From positions 1 to 61,311 of IMG/VR virus record IMGVR_UViG_3300043399_000562: DNA of 61,311 nt; one strand, 5' to 3'. This DNA is from a virus. Position 1 is the stretch's first letter; the number at the start of each line of letters is the position of its first letter. This document shows, one piece after another, positions 1 through 61,311 of the stretch. The notes below the pieces were generated by a model, which saw nothing but the letters and a program-made list of their open reading frames with translations, made no database searches and was not told the DNA's origin. Made by a program: the position numbers and the translations under genes.

Positions 1-127
1 CACCGCGACATCGTTTGCGCCAGTGATCAGGTGCTCCAGCACGTCAATGGGCGCGGGCGACTTCTACGAGCTGGCATCAATCACCGTCCAAGAAGTCATC
101 TACGACTGGTCCTGGCTCGGGGCCAAT
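1..127. repeat. Terminal 127-bp direct repeat, copy 1 (circular contig overlap)
   Basis: Bases 1-127 are identical to 61185-61311. An exact end-to-end overlap of 127 bp is what an assembler leaves when a circular or circularly permuted molecule is opened, and 127 is a common largest k-mer length. The interrupted gene continues in frame across the join. I read this as an assembly overlap on a 61,184-bp circle and not as a biological terminal repeat. Confidence 0.93.
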
Positions 128-1714
128 CTGGTCACGAACGGGGATTTCAGCAACGGCACGACGGGGTGGGCATCTTCATCCGGGTCTCCTGGCACTATCG
201 CTAATGTCAACAACGAGTGCCAGTACACCAAGACGGTTGCCACTGGAGCCGGTATCGTTGTCAGTATCGCCACTTCCACTACGGTTGGTAAGACCTACCG
301 ACTGACGGCGTCGTACCGTAAAGGCACAACTGCTGCAGATGGGTTTCTTTTCGCCAGCAACAATTCGGATGGCGGATCGGCTCACGTCAGCAGCCCAACG
401 ACCACTGGTGGAACTGTCTCTGTGGTGTTTTCCGCTACCGCGTCGACAACCTACGTCGGCGTGCGCGCAAATGGCATGCTTGTCGGGGATACGTATTTTA
501 CTGACAACATCACCTTTCAAGAAATCCCCGCGTACCCACTGGTAGCGCCGACCGCGGGCGGCGTGCGGCCGAGCGGGCGGTATAACCTGCTGCAGCGGAC
601 GGAGGAATTTGGAAATGCTTACTGGGCCAAAAACCGCGGCAGCATCACAAGCACCACGGAAGCCGATCCCCTCGGCGGATCTCGCGGCTGCACATATACC
701 GCAGACGGTACAAGCGGCAGCAAGTATGTCCTGAACAATTCGGCTCTGACCGCTCTAGGCGGGGCTTCCACGTTCAGGGTTTGGGTCCATGCTGGAACAA
801 GTTCGTTCTTCCAGATATTTTGGACTGGTGACGCAACTTCATACGTTAACTTCAATGCGTCTACGGGCGCAATCACGGCTCAAGCCGGCACTGTGTTGTC
901 GCCCGCCTGCGTAAGTGCTGGCGGCGGATGGTGGCTGATAACTGTCGGTAATACCTCAACTGCTGTGACTGGCGCAGGAGTTGGAATCATCGCCACGGGT
1001 GCAGATAGCCGCATCTTCAGCAACACGCTTGCGACTACCATAAAGCTGTTTGGCGCCGACCTCCGCCTCTCGATCTACACCGGCCCTGCTTACCCGGCAT
1101 ACCAGCGCGTCGGCGACGGCACCGGGGGCGTGTTCGACTATGACCATGTCGGCTTCCCGGTGTGGTGCGCGGCAGCGGCCAGCAACGCGGGTCTTCACAC
1201 GGTCGGGACGCTGGATCTGTCGGCAACAAACTCGGCCCGCCTTGGATGCGTCACGGCGAAGCTGAGTAATGATTTGTCGATTCTTGCCGAAATGTCGTCG
1301 GATTCTGACGCAAACAGCGGCACCCTTCAGATGCTAGCGCGCTCGGTCGATACGTATCGCTTCCGGTCGCGCGGTACGGGATCGGCAGCAAACGGCATCG
1401 CATCGGCGTCCACACTTTTCCCCGCGCCAGTCATCAACGCGATAACGGGCATTGGCAACATACCTGCCGACGTGTCACAGTTGCGCGTAAACGGCGCCCT
1501 TGTCGGGTTCGATACATCTGACCAAGGGGCTGGAAATCTCGGCAATTACCGCTATTACGCGTTCGGCCGCAACCTCGACGGCACCGCCAGCCTGCTCTAC
1601 ACGGGCCGCCTCGCCACTTGGGTGCCGCACATCGTCGATGCCAACAGCGTCGGCGAGTCGCAATTCGCTGACCTCATCCGCGAAGACGCGGCGGCTGTCG
1701 GCCTGATCTATTGA
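2..1714 (+). CDS. Fibre-like virion protein, C-terminal part of a gene split by the contig ends
   Basis: This is the downstream part of a 768-aa protein whose start is at 60592; bases 1-127 duplicate the other end. Joined, the gene is 2307 nt and in frame. The sequence is Gly/Ser/Thr-rich. Two stretches resemble carbohydrate-binding beta-sandwich modules: one beginning LVTNGDFSNGTTGW just after the join, and one beginning NLLQRTEEFGNAYWAKN about 160 residues later. The last 300 residues look like a lectin-type or laminin-G fold. It lies between portal and protease, where lambda has no equivalent. A role as a head or tail fibre that binds sugar is inference. Confidence 0.75.
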   Translation, partial: TATSFAPVIRCSSTSMGAGDFYELASITVQEVIYDWSWLGANLVTNGDFSNGTTGWASSSGSPGTIANVNNECQYTKTVATGAGIVVSIATSTTVGKTYRLTASYRKGTTAADGFLFASNNSDGGSAHVSSPTTTGGTVSVVFSATASTTYVGVRANGMLVGDTYFTDNITFQEIPAYPLVAPTAGGVRPSGRYNLLQRTEEFGNAYWAKNRGSITSTTEADPLGGSRGCTYTADGTSGSKYVLNNSALTALGGASTFRVWVHAGTSSFFQIFWTGDATSYVNFNASTGAITAQAGTVLSPACVSAGGGWWLITVGNTSTAVTGAGVGIIATGADSRIFSNTLATTIKLFGADLRLSIYTGPAYPAYQRVGDGTGGVFDYDHVGFPVWCAAAASNAGLHTVGTLDLSATNSARLGCVTAKLSNDLSILAEMSSDSDANSGTLQMLARSVDTYRFRSRGTGSAANGIASASTLFPAPVINAITGIGNIPADVSQLRVNGALVGFDTSDQGAGNLGNYRYYAFGRNLDGTASLLYTGRLATWVPHIVDANSVGESQFADLIREDAAAVGLIY

Positions 1715-1737
1715 TTCACCACCACGGGAGGTATCCC

Positions 1738-2139
1738 ATGAGCAATCAAGTCACCCCCATTCAGAACATCGCGTGGCAGTACGCGCCGGCAAAGCGTGCC
1801 GGCCGTTTCAGCGAGGGGTCGTGGACCTACCCGCGCCCTGGCTACGGTCGCATCAACATGCGGCTGCAGGAGGTCGTCGTTGACGAGCACGGAAACCCCA
1901 TCGTCATCGGCGATGTATCGCCTGTTCCGCTGTCGATGGACTTCACGCCTGCTGATCTGGGCGGCCCCAACCCGCTCGTGATCGTGTGGCACGACTATCT
2001 GACCGGATTGCCCGACCCGTCGCGCACCATGACCGCTGGTGAGTTCATGGGCTGGCAGTATTCGGCCGGACGCAGCCTCGTCGCGCGAACGCTCGATGCG
2101 ATGGTGCCGCCAGCGCAGGCCGAACAACAGCCCGAGTGA
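1738..2139 (+). CDS. Hypothetical protein of the portal-protease insert (133 aa)
   Basis: The ATG at 1738 has a clear GGGAGG Shine-Dalgarno. The protein is soluble, rich in Pro and aromatic residues, and has no transmembrane segment or motif that I recognise. It follows the fibre-like protein by 23 nt and precedes the papain-like peptidase by 4 nt, so it belongs to the same inserted block. A chaperone or small structural partner of the fibre is possible but nothing in the sequence shows it. Confidence 0.8.
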   Translation: MSNQVTPIQNIAWQYAPAKRAGRFSEGSWTYPRPGYGRINMRLQEVVVDEHGNPIVIGDVSPVPLSMDFTPADLGGPNPLVIVWHDYLTGLPDPSRTMTAGEFMGWQYSAGRSLVARTLDAMVPPAQAEQQPE

Positions 2140-2143
2140 TCCT

Positions 2144-2605
2144 GTGCTGATTGCGAGCTACACGGCGATCAGGCCCGGTGCTCAGGGTCTGTTCAACCGC
2201 GCTGTCAAGTTGGGGCTGCGCATTCCGTACAGCCACAACGAACTTGTTTTCAGCGACGGAATGAGCGGCTCGTGCTCTTTCATCGACCAGGGCATTCGAC
2301 TCAAGCGGATCGAGTTTCAGGACGACAAGTGGCATTTCAGGAAGGTCGATCCGCGTTTCAGTGAAGATGCCGCCCGTGAGTTCTTCGAGCGTCAGGCTTT
2401 GCTGCCGACAAGTGAGCGAATCAAGTACAGCATCCCGCTGCTCTTCACGTTCGTCTTTCCATACCTGCCAATCAACGCGTCGGACGATCGCGAAGTCTGC
2501 TGTACCTGTATCGGCCGGGCGTTGGGTATCGAAGACCACCGTCGCTACGACCCGTATGAACTGCCGCTGCATGTGGCCGCGCAGTCACCGAGTCACTTTG
2601 TTTGA
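2144..2605 (+). CDS. Putative permuted papain-like (YiiX/NlpC-P60 type) cysteine peptidase
   Basis: 153 aa from a GTG start at 2144, four bases after the previous stop. The N-terminus (ASYTAIRPGAQGLFNRAVK), the YSHNELVFSDG segment with a His, and a C-terminal EVCCTCIGRALGI segment with cysteines match the order expected in circularly permuted papain-fold enzymes found in tailed phages. Family members hydrolyse amide bonds in peptidoglycan or lipoproteins. Its place beside a fibre-like gene suggests a virion-associated wall hydrolase or a host-range accessory; this is inference. Length fits the family. Confidence 0.6.
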   Translation: MLIASYTAIRPGAQGLFNRAVKLGLRIPYSHNELVFSDGMSGSCSFIDQGIRLKRIEFQDDKWHFRKVDPRFSEDAAREFFERQALLPTSERIKYSIPLLFTFVFPYLPINASDDREVCCTCIGRALGIEDHRRYDPYELPLHVAAQSPSHFV

Positions 2606-2679
2606 ACCGCGGTTCAACGGATTGGTGATAGTTCACCGAGTTGGAATACACTCGCGATCGTCGATACGCAAGGCAGAAC

Positions 2680-3987
2680 ATGAGTGAATACGCAGCGCGA
2701 GAAGCACTGAGCCGCATGAACATGCGGGAGGTGGCCATTGCTCCGTCGTACACGGGCCTGGTTGCCGATCTGCAGTCGTTGGCTTCGGTGAGCCAGAAAG
2801 ACGGACACGAGCAGTTCATGTCCCGTCGAGCCGAACTCTGCGCTGCGATGGGTTTTGACGCTCCGGTCCAGCGAAAGCCGTTCGCTTTTGCTGAAGGTCT
2901 GGCCATCATCCCGGTCAGCGGGACGCTGATCAACCGCTTCAATGGCAGCTACGGCAGCGTCACCGGCTACAACTTCATTCGCAGTCAGGTGATGGCTGCG
3001 ATGGCCGACAGCGAAGTCGCCGGCATCGTGTTCGATGTGAACTCCTACGGTGGCGAGGCGGCCGGCTGCTTCGAATGCTCGGACTGGCTCTACGGTCTGC
3101 GCGGCCAGAAGCCCATGCTCTCGATCGTCGACTCGAACGCCTACAGCGCGGCCTATGCGATCCCCAGCGCGACCGATCGCATGGTCGTCACGCCCACGGG
3201 CGGCGCCGGATCGATCGGCGTCGTGGCGATGCACGTCAACATGGCCGGCATGCTCGACAAGTGGGGCATCGAGGTCAGCTACATCTTCAGCGGCAAGCAC
3301 AAGGTCGATGGCAACCCCTACGAGGCTCTGCCCGACAGCGTGCGGGCGAACATCCAGGCCGGTGTGGACAAGGGGCGCGAGCAATTCGCGTCGCTGGTCG
3401 ATCGCAACCGGAACCTGAAGGGTGGCACTGCGAAATCAACCGAGGCAGCAACCTTCCGTGCCGACGAGGCCCTCTCGCTCGGACTCATCGATGCCGTCAT
3501 GTCGCCGAACGAAGCGGCGGTGGCATTTCTCCGCGAGCTTTCCGGCTCGAAGTCTCAACCATCTCGAAAGGGATCATCCATGTCGAAAGAAGACACCGGG
3601 CCGGCCACGACGGACAATGCCGCTGCCGCCCAGAACGAGGTCCGTCAGGCCGAGCGTGCCCGCATCGCGGGCATCACCGGCTGCGACGAGGCCAAGGGTC
3701 GCGAGAAGCTGGCGAACCATCTGGCCCTGAACACCGACCTGTCGGTGGACGCGGCCAAGTCGATCCTCGCCGCCGCCTCGGTCGAGAAGGTCGAGCAGCC
3801 CGCCCCCGCGGCGGCGCCGAAGGCCGGCGTCAACCCGTTCCAGCAAGTGATGGACGCCAGCAAGCACCCGAACGTGGGTGCGGATGCGGGTGGCGCCGAT
3901 CAGGGTGACGGCATGACCGCCGCCCAGCGCATCCTGGCCGATCACGCGGCCATGACCGGCACCAAGTACGACAAGGCCAAGGCGTAA
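2680..3987 (+). CDS. Capsid maturation protease, S49 family (lambda gpC-like)
   Basis: 435 aa from ATG 2680 (an upstream in-frame TTG at 2641 exists but has no better ribosome site). The N-terminal two thirds is a ClpP/SppA-fold S49 peptidase: the segment NAYSAAYAIPSATDRMV carries the likely nucleophilic Ser, GGAGSIGVVAMH follows, and SGKHKVDGNP carries the likely catalytic Lys. The last 135 residues, rich in Ala, Lys and Glu, are the scaffold portion, also made separately from 3580. It lies directly upstream of gpD and gpE, as in lambda. Confidence 0.92.
   Translation: MSEYAAREALSRMNMREVAIAPSYTGLVADLQSLASVSQKDGHEQFMSRRAELCAAMGFDAPVQRKPFAFAEGLAIIPVSGTLINRFNGSYGSVTGYNFIRSQVMAAMADSEVAGIVFDVNSYGGEAAGCFECSDWLYGLRGQKPMLSIVDSNAYSAAYAIPSATDRMVVTPTGGAGSIGVVAMHVNMAGMLDKWGIEVSYIFSGKHKVDGNPYEALPDSVRANIQAGVDKGREQFASLVDRNRNLKGGTAKSTEAATFRADEALSLGLIDAVMSPNEAAVAFLRELSGSKSQPSRKGSSMSKEDTGPATTDNAAAAQNEVRQAERARIAGITGCDEAKGREKLANHLALNTDLSVDAAKSILAAASVEKVEQPAPAAAPKAGVNPFQQVMDASKHPNVGADAGGADQGDGMTAAQRILADHAAMTGTKYDKAKA
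3580..3987 (+). CDS. Nested capsid scaffold (lambda Nu3-like) from an internal start
   Basis: An in-frame ATG at 3580 is preceded by AAAGGG at a spacing of about 9 nt, and the polypeptide from there (135 aa, MSKEDTGPATTD...) is a charged, Ala-rich, largely helical tail with a proline-rich hinge. In lambda the scaffold Nu3 is made from an internal start inside gene C in the same way. The same residues are also made as the C-terminus of the protease. The internal ribosome site is what supports separate translation. Confidence 0.7.
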   Translation: MSKEDTGPATTDNAAAAQNEVRQAERARIAGITGCDEAKGREKLANHLALNTDLSVDAAKSILAAASVEKVEQPAPAAAPKAGVNPFQQVMDASKHPNVGADAGGADQGDGMTAAQRILADHAAMTGTKYDKAKA

Positions 3988-4032
3988 GCGGGCAGTCGAG
4001 TCACACCACTCTTCTTCAAGGAGATCCTCACC

Positions 4033-4389
4033 ATGACAGTGAACGACATCGCCGGCTACGACCTCGCCGGCACCTACACCCCCGAACTCATCTTCGCGGG
4101 TGACGAGCCGCCGAAGAGCGACGCGGCCCCGGCCCTGGCGAACCTGGCCAAGTACGAGGTGGCAGCCCTGACCGCCACGGGCGTCACCACCTTTGTCGTC
4201 GGCACGCACACCGCGGCGCAGTTGGTCATCGTGGCGCAGGCCACCACCACCGGCAAGCAGTGCCCGTACTTCAACGCCGGCAAGTTCAACCACGCAGCCC
4301 TGATCTGGCCGAACAACGCGGCCCTGGACACCTACGCAGAGCGTCGGGCGTTCTGCACGGGCACGGTCAAGGTCGGCCGCATCGCCTGA
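4033..4389 (+). CDS. Head decoration protein, lambda gpD family
   Basis: 118 aa with an AAGGAG ribosome site ahead of ATG 4033. Length and position (between protease/scaffold and major capsid) match lambda gpD, which is 110 aa and forms trimers that cement the expanded capsid. Segments supporting the call are the N-terminal TYTPELIFAGDEPPKSD and the closing NHAALIWPNNAALDTYAERRAF. Well expressed by the look of its ribosome site and GC-rich codons. Confidence 0.9.
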   Translation: MTVNDIAGYDLAGTYTPELIFAGDEPPKSDAAPALANLAKYEVAALTATGVTTFVVGTHTAAQLVIVAQATTTGKQCPYFNAGKFNHAALIWPNNAALDTYAERRAFCTGTVKVGRIA

Positions 4390-4431
4390 CCGTCCGAACG
4401 CTCAACGTACACCGAGAGAGGAACCACCATC

Positions 4432-5487
4432 ATGGCTGGCAACATCTACGACACCACCACTCTGCTGGAAGTGCTCCGCGTCACGAAGACGCCCTCGCGC
4501 TTCTGGTTGCAGTTCTTCAACCGCCAGATCAACTTCGACACCGAGGACGTCGCCTTCGACAAGGTGTTCGTGGACGATCGCAAGCTGGCCCCGTTCGTCG
4601 TGCCCAACGTGCAGGGCCGCGTGATGGGCATGGAAGGCTACGAGACGTACTCGTTCAAGCCGGCCTACGTCAAGCCCAAGCACGTCGTCGATCCGAACAT
4701 GGTCATCCCGCGCATGGCCGGCGAGACGCTGGGCAGCGGCTCGATGTCGCCCGAGCAGCGCCGCAATGCGGTCATCGCCGAACTCCTGCGCCGCCATCGG
4801 GTGATGCACGAGAACCGCTGGGAGTGGATGGCCGCGCAGGCGATCATCACCGGCAAGGTCGTCGTCAAGGGCGAGGACTACCCCGAGGTGACCGTGGACT
4901 TCCGTCGTCACGCGTCGCTGACCGGCACCCTGTCCGGCGCCGCCAAGTGGGACCAGTCCACCGCCAACCCGCTGAACGATCTGAAGATCATGCGGGTCAA
5001 CGCGCACAACCGCAGCGGTGCGCGCGTGCAGCGTCACATCTTCGGCGCCGACGCCTGGGACATGCTGACCCAGCGCGTGAACCTGAAGGACATGATGGAC
5101 GTCAACTACCGCGGCGGCTACGGGACCAACGTCAGCCTGATGCTGGATGGCCTCGAAGGCATCGAGTACGTGGGCACCATCGTCGGCTCGAACGGCGGCG
5201 GCCGGCTGGAGTGCTACGTCAACACGGCGAAGTACATCGATCCGGACACGGGCAACGAGGAATTCTTCCTCGACCAGAAGACCGTGGTCGGCGTCAGCGA
5301 AGCCGTGCAGGGTGTCCGCTGCTTCGGCGCCATCAAGGACCGCAGCGCGGGCTACCGGCCGCTGCCGCTGTTCCCGAAGAACTGGGAGAACGAGGACCCG
5401 TCCGTCGAGTACCTCATGACCCAGGGCGCTCCGCTGATGGTGCCCGGCCAGCCGGACGCCACCTACAGCATCAAGGTCGCGACCTGA
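4432..5487 (+). CDS. Major capsid protein, lambda gpE family
   Basis: 351 aa, close to the 341 aa of lambda gpE. The N-terminal TTTLLEVLRVTKTPSRFWLQFF and the LVP-like central segment (KDMMDVNYRGGYGTNVSLMLDGLEGIEYVG, here split) are typical of the family, as is the C-terminal GQPDATYSIKVAT. Ribosome site GAGAGGA precedes ATG 4432. It forms the icosahedral shell and follows gpD by 42 nt. Confidence 0.93.
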   Translation: MAGNIYDTTTLLEVLRVTKTPSRFWLQFFNRQINFDTEDVAFDKVFVDDRKLAPFVVPNVQGRVMGMEGYETYSFKPAYVKPKHVVDPNMVIPRMAGETLGSGSMSPEQRRNAVIAELLRRHRVMHENRWEWMAAQAIITGKVVVKGEDYPEVTVDFRRHASLTGTLSGAAKWDQSTANPLNDLKIMRVNAHNRSGARVQRHIFGADAWDMLTQRVNLKDMMDVNYRGGYGTNVSLMLDGLEGIEYVGTIVGSNGGGRLECYVNTAKYIDPDTGNEEFFLDQKTVVGVSEAVQGVRCFGAIKDRSAGYRPLPLFPKNWENEDPSVEYLMTQGAPLMVPGQPDATYSIKVAT

Positions 5488-5494
5488 CCTGATA

Positions 5495-5514
5495 GGGGTG
5501 GCTGCGGCCACCCC
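5495..5514 (+). terminator. Strong GC hairpin after the major capsid gene
   Basis: GGGGTGGC (5495-5502) and GCCACCCC (5507-5514) form an 8-bp stem with a TGCG loop, starting 8 nt after the capsid stop. There is no U-run, so it may act as an mRNA 3' stabiliser or partial terminator that keeps capsid mRNA more abundant than the neck-gene mRNA. Confidence 0.55.
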
Positions 5515-5549
5515 TTCGCCACTTCCATCACCTCGAACTGGAGATCCAC

Positions 5550-5771
5550 ATGCCCCAGATGATCCCCCTCCAAACCATCGTGCTGCACCGTGACGGCAAG
5601 CCCGTCGTGCCGACGATCGGCAAGCCGTTCCCCTTCACCGACGACGAGGTCGCCGAACTCGGGTCGGCGCTGCGTGCGCCCGTGAACGAGACGCCGGCCC
5701 CGGCTGCGGCCCCGGCCTCGGCGCCGGCCGCCAAGGTTGGCAAGGGCGGCAAGGGCGAAGAGTCGCTCTGA
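5550..5771 (+). CDS. Small head/neck protein of unknown function (73 aa)
   Basis: ATG 5550 follows CTGGAG. The first 45 residues look folded (IVLHRDGKPVVPTIGKPFPFTDDEVAELGSALR, written here from two adjacent short stretches); the remainder is an Ala/Pro and Gly/Lys linker ending GEESL. It sits where lambda has FI, the packaging-stimulating protein, which also has a charged low-complexity part. Assignment to FI is by position only. Confidence 0.8.
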   Translation: MPQMIPLQTIVLHRDGKPVVPTIGKPFPFTDDEVAELGSALRAPVNETPAPAAAPASAPAAKVGKGGKGEESL

Positions 5772-5773
5772 CC

Positions 5774-6121
5774 ATGGCCGGCCTGTTTGCCGACGCTCGT
5801 GCGATGTCCCGTCGCGTGGTGCATGACACCATGTCCGTCGAGGCGAGCTACATCGCGCCTGGCGCGAGCGTCGGCACGCTGCTGAATGTTCGCCAGCCTC
5901 ACAAGATGGGGCTGGCGGGCGACATGTCGAATGACGGCTATCCGGAGGTGATGGTCGGCATCGACACCGTGATCTTTGATCGTGAAGAACTGGTTTCGAA
6001 GAGCGTCGTTCCCGTTCGACTCGGACGAGTCGTGCTGGGTGACGGCACTGTTCTAAGCCTGGAATCCCGTCATCCCTACGACGGACCCATCAAGGAAGTC
6101 TGGTCAGTGAGGTCGCTGTGA
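5774..6121 (+). CDS. Head-tail connector protein (lambda FII position)
   Basis: 115 aa from ATG 5774, two bases after the previous stop and overlapping the next start by 4 nt. The protein is beta-rich with an N-terminal helix (MAGLFADARAMSRRVVHDTM) followed by a beta-barrel-like segment, as in lambda gpFII (117 aa), which joins the head to the completed tail. The length and gene order support the call more than sequence identity. Confidence 0.7.
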   Translation: MAGLFADARAMSRRVVHDTMSVEASYIAPGASVGTLLNVRQPHKMGLAGDMSNDGYPEVMVGIDTVIFDREELVSKSVVPVRLGRVVLGDGTVLSLESRHPYDGPIKEVWSVRSL

Positions 6122-6732
6122 CCACGCTTGTCGAGATCGAGGGTCTGTCGGACGCGGCGCTCTACTTCAAGACGGTGCCCGAGATATCCGCGAAGGCGGC
6201 GTCCTTGGCCATCAACCAGACGCTTCAGCGTGGCGGCCTGAACCTCGCCCGCAAGACGATCGAGGAAGAGATCGCCTTCCCCAAGGGCTACCTGACCGGC
6301 GATCGTCTTGCACCGAAGAAGTTCGCGAAGCCGAACAACCTCGAAGGCTCGATCGTTGCACGCAAGCGGGCCACCAGCCTTGCCCGGTTCGCACAGGGCC
6401 AGCCGCTGAACAAGCCGGGAATCTCGGTGCGCGTCGGTCGCGACGCAGGCACCACCGTGCTTCGTGGTGCTTGGCTGGTGCGGCTGCGTCAGGGCGCTTC
6501 GCTGACGCAGGATCAGTACAACGTCGGCCTTGCCGTTCGCGTGAAGCCTGGCGACAAGCTGCGCAACAAGAAGATGGAGCACAAGAGTTGGCTTGTGCCC
6601 GGACGCGTTGCGCTGCTTTATGGTCCATCCGTCGATCAGGTCTTCCGTCAGGTGGCCGACGAGATCTCGATGCCAGTGGCAGACCTCGTTGCCGCTGAGT
6701 TCTTCCGTCAGTTCGAGCGACTGAGCAGATGA
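6118..6732 (+). CDS. Minor tail protein Z family (lambda gpZ-like)
   Basis: 204 aa starting with GTG 6118 that overlaps the previous TGA (GTGA). The N-terminal half, with AAALAINQTLQRGG-like and TIEEEIAFPKGYLTGDRL segments, and the RGAWLVRLRQG motif are characteristic of prophage minor tail protein Z. In lambda gpZ acts at the tail-terminator end and is needed for correct DNA positioning. It is followed immediately by the tail terminator gene. Confidence 0.85.
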   Translation: MTTLVEIEGLSDAALYFKTVPEISAKAASLAINQTLQRGGLNLARKTIEEEIAFPKGYLTGDRLAPKKFAKPNNLEGSIVARKRATSLARFAQGQPLNKPGISVRVGRDAGTTVLRGAWLVRLRQGASLTQDQYNVGLAVRVKPGDKLRNKKMEHKSWLVPGRVALLYGPSVDQVFRQVADEISMPVADLVAAEFFRQFERLSR

Positions 6733-7265
6733 CCACCACTGTACCGATCCGCCTGCTGATCCTGCAGCGTCTGCAGAACCTGATCGCCTCGATCGTCCCG
6801 ATCACGGGCGTCCATGCGTTCACGTTGGCCGGCAAGGTGCGCCGTGGCGTCATGCTGATCGGCGCCGACGCAATCGAGGACGCACCCCTCGTCTCGATCG
6901 TGGAGGCACCGCAGACCGACATCAACGCTGTCTTCACGCGCGACGATGCCATCGGTCGCACGGACATGTGGAACTTGTTCGTGCAAGGCGTCGTTCAGGA
7001 CGATCCCCTACATCCGACTGACTCCGCATACGCCCTGTGTGCCGCAGTCGAGTCGCAACTGTCTCTGGTGCTCGGCGCGGTCGATTCGGCCGGCCGGGAT
7101 CTCTACCCAGAACATCACATGCTCGGGGGCCTGATCGATCGGTTCGAGATCATGGCCCCCGTCGTGCGGCCACCGGAGACAGGGGTGTCATCGGTGGCCT
7201 TCTTCTACCTGCCCTTGCGGGTGGGCGTCTCAATGCCTGTCGGGCAGCCGTACACTACGGTTTGA
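6729..7265 (+). CDS. Tail terminator / tail completion protein (lambda gpU position)
   Basis: 178 aa, ATG 6729 overlapping the previous TGA by 4 nt. It begins PIRLLILQRLQNLIASIVP and has alternating beta strands; length and place between gpZ and the tail tube gene match the tail terminator that caps the tube. Somewhat longer than lambda gpU (131 aa). Confidence 0.75.
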   Translation: MTTTVPIRLLILQRLQNLIASIVPITGVHAFTLAGKVRRGVMLIGADAIEDAPLVSIVEAPQTDINAVFTRDDAIGRTDMWNLFVQGVVQDDPLHPTDSAYALCAAVESQLSLVLGAVDSAGRDLYPEHHMLGGLIDRFEIMAPVVRPPETGVSSVAFFYLPLRVGVSMPVGQPYTTV

Positions 7266-7313
7266 CTTTCCACAGGCGGCTATTCCGTCAACCTATCGGC
7301 AAGGAGATCCATC

Positions 7314-8102
7314 ATGGCTGGTCGCAACCAGAACATCACCAAGGGCAAGGGCAAGGTCTTCATCGAGGTCTACGACCCGGGCACGACCACCGGCCATGGC
7401 GAGCAGTATTTCGCCCAGACGACCGAGTTCAACCTCACCGTCGCGTCCGAGACGCAGGACGCGTACGACGCCGACGAGGGCATCAACACCCTGATCGAGC
7501 AGGCACTGACCCAGGTGGACGCCTCGGGCAGCCTGATCACGCAAGACATGAACATGGACAAGTGGAACCTGTTCGTGCTCGGTCTGGGGGCGCAGACCGT
7601 CAACACCGCTTCGGCCACCGGCAGCACGCAGACGCTGACCGACGTGCGTCGCGGTCGCTACTTCCAGTTGGGCGTGAGCGCCGGCACGCCGACCGGCGTG
7701 CGCAAGGCCACCGTCACCAGCGTCACCAAGGGCGGCACCCCGGTCACCGCTTCGGGCAACTGGACGCAGACCGCGCAGGACATCGAACTCGGCCGCATCT
7801 ACATCGAGTTGGCTGCCCCCGGCATCGCCGACGATGACGATCTGGTCGTCACCTACAACGTCGCGGCCAGCACCCGCACGTCGGTGGTGTCGAAGGACCG
7901 TCAGGTCCGCTGCGCGCTGCGCTTCGTCTCGGCCAACACCACGGGCGACCAGACCGACTTCTACATGCCGCTGGTCAACCTGATCCCCGATGGCGACGCT
8001 GCCCTCAAGGGTGCCGACTGGCAGACGCTGGGCTTCCGCTTCACCTGCCTGAAGCGTGACCAGAACACCGAGCGCGTCTACATCGACGGTCGCGCGGCCT
8101 GA
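7314..8102 (+). CDS. Major tail tube protein (lambda gpV position)
   Basis: 262 aa behind an AAGGAG ribosome site. It opens MAGRNQNITKGKGKVFIEVYDPG, typical of tube proteins of this phage type, and has beta-rich, Thr/Asp-rich composition. It polymerises into hexameric rings around the tape measure. The 48-nt gap before it and the strong ribosome site fit high expression. Confidence 0.88.
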   Translation: MAGRNQNITKGKGKVFIEVYDPGTTTGHGEQYFAQTTEFNLTVASETQDAYDADEGINTLIEQALTQVDASGSLITQDMNMDKWNLFVLGLGAQTVNTASATGSTQTLTDVRRGRYFQLGVSAGTPTGVRKATVTSVTKGGTPVTASGNWTQTAQDIELGRIYIELAAPGIADDDDLVVTYNVAASTRTSVVSKDRQVRCALRFVSANTTGDQTDFYMPLVNLIPDGDAALKGADWQTLGFRFTCLKRDQNTERVYIDGRAA

Positions 8103-8115
8103 CGAGGTGATCTGA

Positions 8116-8553
8116 ATGGGCCTCGCGGACTACACACCGCTGACCAGATCCGTCGCGTTTCGGCGTGGCGGATCGGTCGAAGTTCGCGGCTTGTCGCTCG
8201 ACGACATTGCCGTGCTCATGAACCTTTACCTCAAGGACATCGACGCGCTGTTTGGCCTGTACGACGAGAGTCGTGCGGCCGACGAGCGGGTGGCCGAGAT
8301 GGCGAGGTTCGCGGTGGTGCTGGTTCGTGAGGCCCCCGCGTTGGTTGGTCATGCGATTGCGCTGGCCGCCGACGAGCCCGACCAGATCGACAAGGCTCGG
8401 AAGATGCCGCTGCCGGTCCAGGTCGAGGTCGTGAAGAGCATCCTCGAACTCACCTTCGAAGAAGCCGGTGGCGCACGAAAGTTCTTCGAGAGTCTGGGCA
8501 GCCTTCTTCAGACGCTGGTCCCGGCGATGAAGAAGACGGACTCTCCCACCTGA
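8116..8553 (+). CDS. Tail assembly chaperone (lambda gpG-like)
   Basis: 145 aa, ending 243 nt before the tape measure start. Predicted largely helical with many Asp, Glu and Leu residues. Position between tube and tape measure, and the overlapping -1 frame that follows, match the gpG/gpGT pair that chaperones the tape measure. GAGGTGATCTG serves as ribosome site. Confidence 0.85.
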   Translation: MGLADYTPLTRSVAFRRGGSVEVRGLSLDDIAVLMNLYLKDIDALFGLYDESRAADERVAEMARFAVVLVREAPALVGHAIALAADEPDQIDKARKMPLPVQVEVVKSILELTFEEAGGARKFFESLGSLLQTLVPAMKKTDSPT

Positions 8554-8807
8554 CAAGGGCACAGCGGGTCTACAGGACGCTGCGCAGCGATGCCAGCTTC
8601 CTACTCGCGGAAGGCCACGCACACGCAAGACGATACCCGCTCGTCGTGTTGTGGCAGGAAGCGCAGATCGCGCGGGAGCGGGTGAATCAGCGGCTGGCCA
8701 CAGAGACACTGCTGCTGGATGCTGTTGTCACGAAGGCCCTCTCAAGCGATCGATCTGGGTTCGAGAACCTCCAATCGATACTGAAGGGCCTGCGCAATGG
8801 CTGCTGA
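8526..8807 (+). CDS. Tail assembly chaperone extension in the -1 frame (gpGT-like)
   Basis: In the -1 frame relative to the gene at 8116 there is an open, protein-like stretch (DEEDGLSHLTRAQRVYRTLR..., about 90 aa) running to TGA at 8807, overlapping the tape measure start by 11 nt. No usable start codon lies at its beginning, so it is most easily expressed by a -1 ribosomal frameshift in the last part of gene G, as in lambda. I do not see a textbook X-XXY-YYZ heptamer; the slip could occur in the AAG AAG or CTT CTT runs at about 8500-8540. The exact junction is not defined. Confidence 0.75.
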   Translation, partial: DEEDGLSHLTRAQRVYRTLRSDASFLLAEGHAHARRYPLVVLWQEAQIARERVNQRLATETLLLDAVVTKALSSDRSGFENLQSILKGLRNGC

Positions 8808-11800
8808 CACCAAAGACGTCGAACTCAGAATCAGGGCGCGGGACTACTCCCAGAAGACCCTTGATGAAGTCGTCACTGCGCTGAACGCGCTCGCGAAGGC
8901 GCAGGACGATCAACTCGAAGCGGCGAAGCGTGGCGAGAGCAGCGCGAAGGCACTGGAGGACGCCTACCGTCGCATCGAGGATGCTGCGAAATCCCTCGCG
9001 CGCCAAGGTGCGCTGATCAAGACCTACGAGCAGCAGTCGAAGGCGCTCGAAGAGGTTGGCCGCCAACTGGAGAAGGCCCGGGAAGCGCAGAAGGCGTTCG
9101 TCACCCAACTCGGCGACACGCAGCCATCCAAGGAACAGGCGCGTCAACTCAACGAACTGTCGCGGTCTATCGCGCAGTATGAGCGTGCTCAACAGCGCGC
9201 ACAGGATCGCGTCAATACGACGACCGATCGGCTTGCCGAGTACGGCATCGCTGTCTCCGAGGTCGGTGCAGCGCAACAGCGCATTGTCTCCGCTATCGGT
9301 CAAGCCAACGCGGCGCTTGAGCGGCAAGACGCTGCGATCACGTCGCTCGACAACGATGTGCGTGCCCATCGCGCGTCGGTGGCAGAAGCGGCTCGCCAAG
9401 AAGCCGAGTTCGCGGCATCCATCAAGTCGGTTGCCGATGCACAGGCAGCCGCGGCGAAGAAGGCGCGTGAGTTTGATGAAGAGCGTGCCGCAATCGCCTC
9501 GCGCAACAAGCAGATCGAATACGAGCGGGTCTGGCTCGGTCTGTTGGAGCAGGAAGACCGGAAGAATCAGGAACTGGCGAAGTCGCAGGCCGACCTGATC
9601 GCGTTTCAGAAGGCCATGGCCGCGCAGAAAGAGCGCGAGACAGCCGAGCGGCTGCAGGCCATCGAGACGGCCGACAAGGAACGCCAGGCGATGCGTGCGC
9701 TGGCGGATCAGCTTGCGCAGACCGCTCGTGGCTACCGGGCGGTCGCTATGGCCAGCGGAAGCCCGGCCAGACAATCGAATCTTGCGCAGAGCCTGAAGGA
9801 CATCGCCGACCCGGCCGCTGCCGCCTTGAAGAGCATCCAGGGCGTCGAGCAGGCCGTCGAGCAGTTCGGTCAACGTGTCTCCGCGATTCGCGGGCCGGTG
9901 AAGGAGGCACAGACGCTGCTGCGCGGCCTGTCGGACGCTCAGAAGGCCGCGATTCAGATCGCTGGTCAGGTGGATGCGTACCAACGCCAGATTGCCGCCC
10001 TGCGGTCTGCTCGGGCCGAGTACGTGGCCGCTCGACAGACGGTCGCGCAACTGACCGAGCAACTTCGCGCAGGCACCGGCAGCAACGACGTCGTGCAGCG
10101 TCTTGCTGGGGCTCAGGGCCAGTTGCGCTCGGCCGCCGAAGCGATGGCGCGCACGACGGACAAGGCTCGTGAACTGCGCGAGGCGCTGCGCACTGCGGGC
10201 ATCCAGACCAACGACATCGCAGGCACCCAGAAGCGGCTGGTCGCAGCCGTGCAGGCAAGTGGTGATGCGCTGAACCGTGCGACCGGAGCAGTCAAGCAGT
10301 TCGGTGCCGCACACGAAGAGGCCGGGAGCAAGATCGACCGGATCAACAAGGGCGAGCGGACAACGCTGTCCTACATGCAGCGACTGCGCGGTGAGGTGCT
10401 GGCCCTCGCGACGTCTTACATCGGTCTGAATGCGACGTTGGATCTGGTGCGCAGCACGCTCTCGACCGTGCGCGATGACGCGAAGATTCAGAACCGTCTG
10501 ACAGAAGCGTTCAACGGCGACCAGGCTCGTGCCGCGCAGGAACTGCAGTACCTGCGGGAGCAGGCCGACCGAGTTGGCTTCAGCTTCAAAGACGCTGCGC
10601 TTGAGTATTCGAAGTTCTTGATGGCCGCACGCGAGGCCAACTTCACGGTCGAGGAATCACGCTACATCTTTGAGCAGTTCTCGCAAGCTGCAGTTCGAAC
10701 CGGACAGACTCAGGACGAATTCCGCGGGATCATGCTTGCGCTGACACAGATGATCAGCAAGGGCAAGATTGGTGCCGAAGAGCTTACGCAGCAGTTGGCC
10801 GAGCGCCTACCCGGTGCGGCGGCAAAGCTGGCGAAGTCGCTCAACATCGAAGTTGCCGAGTTGGCAAAGCGAATGGAGCAGGGGGCCGTAAGTTCACGCG
10901 CTCTGATCAACCTCGCCTCTGAGATGGCGAAGGGCAACGCCACCGCAGTCGAGTCGGCGGCAACTGGCCTGGTGCAGGCAAGCAATCGCTTCGAGACTGC
11001 CAAGTACGACTTCATGAAGGCTTTGGCGGATGCCGGCTTCACCGAGGCATTCACGAACTTCCTGAATCGCCTGTCGGCTCTTCTGAACAGTCCGGCCGGA
11101 AAGCAACTTGCGCAAGATCTCGGCACCGCTCTGAGTTTGATCATTGATCTGCTCACGCTCATGGCCGACAACTTCCAGACCGTGAAGACGGTCTTCGGCG
11201 CGATCATCTCGCTGAAGTTGGCTTCCTACTTCATGACGTTGGCAGGCGCTGCGGCTGCAGTCGTGACTTCTGTCCGTGCGATGGTCGCTCCGACTACTGC
11301 AGCAGCGGCAGCGATCGGTACCGCGGGGGCGGCCAGTTCTACGGCTGCCGGTGGCGTCGGTCTTCTCACGCTTGCGGTGAAAACGCTCAGTCGTGCCGTT
11401 CCCTTGCTCGCAGCGGCCTGGGCGATCTGGGAAGTCGGCTCCTATGTGCTCGACCAGTTCTCGAATAGTGCCAAGCGGGCGCGTGAAGAGAAGGCGAAGT
11501 TGGCCGGTGGAAAGTCGGGCGGACAAGGGGACTGGGAGATGCCGCCCGCACAGGGCACGCCCAACCCTGGCACCGGGATTAATGCCGACCAGCAAGCCGT
11601 CGAGGAACTGAACAAGTATCTGGAGAAGAACCAGAAGAAGCTGGAAGAGGCCGGGCGTGCCGCTCGGCTGAAGGGCGCCAAGGCTGAACTTGAAGAGCGG
11701 CAACGCATCGCCACGGAAGAGCTACGTGCCAAGCGTGACGCGATCAACGAGAACGTCAAGGACGAAAAGATGCGTTCCGAGGCGATCAAGAAGATCGACG

Positions 11801-13386
11801 CTCAGATCACGCAGGTTCGCCTCATCGAGCAACAAAAGTTCAACAACCAGCAGGCCGGTGCTGCCGAGTCGCGCGCACAGAAGACCAAGCGACTGATCGA
11901 GGAAGTGGCACGCGACCTGTCCGCGGTCGAGGACAGGCTCGCTGATCGCGAGGCTCGGATCGATCCCATGGCTTCGTTCGCGACTCGGATGCAGGCGAGG
12001 CTCGATGCCGTCTCGCACGAGTACGACAAGCTGCGCAAGAAGATCGATGAACTGGCTGATCTCAATCCGGGCCAAGGGGCAGAGGCGACTGCGAGGTTGG
12101 ACGCATTCGTCAGGCAGCGGCAGGAAGTCGAGCGCATCAAGGTCCAGACCGAAGAACTGCAGCGTCTGGAGAAGAACCTTGCCGACGTGCAGGGTCTGCG
12201 TGCTCAGAAGCTGGAAGAGATTCAGGCTCTCTACGAGAACGGCCAGATCACGCAGGAGCAGTTCCGACAGCGGGTCATCGACACCAACGAGGTCTTCGGC
12301 ATCGGCGTCGAGAAGGCTGCCAGCGATCTCAAGGCGTTTGCCGAGTCGATCAAGTCGATTCTCGATCCTGCGGCTTACGAGGCTCTCATCTCACGCATCA
12401 ACACGGTGCTGACGCAAAACCGGCCTGACCGAACGAACGCTCAGGCGAACATGAAGTCTGCGGAGGATGCGCTGAACATCTCGATCGAGCGGAGGAAGAT
12501 CCTGCTCGACGAGGTGCAGAAGAAACTCGAACTCAACCTGATCACTAGCGAAGAGGCGGCGGCACAGATCAATCAGATCAATGGCCAGTACAAACAGCAG
12601 ATCATTGATCAGACGACTGCGCTGTTGGCATACATCGAGACGCTGCGCACTCTGACGAACGATCCGGCTGTGCTGCTGCAACTCGATCAGTTGGCCGCCA
12701 AGGTGCGCGGTATCAAGATGGAGACGGAGAACACGAAGCAGGCGTTCTCCGGTCTTGCACAGACGATCATCGGCTCGGCTGCACAAGCCTTGTCGAACTC
12801 GTTGGATGGCATCGTCAACACGCTCGGGGAGATCATCACCGGCCAGAAGTCGGTGAGCGACGGCTTCAAGTCCATGGCGCGCGAAGCGGCCCTCGGGTTC
12901 GCGAAGATGCTGAGGGACGCTGCGCTCTACATCATCAAGCTGCAGATCATCAAGGCACTGGAGGGCAGCGGCAATCCGTACCTAGCTGCGATCGGGACTG
13001 CCATGCGTGGCGGCTTGCCGGGTGGCGTATCGGCCGGTACGAAGCACAGTGGGGGCATGGCCGGATCGCCTTCTGGTGGCGCCCGCTCGTTCGTGCTGCC
13101 GCCTGTCATCCCGAAGATGCACACGGGCGGGATCGGGGCGTTGCCGGGCCTCTCGAACAGCGAAGTCGTGCGCGTGCTGCAGAAGAACGAAGAGGTGGTC
13201 ACGCGGAACGACCCGAGGCACATGTTGAATGGCGGTGTGGCGGCGAGCGGCCGGGCAGTGAGGAACATCCTGGTGGACGATCGGGCGAAAGTGCCCGAGG
13301 CCATGGCAAGCGCAGAAGGTGACGACGTTATGCTCACGTTCCTGCGCAGAAACAAGGCCAGCGTAAAGCAACTGCTGGACAACTGA
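8797..13386 (+). CDS. Tape measure protein
   Basis: 1529 aa, the largest gene. Long heptad-like coiled coil occupies roughly residues 1-500 and 930-1270. A tape-measure core domain lies at about 525-710 (LRGEVLALATSYIGLNATLD through EELTQQLAERLPGAA). A hydrophobic region at about 800-890 could insert in the membrane during DNA entry. The C-terminal part is Gly-rich with a final charged segment. At the usual ratio of about 0.15 nm per residue the tail would be roughly 230 nm, longer than that of lambda. Confidence 0.93.
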   Translation: MAADTKDVELRIRARDYSQKTLDEVVTALNALAKAQDDQLEAAKRGESSAKALEDAYRRIEDAAKSLARQGALIKTYEQQSKALEEVGRQLEKAREAQKAFVTQLGDTQPSKEQARQLNELSRSIAQYERAQQRAQDRVNTTTDRLAEYGIAVSEVGAAQQRIVSAIGQANAALERQDAAITSLDNDVRAHRASVAEAARQEAEFAASIKSVADAQAAAAKKAREFDEERAAIASRNKQIEYERVWLGLLEQEDRKNQELAKSQADLIAFQKAMAAQKERETAERLQAIETADKERQAMRALADQLAQTARGYRAVAMASGSPARQSNLAQSLKDIADPAAAALKSIQGVEQAVEQFGQRVSAIRGPVKEAQTLLRGLSDAQKAAIQIAGQVDAYQRQIAALRSARAEYVAARQTVAQLTEQLRAGTGSNDVVQRLAGAQGQLRSAAEAMARTTDKARELREALRTAGIQTNDIAGTQKRLVAAVQASGDALNRATGAVKQFGAAHEEAGSKIDRINKGERTTLSYMQRLRGEVLALATSYIGLNATLDLVRSTLSTVRDDAKIQNRLTEAFNGDQARAAQELQYLREQADRVGFSFKDAALEYSKFLMAAREANFTVEESRYIFEQFSQAAVRTGQTQDEFRGIMLALTQMISKGKIGAEELTQQLAERLPGAAAKLAKSLNIEVAELAKRMEQGAVSSRALINLASEMAKGNATAVESAATGLVQASNRFETAKYDFMKALADAGFTEAFTNFLNRLSALLNSPAGKQLAQDLGTALSLIIDLLTLMADNFQTVKTVFGAIISLKLASYFMTLAGAAAAVVTSVRAMVAPTTAAAAAIGTAGAASSTAAGGVGLLTLAVKTLSRAVPLLAAAWAIWEVGSYVLDQFSNSAKRAREEKAKLAGGKSGGQGDWEMPPAQGTPNPGTGINADQQAVEELNKYLEKNQKKLEEAGRAARLKGAKAELEERQRIATEELRAKRDAINENVKDEKMRSEAIKKIDAQITQVRLIEQQKFNNQQAGAAESRAQKTKRLIEEVARDLSAVEDRLADREARIDPMASFATRMQARLDAVSHEYDKLRKKIDELADLNPGQGAEATARLDAFVRQRQEVERIKVQTEELQRLEKNLADVQGLRAQKLEEIQALYENGQITQEQFRQRVIDTNEVFGIGVEKAASDLKAFAESIKSILDPAAYEALISRINTVLTQNRPDRTNAQANMKSAEDALNISIERRKILLDEVQKKLELNLITSEEAAAQINQINGQYKQQIIDQTTALLAYIETLRTLTNDPAVLLQLDQLAAKVRGIKMETENTKQAFSGLAQTIIGSAAQALSNSLDGIVNTLGEIITGQKSVSDGFKSMAREAALGFAKMLRDAALYIIKLQIIKALEGSGNPYLAAIGTAMRGGLPGGVSAGTKHSGGMAGSPSGGARSFVLPPVIPKMHTGGIGALPGLSNSEVVRVLQKNEEVVTRNDPRHMLNGGVAASGRAVRNILVDDRAKVPEAMASAEGDDVMLTFLRRNKASVKQLLDN

Positions 13387-13387
13387 C

Positions 13388-15421
13388 ATGGCAGCCTCGA
13401 TCGTCAACCAGATCACCATCCCAGACAGTGCGGTGGCCGCTCAGTTCACGAGCGGTGAATTCGCGCTGCCGGTCCATTCACCGCATAGCAGCACGCCAGC
13501 GGGCACGTACTACCTCGCCAAGAACCTGCTGCTGAAGGGCGGGACCTACACGCTGAAGATGTGCGCTGTCGGGTCGGCTTCTGCATGGATTGGCGACGAG
13601 TTGATCAGCAGTCGGCGAATCGTTTCGTCGCAAGCCAGCGGACAGGTCATCGAGGCCGACTTCTTCGTCCGTGAGGGGGCCCATCGCTTCGACGTGGTGC
13701 TCTCTACGCTGGGCGGATCGTGCTACGTCGTGTTCTCGATCTGGAAGGCTGGTCGAGCCGTCTACACGTCGGCAGGCGCCGGCTGGTTGTGGGACACGCA
13801 GTACGTGGCTGACAGCCTCGTGCCAAGTGCGGGGGATCGTCGCCTCGCACTGCCGGTGTGGTCGTTCACTCCGAACTGGAAGTCCGGCGTGACAGAGCGG
13901 CTGTCGTGGAAGTCAGAGATCCTCGACGGCGAAGGAAGCACAGAGCAGCGGCGGTCGCTTCGCAGGAACCCGCGGAGATCCTGGGAGGCTCAGTTCCTGC
14001 GCACGGGCAGTCAGCGGATGCGGATGAATGACTTCATCACCGGCATCGGCAACCGCTCATTCATTGCGCCTTTCTGGCCTGAGCAGTTGAAGCTGCAGAA
14101 CCCACTATCGAGCGGCACCATCAGCGCAGCATTCTCGGCCGGCACGCTCGACTTTCGAGAGTTCGTGCCCGGTCAACTCGTGCTGCTGTACGGCTTCGAC
14201 CCCGTCGAGTACGAACTGCTGATCGTTGATTCGGTGAACGCAACAACGATCACCTTCACGTCTCAGGTGATCAAGTCGTGGGGGCCTGGCACGAGGATCT
14301 GTCCGGCCTACGAGGTTCGCTTCGACACGATCCCGGGGCTGGTCAGCGTTACCGATCGGCTGGCCACCAGCAGCATCCGTTTCGAGCAAGTCAACACGAT
14401 CGCGCACATCGAGCCGTCTTGGGGCTACTGCGCACCTCTGTGGCAGTTCATCCTAGATCGGAAGGAGTCGCTGCAGATCGGCTTCGAGCGTTCGGCGTTC
14501 ATGCTCGACAACGATACGTCGCCGGCCGATGTTGTCGACTTCGCCGAACGGACACGGAACTCGGTTCGCGGCAGTGGCGTTCTATTCGGCAAGCAGGCCG
14601 CTTCGATCTACAGGTCGTTCCTTGCGCAAGCCCGTGGCCGCACGGCTCGGTTCTGGTTTCCGAGTGGGACGCACGACGTCGAGCCGACCGGCTCTATTGG
14701 CGGCCTGACGCTCGATGTGGTCAACACCGGCAATGAAGAGTTCATCGGCGCACCGCAAGAATCCCGGCAGATGCTGGGCTTCTACTTCAACAACGGCACG
14801 CCGACCTTCTATCGCAAGGTCATCAGCGTCGAGCGGATCAGCAATTCGGTTCAGCGGTTTACGTTCGAGGTTCCCGTGCCTCCGATCGATCGGTCGAAGG
14901 TTCTGCGCGTTGGCTACGTGATGCCAGTGCGGTTCGACCAGGACACGTTCGAACTGCACCATGTGAGCGACTCGGCGACAGCCGTGAAATACGCTGCAGT
15001 GGTGAAGTCGGCAGAGATCGATGGCATGCCGCCGATCGAGTGCTTCGTCACATCGTGGACGTACCCGCTTGAACAAATCGACGAGATGCTGCTGACCACG
15101 TCGATTCAGTCTGTTCAGTTCTTCGAGTTGCAGCCTTACTTGGATACGCTAGACCTGTCGAACATCGTCGTCAACGCGGAACTTGTTTCTGTCCTGCAGA
15201 GCTACACGCTTGAGAACGAAGACCGGCTAGACCTGTCTAGCAGCGTCCTAAGTGGCGAGATCATCTCCACGCTTCAGAGCTACACCCTTGAGAACGAAGA
15301 TAGGATTGATCTATCGAACAGCCTCTTGTCCGGCACTCTGGAAAATGCGCTGATCTCGACGACAATGGACACGGACAGCGTTGATCTCAGTAACTCAATC
15401 ATCTCTGCGGAACTCGTATGA
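13388..15421 (+). CDS. Minor tail protein with C-terminal repeats
   Basis: 677 aa, starting one base after the tape measure stop. An N-terminal beta-sandwich part (residues 1-150) is followed by a region like phage minor tail proteins that sit at the distal tail (SFTPNWKSGVTERLSWKSEI and following). The last 100 residues contain four degenerate copies of a repeat with the core LDLSxxxxxAEL or LDLSxxLLSGxL, twice preceded by LQSYTLENEDR. It overlaps the next gene by 4 nt. Its exact tail-tip role is not visible. Confidence 0.75.
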   Translation: MAASIVNQITIPDSAVAAQFTSGEFALPVHSPHSSTPAGTYYLAKNLLLKGGTYTLKMCAVGSASAWIGDELISSRRIVSSQASGQVIEADFFVREGAHRFDVVLSTLGGSCYVVFSIWKAGRAVYTSAGAGWLWDTQYVADSLVPSAGDRRLALPVWSFTPNWKSGVTERLSWKSEILDGEGSTEQRRSLRRNPRRSWEAQFLRTGSQRMRMNDFITGIGNRSFIAPFWPEQLKLQNPLSSGTISAAFSAGTLDFREFVPGQLVLLYGFDPVEYELLIVDSVNATTITFTSQVIKSWGPGTRICPAYEVRFDTIPGLVSVTDRLATSSIRFEQVNTIAHIEPSWGYCAPLWQFILDRKESLQIGFERSAFMLDNDTSPADVVDFAERTRNSVRGSGVLFGKQAASIYRSFLAQARGRTARFWFPSGTHDVEPTGSIGGLTLDVVNTGNEEFIGAPQESRQMLGFYFNNGTPTFYRKVISVERISNSVQRFTFEVPVPPIDRSKVLRVGYVMPVRFDQDTFELHHVSDSATAVKYAAVVKSAEIDGMPPIECFVTSWTYPLEQIDEMLLTTSIQSVQFFELQPYLDTLDLSNIVVNAELVSVLQSYTLENEDRLDLSSSVLSGEIISTLQSYTLENEDRIDLSNSLLSGTLENALISTTMDTDSVDLSNSIISAELV

Positions 15422-16323
15422 CTACCAACATGCAACTCAATACCCAACTGGCCGGTCGCTACAAGATCGAAGCATTTGACGTAGTCACTGGACAGCATCG
15501 GGTGGTGGCGGACTGGTTCGACAATGTCATCACGGACATCGGCCTAGAGTCCATGGCTACCGGAGGGCCGATCCAAGCGTGCAGAGTCGGATCAGGTTCC
15601 GCAGCACCTCTCGCTACGGATACTCAGTTGCAGTCGCAGATCGCATCGACGTCCAGCGTTAACAGTTTTGCCGATGGATCAACGAGCAGTAGTCCGTATT
15701 ACCGCTGGTTTCGTCGAACCTACCGCTTTGCAATTGGCGCGGCTGCGGGAAACATCACCGAGGTAGGAGTAGGTTGGGGCTCATCTGGTGCCACGTTGTT
15801 CTCGCGAGCCTTGATCAAGGACGGCAACGGAACGCCAACAAGCATCACCGTGTTGTCCACAGAAGTGCTGGACGTCACCTATGAGTTGAGAGTCTACGTC
15901 AGCGAAGCGGACACGGTTCAGACGATCAACATCTCCGGTACGAACTACACGTTCACTTTGCGTGAGATGTATATCGCGCAGGCGTATTCCATCGCAAGTT
16001 TTCCAAATGCGGGAATGGCCTATCTTCAGAATTACATTCTCACAAGAGCCTACAACGGTCCGCTTGGCACCTTGATCGGCGGACCATCAGGGGCATTCTC
16101 AGAGGCCGATAGGATTACGGTAGATAACTATTCCGCAAATAGCAAACGTCGAGAAATAACTTTGGAATGGGGGCTGAACAGCGGCAACCTAGCGAACTTC
16201 ATTCAGTCTTTTAGCATAGCGCTAACCTACAGCGGTGTTCAGATAGGGGTATCGCCGGTCATCCAGAAAACGGCTTCAAAGATCTTCCGCTTGAAGATTG
16301 CCTACTCCTGGGCGCGTCGCTGA
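15418..16323 (+). CDS. Probable tail-tip or fibre protein (301 aa)
   Basis: ATG 15418 overlaps the previous TGA (ATGA). The protein is Ser/Thr/Gly-rich and beta-structured. It begins QLNTQLAGRYKIEAFDV followed by VVADWFDNVITDIGLESMA, a start seen in phage proteins of this position that carry a tail-fibre-like body. Base composition is slightly more AT-rich than in the preceding genes, which is common for exchanged fibre genes. Confidence 0.65.
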   Translation: MTTNMQLNTQLAGRYKIEAFDVVTGQHRVVADWFDNVITDIGLESMATGGPIQACRVGSGSAAPLATDTQLQSQIASTSSVNSFADGSTSSSPYYRWFRRTYRFAIGAAAGNITEVGVGWGSSGATLFSRALIKDGNGTPTSITVLSTEVLDVTYELRVYVSEADTVQTINISGTNYTFTLREMYIAQAYSIASFPNAGMAYLQNYILTRAYNGPLGTLIGGPSGAFSEADRITVDNYSANSKRREITLEWGLNSGNLANFIQSFSIALTYSGVQIGVSPVIQKTASKIFRLKIAYSWARR

Positions 16324-16324
16324 C

Positions 16325-16906
16325 ATGTTCCCGAGCAACGCAATCTCGGCGTTCCCTGTCTCGGCGCTCCTGTTGTCGCCGGACATCCAGCGCACATCCG
16401 ACATCGAAGACTTCGAGATGGGCGGCGTCGATATTCTCGACGCGTCTCAGGGGATGAATCTCTACCGCTGGAGATGCTGGACTGACAACACGGGCGCCAT
16501 CTATCTGCAGCGGGACGGCGGACCTGTCATCAACTACATGACTGTTGCAGGTGCCAACGAGCTTGCCTTCGCGTTCGACCAGAACATGCGGCCGGCACTT
16601 GCTTTTCGCATGGGGTCGAACCGAATCGATCTGCGCTGGTACGACTCGTCGGTCGGTCAGTACGTCATGAGCACAGGTCTGACCACTGGCCGCAATCCGC
16701 GTCTGAGCCTTGATGACAAGCGTGCTTCGCAGACGCAGAACTCGGACATCATCCTCGCCTATTTGCGCGGCACGTCGCTGCACTACCGGATTCAGCGTGA
16801 TCGATACCTCGTCGAATACACTGCCGCGTCAAACCTGCTGCCAACCACGAAGCTGAGGAATATCGGCATGGCGACGAACTACCGATTTCTATTCGATCTC
16901 GCATGA
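16325..16906 (+). CDS. Tail protein of unknown function (193 aa)
   Basis: ATG 16325 follows the previous TGA directly; an upstream in-frame ATG at 16298 would overlap the previous gene by 26 nt. The middle (AFDQNMRPALAFRMGSNRIDLRWYDSSVGQY) is a beta-rich segment that recurs in phage genes lying between fibre and DUF2163 genes. No catalytic motif is visible. Confidence 0.7.
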   Translation: MFPSNAISAFPVSALLLSPDIQRTSDIEDFEMGGVDILDASQGMNLYRWRCWTDNTGAIYLQRDGGPVINYMTVAGANELAFAFDQNMRPALAFRMGSNRIDLRWYDSSVGQYVMSTGLTTGRNPRLSLDDKRASQTQNSDIILAYLRGTSLHYRIQRDRYLVEYTAASNLLPTTKLRNIGMATNYRFLFDLA

Positions 16907-17721
16907 GCTACGACGCCTACGAATCATCGCTGGACTCGGCTCGTCCGATCCGCTTCTACCGCTTCACCCTCGGGTCAGCGGTGTGGCGGTACACGAACGC
17001 CGATGAGAACCTGACCATCGGAGGTGTGACGTGGAAGGCTTGTGCGATCAGCGATGACGGCATTCGTCAGAGTGGCGAAGCAACTTCGGACTCGATGACG
17101 ATCTCGGCGCCGAACAACATCGGCCCTGCGGCCGTATTCGCAGTCTCGGCGCCGGCTTCTGAGATCTCCGCAGAGATCCTCATGCTGCATGAAGGCATGA
17201 CGGTGCCGAACGTGGCCTATGTCGGCGACGTCGTCCAGGTGAACTTCAGCACGCCGAACGGATGCCGGATCACTTGCCAGACGATCAGTGCATCGATGCG
17301 GCGCCAGGGCCTGCGCCTCGGCTGGCAGCGAACCTGCCCGTACATGCACTACGACCCGCTGACGTGCAAGGTGCCGAAGGCGAGCCATGCGGTTCAATGC
17401 ACGGTCCAGTCGGTGTCTGGATTTCAGGTGACCGTGGACATCAGCGGCTATGGCAATCAGGTCTTCGCTGGCGGGTTCGCTGAATGGGTGCATCCGGTTC
17501 GCGGCCTTCACGCAATCACGATCGAAGCGCAGACCGGCAACCTGCTGGTGATGTTCGATGACACGTCGGACATGTATCCGGGTCTGCAGATCACGATCTA
17601 CAAGGGATGCGCTCGAACCGAGGACGCCTGCAAGACGTTCAACAACATCCTTCGCTATGGCGGCTTCTCCAAGATGCCAGGCAAGAGCCCGTATGACGGG
17701 CTGAACACTCCGTTCTTCTGA
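16903..17721 (+). CDS. Tail-tip protein, DUF2163 / phage BR0599 family
   Basis: 272 aa, ATG 16903 overlapping the previous TGA. The C-terminal half holds the family's cysteine-bearing core: CRITCQTISASMRRQG, then RTCPYMHYDPLTCKV, then YKGCARTEDACKTFNN, ending with GGFSKMPGKSPYDG. In gene-transfer-agent and phage relatives this protein forms part of the distal tail hub and is followed, as here, by small assembly proteins and the hub proper. Confidence 0.85.
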   Translation: MSYDAYESSLDSARPIRFYRFTLGSAVWRYTNADENLTIGGVTWKACAISDDGIRQSGEATSDSMTISAPNNIGPAAVFAVSAPASEISAEILMLHEGMTVPNVAYVGDVVQVNFSTPNGCRITCQTISASMRRQGLRLGWQRTCPYMHYDPLTCKVPKASHAVQCTVQSVSGFQVTVDISGYGNQVFAGGFAEWVHPVRGLHAITIEAQTGNLLVMFDDTSDMYPGLQITIYKGCARTEDACKTFNNILRYGGFSKMPGKSPYDGLNTPFF

Positions 17722-17734
17722 GAAAGGCACAGCC

Positions 17735-17965
17735 ATGTGGGAAGCTGTCGCAATGCTGGTCATCAGCGCAATCATCAGCTACGCACTGATGCCGAAGATG
17801 CCAGTGACACCACCGGAGTCGTTCACTGACATCGAGTTTCCGCAGACGGATGAAGGCACCGCGCAAGCGGTGATCTTCGGTGACGTCTGGTCGGGCGACT
17901 GGGTTGTGCTGAACGTCGGCAACTACAGGACCACTGCGATCGAGAAAGACGGTGGTGGCAAATGA
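17735..17965 (+). CDS. Small tail assembly protein with N-terminal membrane-like segment (76 aa)
   Basis: Starts MWEAVAMLVISAIISYALMP, a hydrophobic helix, followed by a soluble part. Genes of this size and design lie between DUF2163 and the hub in related phages and are annotated as tail assembly proteins. It ends overlapping the next start by 4 nt. Confidence 0.75.
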   Translation: MWEAVAMLVISAIISYALMPKMPVTPPESFTDIEFPQTDEGTAQAVIFGDVWSGDWVVLNVGNYRTTAIEKDGGGK

Positions 17966-18186
17966 CCCTCTCTGACGAGTTTCGAGTCACGGTCGGGCAT
18001 CTTCAGCAAGCCCGGGATCTTGGCATGCCCATGTGCGTGCGCTCGCTGAAGCAGTGGTTCGCGCTGCACGGGATCAGCTTCGACGGCTTCCTGCGAGAAG
18101 GGATCGATGTCGGCACTCTGCGGTCGCTGAATGACGCGTTGGCTGACCGAGTGATCGAGTTGATCGAGAAGGGTGAGATCCAATGA
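17962..18186 (+). CDS. Small tail-module protein (74 aa), function unknown
   Basis: ATG 17962 and TGA 18186 both overlap neighbours by 4 nt, so translation is coupled. The protein is helical (SLKQWFALHGISFDGFLREGIDVG). It resembles short proteins conserved between the DUF2163 and hub genes; role unknown. Confidence 0.75.
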   Translation: MTLSDEFRVTVGHLQQARDLGMPMCVRSLKQWFALHGISFDGFLREGIDVGTLRSLNDALADRVIELIEKGEIQ

Positions 18187-18929
18187 GCGGCGGCAGCAGT
18201 TCCTACGTTGCAGGCTACAGGTACTTCTTCGGCATTCACATGGGGGTCTGCCGCTCCGGGGACGATGGTGTCGATGAACTGGTCGAGGCCCGTGTCGGCG
18301 ACCGAACAGCATGGGCCGGCTCAGTCACGTCGAATCAGACCGTCGCTGTCGACGCCTACAACCTGTTCGGCGGTGAAGACGGCGAGGGTGGTGTGCAGGG
18401 GAACATGTGGGTGCTGATGGGCGGCAGTGCCCAACTCGCTCCGGACGAACTGGCCGAGATGACCAGCGGGGATGTGACTCAGGTCGGCAATGTTCCAGCC
18501 GAGCCTTCGTTGTACGACGTCACCGCGCAAGTCGAGAACCTCTATGGCTCGATCAGTCAGACTGCGGCAAGCGTGGTCCTGCGCTTTGCTGTCGACGGGA
18601 CGCTTCAGGTAGTGCTCAACGGCACCAATGGCGCTCGTACTGACTCGCTCACCGACCAGTGGGTCAACCGGTACGGTGAGTCTGTGCAGGTATCCCTGAC
18701 ACCGAGCGACTTCGAAGTGCGAGTGGCCACCGTGTCCGGTCCGACGCCCAATATCGGCGACACGCTGAACACATGGCTGTCGCTCAGTACGCAGCGGGAG
18801 TTCGGCATCTCTGGCATCGGCAGCGTAACCGTCGTCTCGGCTGAGGTGCGGCAGATCAGCACCGGGGCGAGCGCGTTTGCGCAGTACACGCTGGTCATCA
18901 GCGACATCTCGAATCCTGGCGGCGCCTGA
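18183..18929 (+). CDS. Tail hub protein, N-terminal portion plus an inserted beta-sandwich domain
   Basis: The first 95 residues (YRYFFGIHMGVCRSG... VQGNMWVLMGGSAQLAPDEL) are the usual N-terminus of the large phage tail hub protein. In relatives this continues directly into the part encoded here by the next gene. Instead, about 150 residues follow that look like an Ig-like or beta-sandwich module (SASVVLRFAVDGTLQVV region, then NTWLSLSTQREFGISGIGS), and the frame stops at 18929. The two pieces may assemble as a split hub. Start ATG 18183 overlaps the previous stop. Confidence 0.75.
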   Translation: MSGGSSSYVAGYRYFFGIHMGVCRSGDDGVDELVEARVGDRTAWAGSVTSNQTVAVDAYNLFGGEDGEGGVQGNMWVLMGGSAQLAPDELAEMTSGDVTQVGNVPAEPSLYDVTAQVENLYGSISQTAASVVLRFAVDGTLQVVLNGTNGARTDSLTDQWVNRYGESVQVSLTPSDFEVRVATVSGPTPNIGDTLNTWLSLSTQREFGISGIGSVTVVSAEVRQISTGASAFAQYTLVISDISNPGGA

Positions 18930-18934
18930 TCATC

Positions 18935-20173
18935 ATGCCAAGCACCACGACACCGGCCTTCAGAGGCGTCCTGACGATCTTCTTCGATGGCATCGTCTCG
19001 ATGATGAACCCGTATCCGAAGCCCTGGAAGTTCCGGGTTCGGCGAATCCTCAAGGGTTGGGACGGCCCAGTCTGGCAGCCCTCGCTCGCGGTCGTAACGC
19101 TCGACGCGTCAGGTCAAACGGCAAGCGAGGTGTATCCGGACACCAGCCGAGTCATCAAGGCGATGAACCCGGCGCACATCATCTACGAATGCCTGACCAA
19201 TCGCATATGGGGCAGAGGGCTCCCGCGCAACCGGATCGACGATGCGTCTTTCACCGCAGCGGCACAGACGCTGTTCGCCGAAGGCTTCGGCCTTTGCCTC
19301 AAGTGGAACCGGCAGGACACCATCGAGTCGTTCGTGCAGAGCGTGATCGATACGATCGGCGCTGCGATGTATGTCCATCGTGAGACTGGACTTGTCACTC
19401 TGAAGCTGATTCGCGGCGACTACTCGTTCGCTTCGCTGCCCGTGTTCGATTCGACGAATGGGCTGCTGGAGATCTCCGAGGCGACTGTGGTTGCACCGTC
19501 GAACCTGCTGTCCGAGTTCATCGTCACCTACAAAGATCCGGTGACGGACAAGCCGCGCAAGGTGAGGGCGCAGAACATTGCTGCGCTGCAGGCTAACGGC
19601 GGTGTGGCCAACACACAATCGCGCGAGTACATCGGCGTGCCCACTGCATCGCTTGCGCAGCGCATCGCACAGCGCGATCTGCGAGCAGCCTCAAGCCGCC
19701 TCAGACGGTTCAGCCTGACGCTTGATCGCAGGGCATGGGACCTGTATCCGGGCGACGTGATCCGCATCCGTGATGTGGCAAGAAACATCCCCGACATGGC
19801 AGTGCGCATCGGCCGATTCGAGGATGGCACGTTCGATTCGTCGAAGATCAAGATCGCGGCAGTGCAGGACGTATTTAATTTGCCCGCGTCCTCGTTCACT
19901 GGAACGCAACCGCCTGGCTGGATGCCGCCGAACTCTGACCCCTGCATCGGCCGGCACACGGTGTTCGAGCTTCCCTACGCACTGGCCATGCGAGTGATGT
20001 CGGCGGCCGAGTTCTCCGCTCTGACCGGCTCGGGCGCATTGTTCGGAGCCTTGTGCGAAGAGGGCAAGCCGCTCAACACCACGTTCAGCATCGCTCGCAA
20101 GTCCGGTGCCCCGTCGTCCGGTGAAAACCCCCCAGACGGTTCCTACTACTGCCCAACCCTACCGTTCAACTGA
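18935..20173 (+). CDS. Tail hub protein, main C-terminal portion
   Basis: 412 aa from ATG 18935, 5 nt after the previous stop. It starts with a short linker and then enters the hub sequence at FRGVLTIFFDGIVSMMNPYP KPWKFRV, a segment that in relatives directly follows the N-terminal part now on the upstream gene. Further hub-like stretches are AHIIYECLTNRIWGRGLP and RRFSLTLDRRAWDLYPGDV. The hub organises the distal tail and the ejection channel. Confidence 0.82.
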   Translation: MPSTTTPAFRGVLTIFFDGIVSMMNPYPKPWKFRVRRILKGWDGPVWQPSLAVVTLDASGQTASEVYPDTSRVIKAMNPAHIIYECLTNRIWGRGLPRNRIDDASFTAAAQTLFAEGFGLCLKWNRQDTIESFVQSVIDTIGAAMYVHRETGLVTLKLIRGDYSFASLPVFDSTNGLLEISEATVVAPSNLLSEFIVTYKDPVTDKPRKVRAQNIAALQANGGVANTQSREYIGVPTASLAQRIAQRDLRAASSRLRRFSLTLDRRAWDLYPGDVIRIRDVARNIPDMAVRIGRFEDGTFDSSKIKIAAVQDVFNLPASSFTGTQPPGWMPPNSDPCIGRHTVFELPYALAMRVMSAAEFSALTGSGALFGALCEEGKPLNTTFSIARKSGAPSSGENPPDGSYYCPTLPFN

Positions 20174-20174
20174 C

Positions 20175-22577
20175 ATGGCAAACGCCGACTATCAAACCGT
20201 CGCCACAGGCAACTTCTCGCAGATCGCGAGGGTCACCTCGTTCATCAGCAGGACGGCCACCTCGATCTCGATCACCGACGTGCGTGACATCGAGGGTGAT
20301 GGGCCGGCACAGGGCGACCTCGTGCTGCTGAACGACGAGTTCATGCAGATCACCTCGGTCGGAGTGACGTCGTGGGGTGTCAAGCGTGGATGCCTCGATA
20401 CGATCCCCCAAGAGCACGCCATCGGATCGAACGCGTTCATCGTCCGCACGGGGTCGATTGGCACGGACAGGCGCGAGTACCTCGGTACGGAGACGATCTC
20501 GCTCAAGGTGCTGCCGAAGACGCCTGGCGGTGCCACGCCAATCGAATACGCGCCTCCGAATCAGTTGACGTTCGGGCAGCGGTTCGCTCGTCCATATCCG
20601 CCCGCACAGGTCAAGGCGAACTACAACCATTGGGGTCTGCCGACAATCATCAGTTCCAGCGTCCCGCTGATCCTGACGTGGGTCGATCGCAATCGCGTGC
20701 TGCAGGCCGACTCCGTTCTCGGCCACAACGATGCCGGTGTGACGCCCGAGGATGGCGTCGAGTACGTCATTCGTCTTTACACGGCCGGTGGCACTCTGGT
20801 GAAGACCGTCACGGTCATCAACGAAAACAGGTGGACCTATTCATGGCAGGAAATGGGCACCGACTTCAACCTCGGGGCGATCGGTGGCGGCGGGATCTAT
20901 GAAGCCTATCTGACACTGCACGCAAAGCGTGACGGGTTCGAATCGAGGCAGTTCTATAGGGTGAACTTCGCGCGCTATCTGAACGAGATCCCGAACGTCG
21001 ATTCGACGCCTTCGGTACTACTTATCAGATTCACAGGAAACGAAGGATCGACGTCGGCTACCGATGAGAGCGGGCAATCAACGCCAATTCAGTTCGTCGG
21101 CGACGCGAAGATAACGAAGCAAGTCGCTTCGTTCCAGAACGGCAGTCTGGTGATACCGAATCCGGCAAGTTTCGTTCGGCTAGGCAACGTCGGACAAGTG
21201 CCTGCAAATATCTACAACGCGCTGCAGTCGAATTCTTGGACCATCGAGGGCTTCGCGACAGTCGATGCTCCGGACGCAGGAGGGGTTCTATTCTCAGTGG
21301 AACTTGACCCGGTCGTTGGTCCGCCGGACTTCGCGATCTATGTCAACATCCAGACCGGAAACATCTTGATGTACAGGGCAGGATCGCTTTTCTTGCCCAA
21401 CACCACGACACGGGATAGAGCACCTGCTCCCGGTCAAAGATTTCACTGGGCAGTGGTGTGCGAAAGCATTAGCCCGGGCGTCAATAAGATGCGCTGGTTC
21501 ATCAATGGCCAAAGCATGATGACGCGACGGGATGGGCTGACCTACTTCGACTGGGATTACTGGAGCAACTCGGCACCTTCGATCGGTCATGTGCGTATTG
21601 GTAGAGCGTCAAACGGTACATGGGCGAACGGCTCATTTTCTGCCATCGGAAGCATCAAGATCTCGAACACGGCGAAGTACACGGGTCCCTACACTGCGAT
21701 CAATTCTGGCGGCACATCGTTCGTGTTTCCGGCAGATTTCACCCCTCCGAGCGACTTCGCGCCAAATACCCCATCGATTCCAAACGTCGACACGACGCCT
21801 TCAGTGCTTCTCTTGCGTTTTCAAGGTACTGAGGGATCTACGGCAACCGTCGATGAAAGCGGGAACAGCATTCCGGTAGCTTTCTTCAATAACGCCATCG
21901 TTACGCGCACGCTACCTGTCTTTCCAAACGGCTCGCTCGTTCTGCCATCACCTCCCCCACCTTCACCTAAGAGTTATTTGAAGATCGGTTCGGGCTCTCA
22001 AGTGCCGAGCCAGATCAGCAGTGCGTTCGCATCAGGTTCATGGACCATAGAAGGCTTTGCAAGCGTCGGATCTTCCGAAAACACCTACATGACGGTGTTT
22101 GCACTTCAAGATCTATCTGGAGGTGTTACCGGAAAGCCCGAATTTGCGATTGCTGTTGGGGCGCAGAACAGTAACCCGAACATTGTCATCTACTTCTATG
22201 GTTCTCTCTACTTGCCGAGAACTGTGACTCGATTGCCTGCGCCTAATCGCAATAAGCGATTCCATTGGGCGGTGGTCTGCGACGAAGGAAAGATGCGCTG
22301 GTTCATTGATGGCAAGAGCCTAATTGCGAGACTGGACGGACTTAACGCTTACGATTGGGACTACATGGGAGCACCGGGGCTGACAACCGGAGAGTTGCTC
22401 ATCGGAGCTTCGGCAACCGGCATCTGGTCCGAAACATCCCAGTCAGGAATCGGGGCTGTGAAGATTTCAAACTCGGCGAAATACACCGGGTCGTACGTGA
22501 AGATCAATCCAGACGGACAAACTTACACTTACAACGCGGACTTCACACCACCAGACGATTTCGCGCCTGCTCCATGA
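20175..22577 (+). CDS. Tail fibre / receptor-binding protein with two lectin-like (laminin-G/ConA) domains
   Basis: 800 aa. Residues 1-270 are a hub-associated beta-rich base. The remainder is an internal duplication: two modules of about 265 residues, each starting IPNVDxTPSVLLxRFxGxEG and containing SWTIEGFA, RFHWAVVC, MRWFINGQS or MRWFIDGKS, and SNTAKYTG or SNSAKYTG, and closing ADFTPPxDFAP. This is the pattern of concanavalin A/laminin-G lectin domains. AT content rises over the duplicated part. Probable adsorption protein acting at the tail tip. Confidence 0.8.
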   Translation: MANADYQTVATGNFSQIARVTSFISRTATSISITDVRDIEGDGPAQGDLVLLNDEFMQITSVGVTSWGVKRGCLDTIPQEHAIGSNAFIVRTGSIGTDRREYLGTETISLKVLPKTPGGATPIEYAPPNQLTFGQRFARPYPPAQVKANYNHWGLPTIISSSVPLILTWVDRNRVLQADSVLGHNDAGVTPEDGVEYVIRLYTAGGTLVKTVTVINENRWTYSWQEMGTDFNLGAIGGGGIYEAYLTLHAKRDGFESRQFYRVNFARYLNEIPNVDSTPSVLLIRFTGNEGSTSATDESGQSTPIQFVGDAKITKQVASFQNGSLVIPNPASFVRLGNVGQVPANIYNALQSNSWTIEGFATVDAPDAGGVLFSVELDPVVGPPDFAIYVNIQTGNILMYRAGSLFLPNTTTRDRAPAPGQRFHWAVVCESISPGVNKMRWFINGQSMMTRRDGLTYFDWDYWSNSAPSIGHVRIGRASNGTWANGSFSAIGSIKISNTAKYTGPYTAINSGGTSFVFPADFTPPSDFAPNTPSIPNVDTTPSVLLLRFQGTEGSTATVDESGNSIPVAFFNNAIVTRTLPVFPNGSLVLPSPPPPSPKSYLKIGSGSQVPSQISSAFASGSWTIEGFASVGSSENTYMTVFALQDLSGGVTGKPEFAIAVGAQNSNPNIVIYFYGSLYLPRTVTRLPAPNRNKRFHWAVVCDEGKMRWFIDGKSLIARLDGLNAYDWDYMGAPGLTTGELLIGASATGIWSETSQSGIGAVKISNSAKYTGSYVKINPDGQTYTYNADFTPPDDFAPAP

Positions 22578-22597
22578 GGCCAAGACTGGCTACCAAG

Positions 22598-22626
22598 TTG
22601 TAACGTACACTTACGCGCGCTGTATG
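22598..22626 (+). promoter_or_regulatory. Candidate promoter of the lysis cassette
   Basis: TTGTAA (22598-22603), a 17-bp spacer and TGTATG (22621-22626) lie 26 bp upstream of the first lysis gene and its AAGGAG site. Both boxes match the sigma-70 consensus at only four positions, so this is a modest candidate. Confidence 0.35.
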
Positions 22627-22651
22627 CCCGAACGGTACAAAGGAGAACCAG

Positions 22652-22774
22652 ATGTGGACTCATGTCATGAACGCAGTGGCCGATGCGATCGACTGGATGG
22701 GCTGGCGTCTGGTCAAGTTGGCCGACAGTGTCCGTCCTGCGGGTGGCGGTGGGCCGGGTGGCGTGATCCGCTGA
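22652..22774 (+). CDS. Small protein at the head of the lysis cassette (40 aa)
   Basis: Too short for most gene callers, but has a perfect AAGGAG ribosome site 6 nt before ATG 22652. The peptide MWTHVMNAVADAIDWMGWRL is an amphipathic, Trp-rich helix followed by a Gly-rich end. Amphipathic single-helix peptides in this position can be pinholin- or antiholin-like; that is inference. The stop is 4 nt before the next GTG start. Confidence 0.6.
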   Translation: MWTHVMNAVADAIDWMGWRLVKLADSVRPAGGGGPGGVIR

Positions 22775-22778
22775 AGTC

Positions 22779-23141
22779 GTGTGGCGCGACTGCGTGACCG
22801 TCGCTCTGGCCGCGTTCGCGTACCTCGGCTACTACAGGTGGTCAGATCCGATCGAGCGGGCTTGGGTCAGCTACATCGGGTGTGCGGTCCTGACGGTGTG
22901 GCTCGTGTGGCAGCAGACGGGTCGCAGGACTTGGGTGGGTTTGTTCGGGATCTTCTACATCACGTTCGAGGGGGCACAGCAGGCAACTTGCGGCTACTTC
23001 GAGTTTGGGACCGTACCTGACGGTCAAGACATCTGCGTGCGGCTTGTCGGTGAAGAGGTGTACCGGGCAGCCATGTCCATCATCCTCGCAGTCATCTTCA
23101 CCGGAGCGATCAAATGGCAGAACCGACAGTCGGAAAAGTGA
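22779..23141 (+). CDS. Membrane protein of the lysis cassette (120 aa)
   Basis: GTG start at 22779. Four hydrophobic segments are visible: VALAAFAYLGYY, YIGCAVLTVWLVW, VGLFGIFYITF and AAMSIILAVIFTGAI. It overlaps the next membrane protein by 28 nt. Position ahead of the endolysin suggests a holin or antiholin, but I do not recognise the family. Confidence 0.7.
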   Translation: MWRDCVTVALAAFAYLGYYRWSDPIERAWVSYIGCAVLTVWLVWQQTGRRTWVGLFGIFYITFEGAQQATCGYFEFGTVPDGQDICVRLVGEEVYRAAMSIILAVIFTGAIKWQNRQSEK

Positions 23142-23485
23142 GTGCGCTGGCACTGCTGGCCGCAACACTCGGGCCGGTCTGGGGCGAGTACGCATTCATC
23201 CTTGCGGGCGCCTTCATCGGCGGGTATGCCGGACTCTCGCTGTACCCGGAACGCAAGGACGGGTTCACCAAGCCACTCGTCCACGTCCTGACGGGCATCG
23301 GGCTCGCCTTGATGCTCACCCCAGCAGGCGCAGTCATCGCGTCCAACGCATTGCCCCAGGCGTGGAAGTTCACGGCAGACCTCGCACTACCCGTGATCGC
23401 AGTCGCCATCGGAGCCTTCTGGCATCCGGCCCTCACCCGGTGGATTCCGGCCTTGTTCAACAGGACGACGGGGACTGGCAAATGA
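23114..23485 (+). CDS. Membrane protein, putative holin-type (123 aa)
   Basis: Three to four hydrophobic helices (VSALALLAATLGPVW, YAFILAGAFIGGYAGLSLY, VLTGIGLALMLTPAGAVIA, LALPVIAVAIGAFW) with a charged C-terminus. It resembles phage putative holins of this length. Its last codons overlap the next start (ATGA). Confidence 0.7.
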   Translation: MAEPTVGKVSALALLAATLGPVWGEYAFILAGAFIGGYAGLSLYPERKDGFTKPLVHVLTGIGLALMLTPAGAVIASNALPQAWKFTADLALPVIAVAIGAFWHPALTRWIPALFNRTTGTGK

Positions 23486-23904
23486 TCGGTGAAGTCGCGC
23501 AGTTGGCAGTCGGGGCGATAGGCGCCTATGTCGCGGGCCGTGCGGCAAACAACCATGTACGGGGCACGCCACTGTCACACAGGCTGCTCGCATCAACGCT
23601 CGGATCGGCATCGTTGATGATCTTCATCGCAGTGCCGATTCAGCATTTGACGGAGACACACGATGCAACTCTCGGCCAACTTCAGTCTGGACGAGTTCTG
23701 TCGCAGCAGCACGGCAACTCGGTTGGGGATCACGAACTACCTACCTGCCGACCTGCTTGGGAACGCGAAGCAGACCGCCGAGATGCTCGAACGGATTCGT
23801 GCCCACCTGAGCAAGCTGGCGGGAAAGCCGATCCCGATGATCATCACCTCGGGCTACCGCTGCTTCGCCCTGAATCGCCGTCTGGGCAGCAGCGACAGCA
23901 GTGA
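23482..23904 (+). CDS. Small membrane protein whose frame runs into the endolysin gene
   Basis: ATG 23482 overlaps the previous TGA (ATGA), which favours translation. Residues 1-60 are protein-like, with two hydrophobic segments (VAQLAVGAIGAYVAG and LASTLGSASLMIFIAVPI). The frame then continues for 80 residues out of frame inside the M15 endolysin gene before stopping at 23904. The overlapping part is Arg/Pro-rich and may be a passive tail. A nested arrangement like the Rz/Rz1 spanins can be asked about, but I see no lipobox. Confidence 0.55.
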   Translation: MIGEVAQLAVGAIGAYVAGRAANNHVRGTPLSHRLLASTLGSASLMIFIAVPIQHLTETHDATLGQLQSGRVLSQQHGNSVGDHELPTCRPAWEREADRRDARTDSCPPEQAGGKADPDDHHLGLPLLRPESPSGQQRQQ

Positions 23905-24136
23905 TCACGTCCAGGCCCTCGCTGCGGACTGGGAAGCGCCGGCCTTCGGCAGTCCGACCGACGTATGCCGAGCCCTTCAGCCGATGGTCGAGTTCCTCAA
24001 GATCGGACAACTGATCAACGAGTACCCCGACCGCGACGGTTGGGTGCACACCAGCGTCAAGCTGCCCGCCAAGACCATCAATCGGGTGATCACGATCACC
24101 GGACGTGGCACCAACGTCGGAATCATGGGGGCATGA
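23663..24136 (+). CDS. Endolysin, peptidase M15 family (peptidoglycan endopeptidase)
   Basis: 157 aa. The zinc-peptidase M15 pattern is clear: ITSGYRCFALNRRLGSSDSSDHVQALAADW supplies the SGYR, the S-x-H and the D of the metal site (here written as its adjoining parts), and DGWVHTS supplies the last His. Such phage enzymes cut the peptide stem or cross-bridge of peptidoglycan. ATG 23663 follows GGAG. No signal peptide, so release needs a holin. Confidence 0.9.
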   Translation: MQLSANFSLDEFCRSSTATRLGITNYLPADLLGNAKQTAEMLERIRAHLSKLAGKPIPMIITSGYRCFALNRRLGSSDSSDHVQALAADWEAPAFGSPTDVCRALQPMVEFLKIGQLINEYPDRDGWVHTSVKLPAKTINRVITITGRGTNVGIMGA

Positions 24137-24137
24137 G

Positions 24138-24668
24138 ATGAACTGGAAGGACGCTGCTCAGACCCTCGCCAAGATCGGCCTTCCGTTGCTGGGCGCCGCG
24201 TTGCCGCTGCCAGGCGGCATGGCCCTCGGAGCCTCGCTTGCCGCTCACATCGGCGCCAAGGAAACGACTGTCGATGGGGTCGTAAACGCCCTCATCGGCA
24301 ACGAAGAAGCTCGTCAGAAGGCAGTCGAGTTTCAGGCGATGCACAACGAGCGCATGACCAACATGGTCATGAAGCACGAACTCGACATGTACCAGTCTGC
24401 GAATCAGGACCGTGCGAGCGCCCGGTCTGGAAACGTGGCCTCGGGCATGAACGAGAAGTTGTTCTGGCTGACATGCGTGCTGTTGATCATCACGCTGGGC
24501 TGCGAGGCGGCAGTGCTGTTCATGGGAATCCCGAGCGGAGCAAACGAGTTCGTGATCGGTCGCGTACTCGGTCTGCTCGACTCGATCACCCTTAGTCTGC
24601 TGGCCTACTGGTTCGGCTCGTCGCTCGGCTCGTCGATGAAGAACGACTGGAAGCCGACGAAGGTTTGA
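24138..24668 (+). CDS. Holin, GTA-type 3-TM family
   Basis: 176 aa from ATG 24138 (an upstream in-frame start would overlap the endolysin). Hydrophobic segments: GLPLLGAALPLPGGMALGAS near the N-terminus, then LFWLTCVLLIITLGCEAAVL and LGLLDSITLSLLAYWFGSSL near the C-terminus, with a charged helix between. The YWFGSS ending followed by Ser/Lys residues is typical of the 3-TM holins of gene transfer agents and related phages. It is the last rightward gene before the integron-like segment. Confidence 0.8.
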   Translation: MNWKDAAQTLAKIGLPLLGAALPLPGGMALGASLAAHIGAKETTVDGVVNALIGNEEARQKAVEFQAMHNERMTNMVMKHELDMYQSANQDRASARSGNVASGMNEKLFWLTCVLLIITLGCEAAVLFMGIPSGANEFVIGRVLGLLDSITLSLLAYWFGSSLGSSMKNDWKPTKV

Positions 24669-24850
24669 TGGGGCTGTTTACCGCACTACCTTTCATGCCG
24701 ACTTCAAGTTGGCGCGGCCAAACGCATTCCAAAAGCGGTTCTGTTTCGGTCTAGGCTTCGGCCCTAAAAGGATGCCACGTATGGCAGTTGGTGGTTACAG
24801 GTGGCAAGGAGTTGCCATAGATGGCAAGGCGGGCGTTCTGCCTATATGGC
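24669..24850. other. Convergent intergenic stretch with stacked hairpins
   Basis: No gene seen in 182 bp. Between 24773 and 24827 there are three overlapping inverted repeats: TGCCA-CGTA-TGGCA, GGCAA-GGAG-TTGCC and TTGCCAT-AG-ATGGCAA. A short GGCTTCGGCC hairpin lies at about 24754. The stretch separates the end of the late operon from the end of the leftward operon, so the hairpins may terminate either transcript. GCCCTAAA at 24761 is the only remnant I can find of a left attC arm for the site at 24851. Confidence 0.5.
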
Positions 24851-24857
24851 GTTAGGC
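24851..24857 (+). other. Integron core site GTTAGGC without a recognisable partner arm (cassette insertion junction)
   Basis: GTTAGGC(CCC) matches the attC R' consensus GTTRRRY and is identical to the R' boxes of the two complete attC sites at 25414 and 25751. No matching RYYYAAC arm is found to its left. This is what would be expected if cassettes inserted at a simple secondary G-TT site. The leftward gene ends with its stop codon exactly inside this box. Confidence 0.6.
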
Positions 24858-25070
24858 CCCATCTCGCAAGCCTCGCAAAAGCTCGATGCACTCTGCTTTT
24901 GTCAGGTTGTACGGGCTTGAGTTCAAGTGCTGAATTGCGAGCGTCAGCCCGTACTGCGCTTCCACATGGCCGGGGCGTTGTGCTGCTGGTTTCCTTGCTT
25001 CGCGCTCTGCCTTTGTCGGCACAAGGCTGCCCCAACCGGCGCCGTCTTCTATCTCTCCGCGCCAGCTCAT
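24852..25070 (-). CDS. Hypothetical protein (72 aa) ending in an integron core site
   Basis: ATG at 25070 overlaps the previous gene's stop (ATGA). The C-terminal part EAQYGLTLAIQHLNSSPYNL followed by TKAECIELLRGLRDGA is a compact helical sequence of a kind found in phage proteins of unknown function. Its TAA stop is formed by the complement of GTTAGGC at 24851, so the gene's end coincides with the recombination junction. Nothing indicates its activity. Confidence 0.75.
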   Translation of the reverse strand: MSWRGEIEDGAGWGSLVPTKAEREARKPAAQRPGHVEAQYGLTLAIQHLNSSPYNLTKAECIELLRGLRDGA

Positions 25071-25255
25071 GCGGCACCTCGCAGCAGGCCCATCGCTTCC
25101 CAGATCTTCCGGCAGGCGTACTGCGCGGGCACGGCCTCGGCCTCTTCTTGCTCGTCCTCGAACGTGTCAAGGTAGCTGTCGGCCGTGGCTTCGAGCGCAT
25201 CGAACGCCTGTTGCAGCAGGCTCAGGGCTTGTTGGGTTTGTGCGTCAGCTTTCAT
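25067..25255 (-). CDS. Hypothetical helical protein (62 aa)
   Basis: Starts at ATG 25255 inside the end of the zinc-ribbon gene. The sequence is one long acidic helix (LSLLQQAFDALEATADSYLD TFEDEQEE) followed by YACRKIWEAMGLL. It overlaps the next gene by 4 nt. Not recognised. Confidence 0.7.
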   Translation of the reverse strand: MKADAQTQQALSLLQQAFDALEATADSYLDTFEDEQEEAEAVPAQYACRKIWEAMGLLRGAA

Positions 25256-25388
25256 CGTCTTCCTCTGCGTGGTCATCAAGGTCAAACACTTCTCCGCAGG
25301 CTGCGCAGCGTTGCAGCCGGTCGTCCTGCGGGTCGTCTTCATCGTCGTACTGGTACACGGTCTTGCAACCGCACTTTGGGCATGCCAT
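25245..25388 (-). CDS. Small zinc-ribbon protein (47 aa)
   Basis: ATG at 25388, 26 nt from the attC at 25411. Two CxxC knuckles are present (MACPKCGCKT and RCAACGEVF) separated by an acidic linker, and the protein ends in an acidic tail, HAEEDDES. A metal-binding nucleic-acid or protein adaptor is likely. It is the first of three overlapping genes in one attC-bounded segment. Confidence 0.75.
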   Translation of the reverse strand: MACPKCGCKTVYQYDDEDDPQDDRLQRCAACGEVFDLDDHAEEDDES

Positions 25389-25410
25389 CGTCTGCGCGCT
25401 CCGGGTAAGT

Positions 25411-25474
25411 GGGGCCTAACACTTCGCTCAAGCCGACAGCCTACGGCTGCGGCTGAATCCCGACGTTAGGCCCC
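25411..25474 (+). other. Integron attC recombination site (complete)
   Basis: Outer boxes GGGGCCTAAC (25411-25420) and GTTAGGCCCC (25465-25474) are perfect complements and fit R'' = RYYYAAC and R' = GTTRRRY. The spacers next to them do not pair, as in real attC sites. Inner boxes AGCCG-A-CAGCC and GGCTG-CGGCT pair except for one extra A on the left arm. The left half, ACTTCGCTCAAGCCGAC, closely resembles the same part of the classical aadA-type attC. By the extra-base position the site is oriented on the + strand, opposite to the ORFs around it. Confidence 0.85.
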
Positions 25475-25729
25475 TCGAATCGCATCACGTACTTCGCGCA
25501 GTGCATCCATCGTCCATTCGGCGGCCAGTTCGCCGGCTGCGCTGTTGCCGACCGGAACTCGATGCGCTTCCACAATCCGCGCGCACCGCTCACGCTCTGC
25601 AGCCTCTACAGCGGCAAGCCCTGCCAGCACTTCGCGCGAGATATTTGTCCGCAGTTGCTGGGTGTTCCCGTACTCCAGTGCAATCCACGCCAGCCGGCTT
25701 ACAAGCTCTCGCTTCTCGTGATCTTTCAT
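25466..25729 (-). CDS. Phage-type hypothetical protein (87 aa) in a single-gene attC-bounded segment
   Basis: ATG at 25729 lies 22 nt from the attC at 25751; the TAA stop is the complement of the R' box at 25465. The protein is helical (EVLAGLAAVEAAERERCARI) and ends with NSAAGELAAEWTMDALREVRD, a sequence type I know from phage proteins of unknown function. Gene, short leader and attC make a compact unit of about 370 bp, the usual size of an integron cassette. Confidence 0.78.
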   Translation of the reverse strand: MKDHEKRELVSRLAWIALEYGNTQQLRTNISREVLAGLAAVEAAERERCARIVEAHRVPVGNSAAGELAAEWTMDALREVRDAIRGA

Positions 25730-25750
25730 TTCGTGCTCCGTTCACCAATG

Positions 25751-25841
25751 GCCTAACGTCAGCAGTAAGCCGAAAGCGCCGGCAGGCGTGCTCAGTGTGG
25801 CTTCCTACTCGGGGCGCTTCGGCTTACTGCTGACGTTAGGC
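25751..25841 (+). other. Integron attC site, long and fully paired variant
   Basis: GCCTAACGTCAGCAGTAAGC and its complement at 25822-25841 begin a 22-bp perfect outer stem with R''/R' boxes GCCTAAC and GTTAGGC. Inside it, after one extra A on the left arm, AAGCGCC pairs with GGCGCTT, leaving a loop of about 30 nt. The extra base lies on the same side as in the site at 25411, giving the same + orientation. Pairing of the spacer is unusual for attC, so activity is less sure. Confidence 0.75.
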
Positions 25842-26099
25842 GCCAGGTGGCGTCGGCAGTGGCATCCAATGCGTCGGCGGTACTGGGTCGGGATCAGCAT
25901 CCGAAAGCAACTCGTCGGCCCACACCCAAAGGGCGTATCCATCGCCTTCAACCCACTTCATGCGGGCCTGTTCGCCGTTGTAGGCCCAAACCTCAGAACC
26001 GTCTTGCGGCGCAGTCTCGATTGGCTGCCAAGCGCAGATCGTCTCAAACCCTGCTTGCGCCACAGCGGCCAATGGCGGGTATGTCTTCTGCCATTCCAT
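25836..26099 (-). CDS. DUF551-like protein (87 aa)
   Basis: Chosen start ATG 26099 follows AGAGGTG; a longer start at 26129 is possible. The core WQPIETAPQDGSEVWAYNGE, then MKWVEGDGYALWVWADELLS and PTHWMPLP are the recognisable DUF551 pattern of small phage-borne proteins of unknown function. Its TAA stop overlaps the GTTAGGC of the attC at 25835. In a model where cassettes entered at this stop codon, this would be the native gene whose end served as target. Confidence 0.82.
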   Translation of the reverse strand: MEWQKTYPPLAAVAQAGFETICAWQPIETAPQDGSEVWAYNGEQARMKWVEGDGYALWVWADELLSDADPDPVPPTHWMPLPTPPGA

Positions 26100-26115
26100 A
26101 TTCACACCTCTGACT

Positions 26116-26247
26116 TCAGAAGGGCGCATCGACCCACTCTCGTTTAGGTTTACGCCTTGTCCGAGGCTTGGGCAGCGGCTGACCTTTCCAAGTGGGAAAC
26201 GGCCATTCCTTCGGAGGGCTCGGTTCCTGTTTAGTCGGACTCGCCAT
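26116..26247 (-). CDS. Small basic proline-rich protein (43 aa)
   Basis: ATG 26247 overlaps the stop of the sigma-like gene (ATGA). The peptide is rich in Pro, Lys and Trp (PPKEWPFPTWKGQPLPKP). No family recognised. The coupled start is the main support. Confidence 0.55.
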   Translation of the reverse strand: MASPTKQEPSPPKEWPFPTWKGQPLPKPRTRRKPKREWVDAPF

Positions 26248-26774
26248 CACAACCACCTCCCAAGTAGTTGAAAGAAGCGATAGCGATACTTCGTTCGGTT
26301 CCACGAAGCCACACCGGCCCTGTCCATCGCTTCGGCTGTGCTATTGCCAGCAAGCAACCCTTCGATGAACGTCTGGCCGTTCGGCTTCAGCTTCGACGCC
26401 ACGTACTGCAAGGCCCGCAGTATGTGGGAGTAGGTAGATGCGTCGCCAACATCAGGACGATCGGCGAGATCGAACTCGATGCCTTCGACTAGAGCGTATG
26501 TCGTGGCTGATCGACCATTGCGGGACAGGCCAATGTGCTCGTGCCACTCTTTGCGGATGTAGTCCTGCATGGCACCGAGTGCTCGACGCGAAATGTAGTT
26601 CGCACGGTGTGCGGGATCTTCCGGTACTCGATCTTCAGCGAACGCTTCGACGATCGCCAGTCGTCCGACCTGTCGCAGTTCTTCGATGTCGTAGGCGGGA
26701 TGGCGCCGTGTGAACTGCAGCGCAATTCGGGCGCTGCGTACTATCAGCAACTCCGTTTCAGCGTCGAAGACCAC
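26247..26774 (-). CDS. Sigma-70-like factor (region 2 and a C-terminal helical part)
   Basis: About 175 aa; the start is uncertain (GTG 26774 is preferred and overlaps the upstream gene by 17 nt). The segment YDIEELRQVGRLAIVEAFAE followed by ANYISRRALGAMQDYIRKEW aligns with sigma-70 region 2, in which DLxQxGxLALxEA and a basic FxxYARxRIRGAMxDxxR stretch bind core RNA polymerase and the -10 element. The C-terminus (GLLAGNSTAEAMDRAGVASW NRTKYRYRF) could be a region 4-like HTH. A phage sigma that redirects host polymerase is plausible but not shown. Confidence 0.6.
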   Translation of the reverse strand: MVFDAETELLIVRSARIALQFTRRHPAYDIEELRQVGRLAIVEAFAEDRVPEDPAHRANYISRRALGAMQDYIRKEWHEHIGLSRNGRSATTYALVEGIEFDLADRPDVGDASTYSHILRALQYVASKLKPNGQTFIEGLLAGNSTAEAMDRAGVASWNRTKYRYRFFQLLGRWL

Positions 26775-27351
26775 AGCCAACCCCACAGGCCGCAGCCACG
26801 GCGGCAAAGGACAACAGAAGCCCATCCGGCTCGTTCACGGTGCGCATTGCCAAGTCGGGTGCTACCTCGAACTGAGGAACGGCTTCGATTCGGCGCTCGG
26901 CCGAGAAGATGTTGTTGCAGACGTAAGGTGACCCGACGCAGTTCGCCTTGACGCACCAGACCCGTGTTGCCTCGGTGTGATTCTCGGGCCAGTCCACTCG
27001 GGATACACATGCGGCCTTCGAGCCGCGACCAAAGTGCATGCCTTGAACATCGGTAACGAACACCGACGTGCCGCTGGACATGATTCCGCGTTTCGTGATC
27101 TCGGTGATGAAGTCCGGTGGCGTGAATAGGACGCGGGCCTGCAGTGCGACTCGCGTCGTCAAGTCGATGTGCTTGTAAGACCAGATGGCCATCAACGTCG
27201 AGCCGGTAAACCTGTTCTGGCCCGGGTTGTTCCACGAGGCGCACTCGCGTTCATCCTTGGCAAAGGCCGACAGCGTCAGAAGGCCGGCAGACAGCAGCAC
27301 GATCGTGTAGAGGGCCGCACGTACGGCCAGCCTGCGAATCACAGGATGCAT
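26758..27351 (-). CDS. MHFG-type PEP-CTERM protein (secreted, exosortase-type sorting signal)
   Basis: 197 aa from ATG 27351, preceded by GGAG. A signal peptide is clear (VRAALYTIVLLSAGLLTLSA with cleavage near FA-KDE). The mature part carries MHFGRG and four or more cysteines (CVSR, WCVK, NCVG, VCNN). The C-terminus has the three-part sorting signal of PEP-CTERM proteins: NEPD (variant of PEP), a hydrophobic helix LLLSFAAVAAACGVGCGL, and a final RR. Such proteins are processed by exosortase at the host inner membrane. This implies a host with that system. Confidence 0.72.
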   Translation of the reverse strand: MHPVIRRLAVRAALYTIVLLSAGLLTLSAFAKDERECASWNNPGQNRFTGSTLMAIWSYKHIDLTTRVALQARVLFTPPDFITEITKRGIMSSGTSVFVTDVQGMHFGRGSKAACVSRVDWPENHTEATRVWCVKANCVGSPYVCNNIFSAERRIEAVPQFEVAPDLAMRTVNEPDGLLLSFAAVAAACGVGCGLRR

Positions 27352-27560
27352 AGCAGCTTCTCCTTGGCCTTGTCCCGCTTGGGTAGTGGCGCCCATGCGA
27401 TCAGGCCAGCATCGTCTTTCCAGCGACCCCGCACGCAGATGCCGCCGATTGTCAGAAGATGAACGTCGGCACCACCGGGCGGCTTCGGATCGCCCGCACC
27501 TGGGTAGAGGTACGTGCTGCCGCCAGCGACATAATCGACGAGCCTTACGGGTGTCGTCAT
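27339..27560 (-). CDS. Hypothetical protein (73 aa)
   Basis: ATG 27560 overlaps the previous stop (ATGA) and the end overlaps the PEP-CTERM gene by 13 nt. It starts TTPVRLVDYVAGGSTYLYPG and contains a beta-rich GADVHLLTIGGICVRGRWKD. No motif known to me. Confidence 0.65.
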   Translation of the reverse strand: MTTPVRLVDYVAGGSTYLYPGAGDPKPPGGADVHLLTIGGICVRGRWKDDAGLIAWAPLPKRDKAKEKLLCIL

Positions 27561-27784
27561 TGGCTTTGCCCTTGGTCGATGCGACTCGACCACCAGATCA
27601 AGATGGCCGAGACGAGAAGCCAGCACATCGTGCTGAAGATCAACATGCCCAGTGCCTCGGAGACACTGAGGGTCGCGAAAGACTTGGCCGCGATGCACCC
27701 AAGGATGGCCATGCCGATCACGTCGAAGTACGAGAACTTCGTCTCGACGACGAATCGGTAGACGCTGCTGCGAATGCTGCTCAC
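27557..27784 (-). CDS. Small membrane protein (75 aa, two TM helices)
   Basis: GTG start at 27784 overlaps the upstream stop (GTGA). Hydrophobic segments are VIGMAILGCIAAKSF and ALGMLIFSTMCWLLVSAIL. One of several small membrane proteins in this operon. A role at the host envelope during early infection is inference. Confidence 0.65.
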   Translation of the reverse strand: MSSIRSSVYRFVVETKFSYFDVIGMAILGCIAAKSFATLSVSEALGMLIFSTMCWLLVSAILIWWSSRIDQGQSQ

Positions 27785-28077
27785 TTGCTGGTTCCTTCCT
27801 GCAGACGGGCTTCAGCCTTCAGGGCCGCGTACGCAACGCAGTCCTCCAAGCTGTCTCGATGCGGCTCGACCCGCTGACGATCGCGCACGTCCTTGAGGAT
27901 CTGCAGAAGCAGCCAGCCCTCGGACTCGGACAGGTCACGGCCGGTGATGACGTTGAACGCCTGGACCGTCTTGCCCATTGATCGCTCGCCCTCGGGGCGG
28001 TCGTACGTGGATGCCCGATCGCGCATGTGCTTGGCAGCGGCTTCGAGAATTGTCGGTGCGTACGGAGCGGCGTTCAT
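27781..28077 (-). CDS. DUF6378-like phage protein (98 aa)
   Basis: ATG at 28077 overlaps the stop of the 54-aa gene upstream (ATGA). The sequence ILEAAAKHMRDRASTYDRPE, then SMGKTVQAFNVITGRDLSE and RDSLEDCVAYAALKAEARL, is the pattern of a widespread phage family found near replication and recombination genes. The all-helical E/D-rich fold recalls MazG-like pyrophosphatases but the metal-binding set is incomplete to my eye. Confidence 0.78.
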   Translation of the reverse strand: MNAAPYAPTILEAAAKHMRDRASTYDRPEGERSMGKTVQAFNVITGRDLSESEGWLLLQILKDVRDRQRVEPHRDSLEDCVAYAALKAEARLQEGTSK

Positions 28078-28238
28078 AGCTCAGAGTCCTCTCGGGCCTT
28101 CTGGTGAGTGGCAAAGATCCACCCGTTCATCCAGACGACCCACTTGTAGATGTCAGGTGGGTACGGGCAAGCGTCTGGCGGCTTGCCCGATCGGGCAGCA
28201 TCTGCGCCTTGCTGCCAGACGCTGCTGCCGTGGCTCAC
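28074..28238 (-). CDS. Small protein (54 aa) with acidic -EDSEL tail
   Basis: GTG at 28238 overlaps the TGA of the gene upstream and its own TGA overlaps the next ATG, so it is coupled on both sides. The peptide reads VSHGSSVWQQGADAARSGKP then PPDIYKWVVWMNGWIFATHQ and ends KAREDSEL. Its C-terminus belongs to the acidic-x-Leu set shared by several proteins of this phage. Confidence 0.6.
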   Translation of the reverse strand: MSHGSSVWQQGADAARSGKPPDACPYPPDIYKWVVWMNGWIFATHQKAREDSEL

Positions 28239-28516
28239 AGTTCGTCGTCATCGTCCAGGTCGGACGACGCTGCAGCCTTCTTGGCAGGCACCGCCTTCTT
28301 CTCGGGCGCGGCCTTCTTCGGCGGTGCCGACACGAGGCGGCTTCGCTCGATGTGGGCACACAGCGCAGCCTTGATATCGTCGAACTGCGACTCTTCCCAG
28401 AACATCGCACGCTTGTCGCGCTCGATCGGCTCGATGCCGAGATCTTCGGAGATGAACTTCGCCGAGATGTTCAGGCCAATGGAGGACTGAATTTGGGGGA
28501 GGGTGATGTTGGGCAT
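28235..28516 (-). CDS. Hypothetical protein (93 aa) with Lys/Ala linker and -DDDDEL tail
   Basis: ATG 28516 lies about 33 nt downstream of a good promoter start. Residues 1-62 are folded (QIQSSIGLNISAKFISEDLG IEPIERDKRAMFWEE); a PKKAAPEKKAVPAKKAAA linker follows and the last residues are SSDLDDDDEL. The linker plus acidic tip resembles the layout of ssDNA-binding proteins, where a flexible acidic tip recruits partners. The fold itself is not recognised. Confidence 0.75.
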   Translation of the reverse strand: MPNITLPQIQSSIGLNISAKFISEDLGIEPIERDKRAMFWEESQFDDIKAALCAHIERSRLVSAPPKKAAPEKKAVPAKKAAASSDLDDDDEL

Positions 28517-28556
28517 GGGGGCCTTTCGTTGCTGTCAGACGCTGCTGACGGTGTGG

Positions 28557-28585
28557 ATGATAGGTCGCGACAGGTGACGAGTCAA
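28557..28585 (-). promoter_or_regulatory. Internal sigma-70 promoter of the leftward operon
   Basis: On the - strand TTGACT (28585-28580), a 17-bp spacer and TATCAT (28562-28557) form a good promoter. It lies between the exonuclease gene and the gene starting at 28516, the only sizeable gap (81 nt) in this part of the operon. An early-leader hairpin GTCAG/CTGAC lies at about 28535-28549. Confidence 0.72.
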
Positions 28586-28599
28586 CAGAATGTGGAATC
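28582..28599 (-). repeat. 18-bp repeated element, copy 1
   Basis: TCAACAGAATGTGGAATC occurs here and again at 33526-33543, both on the same strand and nowhere else that I see. Here it overlaps the -35 box of the promoter at 28557-28585 and the end of the exonuclease gene. A shared activator site or a recombination remnant are both possible. Confidence 0.6.
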
Positions 28600-29290
28600 A
28601 AAGTTCGTCGTCATCGTCCTGAACTGCCGGCTTTTTCGGCGGTTCATTTTGCACTTTCGATGCTGATTTTTTCACCAGATCAGCGGGTTTTTTGCCACCC
28701 GTGGCATCGCGGATGGCAGACCAGGCTGCAATCATCACCTTGGCCTGATGCATCGCATCGTCCAGCGCGTTGTGGTGCGTACCCTCGCGCTTCACGCTGT
28801 CCATGTTGAAGTCCACGAGCGACTCGGCTGCATCGATGAGCGTGCGCATGTCGCGGATCTTCCAGTAGGCCCCGGACCAAGGGGGCTCAAGGCCAACGCT
28901 GCCCACGTCGATCGAGTGCTCGATCAGCGTGATGTCGAACGTCGCCCCGTTGCCCCATGGGCGCGGGCAACCAAGGCTGCGGACGAACGTGACGAAGTTC
29001 AGCATTGCGCTCGGCAAGGCCATCTTTCGTTCCCGAGCGGCATCACCAGTCTCGAAGATCCGCTGTGCCCCCTTCGCCTGCGTGATCCACCAGGCGATCG
29101 TGCTTGCGCTCGGCTTGCAATGCTTGATGGCTGAGTCCGGGTCGATCTCCTGATAGAAGGTCGGGCCGACCTTGCCGGTGTCGCGGTTGAAGGCTACGGC
29201 TCCCACGCTCAGGATCGGGGCGTTGTACTTCGTGCCGAGTGTCTCTAGGTCGATCGACACATCGGTCCACGGGAACGGATTGGTGCTCAT
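28598..29290 (-). CDS. DnaQ-fold 3'-5' exonuclease (Rv2179c/exonuclease VIII-like)
   Basis: 230 aa. DEDD-type motifs: VSIDLETLGTKYNAPILSVG (ExoI, with D and E), WGNGATFDITLIEH (ExoII) and THHNALDDAMHQA (ExoIII, with H and D). Family members degrade RNA or DNA from 3' ends, and phage copies are linked to recombination. A Lys/Pro-rich linker precedes the acidic tip VQDDDDEL. It lies downstream of RdgC in the same operon. Confidence 0.85.
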   Translation of the reverse strand: MSTNPFPWTDVSIDLETLGTKYNAPILSVGAVAFNRDTGKVGPTFYQEIDPDSAIKHCKPSASTIAWWITQAKGAQRIFETGDAARERKMALPSAMLNFVTFVRSLGCPRPWGNGATFDITLIEHSIDVGSVGLEPPWSGAYWKIRDMRTLIDAAESLVDFNMDSVKREGTHHNALDDAMHQAKVMIAAWSAIRDATGGKKPADLVKKSASKVQNEPPKKPAVQDDDDEL

Positions 29291-29371
29291 GATGGTGAGT
29301 AAGTTCGTGCCAACCCCAACCGCTTGCAGCGGCGCAGAGCATGGCGATGTAGAAGTAGGCTGTCTCGCGCA

Positions 29372-29473
29372 CTACGGGATCAGAGCCACGCCGAGCGCAC
29401 ATACAGCCATGACGATGGAGACGACGAAAGTCGGCAGCCAACGGCCAACTGTCTCAAGGATGATGTCTTTCAT
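29372..29473 (-). CDS. Tiny membrane protein (33 aa)
   Basis: ATG 29473 overlaps the upstream TGA (ATGA). The peptide is MKDIILETVGRWLPTF then VVSIVMAVCALGVALIP, a single transmembrane helix. Too short for most gene callers; the coupled start and clean hydrophobic helix support it. Confidence 0.5.
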   Translation of the reverse strand: MKDIILETVGRWLPTFVVSIVMAVCALGVALIP

Positions 29474-29628
29474 CGCTGCAGAGTTGCGGGAACGCCGATG
29501 CTCATCAGTGTCGTGATCAGGTCGATCGGCACCCCAAGGTGATCGGCCACCTCGGACAGTCCGGCGATCAGCAGGCCGATGAGGATGACGCACAGGGCCA
29601 CGATCAACATCAGGACAACTGGCCTCAC
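29470..29628 (-). CDS. Tiny membrane protein (52 aa)
   Basis: GTG 29628 overlaps the TGA of the gene before (GTGA). It begins VRPVVLMLIVALCVILIGLL, a strong transmembrane helix, then a short soluble part with VADHLGVPIDLITTLMSIGV. With the 33-aa neighbour it forms a pair of coupled membrane peptides. Function unknown. Confidence 0.55.
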   Translation of the reverse strand: MRPVVLMLIVALCVILIGLLIAGLSEVADHLGVPIDLITTLMSIGVPATLQR

Positions 29629-29867
29629 AGTTCATCGTCCTCTTCTTCCGTGTAGCTCGCAGTGACCTCGATCGAGCCGTCGGCCAGGAAGCTGTACGTG
29701 ATCGAGCCATCGAGCCCCGGCCGGAACCACGGCACGATGCCGCCCATCACAGGCACGTCGCGCCGTCTGAGGGCAGACGTGACGTGGTTGCCCAGCGCGA
29801 TGCTGTTCTCGCACAGCCGCAGACGATCGACGTCGTTCTTGATGACCTTGATCTTGACGGTCGTCAC
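29625..29867 (-). CDS. Hypothetical protein (80 aa) with -EEEDDEL tail
   Basis: GTG 29867 is formed inside the last codons of RdgC (CTGTGA), so translation is coupled. It starts TTVKIKVIKNDVDRLRLCEN and is beta-rich, with SITYSFLADGSIEVTASY before the acidic tip. Not recognised. One of the clearest carriers of the acidic -DEL ending. Confidence 0.7.
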   Translation of the reverse strand: MTTVKIKVIKNDVDRLRLCENSIALGNHVTSALRRRDVPVMGGIVPWFRPGLDGSITYSFLADGSIEVTASYTEEEDDEL

Positions 29868-30844
29868 AGCGCATCGTCTCCTTCAGCGATGGCCGACAGC
29901 GCCATGGCTGCAGTCATGATGTGCTTGCGCCGCAACCACAAAGACGCTTCCCAAGCCCGCGCCCGGTCGTCCTTGTCGCCAGCGTCGTCGCTCGACTCGA
30001 TGACGTTGATCCGCTTGAACGTGAAGGAGTCGGTCAAGGTGAACTCGACCGTCTCGTCCTGGTCGGTGATGTGGAGTTCGCGGATCTCGTAGCCGTCGTC
30101 CAGCAGGCGCAGCGCGTTGTCGCTGATCATGCTGACGTTCTTCATCCGAACGACCCGGGCCGACTCTTCCGCATCGTCCTTGAAGAGCACACCGCTGTAG
30201 CTCGGCACGTAATCGTGCTCGTCGTTGCGCACGAGCGGCAACAGGATCTCCGAACCGACGCGCACCTCCGGATCGACGTAGGAGGCAATCGAGGGTGAGG
30301 CGCCAGTGACAACGTCCAGCAGCGACATCACCTGATCAATCATCTGGTCGCACCGACGCGCACTCGAAGACCAGATGATGAAGGTCGAGTTCGGCATGAA
30401 CGTGACGAGGCAGTAGCTGCGCCGAATGAATGCCCTCGGAAGAAGATCGACCTCGACCTCGTCGCGCAGTTCTCGGTACTCCTTCTTGCTGACCTTCCGA
30501 TGCTCGCGACCCTCGATGTCGGCCACGCGCTTCTGCAGATGCTCGTCGCGCACCTTCGACGGCAGCACGCGATCAGCGATCTGCACGCACCACGTCACCG
30601 AGTTCGCCTGGTCGAGCGGGTAGTCCACGCCGGACAGACTGTCGATGAAGCCGATCGACTGCCATTGCGTCGGCGACGGGTCCCGAAACAGCAGCTTCTC
30701 GACCGGCTTGTCGGACCAGCCTTGTGAGCGCATCTCGATGGCCAGTTGCTCGATCTTGCGATAGGCCGCGGTGGACTTGCCGTCCACGTCCACCAGCTTG
30801 AAGATTGTCGCCGCGTTGAACGGCGGGAACTGAGGCTTGCTCAT
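29864..30844 (-). CDS. rdgC: Recombination-associated protein RdgC
   Basis: 326 aa from ATG 30844, overlapping the upstream stop by 4 nt. The central helix QKRVADIEGREHRKVSKKEY then RELRDEVEVDLLPRAFIRRS is the RdgC signature, followed by IIWSSSARRCDQMIDQVMSL. RdgC forms a ring dimer on DNA and inhibits RecA loading and nucleases. In phages it sits with recombination or anti-nuclease functions. The protein ends AEGDDAL, one of the acidic C-termini noted in this genome. Confidence 0.9.
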   Translation of the reverse strand: MSKPQFPPFNAATIFKLVDVDGKSTAAYRKIEQLAIEMRSQGWSDKPVEKLLFRDPSPTQWQSIGFIDSLSGVDYPLDQANSVTWCVQIADRVLPSKVRDEHLQKRVADIEGREHRKVSKKEYRELRDEVEVDLLPRAFIRRSYCLVTFMPNSTFIIWSSSARRCDQMIDQVMSLLDVVTGASPSIASYVDPEVRVGSEILLPLVRNDEHDYVPSYSGVLFKDDAEESARVVRMKNVSMISDNALRLLDDGYEIRELHITDQDETVEFTLTDSFTFKRINVIESSDDAGDKDDRARAWEASLWLRRKHIMTAAMALSAIAEGDDAL

Positions 30845-31047
30845 TGTTTCACTTTCTCGGCGGCCTTCCTGCCTGCCGGTGTCAGTTTGTCTGAATGGTC
30901 GATGTACCCTCGGTGCCTGAGCGACTTCGCCACTGCAGGGATGCCGCCACCACCGTTGATGGTCGGCACCCCGTCCCACATCGGACGACCGGCTGCAAGG
31001 TTCAGAAGAACCCGCCGCATGGTCGAAGTAAGGGGCTTGGTGGACAT
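30841..31047 (-). CDS. Small protein, winged-helix-like (68 aa)
   Basis: ATG at 31047 overlaps the upstream TGA (ATGA). The sequence TSTMRRVLLNLAAGRPMWDG, then AVAKSLRHRGYIDHSDKLTP and AGRKAAEK, has the helix-turn-helix and wing layout common in short phage proteins that open with a sequence like this and finish LTxxGRxA. DNA binding is likely; target unknown. Confidence 0.65.
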   Translation of the reverse strand: MSTKPLTSTMRRVLLNLAAGRPMWDGVPTINGGGGIPAVAKSLRHRGYIDHSDKLTPAGRKAAEKVKQ

Positions 31048-31421
31048 CACTTGGCGCGGATGCTGTACGTGATGCCGTTGGGTGTGTACTTCTTCGTGCA
31101 CTCGTAGAGTTCGAGCACCTTGGCGATGTGGTCCGGAAACACGGTCACCGACACGGCCGACTCGTCCGGCATGCTCGCTAGGCACGAGAAGATGGCCGCG
31201 TCGGCGATCGAGTCGATCTGCCGCTGCGCGACCGTCTCGACTGCCTCGCAGACCATGTCGTTCTCGGCTAGGCTTTCAGCGTGCCCCAGTTCGTAGGCTG
31301 CGAGCATGGCCTTGTTGAACCAGAAGATCGCCGTCGCCGGATCGTTGATCGCATCGGCCGACTGCCAGTGCTTGCCGATCAACTCGACGAGGGCCAGCGG
31401 CAGTTGAATGGGGGAGTTCAT
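31047..31421 (-). CDS. Hypothetical protein (124 aa)
   Basis: ATG 31421 overlaps the previous TGA. Mostly helical (ALVELIGKHWQSADAINDPA, IFWFNKAMLAAYELGHAESL) with a beta-rich end. Coupled on both sides in the operon. Not recognised. Confidence 0.7.
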   Translation of the reverse strand: MNSPIQLPLALVELIGKHWQSADAINDPATAIFWFNKAMLAAYELGHAESLAENDMVCEAVETVAQRQIDSIADAAIFSCLASMPDESAVSVTVFPDHIAKVLELYECTKKYTPNGITYSIRAK

Positions 31422-31660
31422 GTGTCCTTGTCCTTCCGAGGTGGTGAGGGGCGTTCCAGTTGTGGAATCGACGGGCCGGGAGTGTAGGCCGAGCAGTAGA
31501 AGACCTTCTCGTTGATGACTGCGATCCCGGCCATCATGCAGTCGGCCATGACCTCCAGCTTGTGATACGTGGCGTCCCGGTGGTTGACCAGGACGATCGA
31601 GCCGGCCACCACGACCGCACAGACGGCTGCCATCAACAGACTGACCAGACGGGCGCTCAC
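31418..31660 (-). CDS. Small membrane-anchored protein (80 aa)
   Basis: GTG 31660 overlaps the ParB-like gene's stop (CTGTGAG). An N-terminal hydrophobic stretch (LVSLLMAAVCAVVVAGSIVL) is followed by a soluble part with a few cysteines and a charged, Pro-rich end. It may be a signal-anchored or exported protein. Function unknown. Confidence 0.65.
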   Translation of the reverse strand: MSARLVSLLMAAVCAVVVAGSIVLVNHRDATYHKLEVMADCMMAGIAVINEKVFYCSAYTPGPSIPQLERPSPPRKDKDT

Positions 31661-32604
31661 AGCGAATCGTCCCCGTCTTCCTTGCCGATCAGCGCATCGG
31701 CCTCGTCCAGCACGTCCTGCATGTCGTTGCCAACCCGCATCGTGCGGATGTAGTCGGCCATCTTCTTGATCACCGACTTCGCTGCAGGCGTCCAGGGATC
31801 TGCTGCGGTGGCAACCGCTGCCGGTGCCGAATCGGAAGGTGCAGCTTCTTCGACAGCCTTCTTCTTCGGTGCGGCCTTCTTGACGTGCTTGCCGGTGATC
31901 TTCGTCTTGCCCTTGGCCTCGGCTTCCTTGGCGCCGGCCTTCAGCACCGTCGCGGCTTCCTTTCCGTGCTTCTTGATCGTCTGCACCGCGAGCGTCGCAC
32001 TCACCTTGCCGCTCGTCACCATGTCGCGCACAGCCTTCGGAGCCGCCAGCAGTTCGAACAGGTTCGAGACGTAAGCCGTCGTGTAACCCAGCTTCTGCGC
32101 GATCGTCTTGTTGTCGTAGCCGTAGCCCTGCAGCCGCTTGCAGACGGTCGCGATCTCGAAGGGCTGCAGGGGCTTGCCGCTGTTCGACGTGACTAGGGCG
32201 ACGGTCAGGTCCTCGGCACTGGTGCCGGGCGGGTGGACGATCACGGGGATCAGTTCGATCGCAGCGCCGGCATCGCGGGCCTTGGCGACCGCGGCGTGGC
32301 GGCTGTGGCCGTCCGTGACGTATACGAAGTTCTTGCCGTCCTCCTTGACCACGTAGCCGGCCATCGGCTTCGTCTTGTCGTAGCCCCGCTCGACCATCTG
32401 CGAGGCGAGCCACTCGATGTGCTCGTCGTAGGTCTTGTCGTGGACCCGGACGTTGAAGCCCGGGGCGATCCGGATCTCGTCGTAGGGGACCATCCACAGG
32501 TCGGTGCTCTTGGCGCCTGCGTCCTTGGCCATGCCCTTGACGCTGCCCTCGTTGGCGGCATCGAAGAAGGTGATCGCGTCGGCCTGGTTAGTTTCTTCGG
32601 TCAT
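31657..32604 (-). CDS. ParB-like partition/nuclease-domain protein
   Basis: 315 aa. The N-terminal ParB domain is shown by VPYDEIRIAPGFNVRVHDKT and the VTDGHSRHAAVAKARDAGA nucleotide-binding stretch. A KorB-type HTH follows (QGYGYDNKTIAQKLGYTTAY VSNLFELLAAP). A Lys/Ala linker leads to a C-terminal helix and the tip EDGDDSL. There is no ParA gene nearby. It could bind the repeat array at 35425-35494, act as a transcription regulator, or serve replication; these are inferences. Confidence 0.85.
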   Translation of the reverse strand: MTEETNQADAITFFDAANEGSVKGMAKDAGAKSTDLWMVPYDEIRIAPGFNVRVHDKTYDEHIEWLASQMVERGYDKTKPMAGYVVKEDGKNFVYVTDGHSRHAAVAKARDAGAAIELIPVIVHPPGTSAEDLTVALVTSNSGKPLQPFEIATVCKRLQGYGYDNKTIAQKLGYTTAYVSNLFELLAAPKAVRDMVTSGKVSATLAVQTIKKHGKEAATVLKAGAKEAEAKGKTKITGKHVKKAAPKKKAVEEAAPSDSAPAAVATAADPWTPAAKSVIKKMADYIRTMRVGNDMQDVLDEADALIGKEDGDDSL

Positions 32605-32635
32605 GATGGGTTCTCCTTATGAGGTGAGGTGGGGG

Positions 32636-33496
32636 TCAGAACATCTTGACGATGCCTTCGACGTGGCATCGGTACTGCTGCCAGCCGCGGAAGTTCTTGC
32701 TGAACTCGTCCCGACTGAGCGTTCGAGCCTGATGCTCCGTGGGGCTGGCATGGATGGGACGCGAACCGACGAGCCTGTCATGCAGCGCGATGTCGGCCGC
32801 AGGATCGGGCTTGTTGCCGTCGTGCGTCAGATAACTCACTCGGGCACACCGGGCGGCCGACATCGCGACCAACTGCTCGATGGGGAACTGGGTGCGTTCG
32901 GTCTGACTCACGTAGGGCAGATGCCACGCCGAAGCGTTCGCATCCGACAGCCCTCGATAGATCGGGACCGAGTCGATGATCGCCTCGTGCATCATCTGAG
33001 CAAGGAAACGGATCTCGGGCTGTGCATCCTCGTGATCACGCAACTCGAAGAAGTTGTCCCACTCGGTTGCTGTGACGACAACGCTGATCCACTGGAACGG
33101 CTCCAGCAGACGGTTGACGATCTGCTTGTGGGCGCCCAACTCCATCAGTTCCTCGGCGTAAAAGGCAGCCGAATAGGCAGCGTTGAACCACAGGCGCCTA
33201 ACCGTCTTAACGTGCTTGGCATCAAGTTCCTCACGAGCCTGCATGCCGGGCTGGTTCTTGCCCCAGTGGATCGGCATGGCTGGTTCCTTGCACACTTGCT
33301 CGATCGTCTTGGCCACCGGGATCGCCCGGCTGCTGCTGGCGTTCCTGCTGAACATCCGGTGAGTCATGAACTCGCTGTGGATGAATCGCGGATAGCGAAG
33401 CTGGAGAGTGACGATCTCTCGCTTGTTGTGCAGACAGGCGTTTGCACTGTGGGCGATCACCTTGGCCTGGAAGCCATCTCTCGGGTCATAGGTCAT
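32636..33496 (-). CDS. thyX: Flavin-dependent thymidylate synthase (ThyX-like)
   Basis: 286 aa from ATG 33496; a TTG at 33529 would add 11 residues but neither start has a good ribosome site. The ThyX motif appears as HSEFMTHRMFSRNASSSRAI, a variant of RHRxxSxNxxSxR in which the first Arg is Thr; this variant is known to me from phage ThyX proteins. The enzyme makes dTMP from dUMP using FAD and methylene-tetrahydrofolate. It would supply thymidylate for replication. Confidence 0.82.
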   Translation of the reverse strand: MTYDPRDGFQAKVIAHSANACLHNKREIVTLQLRYPRFIHSEFMTHRMFSRNASSSRAIPVAKTIEQVCKEPAMPIHWGKNQPGMQAREELDAKHVKTVRRLWFNAAYSAAFYAEELMELGAHKQIVNRLLEPFQWISVVVTATEWDNFFELRDHEDAQPEIRFLAQMMHEAIIDSVPIYRGLSDANASAWHLPYVSQTERTQFPIEQLVAMSAARCARVSYLTHDGNKPDPAADIALHDRLVGSRPIHASPTEHQARTLSRDEFSKNFRGWQQYRCHVEGIVKMF

Positions 33497-33525
33497 GTGG
33501 TAGGGCGGTGCTGCGGGTGGAGGGA

Positions 33526-33543
33526 TCAACAGAATGTGGAATC
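33526..33543 (-). repeat. 18-bp repeated element, copy 2
   Basis: Identical to 28582-28599. It lies just upstream of ThyX, over its possible TTG start, in the 57-nt gap after the zinc-ribbon gene. TTGATC here could serve as a -35, but I see no convincing -10 at the right distance. Confidence 0.55.
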
Positions 33544-33553
33544 GACTGTAGAC

Positions 33554-33730
33554 CTATTCGGTCATCCGTGCAACCCCTTTGTCGGTTTGATCGTTTGCCT
33601 TGGGAAGATGCCACATACCGCATTGCTTGCAGCGGTAGGGCTTCGGAGCGACGGTCTGAGCGTCCTGCCGGCTGCCGTAGCAGGGCCGGCCGGCGCACTT
33701 GCCATAGGTCTTGACGGTCTGAGTGTTCAT
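33554..33730 (-). CDS. Small zinc-ribbon protein (58 aa)
   Basis: ATG 33730 overlaps the previous TGA (ATGA). It reads MNTQTVKTYGKCAGRPCYGS, then a linker and PYRCKQCGMWHLPK. Two cysteines in the first half and CxxC plus His in the second suggest a zinc ribbon. Similar short proteins are common in phage early regions. Confidence 0.7.
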   Translation of the reverse strand: MNTQTVKTYGKCAGRPCYGSRQDAQTVAPKPYRCKQCGMWHLPKANDQTDKGVARMTE

Positions 33731-34080
33731 GCTTGCTCGGTGGTGTTGGTGGACGAATTGCGCACGATGCTGATGCTGTAGGTGACCTTGACCGGCAGGG
33801 CGTTGTGCGCAGGGTCGGACTCGAAGTCGGGCGGGGCCAACGGCTCAGTCTGCATGCCGAAGAACTCGACCTGACACATGCCGCCATCGATCTCCTTGGC
33901 CAGCCTTTCGAGGAACTTCGTCCCGCCGCGGTTCAGTTCGGACTCGACGTGCGGCAGGCTGTGCGAGGGGCGGTTCGTCTTGACCATCACCACGGTTGGT
34001 TCAAATTGATAGGCACGCTTCTGAGCAAGCTGGACGATCTCGTCGGGATCATCGATCCATTCATCGAGGCGACGGTTCAT
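33727..34080 (-). CDS. Hypothetical protein (117 aa)
   Basis: ATG 34080 overlaps the upstream stop (ATGA). An acidic start (NRRLDEWIDDPDEIVQLAQK) is followed by a beta-rich C-terminal half (NALPVKVTYSISIVRN). No recognised domain. Confidence 0.68.
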   Translation of the reverse strand: MNRRLDEWIDDPDEIVQLAQKRAYQFEPTVVMVKTNRPSHSLPHVESELNRGGTKFLERLAKEIDGGMCQVEFFGMQTEPLAPPDFESDPAHNALPVKVTYSISIVRNSSTNTTEQA

Positions 34081-34328
34081 GTCGGCGTCCTTTTCGAGAG
34101 GCACAGTGCATAGGTTCTCGTGTCACTGTGATTCACCTCGAACGTGTGATGCATCTGCCGGCTGTTGAGCTTCAGATCTTTTTTGTTGCGCTGCAGCCAA
34201 AGAGCGAGCCCCTGCTTCTGCGAGTAAGTCAGATCGATCAGATACCAAGAGCCGACCGCCATAGACTCAATCCATGCGTCGTGGTCAATCATGGTCACGG
34301 TCTTCGTGGGTACCTTTATGCGGAACAT
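34077..34328 (-). CDS. Hypothetical protein (83 aa)
   Basis: ATG 34328 preceded by GAGGACGAG. A mixed alpha/beta sequence with WIESMAVGSWYLIDLTYSQK and ALWLQRNKKDLKLNSRQMHH. Coupled to the next gene by ATGA. Not recognised. Confidence 0.65.
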   Translation of the reverse strand: MFRIKVPTKTVTMIDHDAWIESMAVGSWYLIDLTYSQKQGLALWLQRNKKDLKLNSRQMHHTFEVNHSDTRTYALCLSKRTPT

Positions 34329-34335
34329 CTCGTCC

Positions 34336-34638
34336 TCACTCGGTCCTGGTGACGATGGTAATCAAGTACCAGTTGCGGCCGACCGTCATGAAGTCGGTGA
34401 CCTCGACCGTGTACTTGTTGCCGGTGCGCTCGGCGGCACGGCGCACGGCAGGCATGGTGTTGTTGCGTAAGGTGTCACGCATGTTCTGCAGTGCTTCTTG
34501 AATCGCCTGAAAGTTCTGGTCAGTGTCGATGCGCTTGAGGCGACTCGTGCTCTCGCCGATGCTGAGACCTTGCACGGCTGCGGTGAAGTTGATGCTTCGG
34601 GTGGCCTCGCCGTCTGCGGGTTGGATGAACATGTTCAT
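34336..34638 (-). CDS. Hypothetical protein (100 aa)
   Basis: ATG 34638 overlaps the upstream stop. The N-terminus (MNMFIQPADGEATRSINFTA) is followed by a helical middle (NFQAIQEALQNMRDTLRNNT) and a beta-rich end. Not recognised. Confidence 0.65.
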   Translation of the reverse strand: MNMFIQPADGEATRSINFTAAVQGLSIGESTSRLKRIDTDQNFQAIQEALQNMRDTLRNNTMPAVRRAAERTGNKYTVEVTDFMTVGRNWYLITIVTRTE

Positions 34639-34967
34639 GCTGATGCTTTCAGGTTGTTGCGGGGATGACGTTGAGCAGTGTTGCCGCTCGGGAAGATGTA
34701 GGTGCAGCGCGAGTCACCCTTGTTGCGCTTGATGGTCAGGACGGTCGGCGGCGTCTTGATGCCTGGAAAGAAGCGCGCACTGCTTGCCATCCTCCAATCG
34801 GGTGGGTCGTCCACCTCGATCCGATGCAGCGTGTAGTAAGCACCTCGGTCTGTCTCGTTGTCGAAGTAGCCCTCGGCCGCCACGCAGGCCCTGACCATGT
34901 TGCTGTAGACCCCAGCGAACTCGAAGGTGCTTTCGAAGTCACTGGTGTGCCGTATCAAGAGGATCAC
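34635..34967 (-). CDS. First gene of the leftward early operon (110 aa), function unknown
   Basis: The preferred start is GTG 34967, behind GGAGAGCAAA; the longer frame to 35021 would run through the operator. The product starts VILLIRHTSDFESTFEFAGV, contains GAYYTLHRIEVDDPPDWRMA and is basic near the end. It is the first product made from the repressor-controlled early promoter, a position often used for anti-host or regulatory proteins, but nothing in its sequence shows that. Confidence 0.7.
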   Translation of the reverse strand: MILLIRHTSDFESTFEFAGVYSNMVRACVAAEGYFDNETDRGAYYTLHRIEVDDPPDWRMASSARFFPGIKTPPTVLTIKRNKGDSRCTYIFPSGNTAQRHPRNNLKASA

Positions 34968-34984
34968 TTTGCTCTCCGTGCCGT

Positions 34985-34999
34985 GTGTTCGATGAACAC
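34985..34999. promoter_or_regulatory. Repressor operator copy at the leftward early promoter
   Basis: GTGTTC-GAT-GAACAC is a perfect 6+6 inverted repeat. It lies 9 bp downstream of the -10 box of the leftward promoter, over the transcription start region, and 17 bp before the first start codon. The same half-sites occur at 40568 and 54709. Confidence 0.78.
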
Positions 35000-35008
35000 G
35001 ATGGCTGG

Positions 35009-35037
35009 ACTGTAGTGACAAGGCACGAACGTGTCAA
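35009..35037 (-). promoter_or_regulatory. Leftward early promoter
   Basis: On the - strand TTGACA (35037-35032), an exact 17-bp spacer and TACAGT (35014-35009). The -35 is perfect and the -10 matches four of six. It drives the 34967-24852 gene block. Its start region is covered by the palindromic operator and its -35 by a GTCAA-N3-TTGAC element. Confidence 0.82.
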
Positions 35038-35045
35038 ATGTTGAC
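35033..35045. promoter_or_regulatory. GTCAA-N3-TTGAC element overlapping the early -35
   Basis: GTCAA-ATG-TTGAC, with the same arms and spacing as the tandem sites at 35440-35482. Because it covers the -35 hexamer, a protein binding it would block or modulate the early promoter. A related half-site, ATGTTGAC, occurs at 44814-44821 in the divergent region upstream of the HTH gene. Confidence 0.6.
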
Positions 35046-35063
35046 TAGATTGTGGGGTCTTGG

Positions 35064-35116
35064 GTTCAAATCCGAATTTCAAATTTGGAACGGGCGGGGT
35101 TGTTCAAGTAAGCCGG
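35064..35116 (+). repeat. 53-bp direct repeat, copy 1
   Basis: Begins GTTCAAATCCGAATTTC and ends GTAAGCCGG; copy 2 at 35257-35309 differs at one base. The AT-rich first half contrasts with the GC-rich flanks. The region between divergent promoters holds no gene. Confidence 0.85.
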
Positions 35117-35256
35117 AAGGAGGGTGTCAACGACGCTCAGACCAGGCACGACCAGGGCCTGCAGATCGAATCGATTCTGAACCAGGCAGCCAGCCATCGA
35201 TCACTTCAGATTTGGGGGATGACCAGGCAAGGGCCGGCCTTGATCTGAAGGATCGA

Positions 35257-35309
35257 GTTCAAATCCGAATTTCAAATTTGGAACGGGCGGGGTTGTTTAA
35301 GTAAGCCGG
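35257..35309 (+). repeat. 53-bp direct repeat, copy 2
   Basis: Same as 35064-35116 with one C-to-T change. The copies are 193 bp apart start to start. Flanking text also shares loose similarity (GACCAGGC-type words), suggesting a larger diverged duplication. No coding sequence is supported between 34968 and 35634 apart from these repeats and regulatory sites. Confidence 0.85.
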
Positions 35310-35424
35310 GAGGAAGGTTGAAAAACCAGGCCGACGATCCACCAGACCAGGCGGCGGCCGGCCCGGTTTTCCAACCCGCACGCGCGCTCGCGCGTATGGC
35401 GGTCAACGCGGAGAAAGCTGCCTA

Positions 35425-35494
35425 GACAACGATTGACCAGTCAACGATTGACCAGTCAACGATTGACCAGTCAACGATTGACCAGTCAACGATT
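35425..35494. repeat. Tandem 15-bp repeats (iteron-like array)
   Basis: CAACGATTGACCAGT is repeated four times without gaps at 35427-35486, followed by a partial fifth. Each junction forms GTCAA-CGA-TTGAC (35440, 35455, 35470; a near copy at 35425). Such arrays are bound by replication initiators, ParB-type proteins or regulators. The ParB-like protein of this phage is one candidate binder. Too short and regular to be CRISPR. Confidence 0.85.
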
Positions 35495-35578
35495 TCTCCC
35501 TGGTGGCGGGGACACTGGCAGGGCATGGCATGCAGGGTGATCGGTGCGGCAGACAATGCCCTAGTGCTCTGCAGGGGC

Positions 35579-35609
35579 TTGACAAGCCCGGACAGTGTCA
35601 GGGTATGAT
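35579..35609 (+). promoter_or_regulatory. Promoter of the rightward accessory operon, 19-bp spacer
   Basis: TTGACA (35579-35584), 19-bp spacer, TATGAT (35604-35609). The spacer contains CAGTGTC exactly 8 bp after the -35, giving GACA-N11-TGTC symmetry. The promoter at 38877 has the same design. Over-long spacers with dyad symmetry are typical of promoters untwisted by MerR-type activators. Confidence 0.72.
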
Positions 35610-35634
35610 CGACGCATCCCCACTCAGGACCCCG

Positions 35635-35841
35635 ATGATGAACAAGCCCGATCGATCCCTTCGAAGCGAGTTCGATGCGCATGCGCGCATGGATGACGTG
35701 CACGCATGGGCAGCTTTAGACATGCGTAACGCGGGGTGGAAGGTAGGGCGCCATGCCCTGCATCCCATGCCCCGCGCGCCCCGTCAACCCGTCCGGCCGG
35801 CCGGCCTTCTCGGCTGGCTGGCATCCGTGCTTGCCCGTTGA
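35635..35841 (+). CDS. First accessory-operon protein (68 aa or 67 aa)
   Basis: Two adjacent ATGs at 35635 and 35638, about 20 nt after the expected transcription start, with AGGA upstream. The peptide is polar (NKPDRSLRSEFDAHARMDDV) with an amphipathic end (PAGLLGWLASVLAR). Not recognised. Confidence 0.6.
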   Translation: MMNKPDRSLRSEFDAHARMDDVHAWAALDMRNAGWKVGRHALHPMPRAPRQPVRPAGLLGWLASVLAR

Positions 35842-35891
35842 GTCCACATACGGGCAATACTTCAACCCCTGAGACACAGGAGCTACACACC

Positions 35892-36377
35892 ATGGCAACA
35901 CGCAAAGCCCCCACCATCCGCGCCACCATCGGCAAGGCCAACCCGCGCGCCGAAGCACAGCAGCCGACTACCCCCATGGTCGGGGCCGGTTCTCTCGTTG
36001 CCATGCGTGACGGTCAGATGGTGGAAGTGATAACGGTTCGAACCTATTTCTCTGCCAAGGGAACCGGCATGCAACCCGTCCGGGCTTGTGTCTGGGTCAA
36101 GCCAGCCACCCCGGGGGGCGAGTGGTTCACAGGCCGCGGGTCGGCTGGCGGATGCGGGTATCACAAGGAATCCGCAGCTATTGCCGATGCTGTCTCGGCT
36201 GCAGGATTCGAATTGTGGGGAAACCCCTATTCGTCAGGCAGGGATGAAAACCCAGATATGAAAAAGCGTTTCCATTTCGGTGGTACGGGTTCATCCGCAT
36301 ATGAGGAGATTTTCAAGGCGATCGGCCGGGCTGTCGGATACAAGGGCCGGATGGTCTGGGTTTCCCATGGTCTGTAA
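35892..36377 (+). CDS. Hypothetical protein (161 aa)
   Basis: ATG 35892 follows AGGAG. The N-terminal 30 residues are low-complexity and basic; the rest is a mixed fold with AGSLVAMRDGQMVEVITVRT, WFTGRGSAGGCGYHKESAAI and a C-terminal YEEIFKAIGRAVGYKGRMVW. It resembles accessory proteins in which a Gly-rich GxGxxGYHKxSAA stretch recurs, but I cannot assign a function. Confidence 0.72.
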   Translation: MATRKAPTIRATIGKANPRAEAQQPTTPMVGAGSLVAMRDGQMVEVITVRTYFSAKGTGMQPVRACVWVKPATPGGEWFTGRGSAGGCGYHKESAAIADAVSAAGFELWGNPYSSGRDENPDMKKRFHFGGTGSSAYEEIFKAIGRAVGYKGRMVWVSHGL

Positions 36378-36405
36378 TTCCACAAACGGGCAATAGGTGA
36401 ACAAC

Positions 36406-36957
36406 ATGGCATTTTGGTCTGTCATCGTCGGTAATATCGGCGAAGTGTGGAAGGGGACGAATGGCGCGGAAGCTATGCGTCAATTCGGACAATGGAAGGG
36501 TGAAAGTCTGGCCGATACTGGCCGGGCAGCGGGTGAACCCGTTACCCTGACGCGAGGCGATTACCCCGTTCGCGAACACCTAGGGCATCGATGGTTTTTC
36601 TATCGTTTCGGCGACGGAAACGAAGGGAACTATCCGCGTTTTTACGTCCGGGTAATGAATGATACATGCCCCTATCGATACTTGGCTGCATGTGTGGCGA
36701 ATCGCTACATCGTGGGTTCTCGCACGCGTCGCTACATCGTCAAAAACATGCAAACCGATGGTGAACCGGACTACGGTATCCATGCCACGGTTTACGATGG
36801 TCCGGACGGCGAGCAAGCATTCGGGGCAGCCTGGATTACCGCAGAGTTCGAACCCGCGGAATACTCCGACGTTGCGCGAACAAACATGCCCGTGTTTGTC
36901 GATCCGCGTGATCACTTGGATCGATCGGCCATGCGCATGCTCAAGGGAGGGAAGTAA
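36406..36957 (+). CDS. Hypothetical protein (183 aa)
   Basis: ATG 36406 is preferred, with AGGTGA upstream; an in-frame GTG lies at 36397. It begins AFWSVIVGNIGEVWKGTNGA and ends with an acidic middle and DRSAMRMLKGGK. Aromatic-rich central part (HRWFFYRFGDGNEGNYPRFY). Not recognised. Confidence 0.72.
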   Translation: MAFWSVIVGNIGEVWKGTNGAEAMRQFGQWKGESLADTGRAAGEPVTLTRGDYPVREHLGHRWFFYRFGDGNEGNYPRFYVRVMNDTCPYRYLAACVANRYIVGSRTRRYIVKNMQTDGEPDYGIHATVYDGPDGEQAFGAAWITAEFEPAEYSDVARTNMPVFVDPRDHLDRSAMRMLKGGK

Positions 36958-36959
36958 TC

Positions 36960-37403
36960 ATGCGGGTTTTTAACACCTATGCCGAATTGCAGGATGCCAT
37001 GGAATCGGGTTCTTTCCTTTTCCTGCCTGAATTCATGCCGGCCGGGTTTGTCTGCCAAACCTGCAAGAAAACGATTCAGTTTCCTATGCAAGGGGCTGGC
37101 ACGGGTTACGGGTTGGACTATGCCAATCGAATGCACTGCTATGCATGTTGCGAACAAAATGAACGCAACTACATGGAAAGGGAGACTGTATTTACGGGCT
37201 ACCTGTCATCCGATGGTAAACATTTCACTACTTGGACGGGTGGAGTTCTCGGCGCGGTAACCCGTGAAACCGAAAGCCGCACGGGCTGGCATGGGTCAAC
37301 CCTTACCCATGTTCGCATTCGCGATTGGATAGGCCGAGAGTGGCACGGTAAGGGGTCCGGTCGGGGTATGGTTCTTCGCGTTCATCGTTGCAAGGGGAAA
37401 TGA
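36960..37403 (+). CDS. Hypothetical protein with cysteine knuckles (147 aa)
   Basis: ATG 36960 follows GGGAGG. Cysteines in GFVCQTCKKTIQFP and RMHCYACCEQNERNY (CxxC and CxxCC) suggest a structural zinc. The C-terminal half is beta-rich (RTGWHGSTLTHVRIRDWIGR). Similar proteins occur in phages of several hosts, without known function. Confidence 0.72.
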   Translation: MRVFNTYAELQDAMESGSFLFLPEFMPAGFVCQTCKKTIQFPMQGAGTGYGLDYANRMHCYACCEQNERNYMERETVFTGYLSSDGKHFTTWTGGVLGAVTRETESRTGWHGSTLTHVRIRDWIGREWHGKGSGRGMVLRVHRCKGK

Positions 37404-37406
37404 GAA

Positions 37407-37823
37407 ATGATGAGCCCAACAGAGTTGGACATTACCCGTTTCGTCAACGAAGCCGCGCCGATGGATTACTCGGCATCCGTGGCAGAAATTGGCCAGAATG
37501 CAGGGCCGGATACTTGGCGCGCAGCATGCGACGATTCCGACGATTGGCCACTACTGCAAACCGATGAACAGCGCGAGGCATTCCGGGCTTTCGTCAGGGA
37601 TTCGGGCGGATGGTCTCGCGAGGAAATAGCAGCATGGTCTGATGCCGAATTGAATGCGCTATGCATTCAATGGGTGGCAGGTGATATTCGGGAATGCGGA
37701 ATCCGGCCCGGAATGACCGATGGGGAATGGGGGGAGATTCAATCACAGATGGAAGATGGGCTAATCCCCTCCAGAATCGGTCAATCAATCGATGGCGGGT
37801 GGCTTTTCTACATTGGGAGCTAA
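37407..37823 (+). CDS. Hypothetical acidic protein (138 aa)
   Basis: ATG 37407 three bases after the previous stop (a second ATG follows at once). Trp- and Asp-rich (DSDDWPLLQTDEQREAFRAF, GWSREEIAAWSDAELNALCI). Acidic DNA-mimic-like composition is suggestive of an inhibitor, but this is only composition. Confidence 0.7.
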   Translation: MMSPTELDITRFVNEAAPMDYSASVAEIGQNAGPDTWRAACDDSDDWPLLQTDEQREAFRAFVRDSGGWSREEIAAWSDAELNALCIQWVAGDIRECGIRPGMTDGEWGEIQSQMEDGLIPSRIGQSIDGGWLFYIGS

Positions 37824-37829
37824 TCAATC

Positions 37830-38258
37830 GTGAAAACACTAAAACAAATTGGGATGGCCCCTAGTGGTGCGCATTTCACAAGAGAAACCATTCGGCATTT
37901 CATGGCCCGGGCATTCTTTGCGAGTGCTTGGGCAGACCAATGCGAGGAAACTGGAAATGCCCGCATTCTGTCGGGCCGGGAAATACTGAACCTAATCCCG
38001 TCCGAATTCGACCCCGCAGCATGGCATGCTGCCGACACTCTGATTTTCGACCTTGAGAGTTCCAACAATGGCAAGCCGGTCGAAACGCTTTATGCGGATG
38101 CCCTGAAGCAAAACCCGATAGCGGTTTCCGAATTCGGACATTATTGCGCCATGGAATCCATGGGGCACGGGGTGGGGCTTTTTGACTACGGCATCGATTG
38201 TGTGAATGTCCCGTATGTCGAATTCGGTTCGCACAGTCTGCAAAAGGATTACTTTTAA
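37830..38258 (+). CDS. Hypothetical protein (142 aa)
   Basis: GTG 37830. Contains HFMARAFFASAWADQCEETG and FGHYCAMESMGHGVGLFDYG. The last stop shares a base with the next start (TAATG). Not recognised. Confidence 0.7.
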   Translation: MKTLKQIGMAPSGAHFTRETIRHFMARAFFASAWADQCEETGNARILSGREILNLIPSEFDPAAWHAADTLIFDLESSNNGKPVETLYADALKQNPIAVSEFGHYCAMESMGHGVGLFDYGIDCVNVPYVEFGSHSLQKDYF

Positions 38259-38614
38259 TGCGCACGCCCAGCATCAAAACCCTATCGGATGTTTTCTCCA
38301 ATCCGAGGGAGGCTAAAAGAATCATTTCTATGGGGTGGGCCGAATTGAGCGTTCATCCGGTGGCAGTAGCCAGAATTCGAGAATGCTATAACCCACCGAA
38401 AAAGTACGATGTCAGGCTTACCGTGCTGAATTCAATCGAACCCGGTTTGCATGGCGTGGAAGGTGCGGAATCGACCGATGGAGAGTGGGCTACCTATTTG
38501 AACGCGGGCGATACATACGCACCCACTGTCATTTACTGGCGCGGATCTTACCGGGTGCAGTCTCTAGGGGATTTTGTCGAAACCATGGAACGCCAACGGG
38601 TGCATTTCAAATGA
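38258..38614 (+). CDS. Hypothetical protein (118 aa)
   Basis: ATG 38258 in TAATG. Reads MRTPSIKTLSDVFSNPREAK and includes GEWATYLNAGDTYAPTVIYW RGSYRVQ. Overlaps the next start by ATGA. Not recognised. Confidence 0.7.
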   Translation: MRTPSIKTLSDVFSNPREAKRIISMGWAELSVHPVAVARIRECYNPPKKYDVRLTVLNSIEPGLHGVEGAESTDGEWATYLNAGDTYAPTVIYWRGSYRVQSLGDFVETMERQRVHFK

Positions 38615-38823
38615 CCCGCTTTACGGTCTTCCTGCTCCGCCTAGGGGCATGCGTGCTTGTCATGGTCGGGGCGATCGTGGCATGCGCCCTGCGCCTATGG
38701 TCTGGCATGCCACCCGCCGACGTGCTCAAGGGGCTAGGTGTTGGGATCATCCTCGCGTGGGTGGTGGGGCCGGACCATGCCGAGATGCGGGCAATCGTGG
38801 GCGTGCTCACCGATCGCGATTGA
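38611..38823 (+). CDS. Small membrane protein (70 aa)
   Basis: ATG 38611 overlaps the previous TGA. Two hydrophobic helices (TVFLLRLGACVLVMVGAIVA and VLKGLGVGIILAWVV) with a soluble charged end. The last gene before the second promoter of this operon. Confidence 0.68.
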   Translation: MTRFTVFLLRLGACVLVMVGAIVACALRLWSGMPPADVLKGLGVGIILAWVVGPDHAEMRAIVGVLTDRD

Positions 38824-38876
38824 CGTGCCCAGGGCGCCAAGCGTGCACGGATGCAAACATCCGATTGCGTTTTTGC

Positions 38877-38907
38877 ATGACACTGGGGCGCAGTGTCGGA
38901 GTAGGAT
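38877..38907 (+). promoter_or_regulatory. Second promoter of the accessory operon, 19-bp spacer twin
   Basis: ATGACA (38877-38882), 8 bp, CAGTGTC (38891-38897), 4 bp, TAGGAT (38902-38907). Spacings are identical to the promoter at 35579. Here GACACTG and CAGTGTC form a full 7-bp inverted repeat. It lies 33 bp before the gene at 38941. Confidence 0.68.
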
Positions 38908-38940
38908 TGCACCATCGCAACCTGAACCGGAGCACGCAAC

Positions 38941-39168
38941 ATGCCCACCATCGATCACAAGCAATTCATTTCGGAAGAATCCGCGTACTTCATGAATGAT
39001 TGCATTTACCCCGCAATCGACGATATGCGGGAAGGGTTTGACGTACTTTCCATGGGTGGGTGCATCGATGCGCCGGAATGGCTCCCCGCCGGATCGGTCC
39101 GAAACGCTGCAATCAATCCTAGTGGCATCTGTATTGCTGCTCGCGGGTTTCATCGCGTCTTCAACTGA
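38941..39168 (+). CDS. Hypothetical protein (75 aa)
   Basis: ATG 38941 follows CCGGAG. PTIDHKQFISEESAYFMNDC then IYPAIDDMREGFDVLSMGGC. Not recognised. Behind its own promoter. Confidence 0.65.
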   Translation: MPTIDHKQFISEESAYFMNDCIYPAIDDMREGFDVLSMGGCIDAPEWLPAGSVRNAAINPSGICIAARGFHRVFN

Positions 39169-39192
39169 CCCCCATACGATAGGTATCAACCC

Positions 39193-39384
39193 ATGACACT
39201 TATCCAAGCACAACAGCGCTATATCGATCGCGTTAACGGGTGCCACCGTGGGCACGCTCGTCGGGTTGCCCGTGCAGCATGGCGTGAATTGTTCGAATGG
39301 GCACAAGCCCGGGGGATGAATGCCCGCGCTGTCTGCCAAGATGCTGCCGACATCGCCCGGCTTGAAATGGGGGCCGACGAATGA
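39193..39384 (+). CDS. Small basic helical protein (63 aa)
   Basis: ATG 39193. Arg-rich helix (GCHRGHARRVARAAWRELFE) then a second helix ending in IARLEMGADE. Overlaps the next start by ATGA. Nucleic-acid binding is possible from charge alone. Confidence 0.62.
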   Translation: MTLIQAQQRYIDRVNGCHRGHARRVARAAWRELFEWAQARGMNARAVCQDAADIARLEMGADE

Positions 39385-39827
39385 CACTCGAACAAATCAA
39401 GGCAGCCGTGAAAGCCGGATATCGTGTCTGCCATGAGAACCCGGGTTATGTCGTCTCATGTGACAGCCTCGGACAATGGCATATCACCTACACCCCGAAT
39501 GGCTATTGCATCGGATTGACCCATCGAGATGGCGTGACGATGAATGGCCAGCCGGATCGGTTCTTTATCGATCGGTCGACCCCGGGGGCAGAGATTCGTG
39601 CCATGCGCGCCGAGCTTGCATCCGCACAAACACTGGCCGAGCTTGACCGGCTGTATTCCGAATGGATCGGATATAGCCGGGTTGACGATGATCGGGAAGC
39701 CGGTATCGATACCGACGAATCGGACCTTCGCGACACACTGACTGGATATATCGAAGAACTCCGGGCTTCTTATTCATGGCGGGTTACTTGGGGAAGTCTA
39801 CAGTCTGACTATCGTTTCGACGGTTGA
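39381..39827 (+). CDS. Hypothetical protein (148 aa), last of the accessory operon
   Basis: ATG 39381. N-terminal beta-rich half (HENPGYVVSCDSLGQWHITY) and a helical C-terminal half (LAELDRLYSEWIGYSRVDDD). Followed within 25 bp by a rho-independent terminator. Not recognised. Confidence 0.7.
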   Translation: MTLEQIKAAVKAGYRVCHENPGYVVSCDSLGQWHITYTPNGYCIGLTHRDGVTMNGQPDRFFIDRSTPGAEIRAMRAELASAQTLAELDRLYSEWIGYSRVDDDREAGIDTDESDLRDTLTGYIEELRASYSWRVTWGSLQSDYRFDG

Positions 39828-39851
39828 CCCGATAAGCCACTAGACAACTCA

Positions 39852-39877
39852 GGCCCCCGCATGGGGGCTTTGTCGTT
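39852..39877 (+). terminator. Rho-independent terminator 1 of the accessory operon
   Basis: GGCCCCCGCATGGGGGC folds into a stem of GCCCCC/GGGGGC, followed by TTTGTCGTTT. It is 25 bp after the last stop of the operon. Confidence 0.85.
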
Positions 39878-39928
39878 TCTAGGCTGCCCGTGCATTAGTT
39901 CGCATGGGTTGACCCACTACAGCCAGCA

Positions 39929-39955
39929 GGCCCCCGCATGGGGGCTTTGTCGTTT
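39929..39955 (+). terminator. Rho-independent terminator 2 (duplicate)
   Basis: The same hairpin and tail (CCCCCGCATGGGGGCTTTGT then CGTTTCT) as at 39852, about 77 bp later, clearly a tandem duplication. Double terminators give near-complete insulation of the gene-free region beyond. Confidence 0.85.
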
Positions 39956-39959
39956 CTGG

Positions 39960-40052
39960 GGCTGGCGGGCTGGCGGGGTGGCGGGCTGGCGGGCTGGCGG
40001 GCTGGCGGGCTGGCGGGCTGGCGGGCTGGCATGGCTAGCGGGCTGGCGGGCT
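39960..40052 (+). repeat. GC-rich tandem repeat, unit GCGGGCTG
   Basis: About ten copies of the 8-bp unit GCGGGCTG (read as GGCGGGCT in another register), with a few substitutions. The strand asymmetry (almost no C-runs, many G-runs) could favour structured DNA or slippage. It is not in a supported gene; an ORF through it (39861-40265) is low-complexity and unlikely. Confidence 0.85.
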
Positions 40053-40550
40053 GAACTAATTCGCCATGGGCAGGGGATGGCAGGGGTCGACCGATTAAAA
40101 CAGCCTAGGATCGATCGGGCAACATGGCATGTAGGGCACCCTCACCTAGCCCGATTGCGTGGCCTAGCGATTGATCTAGCGATTCCTATGACTATCGATC
40201 ACATGGCATGGGTCCCTCTCCGGTCAGGCCGCCGATCGGGGGTGCGCAGAGCCCCGATCGCCTGAAATTTTCTATCAAAATTCATCATTTTATGAAAAAT
40301 TGAATCAAAAGTTGCAACGCGACCATTCCGATGGCCCGCCACATGGTGTTCGACGCGCGATTCGAGTCCGATGGTGCCCGAGCCGGGTGTCGGTCTGGCG
40401 GATGCAGACGCGCATCCAGTCCAACGGATTGGCCGCTAAACGCACGGATTGACATTCAGTCCAATGGATTCGACTGATCTCGGGTACTGTGCTTCTGACG
40501 ATTTCTACCCCCTCCCCTGGGGGTATAAAGGAAATTAGGTTTTTAGTTGT

Positions 40551-40567
40551 AACTTTGTAACAAAGTT
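40551..40567. repeat. 17-bp palindrome next to an operator copy
   Basis: AACTTTG-TAA-CAAAGTT, a perfect 7+7 inverted repeat that directly abuts the operator-like palindrome at 40568. Two adjacent palindromes suggest two protein-binding sites. Confidence 0.75.
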
Positions 40568-40582
40568 GTGTTCAATGAACAC
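40568..40582. promoter_or_regulatory. Operator copy in the gene-free region
   Basis: GTGTTC-AAT-GAACAC has the same half-sites and spacing as the operators at 34985 and 54709. No promoter of the same geometry is visible on either strand here, and no gene starts nearby. It could act as a silencer or roadblock site, or belong to the origin. Confidence 0.72.
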
Positions 40583-40845
40583 TACAGTTTGTTGAATGCT
40601 GCAAAATTAAGCAGCAATTCTCTCTTAACCCCCCATCCCCCCCTAGAAACAGTCAGCTAGTAAGCATGAAAAGTACGTGAATCCAAACCATCGGATCAAA
40701 ATGCGACTTTTGTTGCGAGATGATCGAGTCGATGATTGAGGGATGATCATGTGTAACGGCGGGGGTAAGGGGTGCTAATTTTGTTGCGCAAATTCGTCAT
40801 TTGTCGCAACACTTCGGCCCAACGGCAGCAACGTCGAGCAGACGT

Positions 40846-40867
40846 AAAAAAGCCGCCCGAAGGCGGC
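40846..40867 (-). terminator. Terminator of the leftward primase-methyltransferase operon
   Basis: On the - strand GCCGCC-TTCG-GGCGGC followed by TTTTTT, a textbook rho-independent terminator with a stable UUCG-type loop, 36 bp after the stop at 40903. Confidence 0.9.
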
Positions 40868-40902
40868 CGTTTGATTCATTGGATTGAACTTGATTCTGTG
40901 GA

Positions 40903-41721
40903 TTAGAGTTCGTCTTCAGAGTTCGTCCGGCCCATCCCGCACTTCCCTGTAAGCGAGAATGAACTGTGCCGCGACTTCCGCGACGATCGCGTTTCCGTAG
41001 GCGCGCAGTCGTCCCACTCGGGCGGCAGCCCCATGAGCCAGCGGGAATGCTCCGGATTCAACTGGCCGCCACTTTCCATCCCGGCAGGCAAGCCAGTCAA
41101 CATCTCTCCAGAAGCCGTTAGTCGCGCCTTCTGCAAAAGAACCACTGCGTGATTGAGTGTGATGTTCTTTGTTGTGAAAGTCTGCGAAGGGTGGCGAATA
41201 GAGTCGTTCGTTGTTGGAGTCGGCCAGCCCGCCAGGTTGGCCACCCGAGGCAACTGATCGAACCGCTGGCGCCCGTTGTCCGAACGCGGAGTGATGTCGC
41301 AACCGCTGTCTTTCCAGTCGCGAGACGCTGGAGTCGGCCACCCAGTACAGCCGCTGTCTGATGTGCGGAGCACCGACGCCCGCAGCGCAGAGATCGAATT
41401 GCCCGAAGGCGTATTTCTCGGCTTCCATGTCAGCGCGTACAAGGTCGATCCACGCGAGGCCATCCTTGCTTGCAACCTGCTCTCCAAGCACCGTGTCAGG
41501 TCGCAACTCGCAGATGAGGTGAAAGAGGGCTGGCCAAAGATGCCGCTCATCAGCAAACCCATCTCCTTTGCCTGCCGCGGAGAAAGGTTGACACGGGCAG
41601 CTTGCTGTCCAGACCTTGCGATCATCGCGCCAGCCGGCCCGTCGCAGTGCGTGGCTCCAGACGCCGATTCCGGCGAAGAAGTGGCACTGATCGTATCCTC
41701 GAAGGTCATCTGGTCTGACAT
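40903..41721 (-). CDS. Overlapping reading frame within the methyltransferase gene (272 aa)
   Basis: A second long frame on the same strand as the cytosine methyltransferase, from ATG 41721 to TAA 40903. It has its own recognisable design: [84 protein letters not shown], and [32 protein letters not shown] know proteins with this same string of motifs from many phage and prophage entries. It ends NSEDEL. Whether it is translated, or is a conserved shadow of the methyltransferase, cannot be settled here. Confidence 0.5.
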
Positions 41722-41833
41722 CTTCAATGCTTCTTTCGTCAACATCACCGGGAGCGATCAACCCCTTGCGGATGAGGCGGCGCAACCACTCGGCCGTGTA
41801 CTCGTCGATCTCGTTGTAGTACGCGCCGCTCAC
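40916..41833 (-). CDS. dcm: DNA (cytosine-5) methyltransferase
   Basis: 305 aa from GTG 41833, which overlaps the primase stop (TTGTGA). Motifs in order: [19 protein letters not shown] (I, SAM binding), [19 protein letters not shown] (IV, catalytic Cys), GEQVAS (VI variant of ENV), [13 protein letters not shown] (VIII), and [17 protein letters not shown] (IX-X). The part between VIII and IX is the target-recognition region and is the area shared with the other frame. It probably protects phage DNA from restriction. Ends RDGPDEL. Confidence 0.9.
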
Positions 41834-44436
41834 AACTCGTCATCCTCTTCCTTGAAGCCATCGACTTCACCGGCAAACACCATCGACCGCAGGGCAACCC
41901 CTCGAATCAGCACGACGCCTCCGCTCTTGATCGCAAAGCGCACTCCGATGGACCGGACGATCTCCGACTCCATCTCGTCGTACAGCTTCTGCTTGCCCAG
42001 CGGCTTGCGGTTCGACTCACGGCACCACGATGCGTAGGCCACGTAGAACGCGGCCCGGTGCAGATCCACACCAGGGAACTCACCGATCACGCAGACGTCA
42101 CGGTCGTAGATGAACTCCATGAGCGTGCTGCTGCGATGGCGCCACTGGCTCATCAGCTTGTGATGCGGGCCGGTCAGTACGAAGTGGCCACGTTCGAGCA
42201 GACGCTTCGCGCCAGTCATGAACTTGGCAGCCACGCCGGGCAACTCGTTGGCGATGATCTTCTCGGCTAGGTCAGGGTCAATGTCATCGTCCCGGCCGAT
42301 CAGCGAGTTCCTGAACTCCATCAGCAGCCATCGCGTATAGAACGCCTCGGTGTGATCGCGAGTGAAGATGAAGTTGTTGGCGTTGAAGATGTGCCCAGCA
42401 GATGACCGGAACTGGAAGGGCATGTGATTCGGTCGCCGAGCCGTGAGCGGATCGCGTCCGGTGACGCGCTTGAATGCGGCAGCGTCGATCGGCACCTCGT
42501 CGCTCAGTTCGCCGACGACGTTGATGCGCTTGGCGGCCAGGTCAGCAAGGTAATACTCCCTCGACCACACGTCCGGTGAGATCGAGCCGATCGCATTGGC
42601 AGGAAGCATCGCGCAGATGATCTTCATGATCGTGCCCTTGCCGGCACGCCCCTTGCCCTTCATGAACAGCACCTTCTCGTACTTGCAGGCGACGCCGAGA
42701 AGGCAGGCGCCTCCATACTCTTCGAGCAGATGTTCCTGTTCCTGTCCTGCATCGCCGTCGAACGCTGCGGCCATCAGCTTGTCCCACAGTGGCGTGGGCA
42801 TAACACGAGGCACGACCTGACTGAGAACACGTTGCCGATGATGGGCACCGAGTTCTTCCTTCAGGACAACGCCACCCTCGATCTTGTAGAACCGCTTCTC
42901 GCAGGCCATGCCGACAGGAGCCTGCTCGAAGAACTCTTCGTTCCCTTCGGCAGCAATCGAGTAGGCGTGATTGGCGATCGCCAGGTAGTCGGTGCGACGG
43001 TTGCAGTTGTCCATGCCATCGAACTCACGGGCAACCTCAACCTCGAATTCGTTCGGCGCCTTGCCGACCCACACACGATCTCGCTTGTCGTAGACCCACA
43101 GCTTGCCTTCGACGCCAACAGCATCGACGCCAGACTTCTCTTCGATGATCTGCAGCAAGCGCCGAGCGTAGTTCGCGTGAGTGGGCTCCCCATGCTCGCG
43201 ACTCTTCTTGCGCGCCATCGCTATCGAGCGTCGGACATCGGCGATTCCGATCTTGCACTTGCGTGCCAGTTCGCGCGCCAGCACGGCTTCGTCCATGGGC
43301 TCAAGCTGGGCTTCGGCGATACGCTCGATCAAGACCTTGCGGTCGTCCCGCGTGGCATCAGACGTGGCGATAGCGGCCGAGATGTCCTCATAGGCTTGAC
43401 GCTCTGCCTCTTCGTCTCGCACGGGTGTGCGCGAAGCGTCCCATCCAGCTTCCTTGGCCAGGTGGAACAGCGACCCGAGCGTGACGGTCTTCGTGCCTTT
43501 CTCACGCTTGAGCGATCTCCAGTCGCGAGCGAAGTCGCGAGAGTCGTACTTGCCTTCTTCTGACTTCTCTGCCCACTGCTGGGCCAACTCTTCTGCGCAG
43601 ATCCATCCGGTCCACTTCAGACCCGCGAGAACGTCGAGGTATTCCTCGCGCGAGCAGTCCGGGCTGATGTGTTGCAGGGCCTCACACACCCGCTCGACCT
43701 CGGCATCTGACTCTTCTGGCGGCATCTGCAGCGCCAGCACGTCACCCGCCCCACTGCTAGAGCCATCGTCTGCATCGCCGACCTTCGTCCAGCCCCGCTC
43801 CAAGCAGATGCGCTCGAACTCGCGGCAGACACCCCGGGCCTGATCGGCATCGATCGTGGGTAACTCGCTGACATCCATGCACAGCGGCTCTTCGAAGTCG
43901 CCGGGCCAGGTGTAAGGCTTCAGCGTCTCCGGATGGATGTGATAAGCGACGAACTGCTGACCCTCTCCGAGCACTTCGACGCGCTGCTTGAGCGGCTTGC
44001 CGTCCTTGCGACGCGGGTTCTGAGGGTCGATGAACGACGCTGAGACGATCTTCGTGAATGGCTGGTCGGTGCGGAAGACCAGCAGCCGCTTTGGTGCCTT
44101 GCCGATGCGCAGCGGAGCATCGTCGAGGTTGTCACGGATGAAGCGTTCCATCTCATCGCAGATGCGCTCGTCCAGGCAATCGATGTCGATGGCCGGTGTG
44201 TGCTTCGTGAGGATGCCGATGCCGTCGCCATTGGAGACGTTCGGCAGCGTCACCGATCGACCGTTGTGCTCGACCTTGTGCGTGCCGTGCAGGAAGGATT
44301 GGTACTGGACCGGCGAGGACGGGGCGACTTCCTGCCAGTTGGTGACCTTCGGGCCTTTGCCGCCCTGTGGGATTGGGACGATGGACCATCCGAGGATGAC
44401 CAGCTTTGCCCCGACTGTTGCGAAGGGGCCTTTCAT
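41830..44436 (-). CDS. Primase-polymerase/helicase (PrimPol N-terminus, D5/P4-type helicase C-terminus)
   Basis: 868 aa from ATG 44436, behind AGGAG; an ATG at 44454 would add six residues. N-terminus: VILGWSIVPIPQGGKGPKVT and GIGILTKHTPAIDIDCLDER, as in bifunctional primase/polymerases. A PriCT-like middle follows. C-terminus: Walker A in LFMKGKGRAGKGTIMKIICA, then VVGELSDEVPIDAAAFKRVT GRDP and HIFNANNFIFTRDHTEAFYT RW, typical of D5/P4 family superfamily 3 helicases. It opens and primes the origin. Tip: KEEDDEL. Confidence 0.9.
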   Translation of the reverse strand: MKGPFATVGAKLVILGWSIVPIPQGGKGPKVTNWQEVAPSSPVQYQSFLHGTHKVEHNGRSVTLPNVSNGDGIGILTKHTPAIDIDCLDERICDEMERFIRDNLDDAPLRIGKAPKRLLVFRTDQPFTKIVSASFIDPQNPRRKDGKPLKQRVEVLGEGQQFVAYHIHPETLKPYTWPGDFEEPLCMDVSELPTIDADQARGVCREFERICLERGWTKVGDADDGSSSGAGDVLALQMPPEESDAEVERVCEALQHISPDCSREEYLDVLAGLKWTGWICAEELAQQWAEKSEEGKYDSRDFARDWRSLKREKGTKTVTLGSLFHLAKEAGWDASRTPVRDEEAERQAYEDISAAIATSDATRDDRKVLIERIAEAQLEPMDEAVLARELARKCKIGIADVRRSIAMARKKSREHGEPTHANYARRLLQIIEEKSGVDAVGVEGKLWVYDKRDRVWVGKAPNEFEVEVAREFDGMDNCNRRTDYLAIANHAYSIAAEGNEEFFEQAPVGMACEKRFYKIEGGVVLKEELGAHHRQRVLSQVVPRVMPTPLWDKLMAAAFDGDAGQEQEHLLEEYGGACLLGVACKYEKVLFMKGKGRAGKGTIMKIICAMLPANAIGSISPDVWSREYYLADLAAKRINVVGELSDEVPIDAAAFKRVTGRDPLTARRPNHMPFQFRSSAGHIFNANNFIFTRDHTEAFYTRWLLMEFRNSLIGRDDDIDPDLAEKIIANELPGVAAKFMTGAKRLLERGHFVLTGPHHKLMSQWRHRSSTLMEFIYDRDVCVIGEFPGVDLHRAAFYVAYASWCRESNRKPLGKQKLYDEMESEIVRSIGVRFAIKSGGVVLIRGVALRSMVFAGEVDGFKEEDDEL

Positions 44437-44479
44437 GCTGCGTCTCCTGGCCATCTCCCAACGAAGGAGATGATGTAGG

Positions 44480-44770
44480 TCATTGTTGGTCGGCTTCGAT
44501 GCTCAGGGGTTCGGTGAGTGCGTTGTGCGGGAGTACGTGTTCCCCGACATAGGCTGAGATCTTCATCGCGGTTGGCAGCGAGAACGTGCCCCGCTTGATG
44601 TACTTGTAGATGAGCGTGCGGTCCACGCCGACCAGCTTCGCGAAGACGGATAGACTCCCGCCCTTCGCGGTCTGCAGAGCAGCCATGTGGATCAGGTACT
44701 GCAGCCGCGCCTCGGCCTGTTTCTGCGGCCCTTTGGCGAGCCGGACCCATGGTGGGAATCGCATCGTCAA
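44480..44770 (-). CDS. HTH DNA-binding protein (96 aa), Cro-like
   Basis: ATG 44770. Helix-turn-helix in SLSVFAKLVGVDRTLIYKYI then KRGTFSLPTAMKISAYVGEH. It is first in the leftward primase operon and faces the divergent MazG-like gene, a place for an autoregulator of replication genes. Its target may be the ATGTTGAC half-site region at 44814. Confidence 0.78.
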   Translation of the reverse strand: MTMRFPPWVRLAKGPQKQAEARLQYLIHMAALQTAKGGSLSVFAKLVGVDRTLIYKYIKRGTFSLPTAMKISAYVGEHVLPHNALTEPLSIEADQQ

Positions 44771-44817
44771 CCTCTCACTCGTTGTCCTGAGTCGTCGGCC
44801 AGTGTATGCGAAAAATG

Positions 44818-44846
44818 TTGACGTTTTGCACCTTTTGTGGAACAGT
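44818..44846 (+). promoter_or_regulatory. Candidate promoter of the rightward replication operon
   Basis: TTGACG (44818-44823), 17-bp spacer, AACAGT (44841-44846), similar in form to the early leftward promoter (TTGACA-17-TACAGT). It lies 36 bp before the MazG-like start. The - strand promoter for the HTH gene must also lie in this 112-bp gap; TACACT near 44800 is a weak candidate. Confidence 0.5.
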
Positions 44847-44882
44847 CCACCGCACCGACACCCCTCATCAACGGAGATTCCG

Positions 44883-45386
44883 ATGATCGATCATCACAGG
44901 CTGCCGCCCATGCAAGTCGTGCAGGAATTCATGCGTATCGGCGGGCAGAAGACCAACATCTTCGATGCTCAACAAGCCACGTTGTACGTGGGCCTGGTGC
45001 TCGAAGAGGTGGCCGAGATGCTGCGCACGCTGCAGGCCGGCTCGGTTGATACGCTGGGGCGCTCGCGCTACACGATCCTGATCTCGGATCTGAAGGCTCT
45101 GTCCAGCGAGATGAAGCAGGGCTTCCACATGGGCGATGTCCTGCGCTGCACCCACACCAATCTGCTGGACGATGCGTTCGACGTGAGTTGGGTCGCGATG
45201 GGACTCATGCTTTCCGTCTCGATCAGCGCAAGTGCGGCATGGCGCGAAGGTGCACGATCCAACCTGGCGAAGTTCCCGAATGGCGTCGCAAAGCGCGATG
45301 CGAACGGCAAGATTCAGAAGCCCGAGGGTTGGAAGCCGCCCAACTTCCTTCCCTACGTTCAGCAGATGAACGACGAGCGTACCTGA
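44883..45386 (+). CDS. MazG/HisE-like NTP pyrophosphohydrolase
   Basis: 167 aa, ATG 44883 after GGAG. An all-alpha NTP-PPase is indicated by VQEFMRIGGQKTN, LYVGLVLEEVAEMLRTLQAG (ExxE) and LLDDAFDVSWVAMGLM (DxxxD), followed by ARSNLAKFPNGVAKRDANGK IQKPEGW, typical of phage phosphoribosyl-ATP-diphosphatase-like proteins. These hydrolyse noncanonical or regulatory nucleotides. It opens the rightward replication operon. Confidence 0.83.
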   Translation: MIDHHRLPPMQVVQEFMRIGGQKTNIFDAQQATLYVGLVLEEVAEMLRTLQAGSVDTLGRSRYTILISDLKALSSEMKQGFHMGDVLRCTHTNLLDDAFDVSWVAMGLMLSVSISASAAWREGARSNLAKFPNGVAKRDANGKIQKPEGWKPPNFLPYVQQMNDERT

Positions 45387-45485
45387 CCACCATTCATCGC
45401 GTATCATCGCGATTCCACTGTCGGGTGACGCGCCCACCATTCGGCAGTGTTCATCACGAGGGCATCACCTAGTACGGAGCAATCC

Positions 45486-45833
45486 ATGAGCATCACCCTG
45501 ACCTACACCTTCGCCAACGAAGCCGAACTGCAGCAGCACCTCACCTCGCGCGGCGCCGCGGCCCCCGCCGAGAAGACCGCGCCGGCCCCGGCACCGGAGA
45601 AGAAGGCGGCTGCGCCGGCCGTCGAGAAGAAGGCCGCCCCCAAGAGCGAGCGCAGCCGCGAAGAGATGGTGGCGGCACTGAACGAGGTCAAGGAGGCCAA
45701 GGGCGCCGACGCGGCCAAGGGCATCATCCGCGACACGGGCGGCGTGGCAAAGATGGCCGAGATCCCCGACAACAAGATCGATGCCGTCTACGAGGCGGCG
45801 AAGAAGGCTATGGAAGCGGACGAAGGGATCTGA
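45486..45833 (+). CDS. Hypothetical protein with Ala/Pro/Lys linker (115 aa)
   Basis: ATG 45486 behind GGAG. A short N-terminal strand (MSITLTYTFANEAELQQHL), an AAPAEKTAPAPAPEKKAA-type linker, then a helical domain (SREEMVAALNEVKEAKGADA AKGIIRD and IPDNKIDAVYEAAKKAM). The final domain recurs at the C-terminus of many short phage replication-region proteins. Ends EADEGI. Confidence 0.75.
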   Translation: MSITLTYTFANEAELQQHLTSRGAAAPAEKTAPAPAPEKKAAAPAVEKKAAPKSERSREEMVAALNEVKEAKGADAAKGIIRDTGGVAKMAEIPDNKIDAVYEAAKKAMEADEGI

Positions 45834-45935
45834 TCACTCCATGCGTCTGAAGTGTTCCCCGCTGCCCCGGGGCACTTCGCTGGCCGTGTGATCACACTTC
45901 ACTGTGGATGATATGACCCCGGCACTGCCAGCAAA

Positions 45936-47246
45936 GTGAACTTCGATCTCAATGCCATCGCGGCGGCCTACAACAACGGCGGCCACTCAATTTTTGGGCC
46001 ATCCTCCAGCAGCATGTGGCTGGTGTGCTCGGGCTCGCTGATACCGAACATCCTGGCGCAAGACGACGGGACGATCGAGGCGGCTTACGGGACCGTCGCA
46101 CATGAAGTCGCAGAGGCGTGGCTGACGTTGCGACGCAAGCCGAAGCACATGATCGGCAAGACCTACATCGTCTATTCGGGCACATGGGGTTACGCCATAA
46201 CGGTCGATCATCAGATGATCGACTACGTTCAGGAGTCAGTTGATCGCTGCATCCTGCTGCCTGGCCTGCAGATGACCGAGCAGCGCGTGGACTTCTCCCG
46301 ACTGACCCCGATACCGAATCAGGGCGGAACACTCGATTTCGCGTCGATCGACGGCGACTACGTCAACGTCATCGACCACAAGTTCGGAAAAGGGGTCATG
46401 GTCTATGCGCAGAACAACACTCAGGCCATGTTGTATGCGCTTGGCCTTGTCTACAAGCACGACAAGGCGTTTGGCGGCAAGTACGACATGCGTCGCTTCC
46501 GCCTTGCGATCCACCAGCCGCGCCTCGACCACTTCGACGAATGGGAGTGCTCGCGAGACGACCTGATGGAGTTTGCGGGCTATGTCCGCGAACGTGCAAA
46601 GGCCGCCTGGAAGCTGGATGCGCCGAGAACACCCGATCCGAAGGCATGCCAGTTCTGCAAGGTGAAGCAGACGTGTGCTGCGAATGCACGCATGCAGTTG
46701 CGCCTGGTTGCCGATCAGACCGATGCAGCGTTTGCCGAATCGACGGCAGAAGAGATTCGCGAGTTCAAGCAGGAGTTGGCGGCTGATCTTCTCAGTGTCA
46801 GTCCCGTCGATCCTCTCTCGCTGACAACCGAAGAACTCGAACGACTGCGTCCATACAAGCGGATGGTCGAGGGCTTCTGGAAGACCGCGGATCACGAACT
46901 GCTGAGGCGTGCTCTGAGCGGTGTCCCGATGACTCGCTACAAGGCTGTCGAGGGTCGCTCGAATCGTGTGTTCAAGAACCGCGATGAAGCCGCCACGCAT
47001 CTGATCAAGCACGGCTGTGATGAGAAGGATGTGATGGTCACACAGGTCGTCTCGCCGGCAGAGGCTGAGGCACTGTTGATCAAGGCTGGCCACCGTCGCA
47101 AAGATCTCCCCGAATTGCTGGATGGGCTCGTTCGCAAGCCTCCCGGCAAACCGACGCTCGCTCCGCTTCACGACAAGCGGCCGGCGTTGGAAGACCAATC
47201 GGCGATTGCGTTCGCCGATTCAACCGATGACTACGAGGAATCGTGA
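45936..47246 (+). CDS. DUF2800 family nuclease (PD-(D/E)XK, Cas4/RecB-like)
   Basis: 436 aa from GTG 45936. Nuclease core: GTVAHEVAEAWL, GGTLDFASIDGDYVNVIDHK FGKG (the D and DxK of PD-(D/E)XK) and QNNTQAMLYALGL. A cysteine cluster CQFCKVKQTCAANARM suggests an iron-sulfur or zinc knuckle, as in Cas4-like enzymes. DUF2800 and DUF2815 genes are regularly adjacent in phages that use a single DNA polymerase and SNF2 helicase, as here. Confidence 0.87.
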   Translation: MNFDLNAIAAAYNNGGHSIFGPSSSSMWLVCSGSLIPNILAQDDGTIEAAYGTVAHEVAEAWLTLRRKPKHMIGKTYIVYSGTWGYAITVDHQMIDYVQESVDRCILLPGLQMTEQRVDFSRLTPIPNQGGTLDFASIDGDYVNVIDHKFGKGVMVYAQNNTQAMLYALGLVYKHDKAFGGKYDMRRFRLAIHQPRLDHFDEWECSRDDLMEFAGYVRERAKAAWKLDAPRTPDPKACQFCKVKQTCAANARMQLRLVADQTDAAFAESTAEEIREFKQELAADLLSVSPVDPLSLTTEELERLRPYKRMVEGFWKTADHELLRRALSGVPMTRYKAVEGRSNRVFKNRDEAATHLIKHGCDEKDVMVTQVVSPAEAEALLIKAGHRRKDLPELLDGLVRKPPGKPTLAPLHDKRPALEDQSAIAFADSTDDYEES

Positions 47247-47247
47247 T

Positions 47248-47940
47248 ATGGCACTCAAGAGCGTCAAGAAGGGCAAGAACTTCGAGGTATTCGAGGACGA
47301 CCGTGGTGAGAAGCTGATCCGCATCGACAAGGTGCGCGTCAGCTACCCGGCATTCGGTCGGCAGAAGGAACAGGAAGACGACAACGGCGGTACGAGCAAG
47401 TCGTGGGGCGGCGTCGCCATGCTCCCGAAGGCCACGCATGTCGAGGCGAAAGATGCGTTCATGTCGATCCTGAACGCGATCATGGACAAGGAGAAGGTCA
47501 AGATCCCTCCCGAGTTCCGGTGCATCAAGAACGGTGATGACAAGGACAAGGAGGAATACAACGGCCATTGGCTGATCAACTTCTCGGACAAGAAGCGGCG
47601 GCCTGCCGTACGCGACGAGCACGGTCGGCTGATTATCGATCCGGAGCGTGCGCACGATCACGAGTACATCGAGGGCGCTCTGGACGCGATCGACGAGATG
47701 TTCTTCGGTGGCGTGTGGATCTCGGTGCTGCTGCGCCCCTGGTATTTCAACGGCAAGTCGCGTGCGTCGGCGAAGACGTATCCGAAGCGTCTGTGCTGCG
47801 GATTCAATGGCGTCAAGTTTGACCGGACCGACAAGCCGTTTGGCAATGGCCGCATCGACGACAGCGACGCATGGGGTGAAGCCGATCAAGATGGCTCGTC
47901 TCACGCCGGGAACGATCGGGACGAAGACGATGGGCTGTGA
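47248..47940 (+). CDS. ssDNA-binding protein, DUF2815 (T7 gp2.5-like fold)
   Basis: 230 aa from ATG 47248, one base after the previous stop. The DUF2815 pattern is visible in DKVRVSYPAFGRQKEQE, WGGVAMLPKATHVEAKDAFM, HWLINFSDKKRRPAVRDEHG and GGVWISVLLRPWYFNGKSR. It ends with an acidic flexible tail, GNDRDEDDGL, as in ssDNA-binding proteins where the tip recruits partners. Same tip class as several other proteins in this genome. Confidence 0.87.
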   Translation: MALKSVKKGKNFEVFEDDRGEKLIRIDKVRVSYPAFGRQKEQEDDNGGTSKSWGGVAMLPKATHVEAKDAFMSILNAIMDKEKVKIPPEFRCIKNGDDKDKEEYNGHWLINFSDKKRRPAVRDEHGRLIIDPERAHDHEYIEGALDAIDEMFFGGVWISVLLRPWYFNGKSRASAKTYPKRLCCGFNGVKFDRTDKPFGNGRIDDSDAWGEADQDGSSHAGNDRDEDDGL

Positions 47941-48019
47941 CGCAACGGCGGTGTCGCACTTCCTCGCATTCTGTGCCGGTCTAATCGTCGCGTACAACAT
48001 CATTTGCAAGTCACGATGA
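47930..48019 (+). CDS. Possible tiny membrane protein (29 aa)
   Basis: An ATG at 47930 within the end of the ssDNA-binding gene opens MGCDATAVSHFLAFCAGLIV then AYNIICKSR, a single hydrophobic helix. No strong ribosome site. Included because coupled tiny membrane peptides are a feature of this genome. Confidence 0.3.
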   Translation: MGCDATAVSHFLAFCAGLIVAYNIICKSR

Positions 48020-48051
48020 CCGGTCATCCGGAGCCGCTGCGGTACAGCGGC
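48015..48051. promoter_or_regulatory. Perfect palindrome and adjacent hairpin
   Basis: GATGACCGGTCATC (48015-48028) is a perfect 14-bp palindrome, followed by GCCGCTG-CGGTA-CAGCGGC (48033-48051), a strong hairpin without a U-run. The pair lies in the gap between the ssDNA-binding gene and the 65-aa gene and may attenuate transcription into the polymerase gene. Confidence 0.5.
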
Positions 48052-48077
48052 GTTCACCAACCCTGAAGGGAAACATC

Positions 48078-48275
48078 ATGGAAATGGAAAAGTGCAAGCA
48101 GGGCACGAAGGTCATGGTCGATATGCGCAACGGCGGCAGGGAGAAGGCGGTGCTGCTCGGCCCGCCCGAGATCCGAGGGAAGGGCCACTACGTCCAGGTG
48201 GGCTACGTGGACGACAAGGGCAAGGCCACCGGCAAGACTGGCTGGAAGCGCCCGAGCGAACTCACCAAGCGGTGA
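48078..48275 (+). CDS. Small beta-barrel-like protein (65 aa)
   Basis: ATG 48078 after GAAGGGAAA. Reads MEMEKCKQGTKVMVDMRNGG, HYVQVGYVDDKGKATGKTGW and ends KRPSELTKR. An SH3-like small barrel is plausible. Located between ssDNA-binding protein and polymerase. Confidence 0.72.
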   Translation: MEMEKCKQGTKVMVDMRNGGREKAVLLGPPEIRGKGHYVQVGYVDDKGKATGKTGWKRPSELTKR

Positions 48276-48389
48276 TGGCAGCGCACTGGCCGAACGGCTA
48301 GTGTGCTTCGGCGGGTGTCCGATTGGGATCTCCACCGAAGCAACAGAGAGCGGGCTAGGCCGAGAGCCGCGCGAAGCCCGGCATACAGC

Positions 48390-50432
48390 ATGACCCCTCA
48401 TTACGCATCGAATCGGCCTCGGGCCGTATGCGATACCGAGTGCTTTTCGAACTACTGGTCGATCGGCTTTCAGTCAGTAGAAGATGAGCGCCGGAAGGTG
48501 TTCGAGTTCTACCCGGGTCATCCACTCGATCGCGCGGGCATCGCGAAGGTTCTGCGGAACTGGTGCATCGTTGGCTTCAACATCATCAAGTACGACATTC
48601 CGATGATCGTTGTGGCGATGCAGCCCGCGGTCACGAATCAGTTCCTGAAGCGATGCAGCGATGAATTGATCCTGACGGGTGTGCCGCATTGGAAGTGGCT
48701 TCGGAACATGGACCTAGAGGTCCCGTCATTCATCGATGCCATCGACCTGATGGATGTCAACCCGGGCGCTGCTGCGAAGCCTTCTCTCAAGATCTGCGGA
48801 GGACGCCTCCACAGCAAGCGGATGCAGGATCTGCCATTCGAGCACGACCATGTGCTGACGGACGACGACCGTGCTGTCATTCGTTCGTATCACGGCAACG
48901 ACCTTGAACTGACGCTGGACCTGCACTCCGAGTTGCAGCCTCAGATCGAGCTACGCATCGCCATGAGTAAGCAGTACGGCGTTGATCTGCGAAGCAAGTC
49001 GGACGCACAGATTGCCGAGGCTGTCATTCGCAAGGAGATCGAGCGTTTGACCAAGACTCCCGTCTACAGGCCTGAGATCAATGCTGGTGTCTTCTACTAC
49101 GAGCCGCCGAAGTGGTTGGGCTTCGACACTCAGTCGATGAGGCAAGTGTTGCATGAGGTGCGGAAGACACCTTTCGTCGTTGATCAGACCGGCGTCGTGC
49201 AGATGCCGAAGTACCTAGCAGACAAGAAGATCGAGATCGGCAGCAGTGTCTACCGCATGGGCATCGGCGGCTTGCATAGCAGCGAAGAGAGCGTTGCCTA
49301 CCGCTCCGATGATGAGTTTGTCCTGACAGGTCCTGATGTCACCAGCTACTACCCGAACATCATCATCAAGAACCGCTTGATCCCTGAGCACCTCGGGCAG
49401 CCGTTCCTCGATGTCTACAGCAGCATCTATCAGCGACGTGTAGCAGCGAAGCGCAAGGGCGACAAGACCACTAGTGAGTCGCTCAAGATCGTGCTTAACG
49501 GTTCGTTCGGAAAGCTGGGCTCGCCTTACTCGGTGCTGTATTCGCCCAACTTGATGATCCAGACCACGGTTACGGGGCAACTTGCTCTGCTGATGCTGAT
49601 CGAGCGGCTTGAGCAGAGTGGTGTGAAGGTCGTCAGTGCCAACACCGATGGCATCGTTAACCTCGTGCGCCGCAAGCATCTTGATGTCTACACTGATGTT
49701 ATTTGGGACTGGGAGGAACGCACGGGCTTCAACATGGAGGACTCTCAGTTCTCCGCACTCTATTGCCGCGACGTGAATGCATACATCGCCGTTGACACAA
49801 AGGGCAAGGCCAAGACCAAGGGTGCGTTTGCAACCGGAGGGCCTGGGATGCCTGCAGCAATGGGGCTGAAGAAGAATCCGGCTTCTGACATCTGCTCAGA
49901 CGCAGCGGTTCTGTTCTTGTCGAAAGGCATTCCCATCGAAACGACGATCAACTCGTGCAACGACATTCGTAAGTTCGTCACAGTTCGGCGCGTGAACGGC
50001 GGCGCACACATTGACGGTGTGCCGATCGGGAAGGCTGTTCGCTGGTACATGTCCACGCAGCGTTCTGATGCGCTGCAGTATCTGAAGGACAACAAGAAAG
50101 TTCCGAGGTCCGAAGGCGCGATGCCGATCATGGAGTTGCCCGAAGGGTATATCTGCCCGCCCGACCTCGATCGGGCCTGGTACATCCGTGAGAGTTACGC
50201 AATCCTTCAAGACGTTGGCTACGGGTCCATTGATCCTAAGCTGCGTGGACGGTCAGGTGTCTTCTTTGGGACGCTGCCGAAGCAAAAGACCGTGCATAAG
50301 GTCGTTGCTTCTACGGGAGTTGCGCTTTGCGGCAGGACGCGGGAAAGCATCCGCATCGAATGGGAAGAGTTGAACTCTGTTCCAATCGGTCAGCGGCTCT
50401 GTAGCAACTGCAGGAAAGTGAGTGATCTGTGA
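48390..50432 (+). CDS. DNA polymerase, family B type, with 3'-5' exonuclease domain
   Basis: 680 aa from ATG 48390; 114 nt of possible leader precede it and no strong ribosome site is seen. Exonuclease motifs: VCDTECFSNYW (DxE), VGFNIIKYDIPMI, and SYHGNDLELTLDL. Polymerase motif A is GPDVTSYYPNIIIKNR, motif B is SLKIVLNGSFGKLGSP and motif C is VVSANTDGIVNL. In motif C the first Asp of the usual DTD is Asn (NTD). The C-terminus has a CxxC (RLCSNCRK). It replicates the phage DNA. Confidence 0.88.
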   Translation: MTPHYASNRPRAVCDTECFSNYWSIGFQSVEDERRKVFEFYPGHPLDRAGIAKVLRNWCIVGFNIIKYDIPMIVVAMQPAVTNQFLKRCSDELILTGVPHWKWLRNMDLEVPSFIDAIDLMDVNPGAAAKPSLKICGGRLHSKRMQDLPFEHDHVLTDDDRAVIRSYHGNDLELTLDLHSELQPQIELRIAMSKQYGVDLRSKSDAQIAEAVIRKEIERLTKTPVYRPEINAGVFYYEPPKWLGFDTQSMRQVLHEVRKTPFVVDQTGVVQMPKYLADKKIEIGSSVYRMGIGGLHSSEESVAYRSDDEFVLTGPDVTSYYPNIIIKNRLIPEHLGQPFLDVYSSIYQRRVAAKRKGDKTTSESLKIVLNGSFGKLGSPYSVLYSPNLMIQTTVTGQLALLMLIERLEQSGVKVVSANTDGIVNLVRRKHLDVYTDVIWDWEERTGFNMEDSQFSALYCRDVNAYIAVDTKGKAKTKGAFATGGPGMPAAMGLKKNPASDICSDAAVLFLSKGIPIETTINSCNDIRKFVTVRRVNGGAHIDGVPIGKAVRWYMSTQRSDALQYLKDNKKVPRSEGAMPIMELPEGYICPPDLDRAWYIRESYAILQDVGYGSIDPKLRGRSGVFFGTLPKQKTVHKVVASTGVALCGRTRESIRIEWEELNSVPIGQRLCSNCRKVSDL

Positions 50433-50707
50433 GAGAGAAGAACGAGCTAGAAAGCAACATCGAGAGTGAAATCATCGACTTCGCTCAGGTGCGCGGATGG
50501 TGGGAGGCGAAGTTTGTCTCTCCGGGTCTGCGCGGCGTATGCGATCGCATCATGCTGCGCCGAGGCAGAACCGTCTTTATCGAGGTGAAGAGGCCGGGTG
50601 AAGAACCAACTCCGCAACAGAAGAGGCGAATGATGGAGATCCGTGCGCAGGGCGCCGAGGTCTACTGGGTCACGAGTCTGGAGCAGGCCCGTGGAATCCT
50701 TCGATGA
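50429..50707 (+). CDS. VRR-NUC domain nuclease
   Basis: 92 aa, GTG 50429 overlapping the polymerase stop. The core is SEIIDFAQVRGWWEAKFVSP, RGVCDRIMLRRGRTVFIEVK and GAEVYWVTSLEQARGIL, with D and ExK of a PD-(D/E)XK fold. Stand-alone VRR-NUC proteins sit next to SNF2 helicases in phages; they are Holliday-junction or structure-specific nucleases. Confidence 0.9.
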   Translation: MREKNELESNIESEIIDFAQVRGWWEAKFVSPGLRGVCDRIMLRRGRTVFIEVKRPGEEPTPQQKRRMMEIRAQGAEVYWVTSLEQARGILR

Positions 50708-52286
50708 TCGCATCCGTCGCAAGTTCGAACTGGTCCAGTACGACCGTTCGGACATGCGCGACTATCAGGTCGAGGATGTAGAGACATTCAAGCGCATGCC
50801 GTATGGATTTGCCTACATCGGCATGGGCCTTGGCAAGACCGTTACGTTTGGAACGCTGATCTACGATCTGATCTGCGACGGCATGGATGACAAGGTGCTG
50901 ATCCTTGGTCCCATTCCCGTCATCGCTTCGTCCTGGCCGGATGAGTTTCGCAGTTGGCGCCACTTGGCAGCACTGAACTTCACGGTGCTTCGCGAAGACG
51001 ATGCCGATCCGCGATTGAAGGCTGCAAGGAAGGCAGCGAGGCTTCGCGGCGAGAAAGAGAGTGGCGCAGAGACAGCGATGCGGGTAAGCATTCGCCACGA
51101 ACTCGCCCGTTCGCGGGCTCAGATCCACCTTGCCAACTTCGAAGCGATCGAGTGGCTGGTTGAGTTCTGGGATCGGAAGTGGCCCTACCGTCTTGTCATC
51201 ATTGACGAGGCTTCTCTGTTCAAATCGCACAAGTCAACACGGTTCGATCTATTGAAGCGCATAAGGCTTGGGCAGGGGTACATCAAGCGTCTGTATTTGC
51301 TGACAGGAACACCGTTCAGTGAGGGTCTTGAGTCGTTGTTCTCACTGACCTTTCTCTTAGACTGCGGCCAACGCTTCGGCAAGCACGTTACGAAGTTTCA
51401 GAACGAATACTTCATCAGCAACAGGTACAGCTTCAAGCTGGAGCCTCGAAGCGACGCTGCGGTGCGGTTGCTGAATGCGATCTCGGACATTTCGGTCGTG
51501 AGGAAGAGAGAAGATCACTTCGATACGAAAGACCCTCAGATCATTCGCAGGAAGGTGCTGCTTCGTCAGTCCGAGATGGAGTTGTACCAGGCGCTGCAAG
51601 ATGACTATCTGGTGAAGCTGCCAGATGGCAATGAGATCGAAGCGGAGACTGCGGCAGCACTCAGTCAGAAGTTGTGTCAACTGGCAAGCGGGGTTCTTTA
51701 CGAGACGGTCCTTGAGGAACCCGAAGGGTACGACCCGGATGATGACGACCGGCCAGACCTAGTGCGAGTGCGCAGAGTTCATCACATCCACGATCACAAG
51801 ATCGAGATGCTCAGGCAGATCGTGGACGAACTGAACGGCAAGCCAATACTTGTCTCGTATCAACATAGGTCTTCCCTCGACAGACTGGTCAAAGCGTTCC
51901 CGAAGGCAGTCAAGTGGGACAAGTCTGGCAAGACAAAGGAGCCGTGGAACAAGGGCAAGATCAAGATGATGCTGATGCATCCGAAGTCTGGAGGGCACGG
52001 AAACAACCTTCAGGCTGGCGGCCACCACATCGTCTTCTTCGACATCCCATGGTCGCGCGATCAGTTTGCTCAACTGATAGGGCGCCTCGACCGACAGGGT
52101 CAGAGGAACGAGGTTGTGGTGTTCTTGCTCATAGCTGCAATGACGATTGACGAGACGATCGCTAAGGCTCAGGAGCAGAAGCGGGACGCTGAAGAGGCTG
52201 CATACAGGTTGCTCAAGTCGATGATTGCCAAACGTCGTCGCAAATCCCGCATAACTTGTGAGGAAGATTCCACCACCGGTAGATGA
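50691..52286 (+). CDS. SNF2-family DEAD/DEAH helicase
   Basis: 531 aa from GTG 50691, which has GGAG at the right distance and overlaps the nuclease gene by 17 nt. Motifs: AYIGMGLGKTVTFGTLIYDL (Walker A variant), RLVIIDEASLFKSH (DEAH-type box as DEAS), YLLTGTPFSEGLESL (III), KMMLMHPKSGGHGNNLQAGG HH and FDIPWSRDQFAQLIGRLDRQ GQ (V-VI). Phage SNF2 proteins act in replication or branch migration. Ends 45 bp before the repressor. Confidence 0.9.
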   Translation: MESFDDRIRRKFELVQYDRSDMRDYQVEDVETFKRMPYGFAYIGMGLGKTVTFGTLIYDLICDGMDDKVLILGPIPVIASSWPDEFRSWRHLAALNFTVLREDDADPRLKAARKAARLRGEKESGAETAMRVSIRHELARSRAQIHLANFEAIEWLVEFWDRKWPYRLVIIDEASLFKSHKSTRFDLLKRIRLGQGYIKRLYLLTGTPFSEGLESLFSLTFLLDCGQRFGKHVTKFQNEYFISNRYSFKLEPRSDAAVRLLNAISDISVVRKREDHFDTKDPQIIRRKVLLRQSEMELYQALQDDYLVKLPDGNEIEAETAAALSQKLCQLASGVLYETVLEEPEGYDPDDDDRPDLVRVRRVHHIHDHKIEMLRQIVDELNGKPILVSYQHRSSLDRLVKAFPKAVKWDKSGKTKEPWNKGKIKMMLMHPKSGGHGNNLQAGGHHIVFFDIPWSRDQFAQLIGRLDRQGQRNEVVVFLLIAAMTIDETIAKAQEQKRDAEEAAYRLLKSMIAKRRRKSRITCEEDSTTGR

Positions 52287-52331
52287 ATGCATGCTAGCTT
52301 TCGATGTTCCATCGTCATCGGAGGTTAGAAA

Positions 52332-53015
52332 TTGGGATCGACGGCAGAGTTTCGTCGAGCGTTCGTCGCTAGGTTGAAGGAAGCATGCGACGAATCGTCT
52401 TTGATTCCTGATCCCGGTAAGGGTCGCCAGCAGATGATTGCCGACAGGCTTGGCGTTGGCGCAGAAGCTGTCTCGAAATGGTTCAAGGGTGTGGCAATGC
52501 CGCGTCCTGACAAGATGGCCATGCTTGCGGACCTTCTGGAGACTGATCAGTCGTGGTTGACGTTCGGCATACAGCCTGAACTGGACCGTTCTGAACGCAG
52601 GCTGCACGCCCGCGAATCTGATGGTGCCGTTCACTACGTATGGGGCTTGCTGGCGCTTGCAGGGGGACATTGCGGCGAGCCAAGCCAGCGTGACCCACGC
52701 GCGGCCTATGTTGACTTCTACGCTACGCTGCGCGGATCGGTCTATCCATTGTCGGTGCGTCTGGCAACCGATAACGGACGAGATCAGTTCAACGTCACGG
52801 TGCCCGTCGAGTACAGGTCAACTCGGGTGATCGTTGTGATCCCTGTTGGTCCTGGTCGTTACGACTGCATCGATCTTCCGATCGAGATCATCGATGAATA
52901 CAAGGAGCGTAAGGGTGGAGAGTATCGTCTGACGTTCAGCAATGGTCAGGGTGGCCGGTATTTCTTCGGAAGCCAGCAGATTCAACGGATCAAGAACTTC
53001 GGTGAGTTGAAGTGA
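52332..53015 (+). CDS. XRE-family prophage repressor (CI-like)
   Basis: 227 aa from TTG 52332, with a GGAGG ribosome site 8 nt upstream. HTH: QQMIADRLGVGAEAVSKWFK GVAMPRPDKMAMLADLLETD QSWL, typical of phage repressors. The C-terminal 120 residues are beta-rich (YPLSVRLATDNGRDQFNVTV) but lack the Ser/Lys S24 peptidase, so cleavage by RecA is not expected. A TTG start would keep its level low. It is the best candidate for binding the GTGTTC-N3-GAACAC sites. Confidence 0.82.
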   Translation: MGSTAEFRRAFVARLKEACDESSLIPDPGKGRQQMIADRLGVGAEAVSKWFKGVAMPRPDKMAMLADLLETDQSWLTFGIQPELDRSERRLHARESDGAVHYVWGLLALAGGHCGEPSQRDPRAAYVDFYATLRGSVYPLSVRLATDNGRDQFNVTVPVEYRSTRVIVVIPVGPGRYDCIDLPIEIIDEYKERKGGEYRLTFSNGQGGRYFFGSQQIQRIKNFGELK

Positions 53016-53227
53016 AGCAAGATCTTCCTTGGATAGCTCTAAAGGATGTATGCCACATGTACGGTGTGACGTTCGAGACAGCGAAGAACAAGATCGCCAT
53101 GGGGACATTTCCAGTGCCAACGTACAAGGCTGGAAAGATTCTGGTCATCGACAAGGTCGTCCATGAAACCTACTTCGCGCGCCTGCGCACGGACGGTCTT
53201 CGGCGCCTGGATTCCACCCGGAGTTGA
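53012..53227 (+). CDS. Small HTH protein, excisionase/PrtN-like (71 aa)
   Basis: GTG 53012 overlaps the repressor TGA (GTGA). MKQDLPWIALKDVCHMYGVT FETAKNKIAMGTFPVPTYKA then GKILVIDKVVHETYF is a short winged-helix typical of excisionases and AlpA/PrtN-type activators. Being cotranscribed with the repressor and convergent with the integrase, it could be a directionality factor or a repressor partner. Confidence 0.75.
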   Translation: MKQDLPWIALKDVCHMYGVTFETAKNKIAMGTFPVPTYKAGKILVIDKVVHETYFARLRTDGLRRLDSTRS

Positions 53228-53303
53228 CGACTCCACCAAGAGGCTGTAGAGTTCGCACGCCTTCGGGCAGTTGCGTGATACGGGGTTTGGTAGGGTGTGG
53301 AAT

Positions 53304-53331
53304 GGGGCCGGCGGTTCGTGCTGCCGGCCCC
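53304..53331. terminator. Bidirectional terminator between repressor and integrase units
   Basis: GGGGCCGGC (53304-53312) and GCCGGCCCC (53323-53331) form a 9-bp GC stem with a 10-nt loop; a CTCTTCC tail follows on the + strand. It lies between the convergent ends of the HTH gene and the integrase. Confidence 0.7.
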
Positions 53332-53339
53332 CTCTTCCA

Positions 53340-54353
53340 TTACGCAGCAAGTAGCTGCCTTTCCCGCTCGATCAACGACTCGGGCCGCACATGCGTGTAG
53401 CGACGTAGCATCTTCCAGTCTCGGTGCCCGCTCACTAGCGCAACCTCGTGGATCTGAAACCCCGCCTCGAACATGCGGGTTATGCCTTCGTGGCGCAGAT
53501 CGTGAAGCACGACGTCCAGCACACCGGCCTTGACGGCAGAGTCGTGAAAGACCTTGCTCACATACATGGGATTGAGCGGCCAGATCCGCTTGTCTTGTCT
53601 TGGCAAGGTCAACAGCAGTTCGAACGAGCCCTGTAGCAGCGGTACATGCTGGTGGTTGCCGAACTTGCGCGTTGGGTGCTTCCTATCCCTGACAAGCACT
53701 GTCCTGTTCTCGATGTTCAGGTCGTCCCAGGTAATGCGGCAGACCTCACCGATCCGCATGCACGTCCATAGGCAGAAGTCTAGAAGTGCGGGGCCGTGGC
53801 CACGAAACCGCTTGGCCAGCTTCGACTTGATGGCTGTCAACTCCACATTGCTGACTCTGCGGTTTCGCTCGTTGGGACGACGTAGGTAGCCGCCGTCGAA
53901 GAGTTGTGCCTTAGACCGCTCGATGTCCTTCCATGGCACATCGATGCCCCAGTGGTACTCGGCCTGCTTCAGCACCCCGCACAGACGCGCTATGTGCCAG
54001 TAGGCAGTGCTGCCACTGACATCAGTCTGCTTGAGCACCCAGTCGATGAGGCCGCGTCCATGAAGGTCGGCTAGGGTTACTCCGTCGAACCTGTTCTTGA
54101 TTGAAGGGATGTCATGGGCGAGATGAGACGCGGCCATTTGGCGCTTCGGCCCGATCTCCGTCGCGTATCGATCGATGAGGTGTGTCAGCGACAAGCGACG
54201 ACTCGATACATCGATCGCTTCCAGATTCATTTCAACTTCGCGAATCCACTTCTTCGCCTCTTTGGCGGTTTCGAACGTCTTGCTCTGTTGGGGGTGGCCG
54301 GCCTTCCGAACCAGTGCTCTGAACTTCCCACCCCTGTTGACGATGGTTCCCAT
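53340..54353 (-). CDS. int: Tyrosine integrase
   Basis: 337 aa from ATG 54353, preceded by AAGGAG. Catalytic residues are visible: Arg in FCLWTCMRIGEVCRITW, Lys region before it, VVLHDLRHEGITRMF (HxxR), ALVSGHRDWKMLRRYTHV (G-H and the nucleophilic Tyr). The N-terminal part is the arm-binding and core-binding region. It directs integration at attB. It is not an integron integrase: the extra IntI patch before the second Arg is missing. Confidence 0.92.
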   Translation of the reverse strand: MGTIVNRGGKFRALVRKAGHPQQSKTFETAKEAKKWIREVEMNLEAIDVSSRRLSLTHLIDRYATEIGPKRQMAASHLAHDIPSIKNRFDGVTLADLHGRGLIDWVLKQTDVSGSTAYWHIARLCGVLKQAEYHWGIDVPWKDIERSKAQLFDGGYLRRPNERNRRVSNVELTAIKSKLAKRFRGHGPALLDFCLWTCMRIGEVCRITWDDLNIENRTVLVRDRKHPTRKFGNHQHVPLLQGSFELLLTLPRQDKRIWPLNPMYVSKVFHDSAVKAGVLDVVLHDLRHEGITRMFEAGFQIHEVALVSGHRDWKMLRRYTHVRPESLIERERQLLAA

Positions 54354-54416
54354 TTGGCTTCTCCGTTAAGGAGATACCAAGGTACATCGTGGCACAGCAC
54401 TGGCACAGTTCCACAA

Positions 54417-54431
54417 ATGGTCGATGAACAT
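54417..54431. promoter_or_regulatory. Degenerate operator copy upstream of integrase
   Basis: ATGGTC-GAT-GAACAT matches the 12 half-site bases of GTGTTC-N3-GAACAC at nine positions and shares the GAT centre with the copy at 34985. It lies about 64 bp upstream of the integrase start and may regulate it. Confidence 0.4.
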
Positions 54432-54689
54432 TCATCGAAGAATCAAGTATTTAGGAATGCATGTGGATGACGGATGATGATGATCCGTGAAACGCAAAAG
54501 CAACGTAAATTCAAACACTTAGAGTTGCTGCAACAAACATCTCTTGGCATGACCGAGTACATGGGTTGTTCCGTAGCAACACATCAATCCTAAGAAGATC
54601 AGTCACTTAGCTTGTTTCGCGCAGATCATGGAACAACTTCTGGCACAGCCGATGGGCAAATGTCCGGCAGCTTGGGGCACGAAGGACTT

Positions 54690-54697
54690 GTGATACT
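54690..54697 (+). promoter_or_regulatory. Extended -10 promoter of the structural operon
   Basis: TGTGATACT (54689-54697) is an extended -10 box (TGn plus GATACT). A good -35 is not evident; AGCTTG or TTGGGG upstream are weak. Expected start near 54704, about 20 bp before the first ATG, so the first gene has almost no leader and no clear ribosome site. Confidence 0.6.
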
Positions 54698-54708
54698 GTC
54701 GCTGGCAA

Positions 54709-54723
54709 ATGTTCAGTGAACAC
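54709..54723. promoter_or_regulatory. Repressor operator copy at the structural operon
   Basis: ATGTTC-AGT-GAACAC is one base from the perfect palindrome. It begins 11 bp after the -10 box, the same placement as at the early leftward promoter, and ends one base before the ATG of the first gene. Binding here would block transcription start of the terminase, head and tail genes. Confidence 0.75.
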
Positions 54724-54724
54724 C

Positions 54725-54943
54725 ATGCGTGACGTCAACAAGACCCTGGTCGAGTTCGAACAGCTACTTGGCCTGGAGCCAGTGAGAGCGTGCCGAGTGC
54801 TGGGCGTCTCCTACGTCACGTATGCGCACTACCGCAACAACAGCAGGGAACTGCCGCCCTATCACCGTCGCCATATCCGTAACCTGGGATACATGACCCG
54901 GCGACAGTTAGACGCAATCATCACCGAGGTATGCAGTGGCTAA
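54725..54943 (+). CDS. Small HTH protein (72 aa) heading the structural operon
   Basis: ATG 54725 (a GTG at 54716 would place the operator inside the gene). RACRVLGVSYVTYAHYRNNS RELPPYHRRHIRNLGYM is a helix-turn-helix of the short type found just upstream of phage terminases. It may regulate late transcription or assist packaging. It overlaps the terminase small subunit by 8 nt. Confidence 0.7.
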   Translation: MRDVNKTLVEFEQLLGLEPVRACRVLGVSYVTYAHYRNNSRELPPYHRRHIRNLGYMTRRQLDAIITEVCSG

Positions 54944-55532
54944 GGCAAGCGAACACAACGACGTGGCGATGTCGCGATCTGAAGAAGACGCGATCGGGAT
55001 TCTCTGTGCCAAGGGCGCGACAATTGCACAGATAGCCCGACTGTTCGGCACGACGGCGTACCTTGCCGGGCAAGCACTGGCCGACCTCGCACCGATCGGA
55101 TCGCGGCGCGGCTCACCCGTCTATCTGATCAAGGACGCGGCACCGTACTTGATCAAGGCGCCCATCGACAAAGAAGAGATCGAGCGGGCAATCCTTGCCA
55201 TGAAGCCCGTCGATCTTCCGAAGCAGTTGCAGAAGGAGTTCTGGGGTGCGCTCCGGGCACGACAGGCGTATCGCCGAGAGGCCGGTGACCTATGGCCTAC
55301 GACCAAGGTTATCGAGCACGTCGGCGATCTCTACAAGCTGGTCGCTATGTCCGCTCGCCTTACCAGCGACGCAGTGGAGCGGCAGATCGAACTGACGGAG
55401 GCGCAGCGCAAGCTGATCAAGGATCAGATGAACGGGATGCTCAAGAACCTCGAACACAGCATCAAGGACAAGTTCAGTGCGCCGGAAGGCGACGTGGCCC
55501 CAGACGACGAAGACGATGACAAGACGATTTAA
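54936..55532 (+). CDS. Terminase small subunit (DUF1441/Nu1-like)
   Basis: 198 aa from GTG 54936. An N-terminal winged HTH (GATIAQIARLFGTTAYLAGQ) is followed by a second DNA-binding-like part and a long helical C-terminus (SDAVERQIELTEAQRKLIKD QMNGMLKNLEHS) with an acidic end. Position directly before the GpA-type terminase fits lambda Nu1. It recognises the packaging site. Confidence 0.82.
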   Translation: MAKASEHNDVAMSRSEEDAIGILCAKGATIAQIARLFGTTAYLAGQALADLAPIGSRRGSPVYLIKDAAPYLIKAPIDKEEIERAILAMKPVDLPKQLQKEFWGALRARQAYRREAGDLWPTTKVIEHVGDLYKLVAMSARLTSDAVERQIELTEAQRKLIKDQMNGMLKNLEHSIKDKFSAPEGDVAPDDEDDDKTI

Positions 55533-57594
55533 GACGGTCGGCGAGATCTTCGTTGCCTTGGCAGAGATGCTGAGGCCGCCTGAGGAACTCTCGGTCGCAG
55601 ACTCCGCTTCCAAGTTCATCTACCTGAACAACGTCGGTGCTTACATTGGTCCGTTCAAGGTTTCTACGGTTCCGTACATGCGCGAGCCGATGAACACCTT
55701 CACGAGCCACGAGTACAGCGGAATGGTCTTCGTTGGAAGTGCTCAGGCCGGTAAGACGGAGTCACTCATCCTCGCACCGCTGACCTACAGCGTGATGGTC
55801 GAGCCGATGGACATGATGCTTGTGTGTCCGACGATGCTGGACGCTCGTGACTTTTCGATGCGCCGCGTCGATCGTCTGCACCACTACTCCGAGAAAGTCG
55901 GCGGCATGCTGATCCCAGGTGGCAGCAACGACAACACGTTCGACAAGCACTACCAGAACGGCATGCTGTTCACCCTCGGCTGGCCAACTCGGTCGCAACT
56001 TGCAGGCAAGCCGATCCCGCGCATGGTGCTGACCGACCGCGATCGAATGGACGATGACGTGGAAGGTGACGGTGAGCCGTTCGACCTAGCCAGCCAACGT
56101 ACGACCACGTTTGGTCGCTACGCAATGACTTTGGCCGAGTCGTCACCAAGTAGGGAAATCGAGAACCCGAAGTGGATACCGCGAACCGCCCATGAAGCAC
56201 CTCCTTGCAAGGGAATCGTCGGCCTATACAACCGCGGTGATCGTCGTCGTTGGTACTGGCCTTGCCCCTCGTGCTCTGAATACTTCGAGGGCGACTTCTC
56301 TATGCTCACTTGGGTGACGCTGACGGAAGCGCCGGAACTCACGAACCTCGAACGCGCAGAGACAGTTCGCATGCAGTGTCCACACTGCGATCACAAGATC
56401 CATCCCGACGAACGAGAGGAAATGCAGCAATGGGGCGTATGGGTGAAGGACGGGCAGGGAGTGGATAAGGCCGGTCGCGTGTTCGGTCCGAAGCCCCGTA
56501 CGCTCATCGCCTCGTTCTGGCTCAAGGGTGTGGCAGCCGCGTTCACCTCGTGGAAGAAGTTGGTCGCGCTGTACCTCGACGCCTGTGACGACTTCGAGCG
56601 CACCGGATCTGAAGAATCGCTCAGGAAGTTCTACAACAACAACCTCGGGATGCCATACATCCCGCGCAATCAAGCGGAAGCGCGGTTGCCTGAAGTGCTC
56701 AAGGCCCGTGCTGAAAAGGGTCTGGCCGAGCGTCGTGTGCCGGCTGAAGTGCGGTTCCTGATCGCTGCCGTGGACGTGCAGAAGAACATGTGGCGGGTCA
56801 ACATCTACGGGATCATTCCCGGGAAGCCGTTCGACTTGCTTGTCATTGATCGCTATGACGTTCGCAAGTCCAAACGTAGCGATGACCAAGGCGATCCGCT
56901 ATGGGTGAAGCCGCATGCCTATCTCGAAGATTGGGATGAACTAATCGAACACGTCATGGAGAAGGAATACGAACTCGCCGATGGAAGTGGTGCCCACATG
57001 GGCATCAGATTCACGGTCTGCGACTCGGGCGGTAAGGATGGCGTGACAACCATGGCCTACAACTTCTACCGGCGCCTGGTGGAAGAGAACAAGCACCGCC
57101 GCTTCATCCTCTACAAAGGCGACCCGAAGCCTGGCAATCCGCGAGCGCGAATCACTTACCCGGACAGCAGCCGCAAGGACAACAAGTCCGGTGCCCGTGG
57201 CGACATTCCAGTGCTGCTGCTGAACTCGAATCTGCTGAAGGACGACTTGAACGGCCGCCTCGACTGCATCGAGCCCGGGAAGGGCATGGTCCGGTTTCCG
57301 GACTGGCTGCCGGACTCGTTCTACTCTGAAATGTGCAGTGAGATCCGAACCGACAAGGGATGGGAGAACCCATCGAACAGCCGAAACGAAGACTGGGACT
57401 TGACCTACGTGACCATCGGTCTATGCGTGTCCGAACTGCTGCGGGTTGAACACTTGGATTGGAATAATCCGCCTGGGTGGGCTGCGGTACACGAGAAGAA
57501 CGATCTGGTGCGTCAACAAGAACAAGCCCCAAGATTCTCTGCGCAGGTACACTCGGCCTACAACTTCGCCGAGTTTGCGAAGTCTTTGGCTTGA
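55516..57594 (+). CDS. Terminase large subunit, GpA family
   Basis: 692 aa from ATG 55516, overlapping the small subunit by 17 nt. Walker A is VFVGSAQAGKTES (Lys about residue 80) and the Walker B-like segment is RMVLTDRDRMDDD. Two CxxC pairs (CPSCSEYFEG and QCPHCDHKIH) form a zinc knuckle. The C-terminal nuclease half contains VRFLIAAVDVQKNMWRVNIY and TVCDSGGKDGVTTMAY. Length is near lambda gpA (641 aa). It cuts and pumps DNA into proheads. Confidence 0.93.
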   Translation: MTRRFKTVGEIFVALAEMLRPPEELSVADSASKFIYLNNVGAYIGPFKVSTVPYMREPMNTFTSHEYSGMVFVGSAQAGKTESLILAPLTYSVMVEPMDMMLVCPTMLDARDFSMRRVDRLHHYSEKVGGMLIPGGSNDNTFDKHYQNGMLFTLGWPTRSQLAGKPIPRMVLTDRDRMDDDVEGDGEPFDLASQRTTTFGRYAMTLAESSPSREIENPKWIPRTAHEAPPCKGIVGLYNRGDRRRWYWPCPSCSEYFEGDFSMLTWVTLTEAPELTNLERAETVRMQCPHCDHKIHPDEREEMQQWGVWVKDGQGVDKAGRVFGPKPRTLIASFWLKGVAAAFTSWKKLVALYLDACDDFERTGSEESLRKFYNNNLGMPYIPRNQAEARLPEVLKARAEKGLAERRVPAEVRFLIAAVDVQKNMWRVNIYGIIPGKPFDLLVIDRYDVRKSKRSDDQGDPLWVKPHAYLEDWDELIEHVMEKEYELADGSGAHMGIRFTVCDSGGKDGVTTMAYNFYRRLVEENKHRRFILYKGDPKPGNPRARITYPDSSRKDNKSGARGDIPVLLLNSNLLKDDLNGRLDCIEPGKGMVRFPDWLPDSFYSEMCSEIRTDKGWENPSNSRNEDWDLTYVTIGLCVSELLRVEHLDWNNPPGWAAVHEKNDLVRQQEQAPRFSAQVHSAYNFAEFAKSLA

Positions 57595-57609
57595 CTGGAG
57601 TTCACCAAA

Positions 57610-57831
57610 ATGGCAACGATTCAACAACAACTGGACGAAGCCGTCGCGGCGTATCACAAGCTGCAGACCGGAACGATGCCGCGCGTTGTGGTCGATGTTG
57701 ACGGCAGCCGGGTCGAGTTCACTGCAGCGAATGCGTCGAGGCTGAACGCCTACATCCTGCAGTTGCAGGGGCAGATCGGCTTGACGAGCGGTGTTCCCAT
57801 CAACGTCGCCCCGGCATCGTTCTACTTCTGA
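57610..57831 (+). CDS. Head-tail joining protein, gpW family
   Basis: 73 aa, close to lambda gpW (68 aa). MATIQQQLDEAVAAYHKLQT and RVEFTAANASRLNAYILQLQ are the two family helices. gpW stabilises packaged DNA and prepares the head for gpFII. Confidence 0.88.
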   Translation: MATIQQQLDEAVAAYHKLQTGTMPRVVVDVDGSRVEFTAANASRLNAYILQLQGQIGLTSGVPINVAPASFYF

Positions 57832-57841
57832 CTCCTGCTCG

Positions 57842-58132
57842 ATGGGCCGCGCGTACTACTCGAACTGCCTGATCGAGACGTGGCGTGCTCGCCGCAGGCT
57901 CCGTCTCATGGGCGTCGAGTCGTACGTGTGGCGCAGGGCCAGCCGCTACAGCTTCAGCCCGTTCCATTCTGGTTGGGGCGTCATCGATCCGGATACCGGG
58001 CTGATGCGGATGTGGTCCTTCAAGCCCATCGACGGTGGTGAGGATGTCCCGCTCTACATGGCGTGGACTCGATTGATCTTCAAGGGGAGCGTTGTCGAAG
58101 GTGACGCCCCGGTGACGAAAGGGACTGTCTGA
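57842..58132 (+). CDS. Hypothetical protein between gpW and portal (96 aa)
   Basis: ATG 57842. Arg/Tyr-rich (YYSNCLIETWRARRRLRLMG, SYVWRRASRYSFSPFHSGWG). The stop TGA overlaps the portal ATG. Lambda has nothing here. Not recognised; may be a small head protein. Confidence 0.68.
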   Translation: MGRAYYSNCLIETWRARRRLRLMGVESYVWRRASRYSFSPFHSGWGVIDPDTGLMRMWSFKPIDGGEDVPLYMAWTRLIFKGSVVEGDAPVTKGTV

Positions 58133-59733
58133 TGTCAACGCCGACTGTCGTTGAGGCCATGCCGGTGAGGCACAAGGCGATCGGGGGCGGCCTCGAAGGT
58201 GCCGAGCGCAACTCGCGCGAACTCTTCTCGTGGAACCCACAGGTCATCTCGCCGGATCAGCAATTGCATCCGGTCAAGGACATGGCCGATGCGCGTGCAC
58301 GGGACAGCATCCAGAACGACGGCTATGCGCTCGGTGCGGTGCAGACGCATCGGGACTCGATCGTCGGTGCACAGTACCGGCTGAACGCGCAGCCCGATTA
58401 CGAGTTGCTCGGCTTCGACGAGGCATGGGCAGAGGAATTCCAGCGCGTCGTGGAGAGCCGTTTCAACCTGCTCGCCAACAGTCATGAGTGCTGGTTCGAC
58501 GCTGCGCGGAACCTCGACTTCACTGGCCTGACGCGCCTGGCCGTGACCGGATTCGTGATCACTGGCGAGGTGCTCGGAACCGTCGAGTGGATTCGGCAGC
58601 AGATCCGCCCGTTCTCGACGGCTGTCCAGATGATCAGTCCGTCACGTCTGTCCAATCCCGATCTCGAAGCCGACTCTCGCTACCTGCGCAGGGGCAAGGT
58701 TCTGAACGAGTTCGGTGAGGCGATCGCCTTCTGGATTCGTTCGGCCCACCCGAGCGAGTTCTACGATGAGCGTGTGAGTTCGTGGCGCCGGATCGATGCG
58801 CGCAAGCCGTGGGGTCGTCTGCAAGTGCTGCACATCTACGAGCCACTGCAGCCTGGCCAATCGCGTGGCGTCAGCGACATGGTCGCGGTGCTGAAGCAGA
58901 TGCGCATGACGAAGAAGTTCCAAGACGTCGTTCTGCAGAACGCAGTCGTCAATGCCACCTATGCCGCCGCAGTCGAGTCGGAACTTCCCCGCGAGGTCGT
59001 GTTCGGTTCGATGGGTGCCGGTGGCCCCGGGTTCGAGGCGATGCTCGGCCAGTACATGACGGCTCTGCAGCAGTACGTCGGTGCGACGAACTCGATTGCG
59101 ATCGACGGCGTGAAGATGCCGCACCTGTTCCCGGGCACGAAGCTGTCGCTGAAGCCGATGGGCACGCCTGGCGGTGTCGGAACTGATTTCGAGCAATCAC
59201 TGCTTCGCCACGTCGCGGCGGCTCTTGGTCTGAGCTACGAGCAGTTCTCGCGTGACTACACGAAGACGAACTACTCGTCCGCTCGCGCGTCGATGGGTGA
59301 GACGTGGAAGTACATGCAGTCGCGGAAGAAGGTCGTCGCAGACCGCTTCGCATCGGCTGTGTATGCCCTGTGGCTTGAAGAAGAGATCAACGCCGGAAAC
59401 GTGCCGCTTCCCAGCGGCGTCGGCTCCGAGATCTTCTACGACCCCGTGATGCGTGAGGCGCTGCTCTCGTGTGATTGGATCGGCGCGTCGCGTGGCCAGA
59501 TCGACGAGTACAAGGAGACGCAGGCCGCTGTCATGCGAATCGACAACGGGCTTTCCACATACGAGAAAGAGGCGGCCCGACTTGGTGAGGACTACAGGCG
59601 GCTGTTCAAGCAGCGTTCGCGTGAAGAGCGCATGAAGGAAGAACTTGGTCTTGTGTTCGGCGCTGCCGCAAAGGCCACACAGCAGCAGAGTGATAATCCG
59701 CCCCCGAATGGGGCTGACCAGCAGCAGAACTGA
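58132..59733 (+). CDS. Portal protein, lambda gpB family
   Basis: 533 aa, equal in length to lambda gpB. Family stretches include RDSIQNDGYALGAVQTHRDS IVG, FWIRSAHPSEFYDERVSSWR, HIYEPLQPGQSRGVSDMVAV and AAALGLSYEQFSRDYTKTNY SSARASMGETWKYMQSRKK. Forms the dodecameric DNA channel at one capsid vertex. Confidence 0.94.
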   Translation: MSTPTVVEAMPVRHKAIGGGLEGAERNSRELFSWNPQVISPDQQLHPVKDMADARARDSIQNDGYALGAVQTHRDSIVGAQYRLNAQPDYELLGFDEAWAEEFQRVVESRFNLLANSHECWFDAARNLDFTGLTRLAVTGFVITGEVLGTVEWIRQQIRPFSTAVQMISPSRLSNPDLEADSRYLRRGKVLNEFGEAIAFWIRSAHPSEFYDERVSSWRRIDARKPWGRLQVLHIYEPLQPGQSRGVSDMVAVLKQMRMTKKFQDVVLQNAVVNATYAAAVESELPREVVFGSMGAGGPGFEAMLGQYMTALQQYVGATNSIAIDGVKMPHLFPGTKLSLKPMGTPGGVGTDFEQSLLRHVAAALGLSYEQFSRDYTKTNYSSARASMGETWKYMQSRKKVVADRFASAVYALWLEEEINAGNVPLPSGVGSEIFYDPVMREALLSCDWIGASRGQIDEYKETQAAVMRIDNGLSTYEKEAARLGEDYRRLFKQRSREERMKEELGLVFGAAAKATQQQSDNPPPNGADQQQN

Positions 59734-59744
59734 CGAGGTGCATC

Positions 59745-60587
59745 GTGAGCAACATTTTCGACAAGACGATTGGTGCGTGGCGCGCACTGACCACTGACGA
59801 TCTGCCCGGTCAGACTGCTGGTGGCGGCGCTTCGGCGACGAACCAGACGACCCAGATCAATCTGGAGACGCAGATCCGCGACCGGATCGGCGCCACCGAC
59901 GCGGCAGCAGCGGGTACCGACACTGCCGACTCTTCGCTGATCGGTCTGATCAAGCGTCTGCTGCAGCGAATCACGTCGCTCGTCGATCGGCAGCCCGCTT
60001 CGCCACCACAACAGGGCGGCGGGGCAGTCACTTCCAGCACCACGCGCGTTACGTTGGCCACGGATGGCCCCGGTGTCACCTCGCTCAGTTCGATCGACGG
60101 CAAGTTGCCGGCAAGCCTTGGTGCGAAGCCGGCTGCGCAGTCTTTGGCGGTCACGCTTGCCAGCGATGGCACGTTTGCGCAGGCAATGGGTGTGCAGGGC
60201 GATTCGGTGGCCACGACTGACACCGGCTCGTTCAGCCTGATCGCGCTGATCAAGCGGGTGGCCTCGAACATCACTTCGCTGCTGACCGCGACGTCATCGT
60301 TTCGTCCGGTCGGATCGACCGTCACTGTCGCAGTGACTTCGAGCGGCACGGCTGCGACAGCACTGCCTTCGGGATCGTCTGTGATCCGCTTCACCAACTC
60401 GGGCAGCACTGTCTATGCGGTTGCCTTCGGTGACGGCAGCATGTCGATCAGTTTCGACACTGCGATGGACATCTTGCCCGGCACGTCCGAAGCGATCACT
60501 CCGACGTCTGGCGCCACGCATCTGCGCCTGATCACTGCCGCAAACGTGACTGCGACTGCCAAGTACACGGGCGGAACTGGGGCGTAA
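59745..60587 (+). CDS. Virion-associated protein of the portal-protease insert (280 aa)
   Basis: GTG 59745 after GAGGTG. Low-complexity Ala/Thr/Ser-rich protein with two copies of an IGLIKRLLQRITSL / IALIKRVASNITSL helix and two TLATDGPGVTSL / TLASDGTFAQAM segments, then a beta-sandwich C-terminus (SGSSVIRFTNSGSTVYAVAF). Such proteins occur as head or tail decorations in related siphoviruses. Function by context only. Confidence 0.7.
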   Translation: MSNIFDKTIGAWRALTTDDLPGQTAGGGASATNQTTQINLETQIRDRIGATDAAAAGTDTADSSLIGLIKRLLQRITSLVDRQPASPPQQGGGAVTSSTTRVTLATDGPGVTSLSSIDGKLPASLGAKPAAQSLAVTLASDGTFAQAMGVQGDSVATTDTGSFSLIALIKRVASNITSLLTATSSFRPVGSTVTVAVTSSGTAATALPSGSSVIRFTNSGSTVYAVAFGDGSMSISFDTAMDILPGTSEAITPTSGATHLRLITAANVTATAKYTGGTGA

Positions 60588-60591
60588 AACC

Positions 60592-61311
60592 ATGGCCAAC
60601 CGCTCGCGCGCACGCTTTCGCTCCGGGCAGGGTCGGCGCCTGACCGCGCAAGCCATTGCCATTGCCGCCCTGCGCACCACTGGCCGCGGCCTGATCTCCG
60701 GCAGGCCGACGCAGAACGGCTTTGCTTTCCGCGACCGGGCGATGACCCAGCCCTGGGTCTATCCGCAGGATCTGGAGCAGCCGGCGCTGGCGGTGATCCC
60801 GGTCAGCGCTGTGCCGCCTGGGGTTCTACCGTGGTCGCTGGGGGCAAACAGCGTCACGAACAGCAGCTTCGCATCGGGCCAGACAGGATTCATCGTCGCA
60901 ACAAGCGCTGCGTCGACAACCAACCAGCCAACCTATTTCTCTTCGGTCACTGGCGGCGCACGGATTACCAACGGATCAGGCGGCACGAGCGACGTGCGGA
61001 TCGGGCTGACCAGCGCGATTACGACGGTCGTCGGAAGAACCTATCGCGTCACCGTCAACGTGCTGCGCCCGCCCACCTCCATCACGCTCCGTCTTGGTTT
61101 CAACACGGTTGCTGGTGACGTAGGAACGAGCGGAACGCTGATTAACACCATGACGGCCGGTAGCAACACGGTCGACTGGGTCGCCACCGCGACATCGTTT
61201 GCGCCAGTGATCAGGTGCTCCAGCACGTCAATGGGCGCGGGCGACTTCTACGAGCTGGCATCAATCACCGTCCAAGAAGTCATCTACGACTGGTCCTGGC
61301 TCGGGGCCAAT
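60592..61311 (+). CDS. Fibre-like virion protein, N-terminal part (continues at base 128)
   Basis: ATG 60592 starts a 768-aa protein that runs off the window end and continues in frame at base 128. The first 30 residues are very basic (ANRSRARFRSGQGRRLTAQA), perhaps a virion-anchoring tail. A beta-sandwich domain follows: PWSLGANSVTNSSFASGQTG FIV through YELASITVQEVIYDWSW, similar in pattern to the carbohydrate-binding module that follows it. See the entry at base 2 for the rest. Confidence 0.75.
   Translation, partial: MANRSRARFRSGQGRRLTAQAIAIAALRTTGRGLISGRPTQNGFAFRDRAMTQPWVYPQDLEQPALAVIPVSAVPPGVLPWSLGANSVTNSSFASGQTGFIVATSAASTTNQPTYFSSVTGGARITNGSGGTSDVRIGLTSAITTVVGRTYRVTVNVLRPPTSITLRLGFNTVAGDVGTSGTLINTMTAGSNTVDWVATATSFAPVIRCSSTSMGAGDFYELASITVQEVIYDWSWLGAN
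61185..61311. repeat. Terminal 127-bp direct repeat, copy 2 (circular contig overlap)
   Basis: Identical to bases 1-127. See the first copy for interpretation. Confidence 0.93.

Follow-up and report, generated by a model that had tools for sequence, protein, structure and literature searches.

Inverted gene cassettes between attC sites in a temperate-type phage genome that lacks an integron integrase

A run of small genes in a phage genome is punctuated by palindromes that resemble the attC sites of integrons, which raises the question of whether they bound gene cassettes and, if so, from where such cassettes come. The genome (IMGVR_UViG_3300043399_000562, 61,311 nt) was analysed over its whole length, here called the window. 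It is complete, because it carries a 127-bp direct terminal repeat, and we call the phage temperate in type because it encodes a tyrosine integrase; the initial annotation had described it in the same way. Its TerL is 56-58% identical to the TerL of Enc34-like phages, which we take to be Casjensviridae. We consider it quite probable that this temperate-type, Casjensviridae-like phage carries a two-cassette CALIN and that the CALIN is a member of a pool of inverted phage cassettes. The features are listed here by position.

24851 to 24857, + strand: lone core GTTAGGC at the far edge of the array (from sequence; part of GTTAGGCC at 24851)
24852 to 25465, no strand assigned: cassette 1, from G/TT to G/TT, with attC1 and the genes 25245-25388, 25067-25255 and 24852-25070, all on the - strand (borders from sequence; ORFs)
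24852 to 25070, - strand: cassette gene, 72 aa, with its TAA stop within the lone R box (ORF)
25067 to 25255, - strand: cassette gene, which probably starts with MKADAQ and overlaps the stop of the gene before it (ORF; coding score)
25245 to 25388, - strand: cassette gene, 47 aa, zinc-ribbon-like (phrog_10675, 2.1e-5)
25414 to 25471, + strand: attC1, 58 nt, canonical and aadA/sat2-like (41.5 bits with R1, 42.3 bits with R2)
25466 to 25835, no strand assigned: cassette 2, from G/TT to G/TT, with attC2 and the gene 25466-25729 on the - strand (borders from sequence; ORF)
25466 to 25729, - strand: cassette gene, 87 aa, of a phage family of unknown function (phrog_38634, 1.4e-9; 44 viral relatives)
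25751 to 25841, + strand: attC2, 91 nt, atypical (23.4 bits with R1, 24.4 bits with R2; perfect inverted repeat)
25836 to 26129, - strand: DUF551 phage gene upstream of attC2, with its TAA stop within the attC2 R box (PF04448, 7e-5; phrog_924)
53340 to 54353, - strand: tyrosine integrase of the phage itself, distinct from integron integrases (phrog_1, 2.1e-37)

All three elements by which the initial annotation had delimited two units, the two attC sites and the lone core, are in place. The sites were scored with two covariance models, R1, built from 14 attCs that come from plasmid integrons of classes 1 and 2 and from a single Nitrospira array, with no phage sites, and R2, built from 38 viral attCs with the window sites left out. 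With both models, which are our own (R1 is not the published model, so that its scores are no more than comparable with the 20-bit rule), the two sites score above 20 bits on the + strand, and the next best score elsewhere in the window is 14.5 bits. The covariance model recovers the TJE1 attCs tested with IntI1 in Qi et al. (PMC9892861), and it is not fully sensitive, because the P12002L attCs of the same authors were missed (best 12.8 bits). Scans with the filters off gave attC2 a background-level score, which we set aside as an artefact of the setting; such scans are unreliable for long sites, because a 96-nt site scoring 47 bits by default was missed as well.

The first site has the features of a canonical attC. 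Its core reads GCCTAAC...GTTAGGC, with R boxes that pair fully, spacers that remain unpaired and an L stem with an additional A on the left arm, just as first described. These complementary R boxes and this extrahelical base are accompanied by a marked strand asymmetry (41.5 bits on the + strand vs 12 bits on the opposite strand; E 1.7e-8 with R1 on the window alone), and attC1 is 76% identical to the sat2 attC. The recombinogenic strand of attC1 would be the minus strand, on which the genes lie as well. The second site had likewise been called a complete attC, and this stands by its score (E 0.003 with R1 over 227 kb scanned), although its structure is atypical: the spacers are paired throughout, and a single extrahelical base takes the place of the usual two, so that of the features of a typical attC, with central spacers left unpaired and two bases extrahelical, only the A23-type bulge remains. 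Its arms are perfect over 24 bp, the sole perfect inverted repeat of that length in the window, and it shares the extra A of attC1, placed right after AAGCCG at an equal distance from the R box. attC2 may be inactive. GTTAGGCC is found four times in the 61 kb, every copy at the borders of the locus, against an expectation of 0.71, and four copies were reached in only 1 of 100 shuffled sequences.

Hairpins that lie between co-directional genes, right at their stop codons, could also be ordinary terminators or RNA hairpins of an early operon that resemble attCs by convergence. We consider this very improbable. No T-run follows either attC hairpin, the attC score is strand-specific, and the extrahelical A and the spacing of the L box are conserved. 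Rfam and tRNA searches of the sequence gave no match. Moreover, such hairpins take part in a cassette swap: two near-identical phages, L047 and L082, differ in that L082 is L047 plus exactly one cassette, consisting of a gene and its attC, and in L047 the flanks of this extra cassette meet within the R box of an attC. The two are thus separated by the clean gain or loss of one cassette, and this indel together with the strand asymmetry largely refutes the terminator explanation. The initial annotation had named conserved ordinary terminators as the case against its own proposal, and that case is not upheld by the missing T-run or by the relatives of the 87-aa cassette gene, of whose 44 loci three have an attC.

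The whole window lacks an integron integrase, as had been stated; the TIGR02249 profile matches only the phage integrase, with 23.5-29.8 bits against a cut-off of 265. A CALIN is recognised by at least two attCs on the same strand, within 4 kb and with at least 20 bits each (Qi et al., PMC9892861, and the survey PMC7370490). The window conforms to this rule, because its sites score 41.5 and 23.4 bits, lie on the same strand within 4 kb and are accompanied by no integron integrase. The proposal of a CALIN-type array carried by a temperate-type phage is therefore sustained, with scores from our own model, but it had overlooked the orientation of the cassette genes.

The cassette genes of the window are antiparallel to the polarity of the attCs, because the genes are on the minus and the attCs on the plus strand. 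The strand of the genes is backed by homology, with phrog_38634, phrog_10675 and DUF551 all matched on the minus strand. Read along the gene strand, a unit consists of the attC, then the gene or genes, then an R box with a stop codon, and three consecutive minus-strand genes (24852-25070, 25466-25729 and 25836-26129) terminate at a TAA inside a GCCTAAC R box; for the gene 25466-25729, this R box is that of attC1. The genes begin shortly after the sites, 22 nt past attC2 for 25466-25729 and about 25 nt past attC1 for 25245-25388, and neither of the two attCs of the window contains a Shine-Dalgarno sequence with an ATG. The longest ORF at the gene 25067-25255 spans 25067-25342, and the MKADAQ start was chosen from the ATGA overlap. 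The window therefore does not hold canonical cassettes, in which the gene has the same orientation as the attC and the attC is at its 3' end, but inverted ones, with an antiparallel gene and the preceding stop in the R box.

This layout recurs in dozens of uncultivated phages, sometimes with the start of the gene inside the attC. Searches of viral contigs with two exact left-half motifs yielded 22 stretches for one and 47 for the other, and a large terminase was found in 11 of the 18 attC-bearing viral records tested. Starts inside the attC, the comparison of cassettes in translation and PHROG matches served to judge orientation; ORF length alone was dropped, because shadow ORFs fill the opposite strand in GC-rich sequence. 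Of 157 distinct viral attCs, 32 hold an internal Shine-Dalgarno sequence with an ATG that feeds an ORF in the antiparallel direction, and none holds one for the parallel direction. When only sites of at least 80 nt are considered, an internal RBS and ATG feed an antiparallel gene in 31 of 68, against none in the canonical direction and against a mean of 3.9 and a maximum of 8 in 200 trials in which the loops of the long sites were shuffled; bacterial attCs have no such internal start (0/40). The translated comparison of homologous cassettes favoured the antiparallel frame in 20 cases and the parallel frame in one, with three ties, and PHROG matches were obtained for 5 of 10 antiparallel ORFs vs none of 10 parallel ORFs. 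At two loci the attC appears as a leader of the protein: L018 4088-4330 matches phrog_5768 from residue 23, the attC encoding about the first 22 residues, and L014 645-1010 matches phrog_21008 from residue 13, behind an attC-encoded leader. The stems of the viral attCs covary, with changes on both sides in 11 of 17 pairs, a score that is inflated because the sites had been filtered for pairing beforehand. The counts across phages are not counts of independent events, because the sites are related. Phage attC arrays also have other genes within or beside them (L010 83-835, L014 1081-1833 and L015 9719-10387), among them a PAPS reductase-like gene, a match to a queuine tRNA-ribosyltransferase PHROG and a DNA methyltransferase.

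Orientation also bears on whether the phage took ordinary cassettes from the bacterial integron of a host. A host integron is possible, and attC1 does resemble the sat2/aadA attCs. Against such a capture, the genes of the window are antiparallel whereas those of the bacterial cassettes examined are parallel to the attC, and they belong to phage families. The closest attC left half, moreover, is present at no fewer than seven viral loci, and in 84,980 species genomes of bacteria and archaea it occurs in a single contig; this one contig, retrieved with a narrower form of the first motif, holds a bacterial-type array with parallel genes. We therefore regard a bacterial origin of this kind as improbable. 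One further locus, L023 (contig 2834908352), was discounted as a bacterial integron beside a prophage, with a full IntI and parallel genes.

The relatives of the window genes speak for a common pool of cassettes on which phages draw. Most of the viral relatives of the gene 25466-25729 lie outside attC arrays, yet its relative in L105 starts inside an attC, that in L114 has its stop within the R box of an attC, and that in L092 ends in the same GGGGCCTAAC. The gene 25245-25388 has a relative in L065 that is 67% identical and likewise lies directly behind an attC-like hairpin. This suggests that common phage genes have been turned into cassettes. The initial annotation had seen in the array a route for cassettes between hosts and phages; this is not borne out, and exchange within a common phage pool fits the evidence better than traffic from hosts to phages.

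Megablast and searches with the tail, endolysin and exonuclease genes found no close relative of the window phage, with or without cassettes, nor did we find an empty version of its site, and the mobility of its cassettes is inferred from other phages for the former reason. This leaves some room for a history in which integron recombination brought the cassettes into an ancestor and the array is now fixed and decaying, its hairpins mere spacers between genes. The atypical attC2 with its paired spacers, a genome without intI and the absence of observed cassette movement in the window phage itself agree with such relics, but attC1 retains every canonical feature, at 41.5 bits, and the arrays of the related phages L047 and L082 show recent gain or loss. 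We hold the relic history to be possible, if doubtful, and prefer a CALIN that belongs to the inverted pool, at whose attC sites recombination would take place.

A possible source of integrase exists among the phages. Most attC-bearing viral records have no intI, and two (G024 and G048) encode full-length integron integrases, with 428 and 388 bits against the cut-off of 265, beside inverted arrays. In both, the polarity of the attCs diverges from intI, the cassette genes are read in the direction of intI, and behind them come intI, a DUF4224 protein and the phage integrase; L192 carries the same intI-DUF4224-phage integrase module, which makes three records in all. With all genes co-oriented, complete phage-borne integrons occupy 10117-13438 in L142 (G048) and 6558-10029 in L141 (G024). 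A scan with the G048 integrase gave 47 further viral loci; in nearly all of those that have attCs, the attCs are upstream of intI on the opposite strand, and internal starts number 8 antiparallel vs 0 parallel. Some of these loci may be bacterial integrons in mis-assigned contigs, because a large terminase was found in only 5 of the 20 records tested. About 50 viral loci (L143-L192) hold relatives of the G024/G048 IntI, most at 44-67% identity. When viral IntIs were compared with IntI1 and with one another, the identities were about 52-57% and about 50-69%, respectively. At 18420-18620, the contig of L015 (G011) matches the N-terminal portion of the integron integrase family with 63.7 bits, possibly a remnant of intI in an attC-bearing phage.

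We lean towards a native phage integron system, in which the cassettes are inverted, the attC acts as a portable translation start, and intI is either carried, as beside the DUF4224 protein and integrase in three records, or supplied in trans, as for the window phage, forming a phage-to-phage network distinct from the integrons of bacteria. In the inverted architecture of the pool, the attC sits 5' of its gene, with the gene antiparallel to it; the R box provides the stop codon of the preceding gene, and the RBS and start of the next come from the attC itself or from the few bases that follow it. A cassette in a phage operon would then be a unit ready for translation, expressed by co-transcription, and would need no Pc promoter, since the stop is given by the R box and the RBS and start by the attC. 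In phages that, like this one, lack intI, insertion and excision at G/TT would be carried out by an integron integrase in trans, from the host or a co-resident phage. If this is correct, site-specific shuffling of small early genes is open to phages, and a part of phage mosaicism derives from a known recombinase rather than from illegitimate recombination; the inverted layout would also answer the problem of how a cassette that lands in an operon is expressed.

CALINs in phage genomes and their recombination by IntI1 are already published in Qi et al. 2023 (PMC9892861), and the window resembles those CALINs as an attC cluster in a phage without an integrase. The two differ in that the TJE1 cassettes described there are parallel and canonical, whereas those of the window are inverted; the passages of that paper considered here carry no remark on inversion, R-box stops or attC-internal starts. 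In one spring-water phage of that set (MW202573, L091), the attCs are on the minus and the GenBank genes on the plus strand, and its CALIN is thus inverted. This CALIN extends over 2069-3739, and a CDS at 3721-3840 starts inside an attC. Searches of the open-access literature, outside which many journals lie, turned up no account of phage cassettes that are inverted or of attC-internal starts, and the inverted 5'-attC architecture appears to be undescribed so far. A metagenome cassette survey predicts ORFs only on the top strand of the attC and upstream of it (PMC7370490); inverted cassettes would escape it for that reason, which exposes a blind spot of the survey. The lone core GTTAGGC at 24851 is the remnant expected from attG insertion at a non-classical GTT, by the abstract of PMC12901181 and general background on attG sites. 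With class 1/2 mobile and sedentary chromosomal integrons, the phage arrays share the attC fold, the R and L boxes and the extrahelical bases, and G024 and G048 are like normal integrons in the divergent polarity of intI and attC. Unlike in those integrons, the genes of the phage cassettes are inverted and have the same orientation as intI, and in three phage records a DUF4224 protein and a phage integrase adjoin intI.
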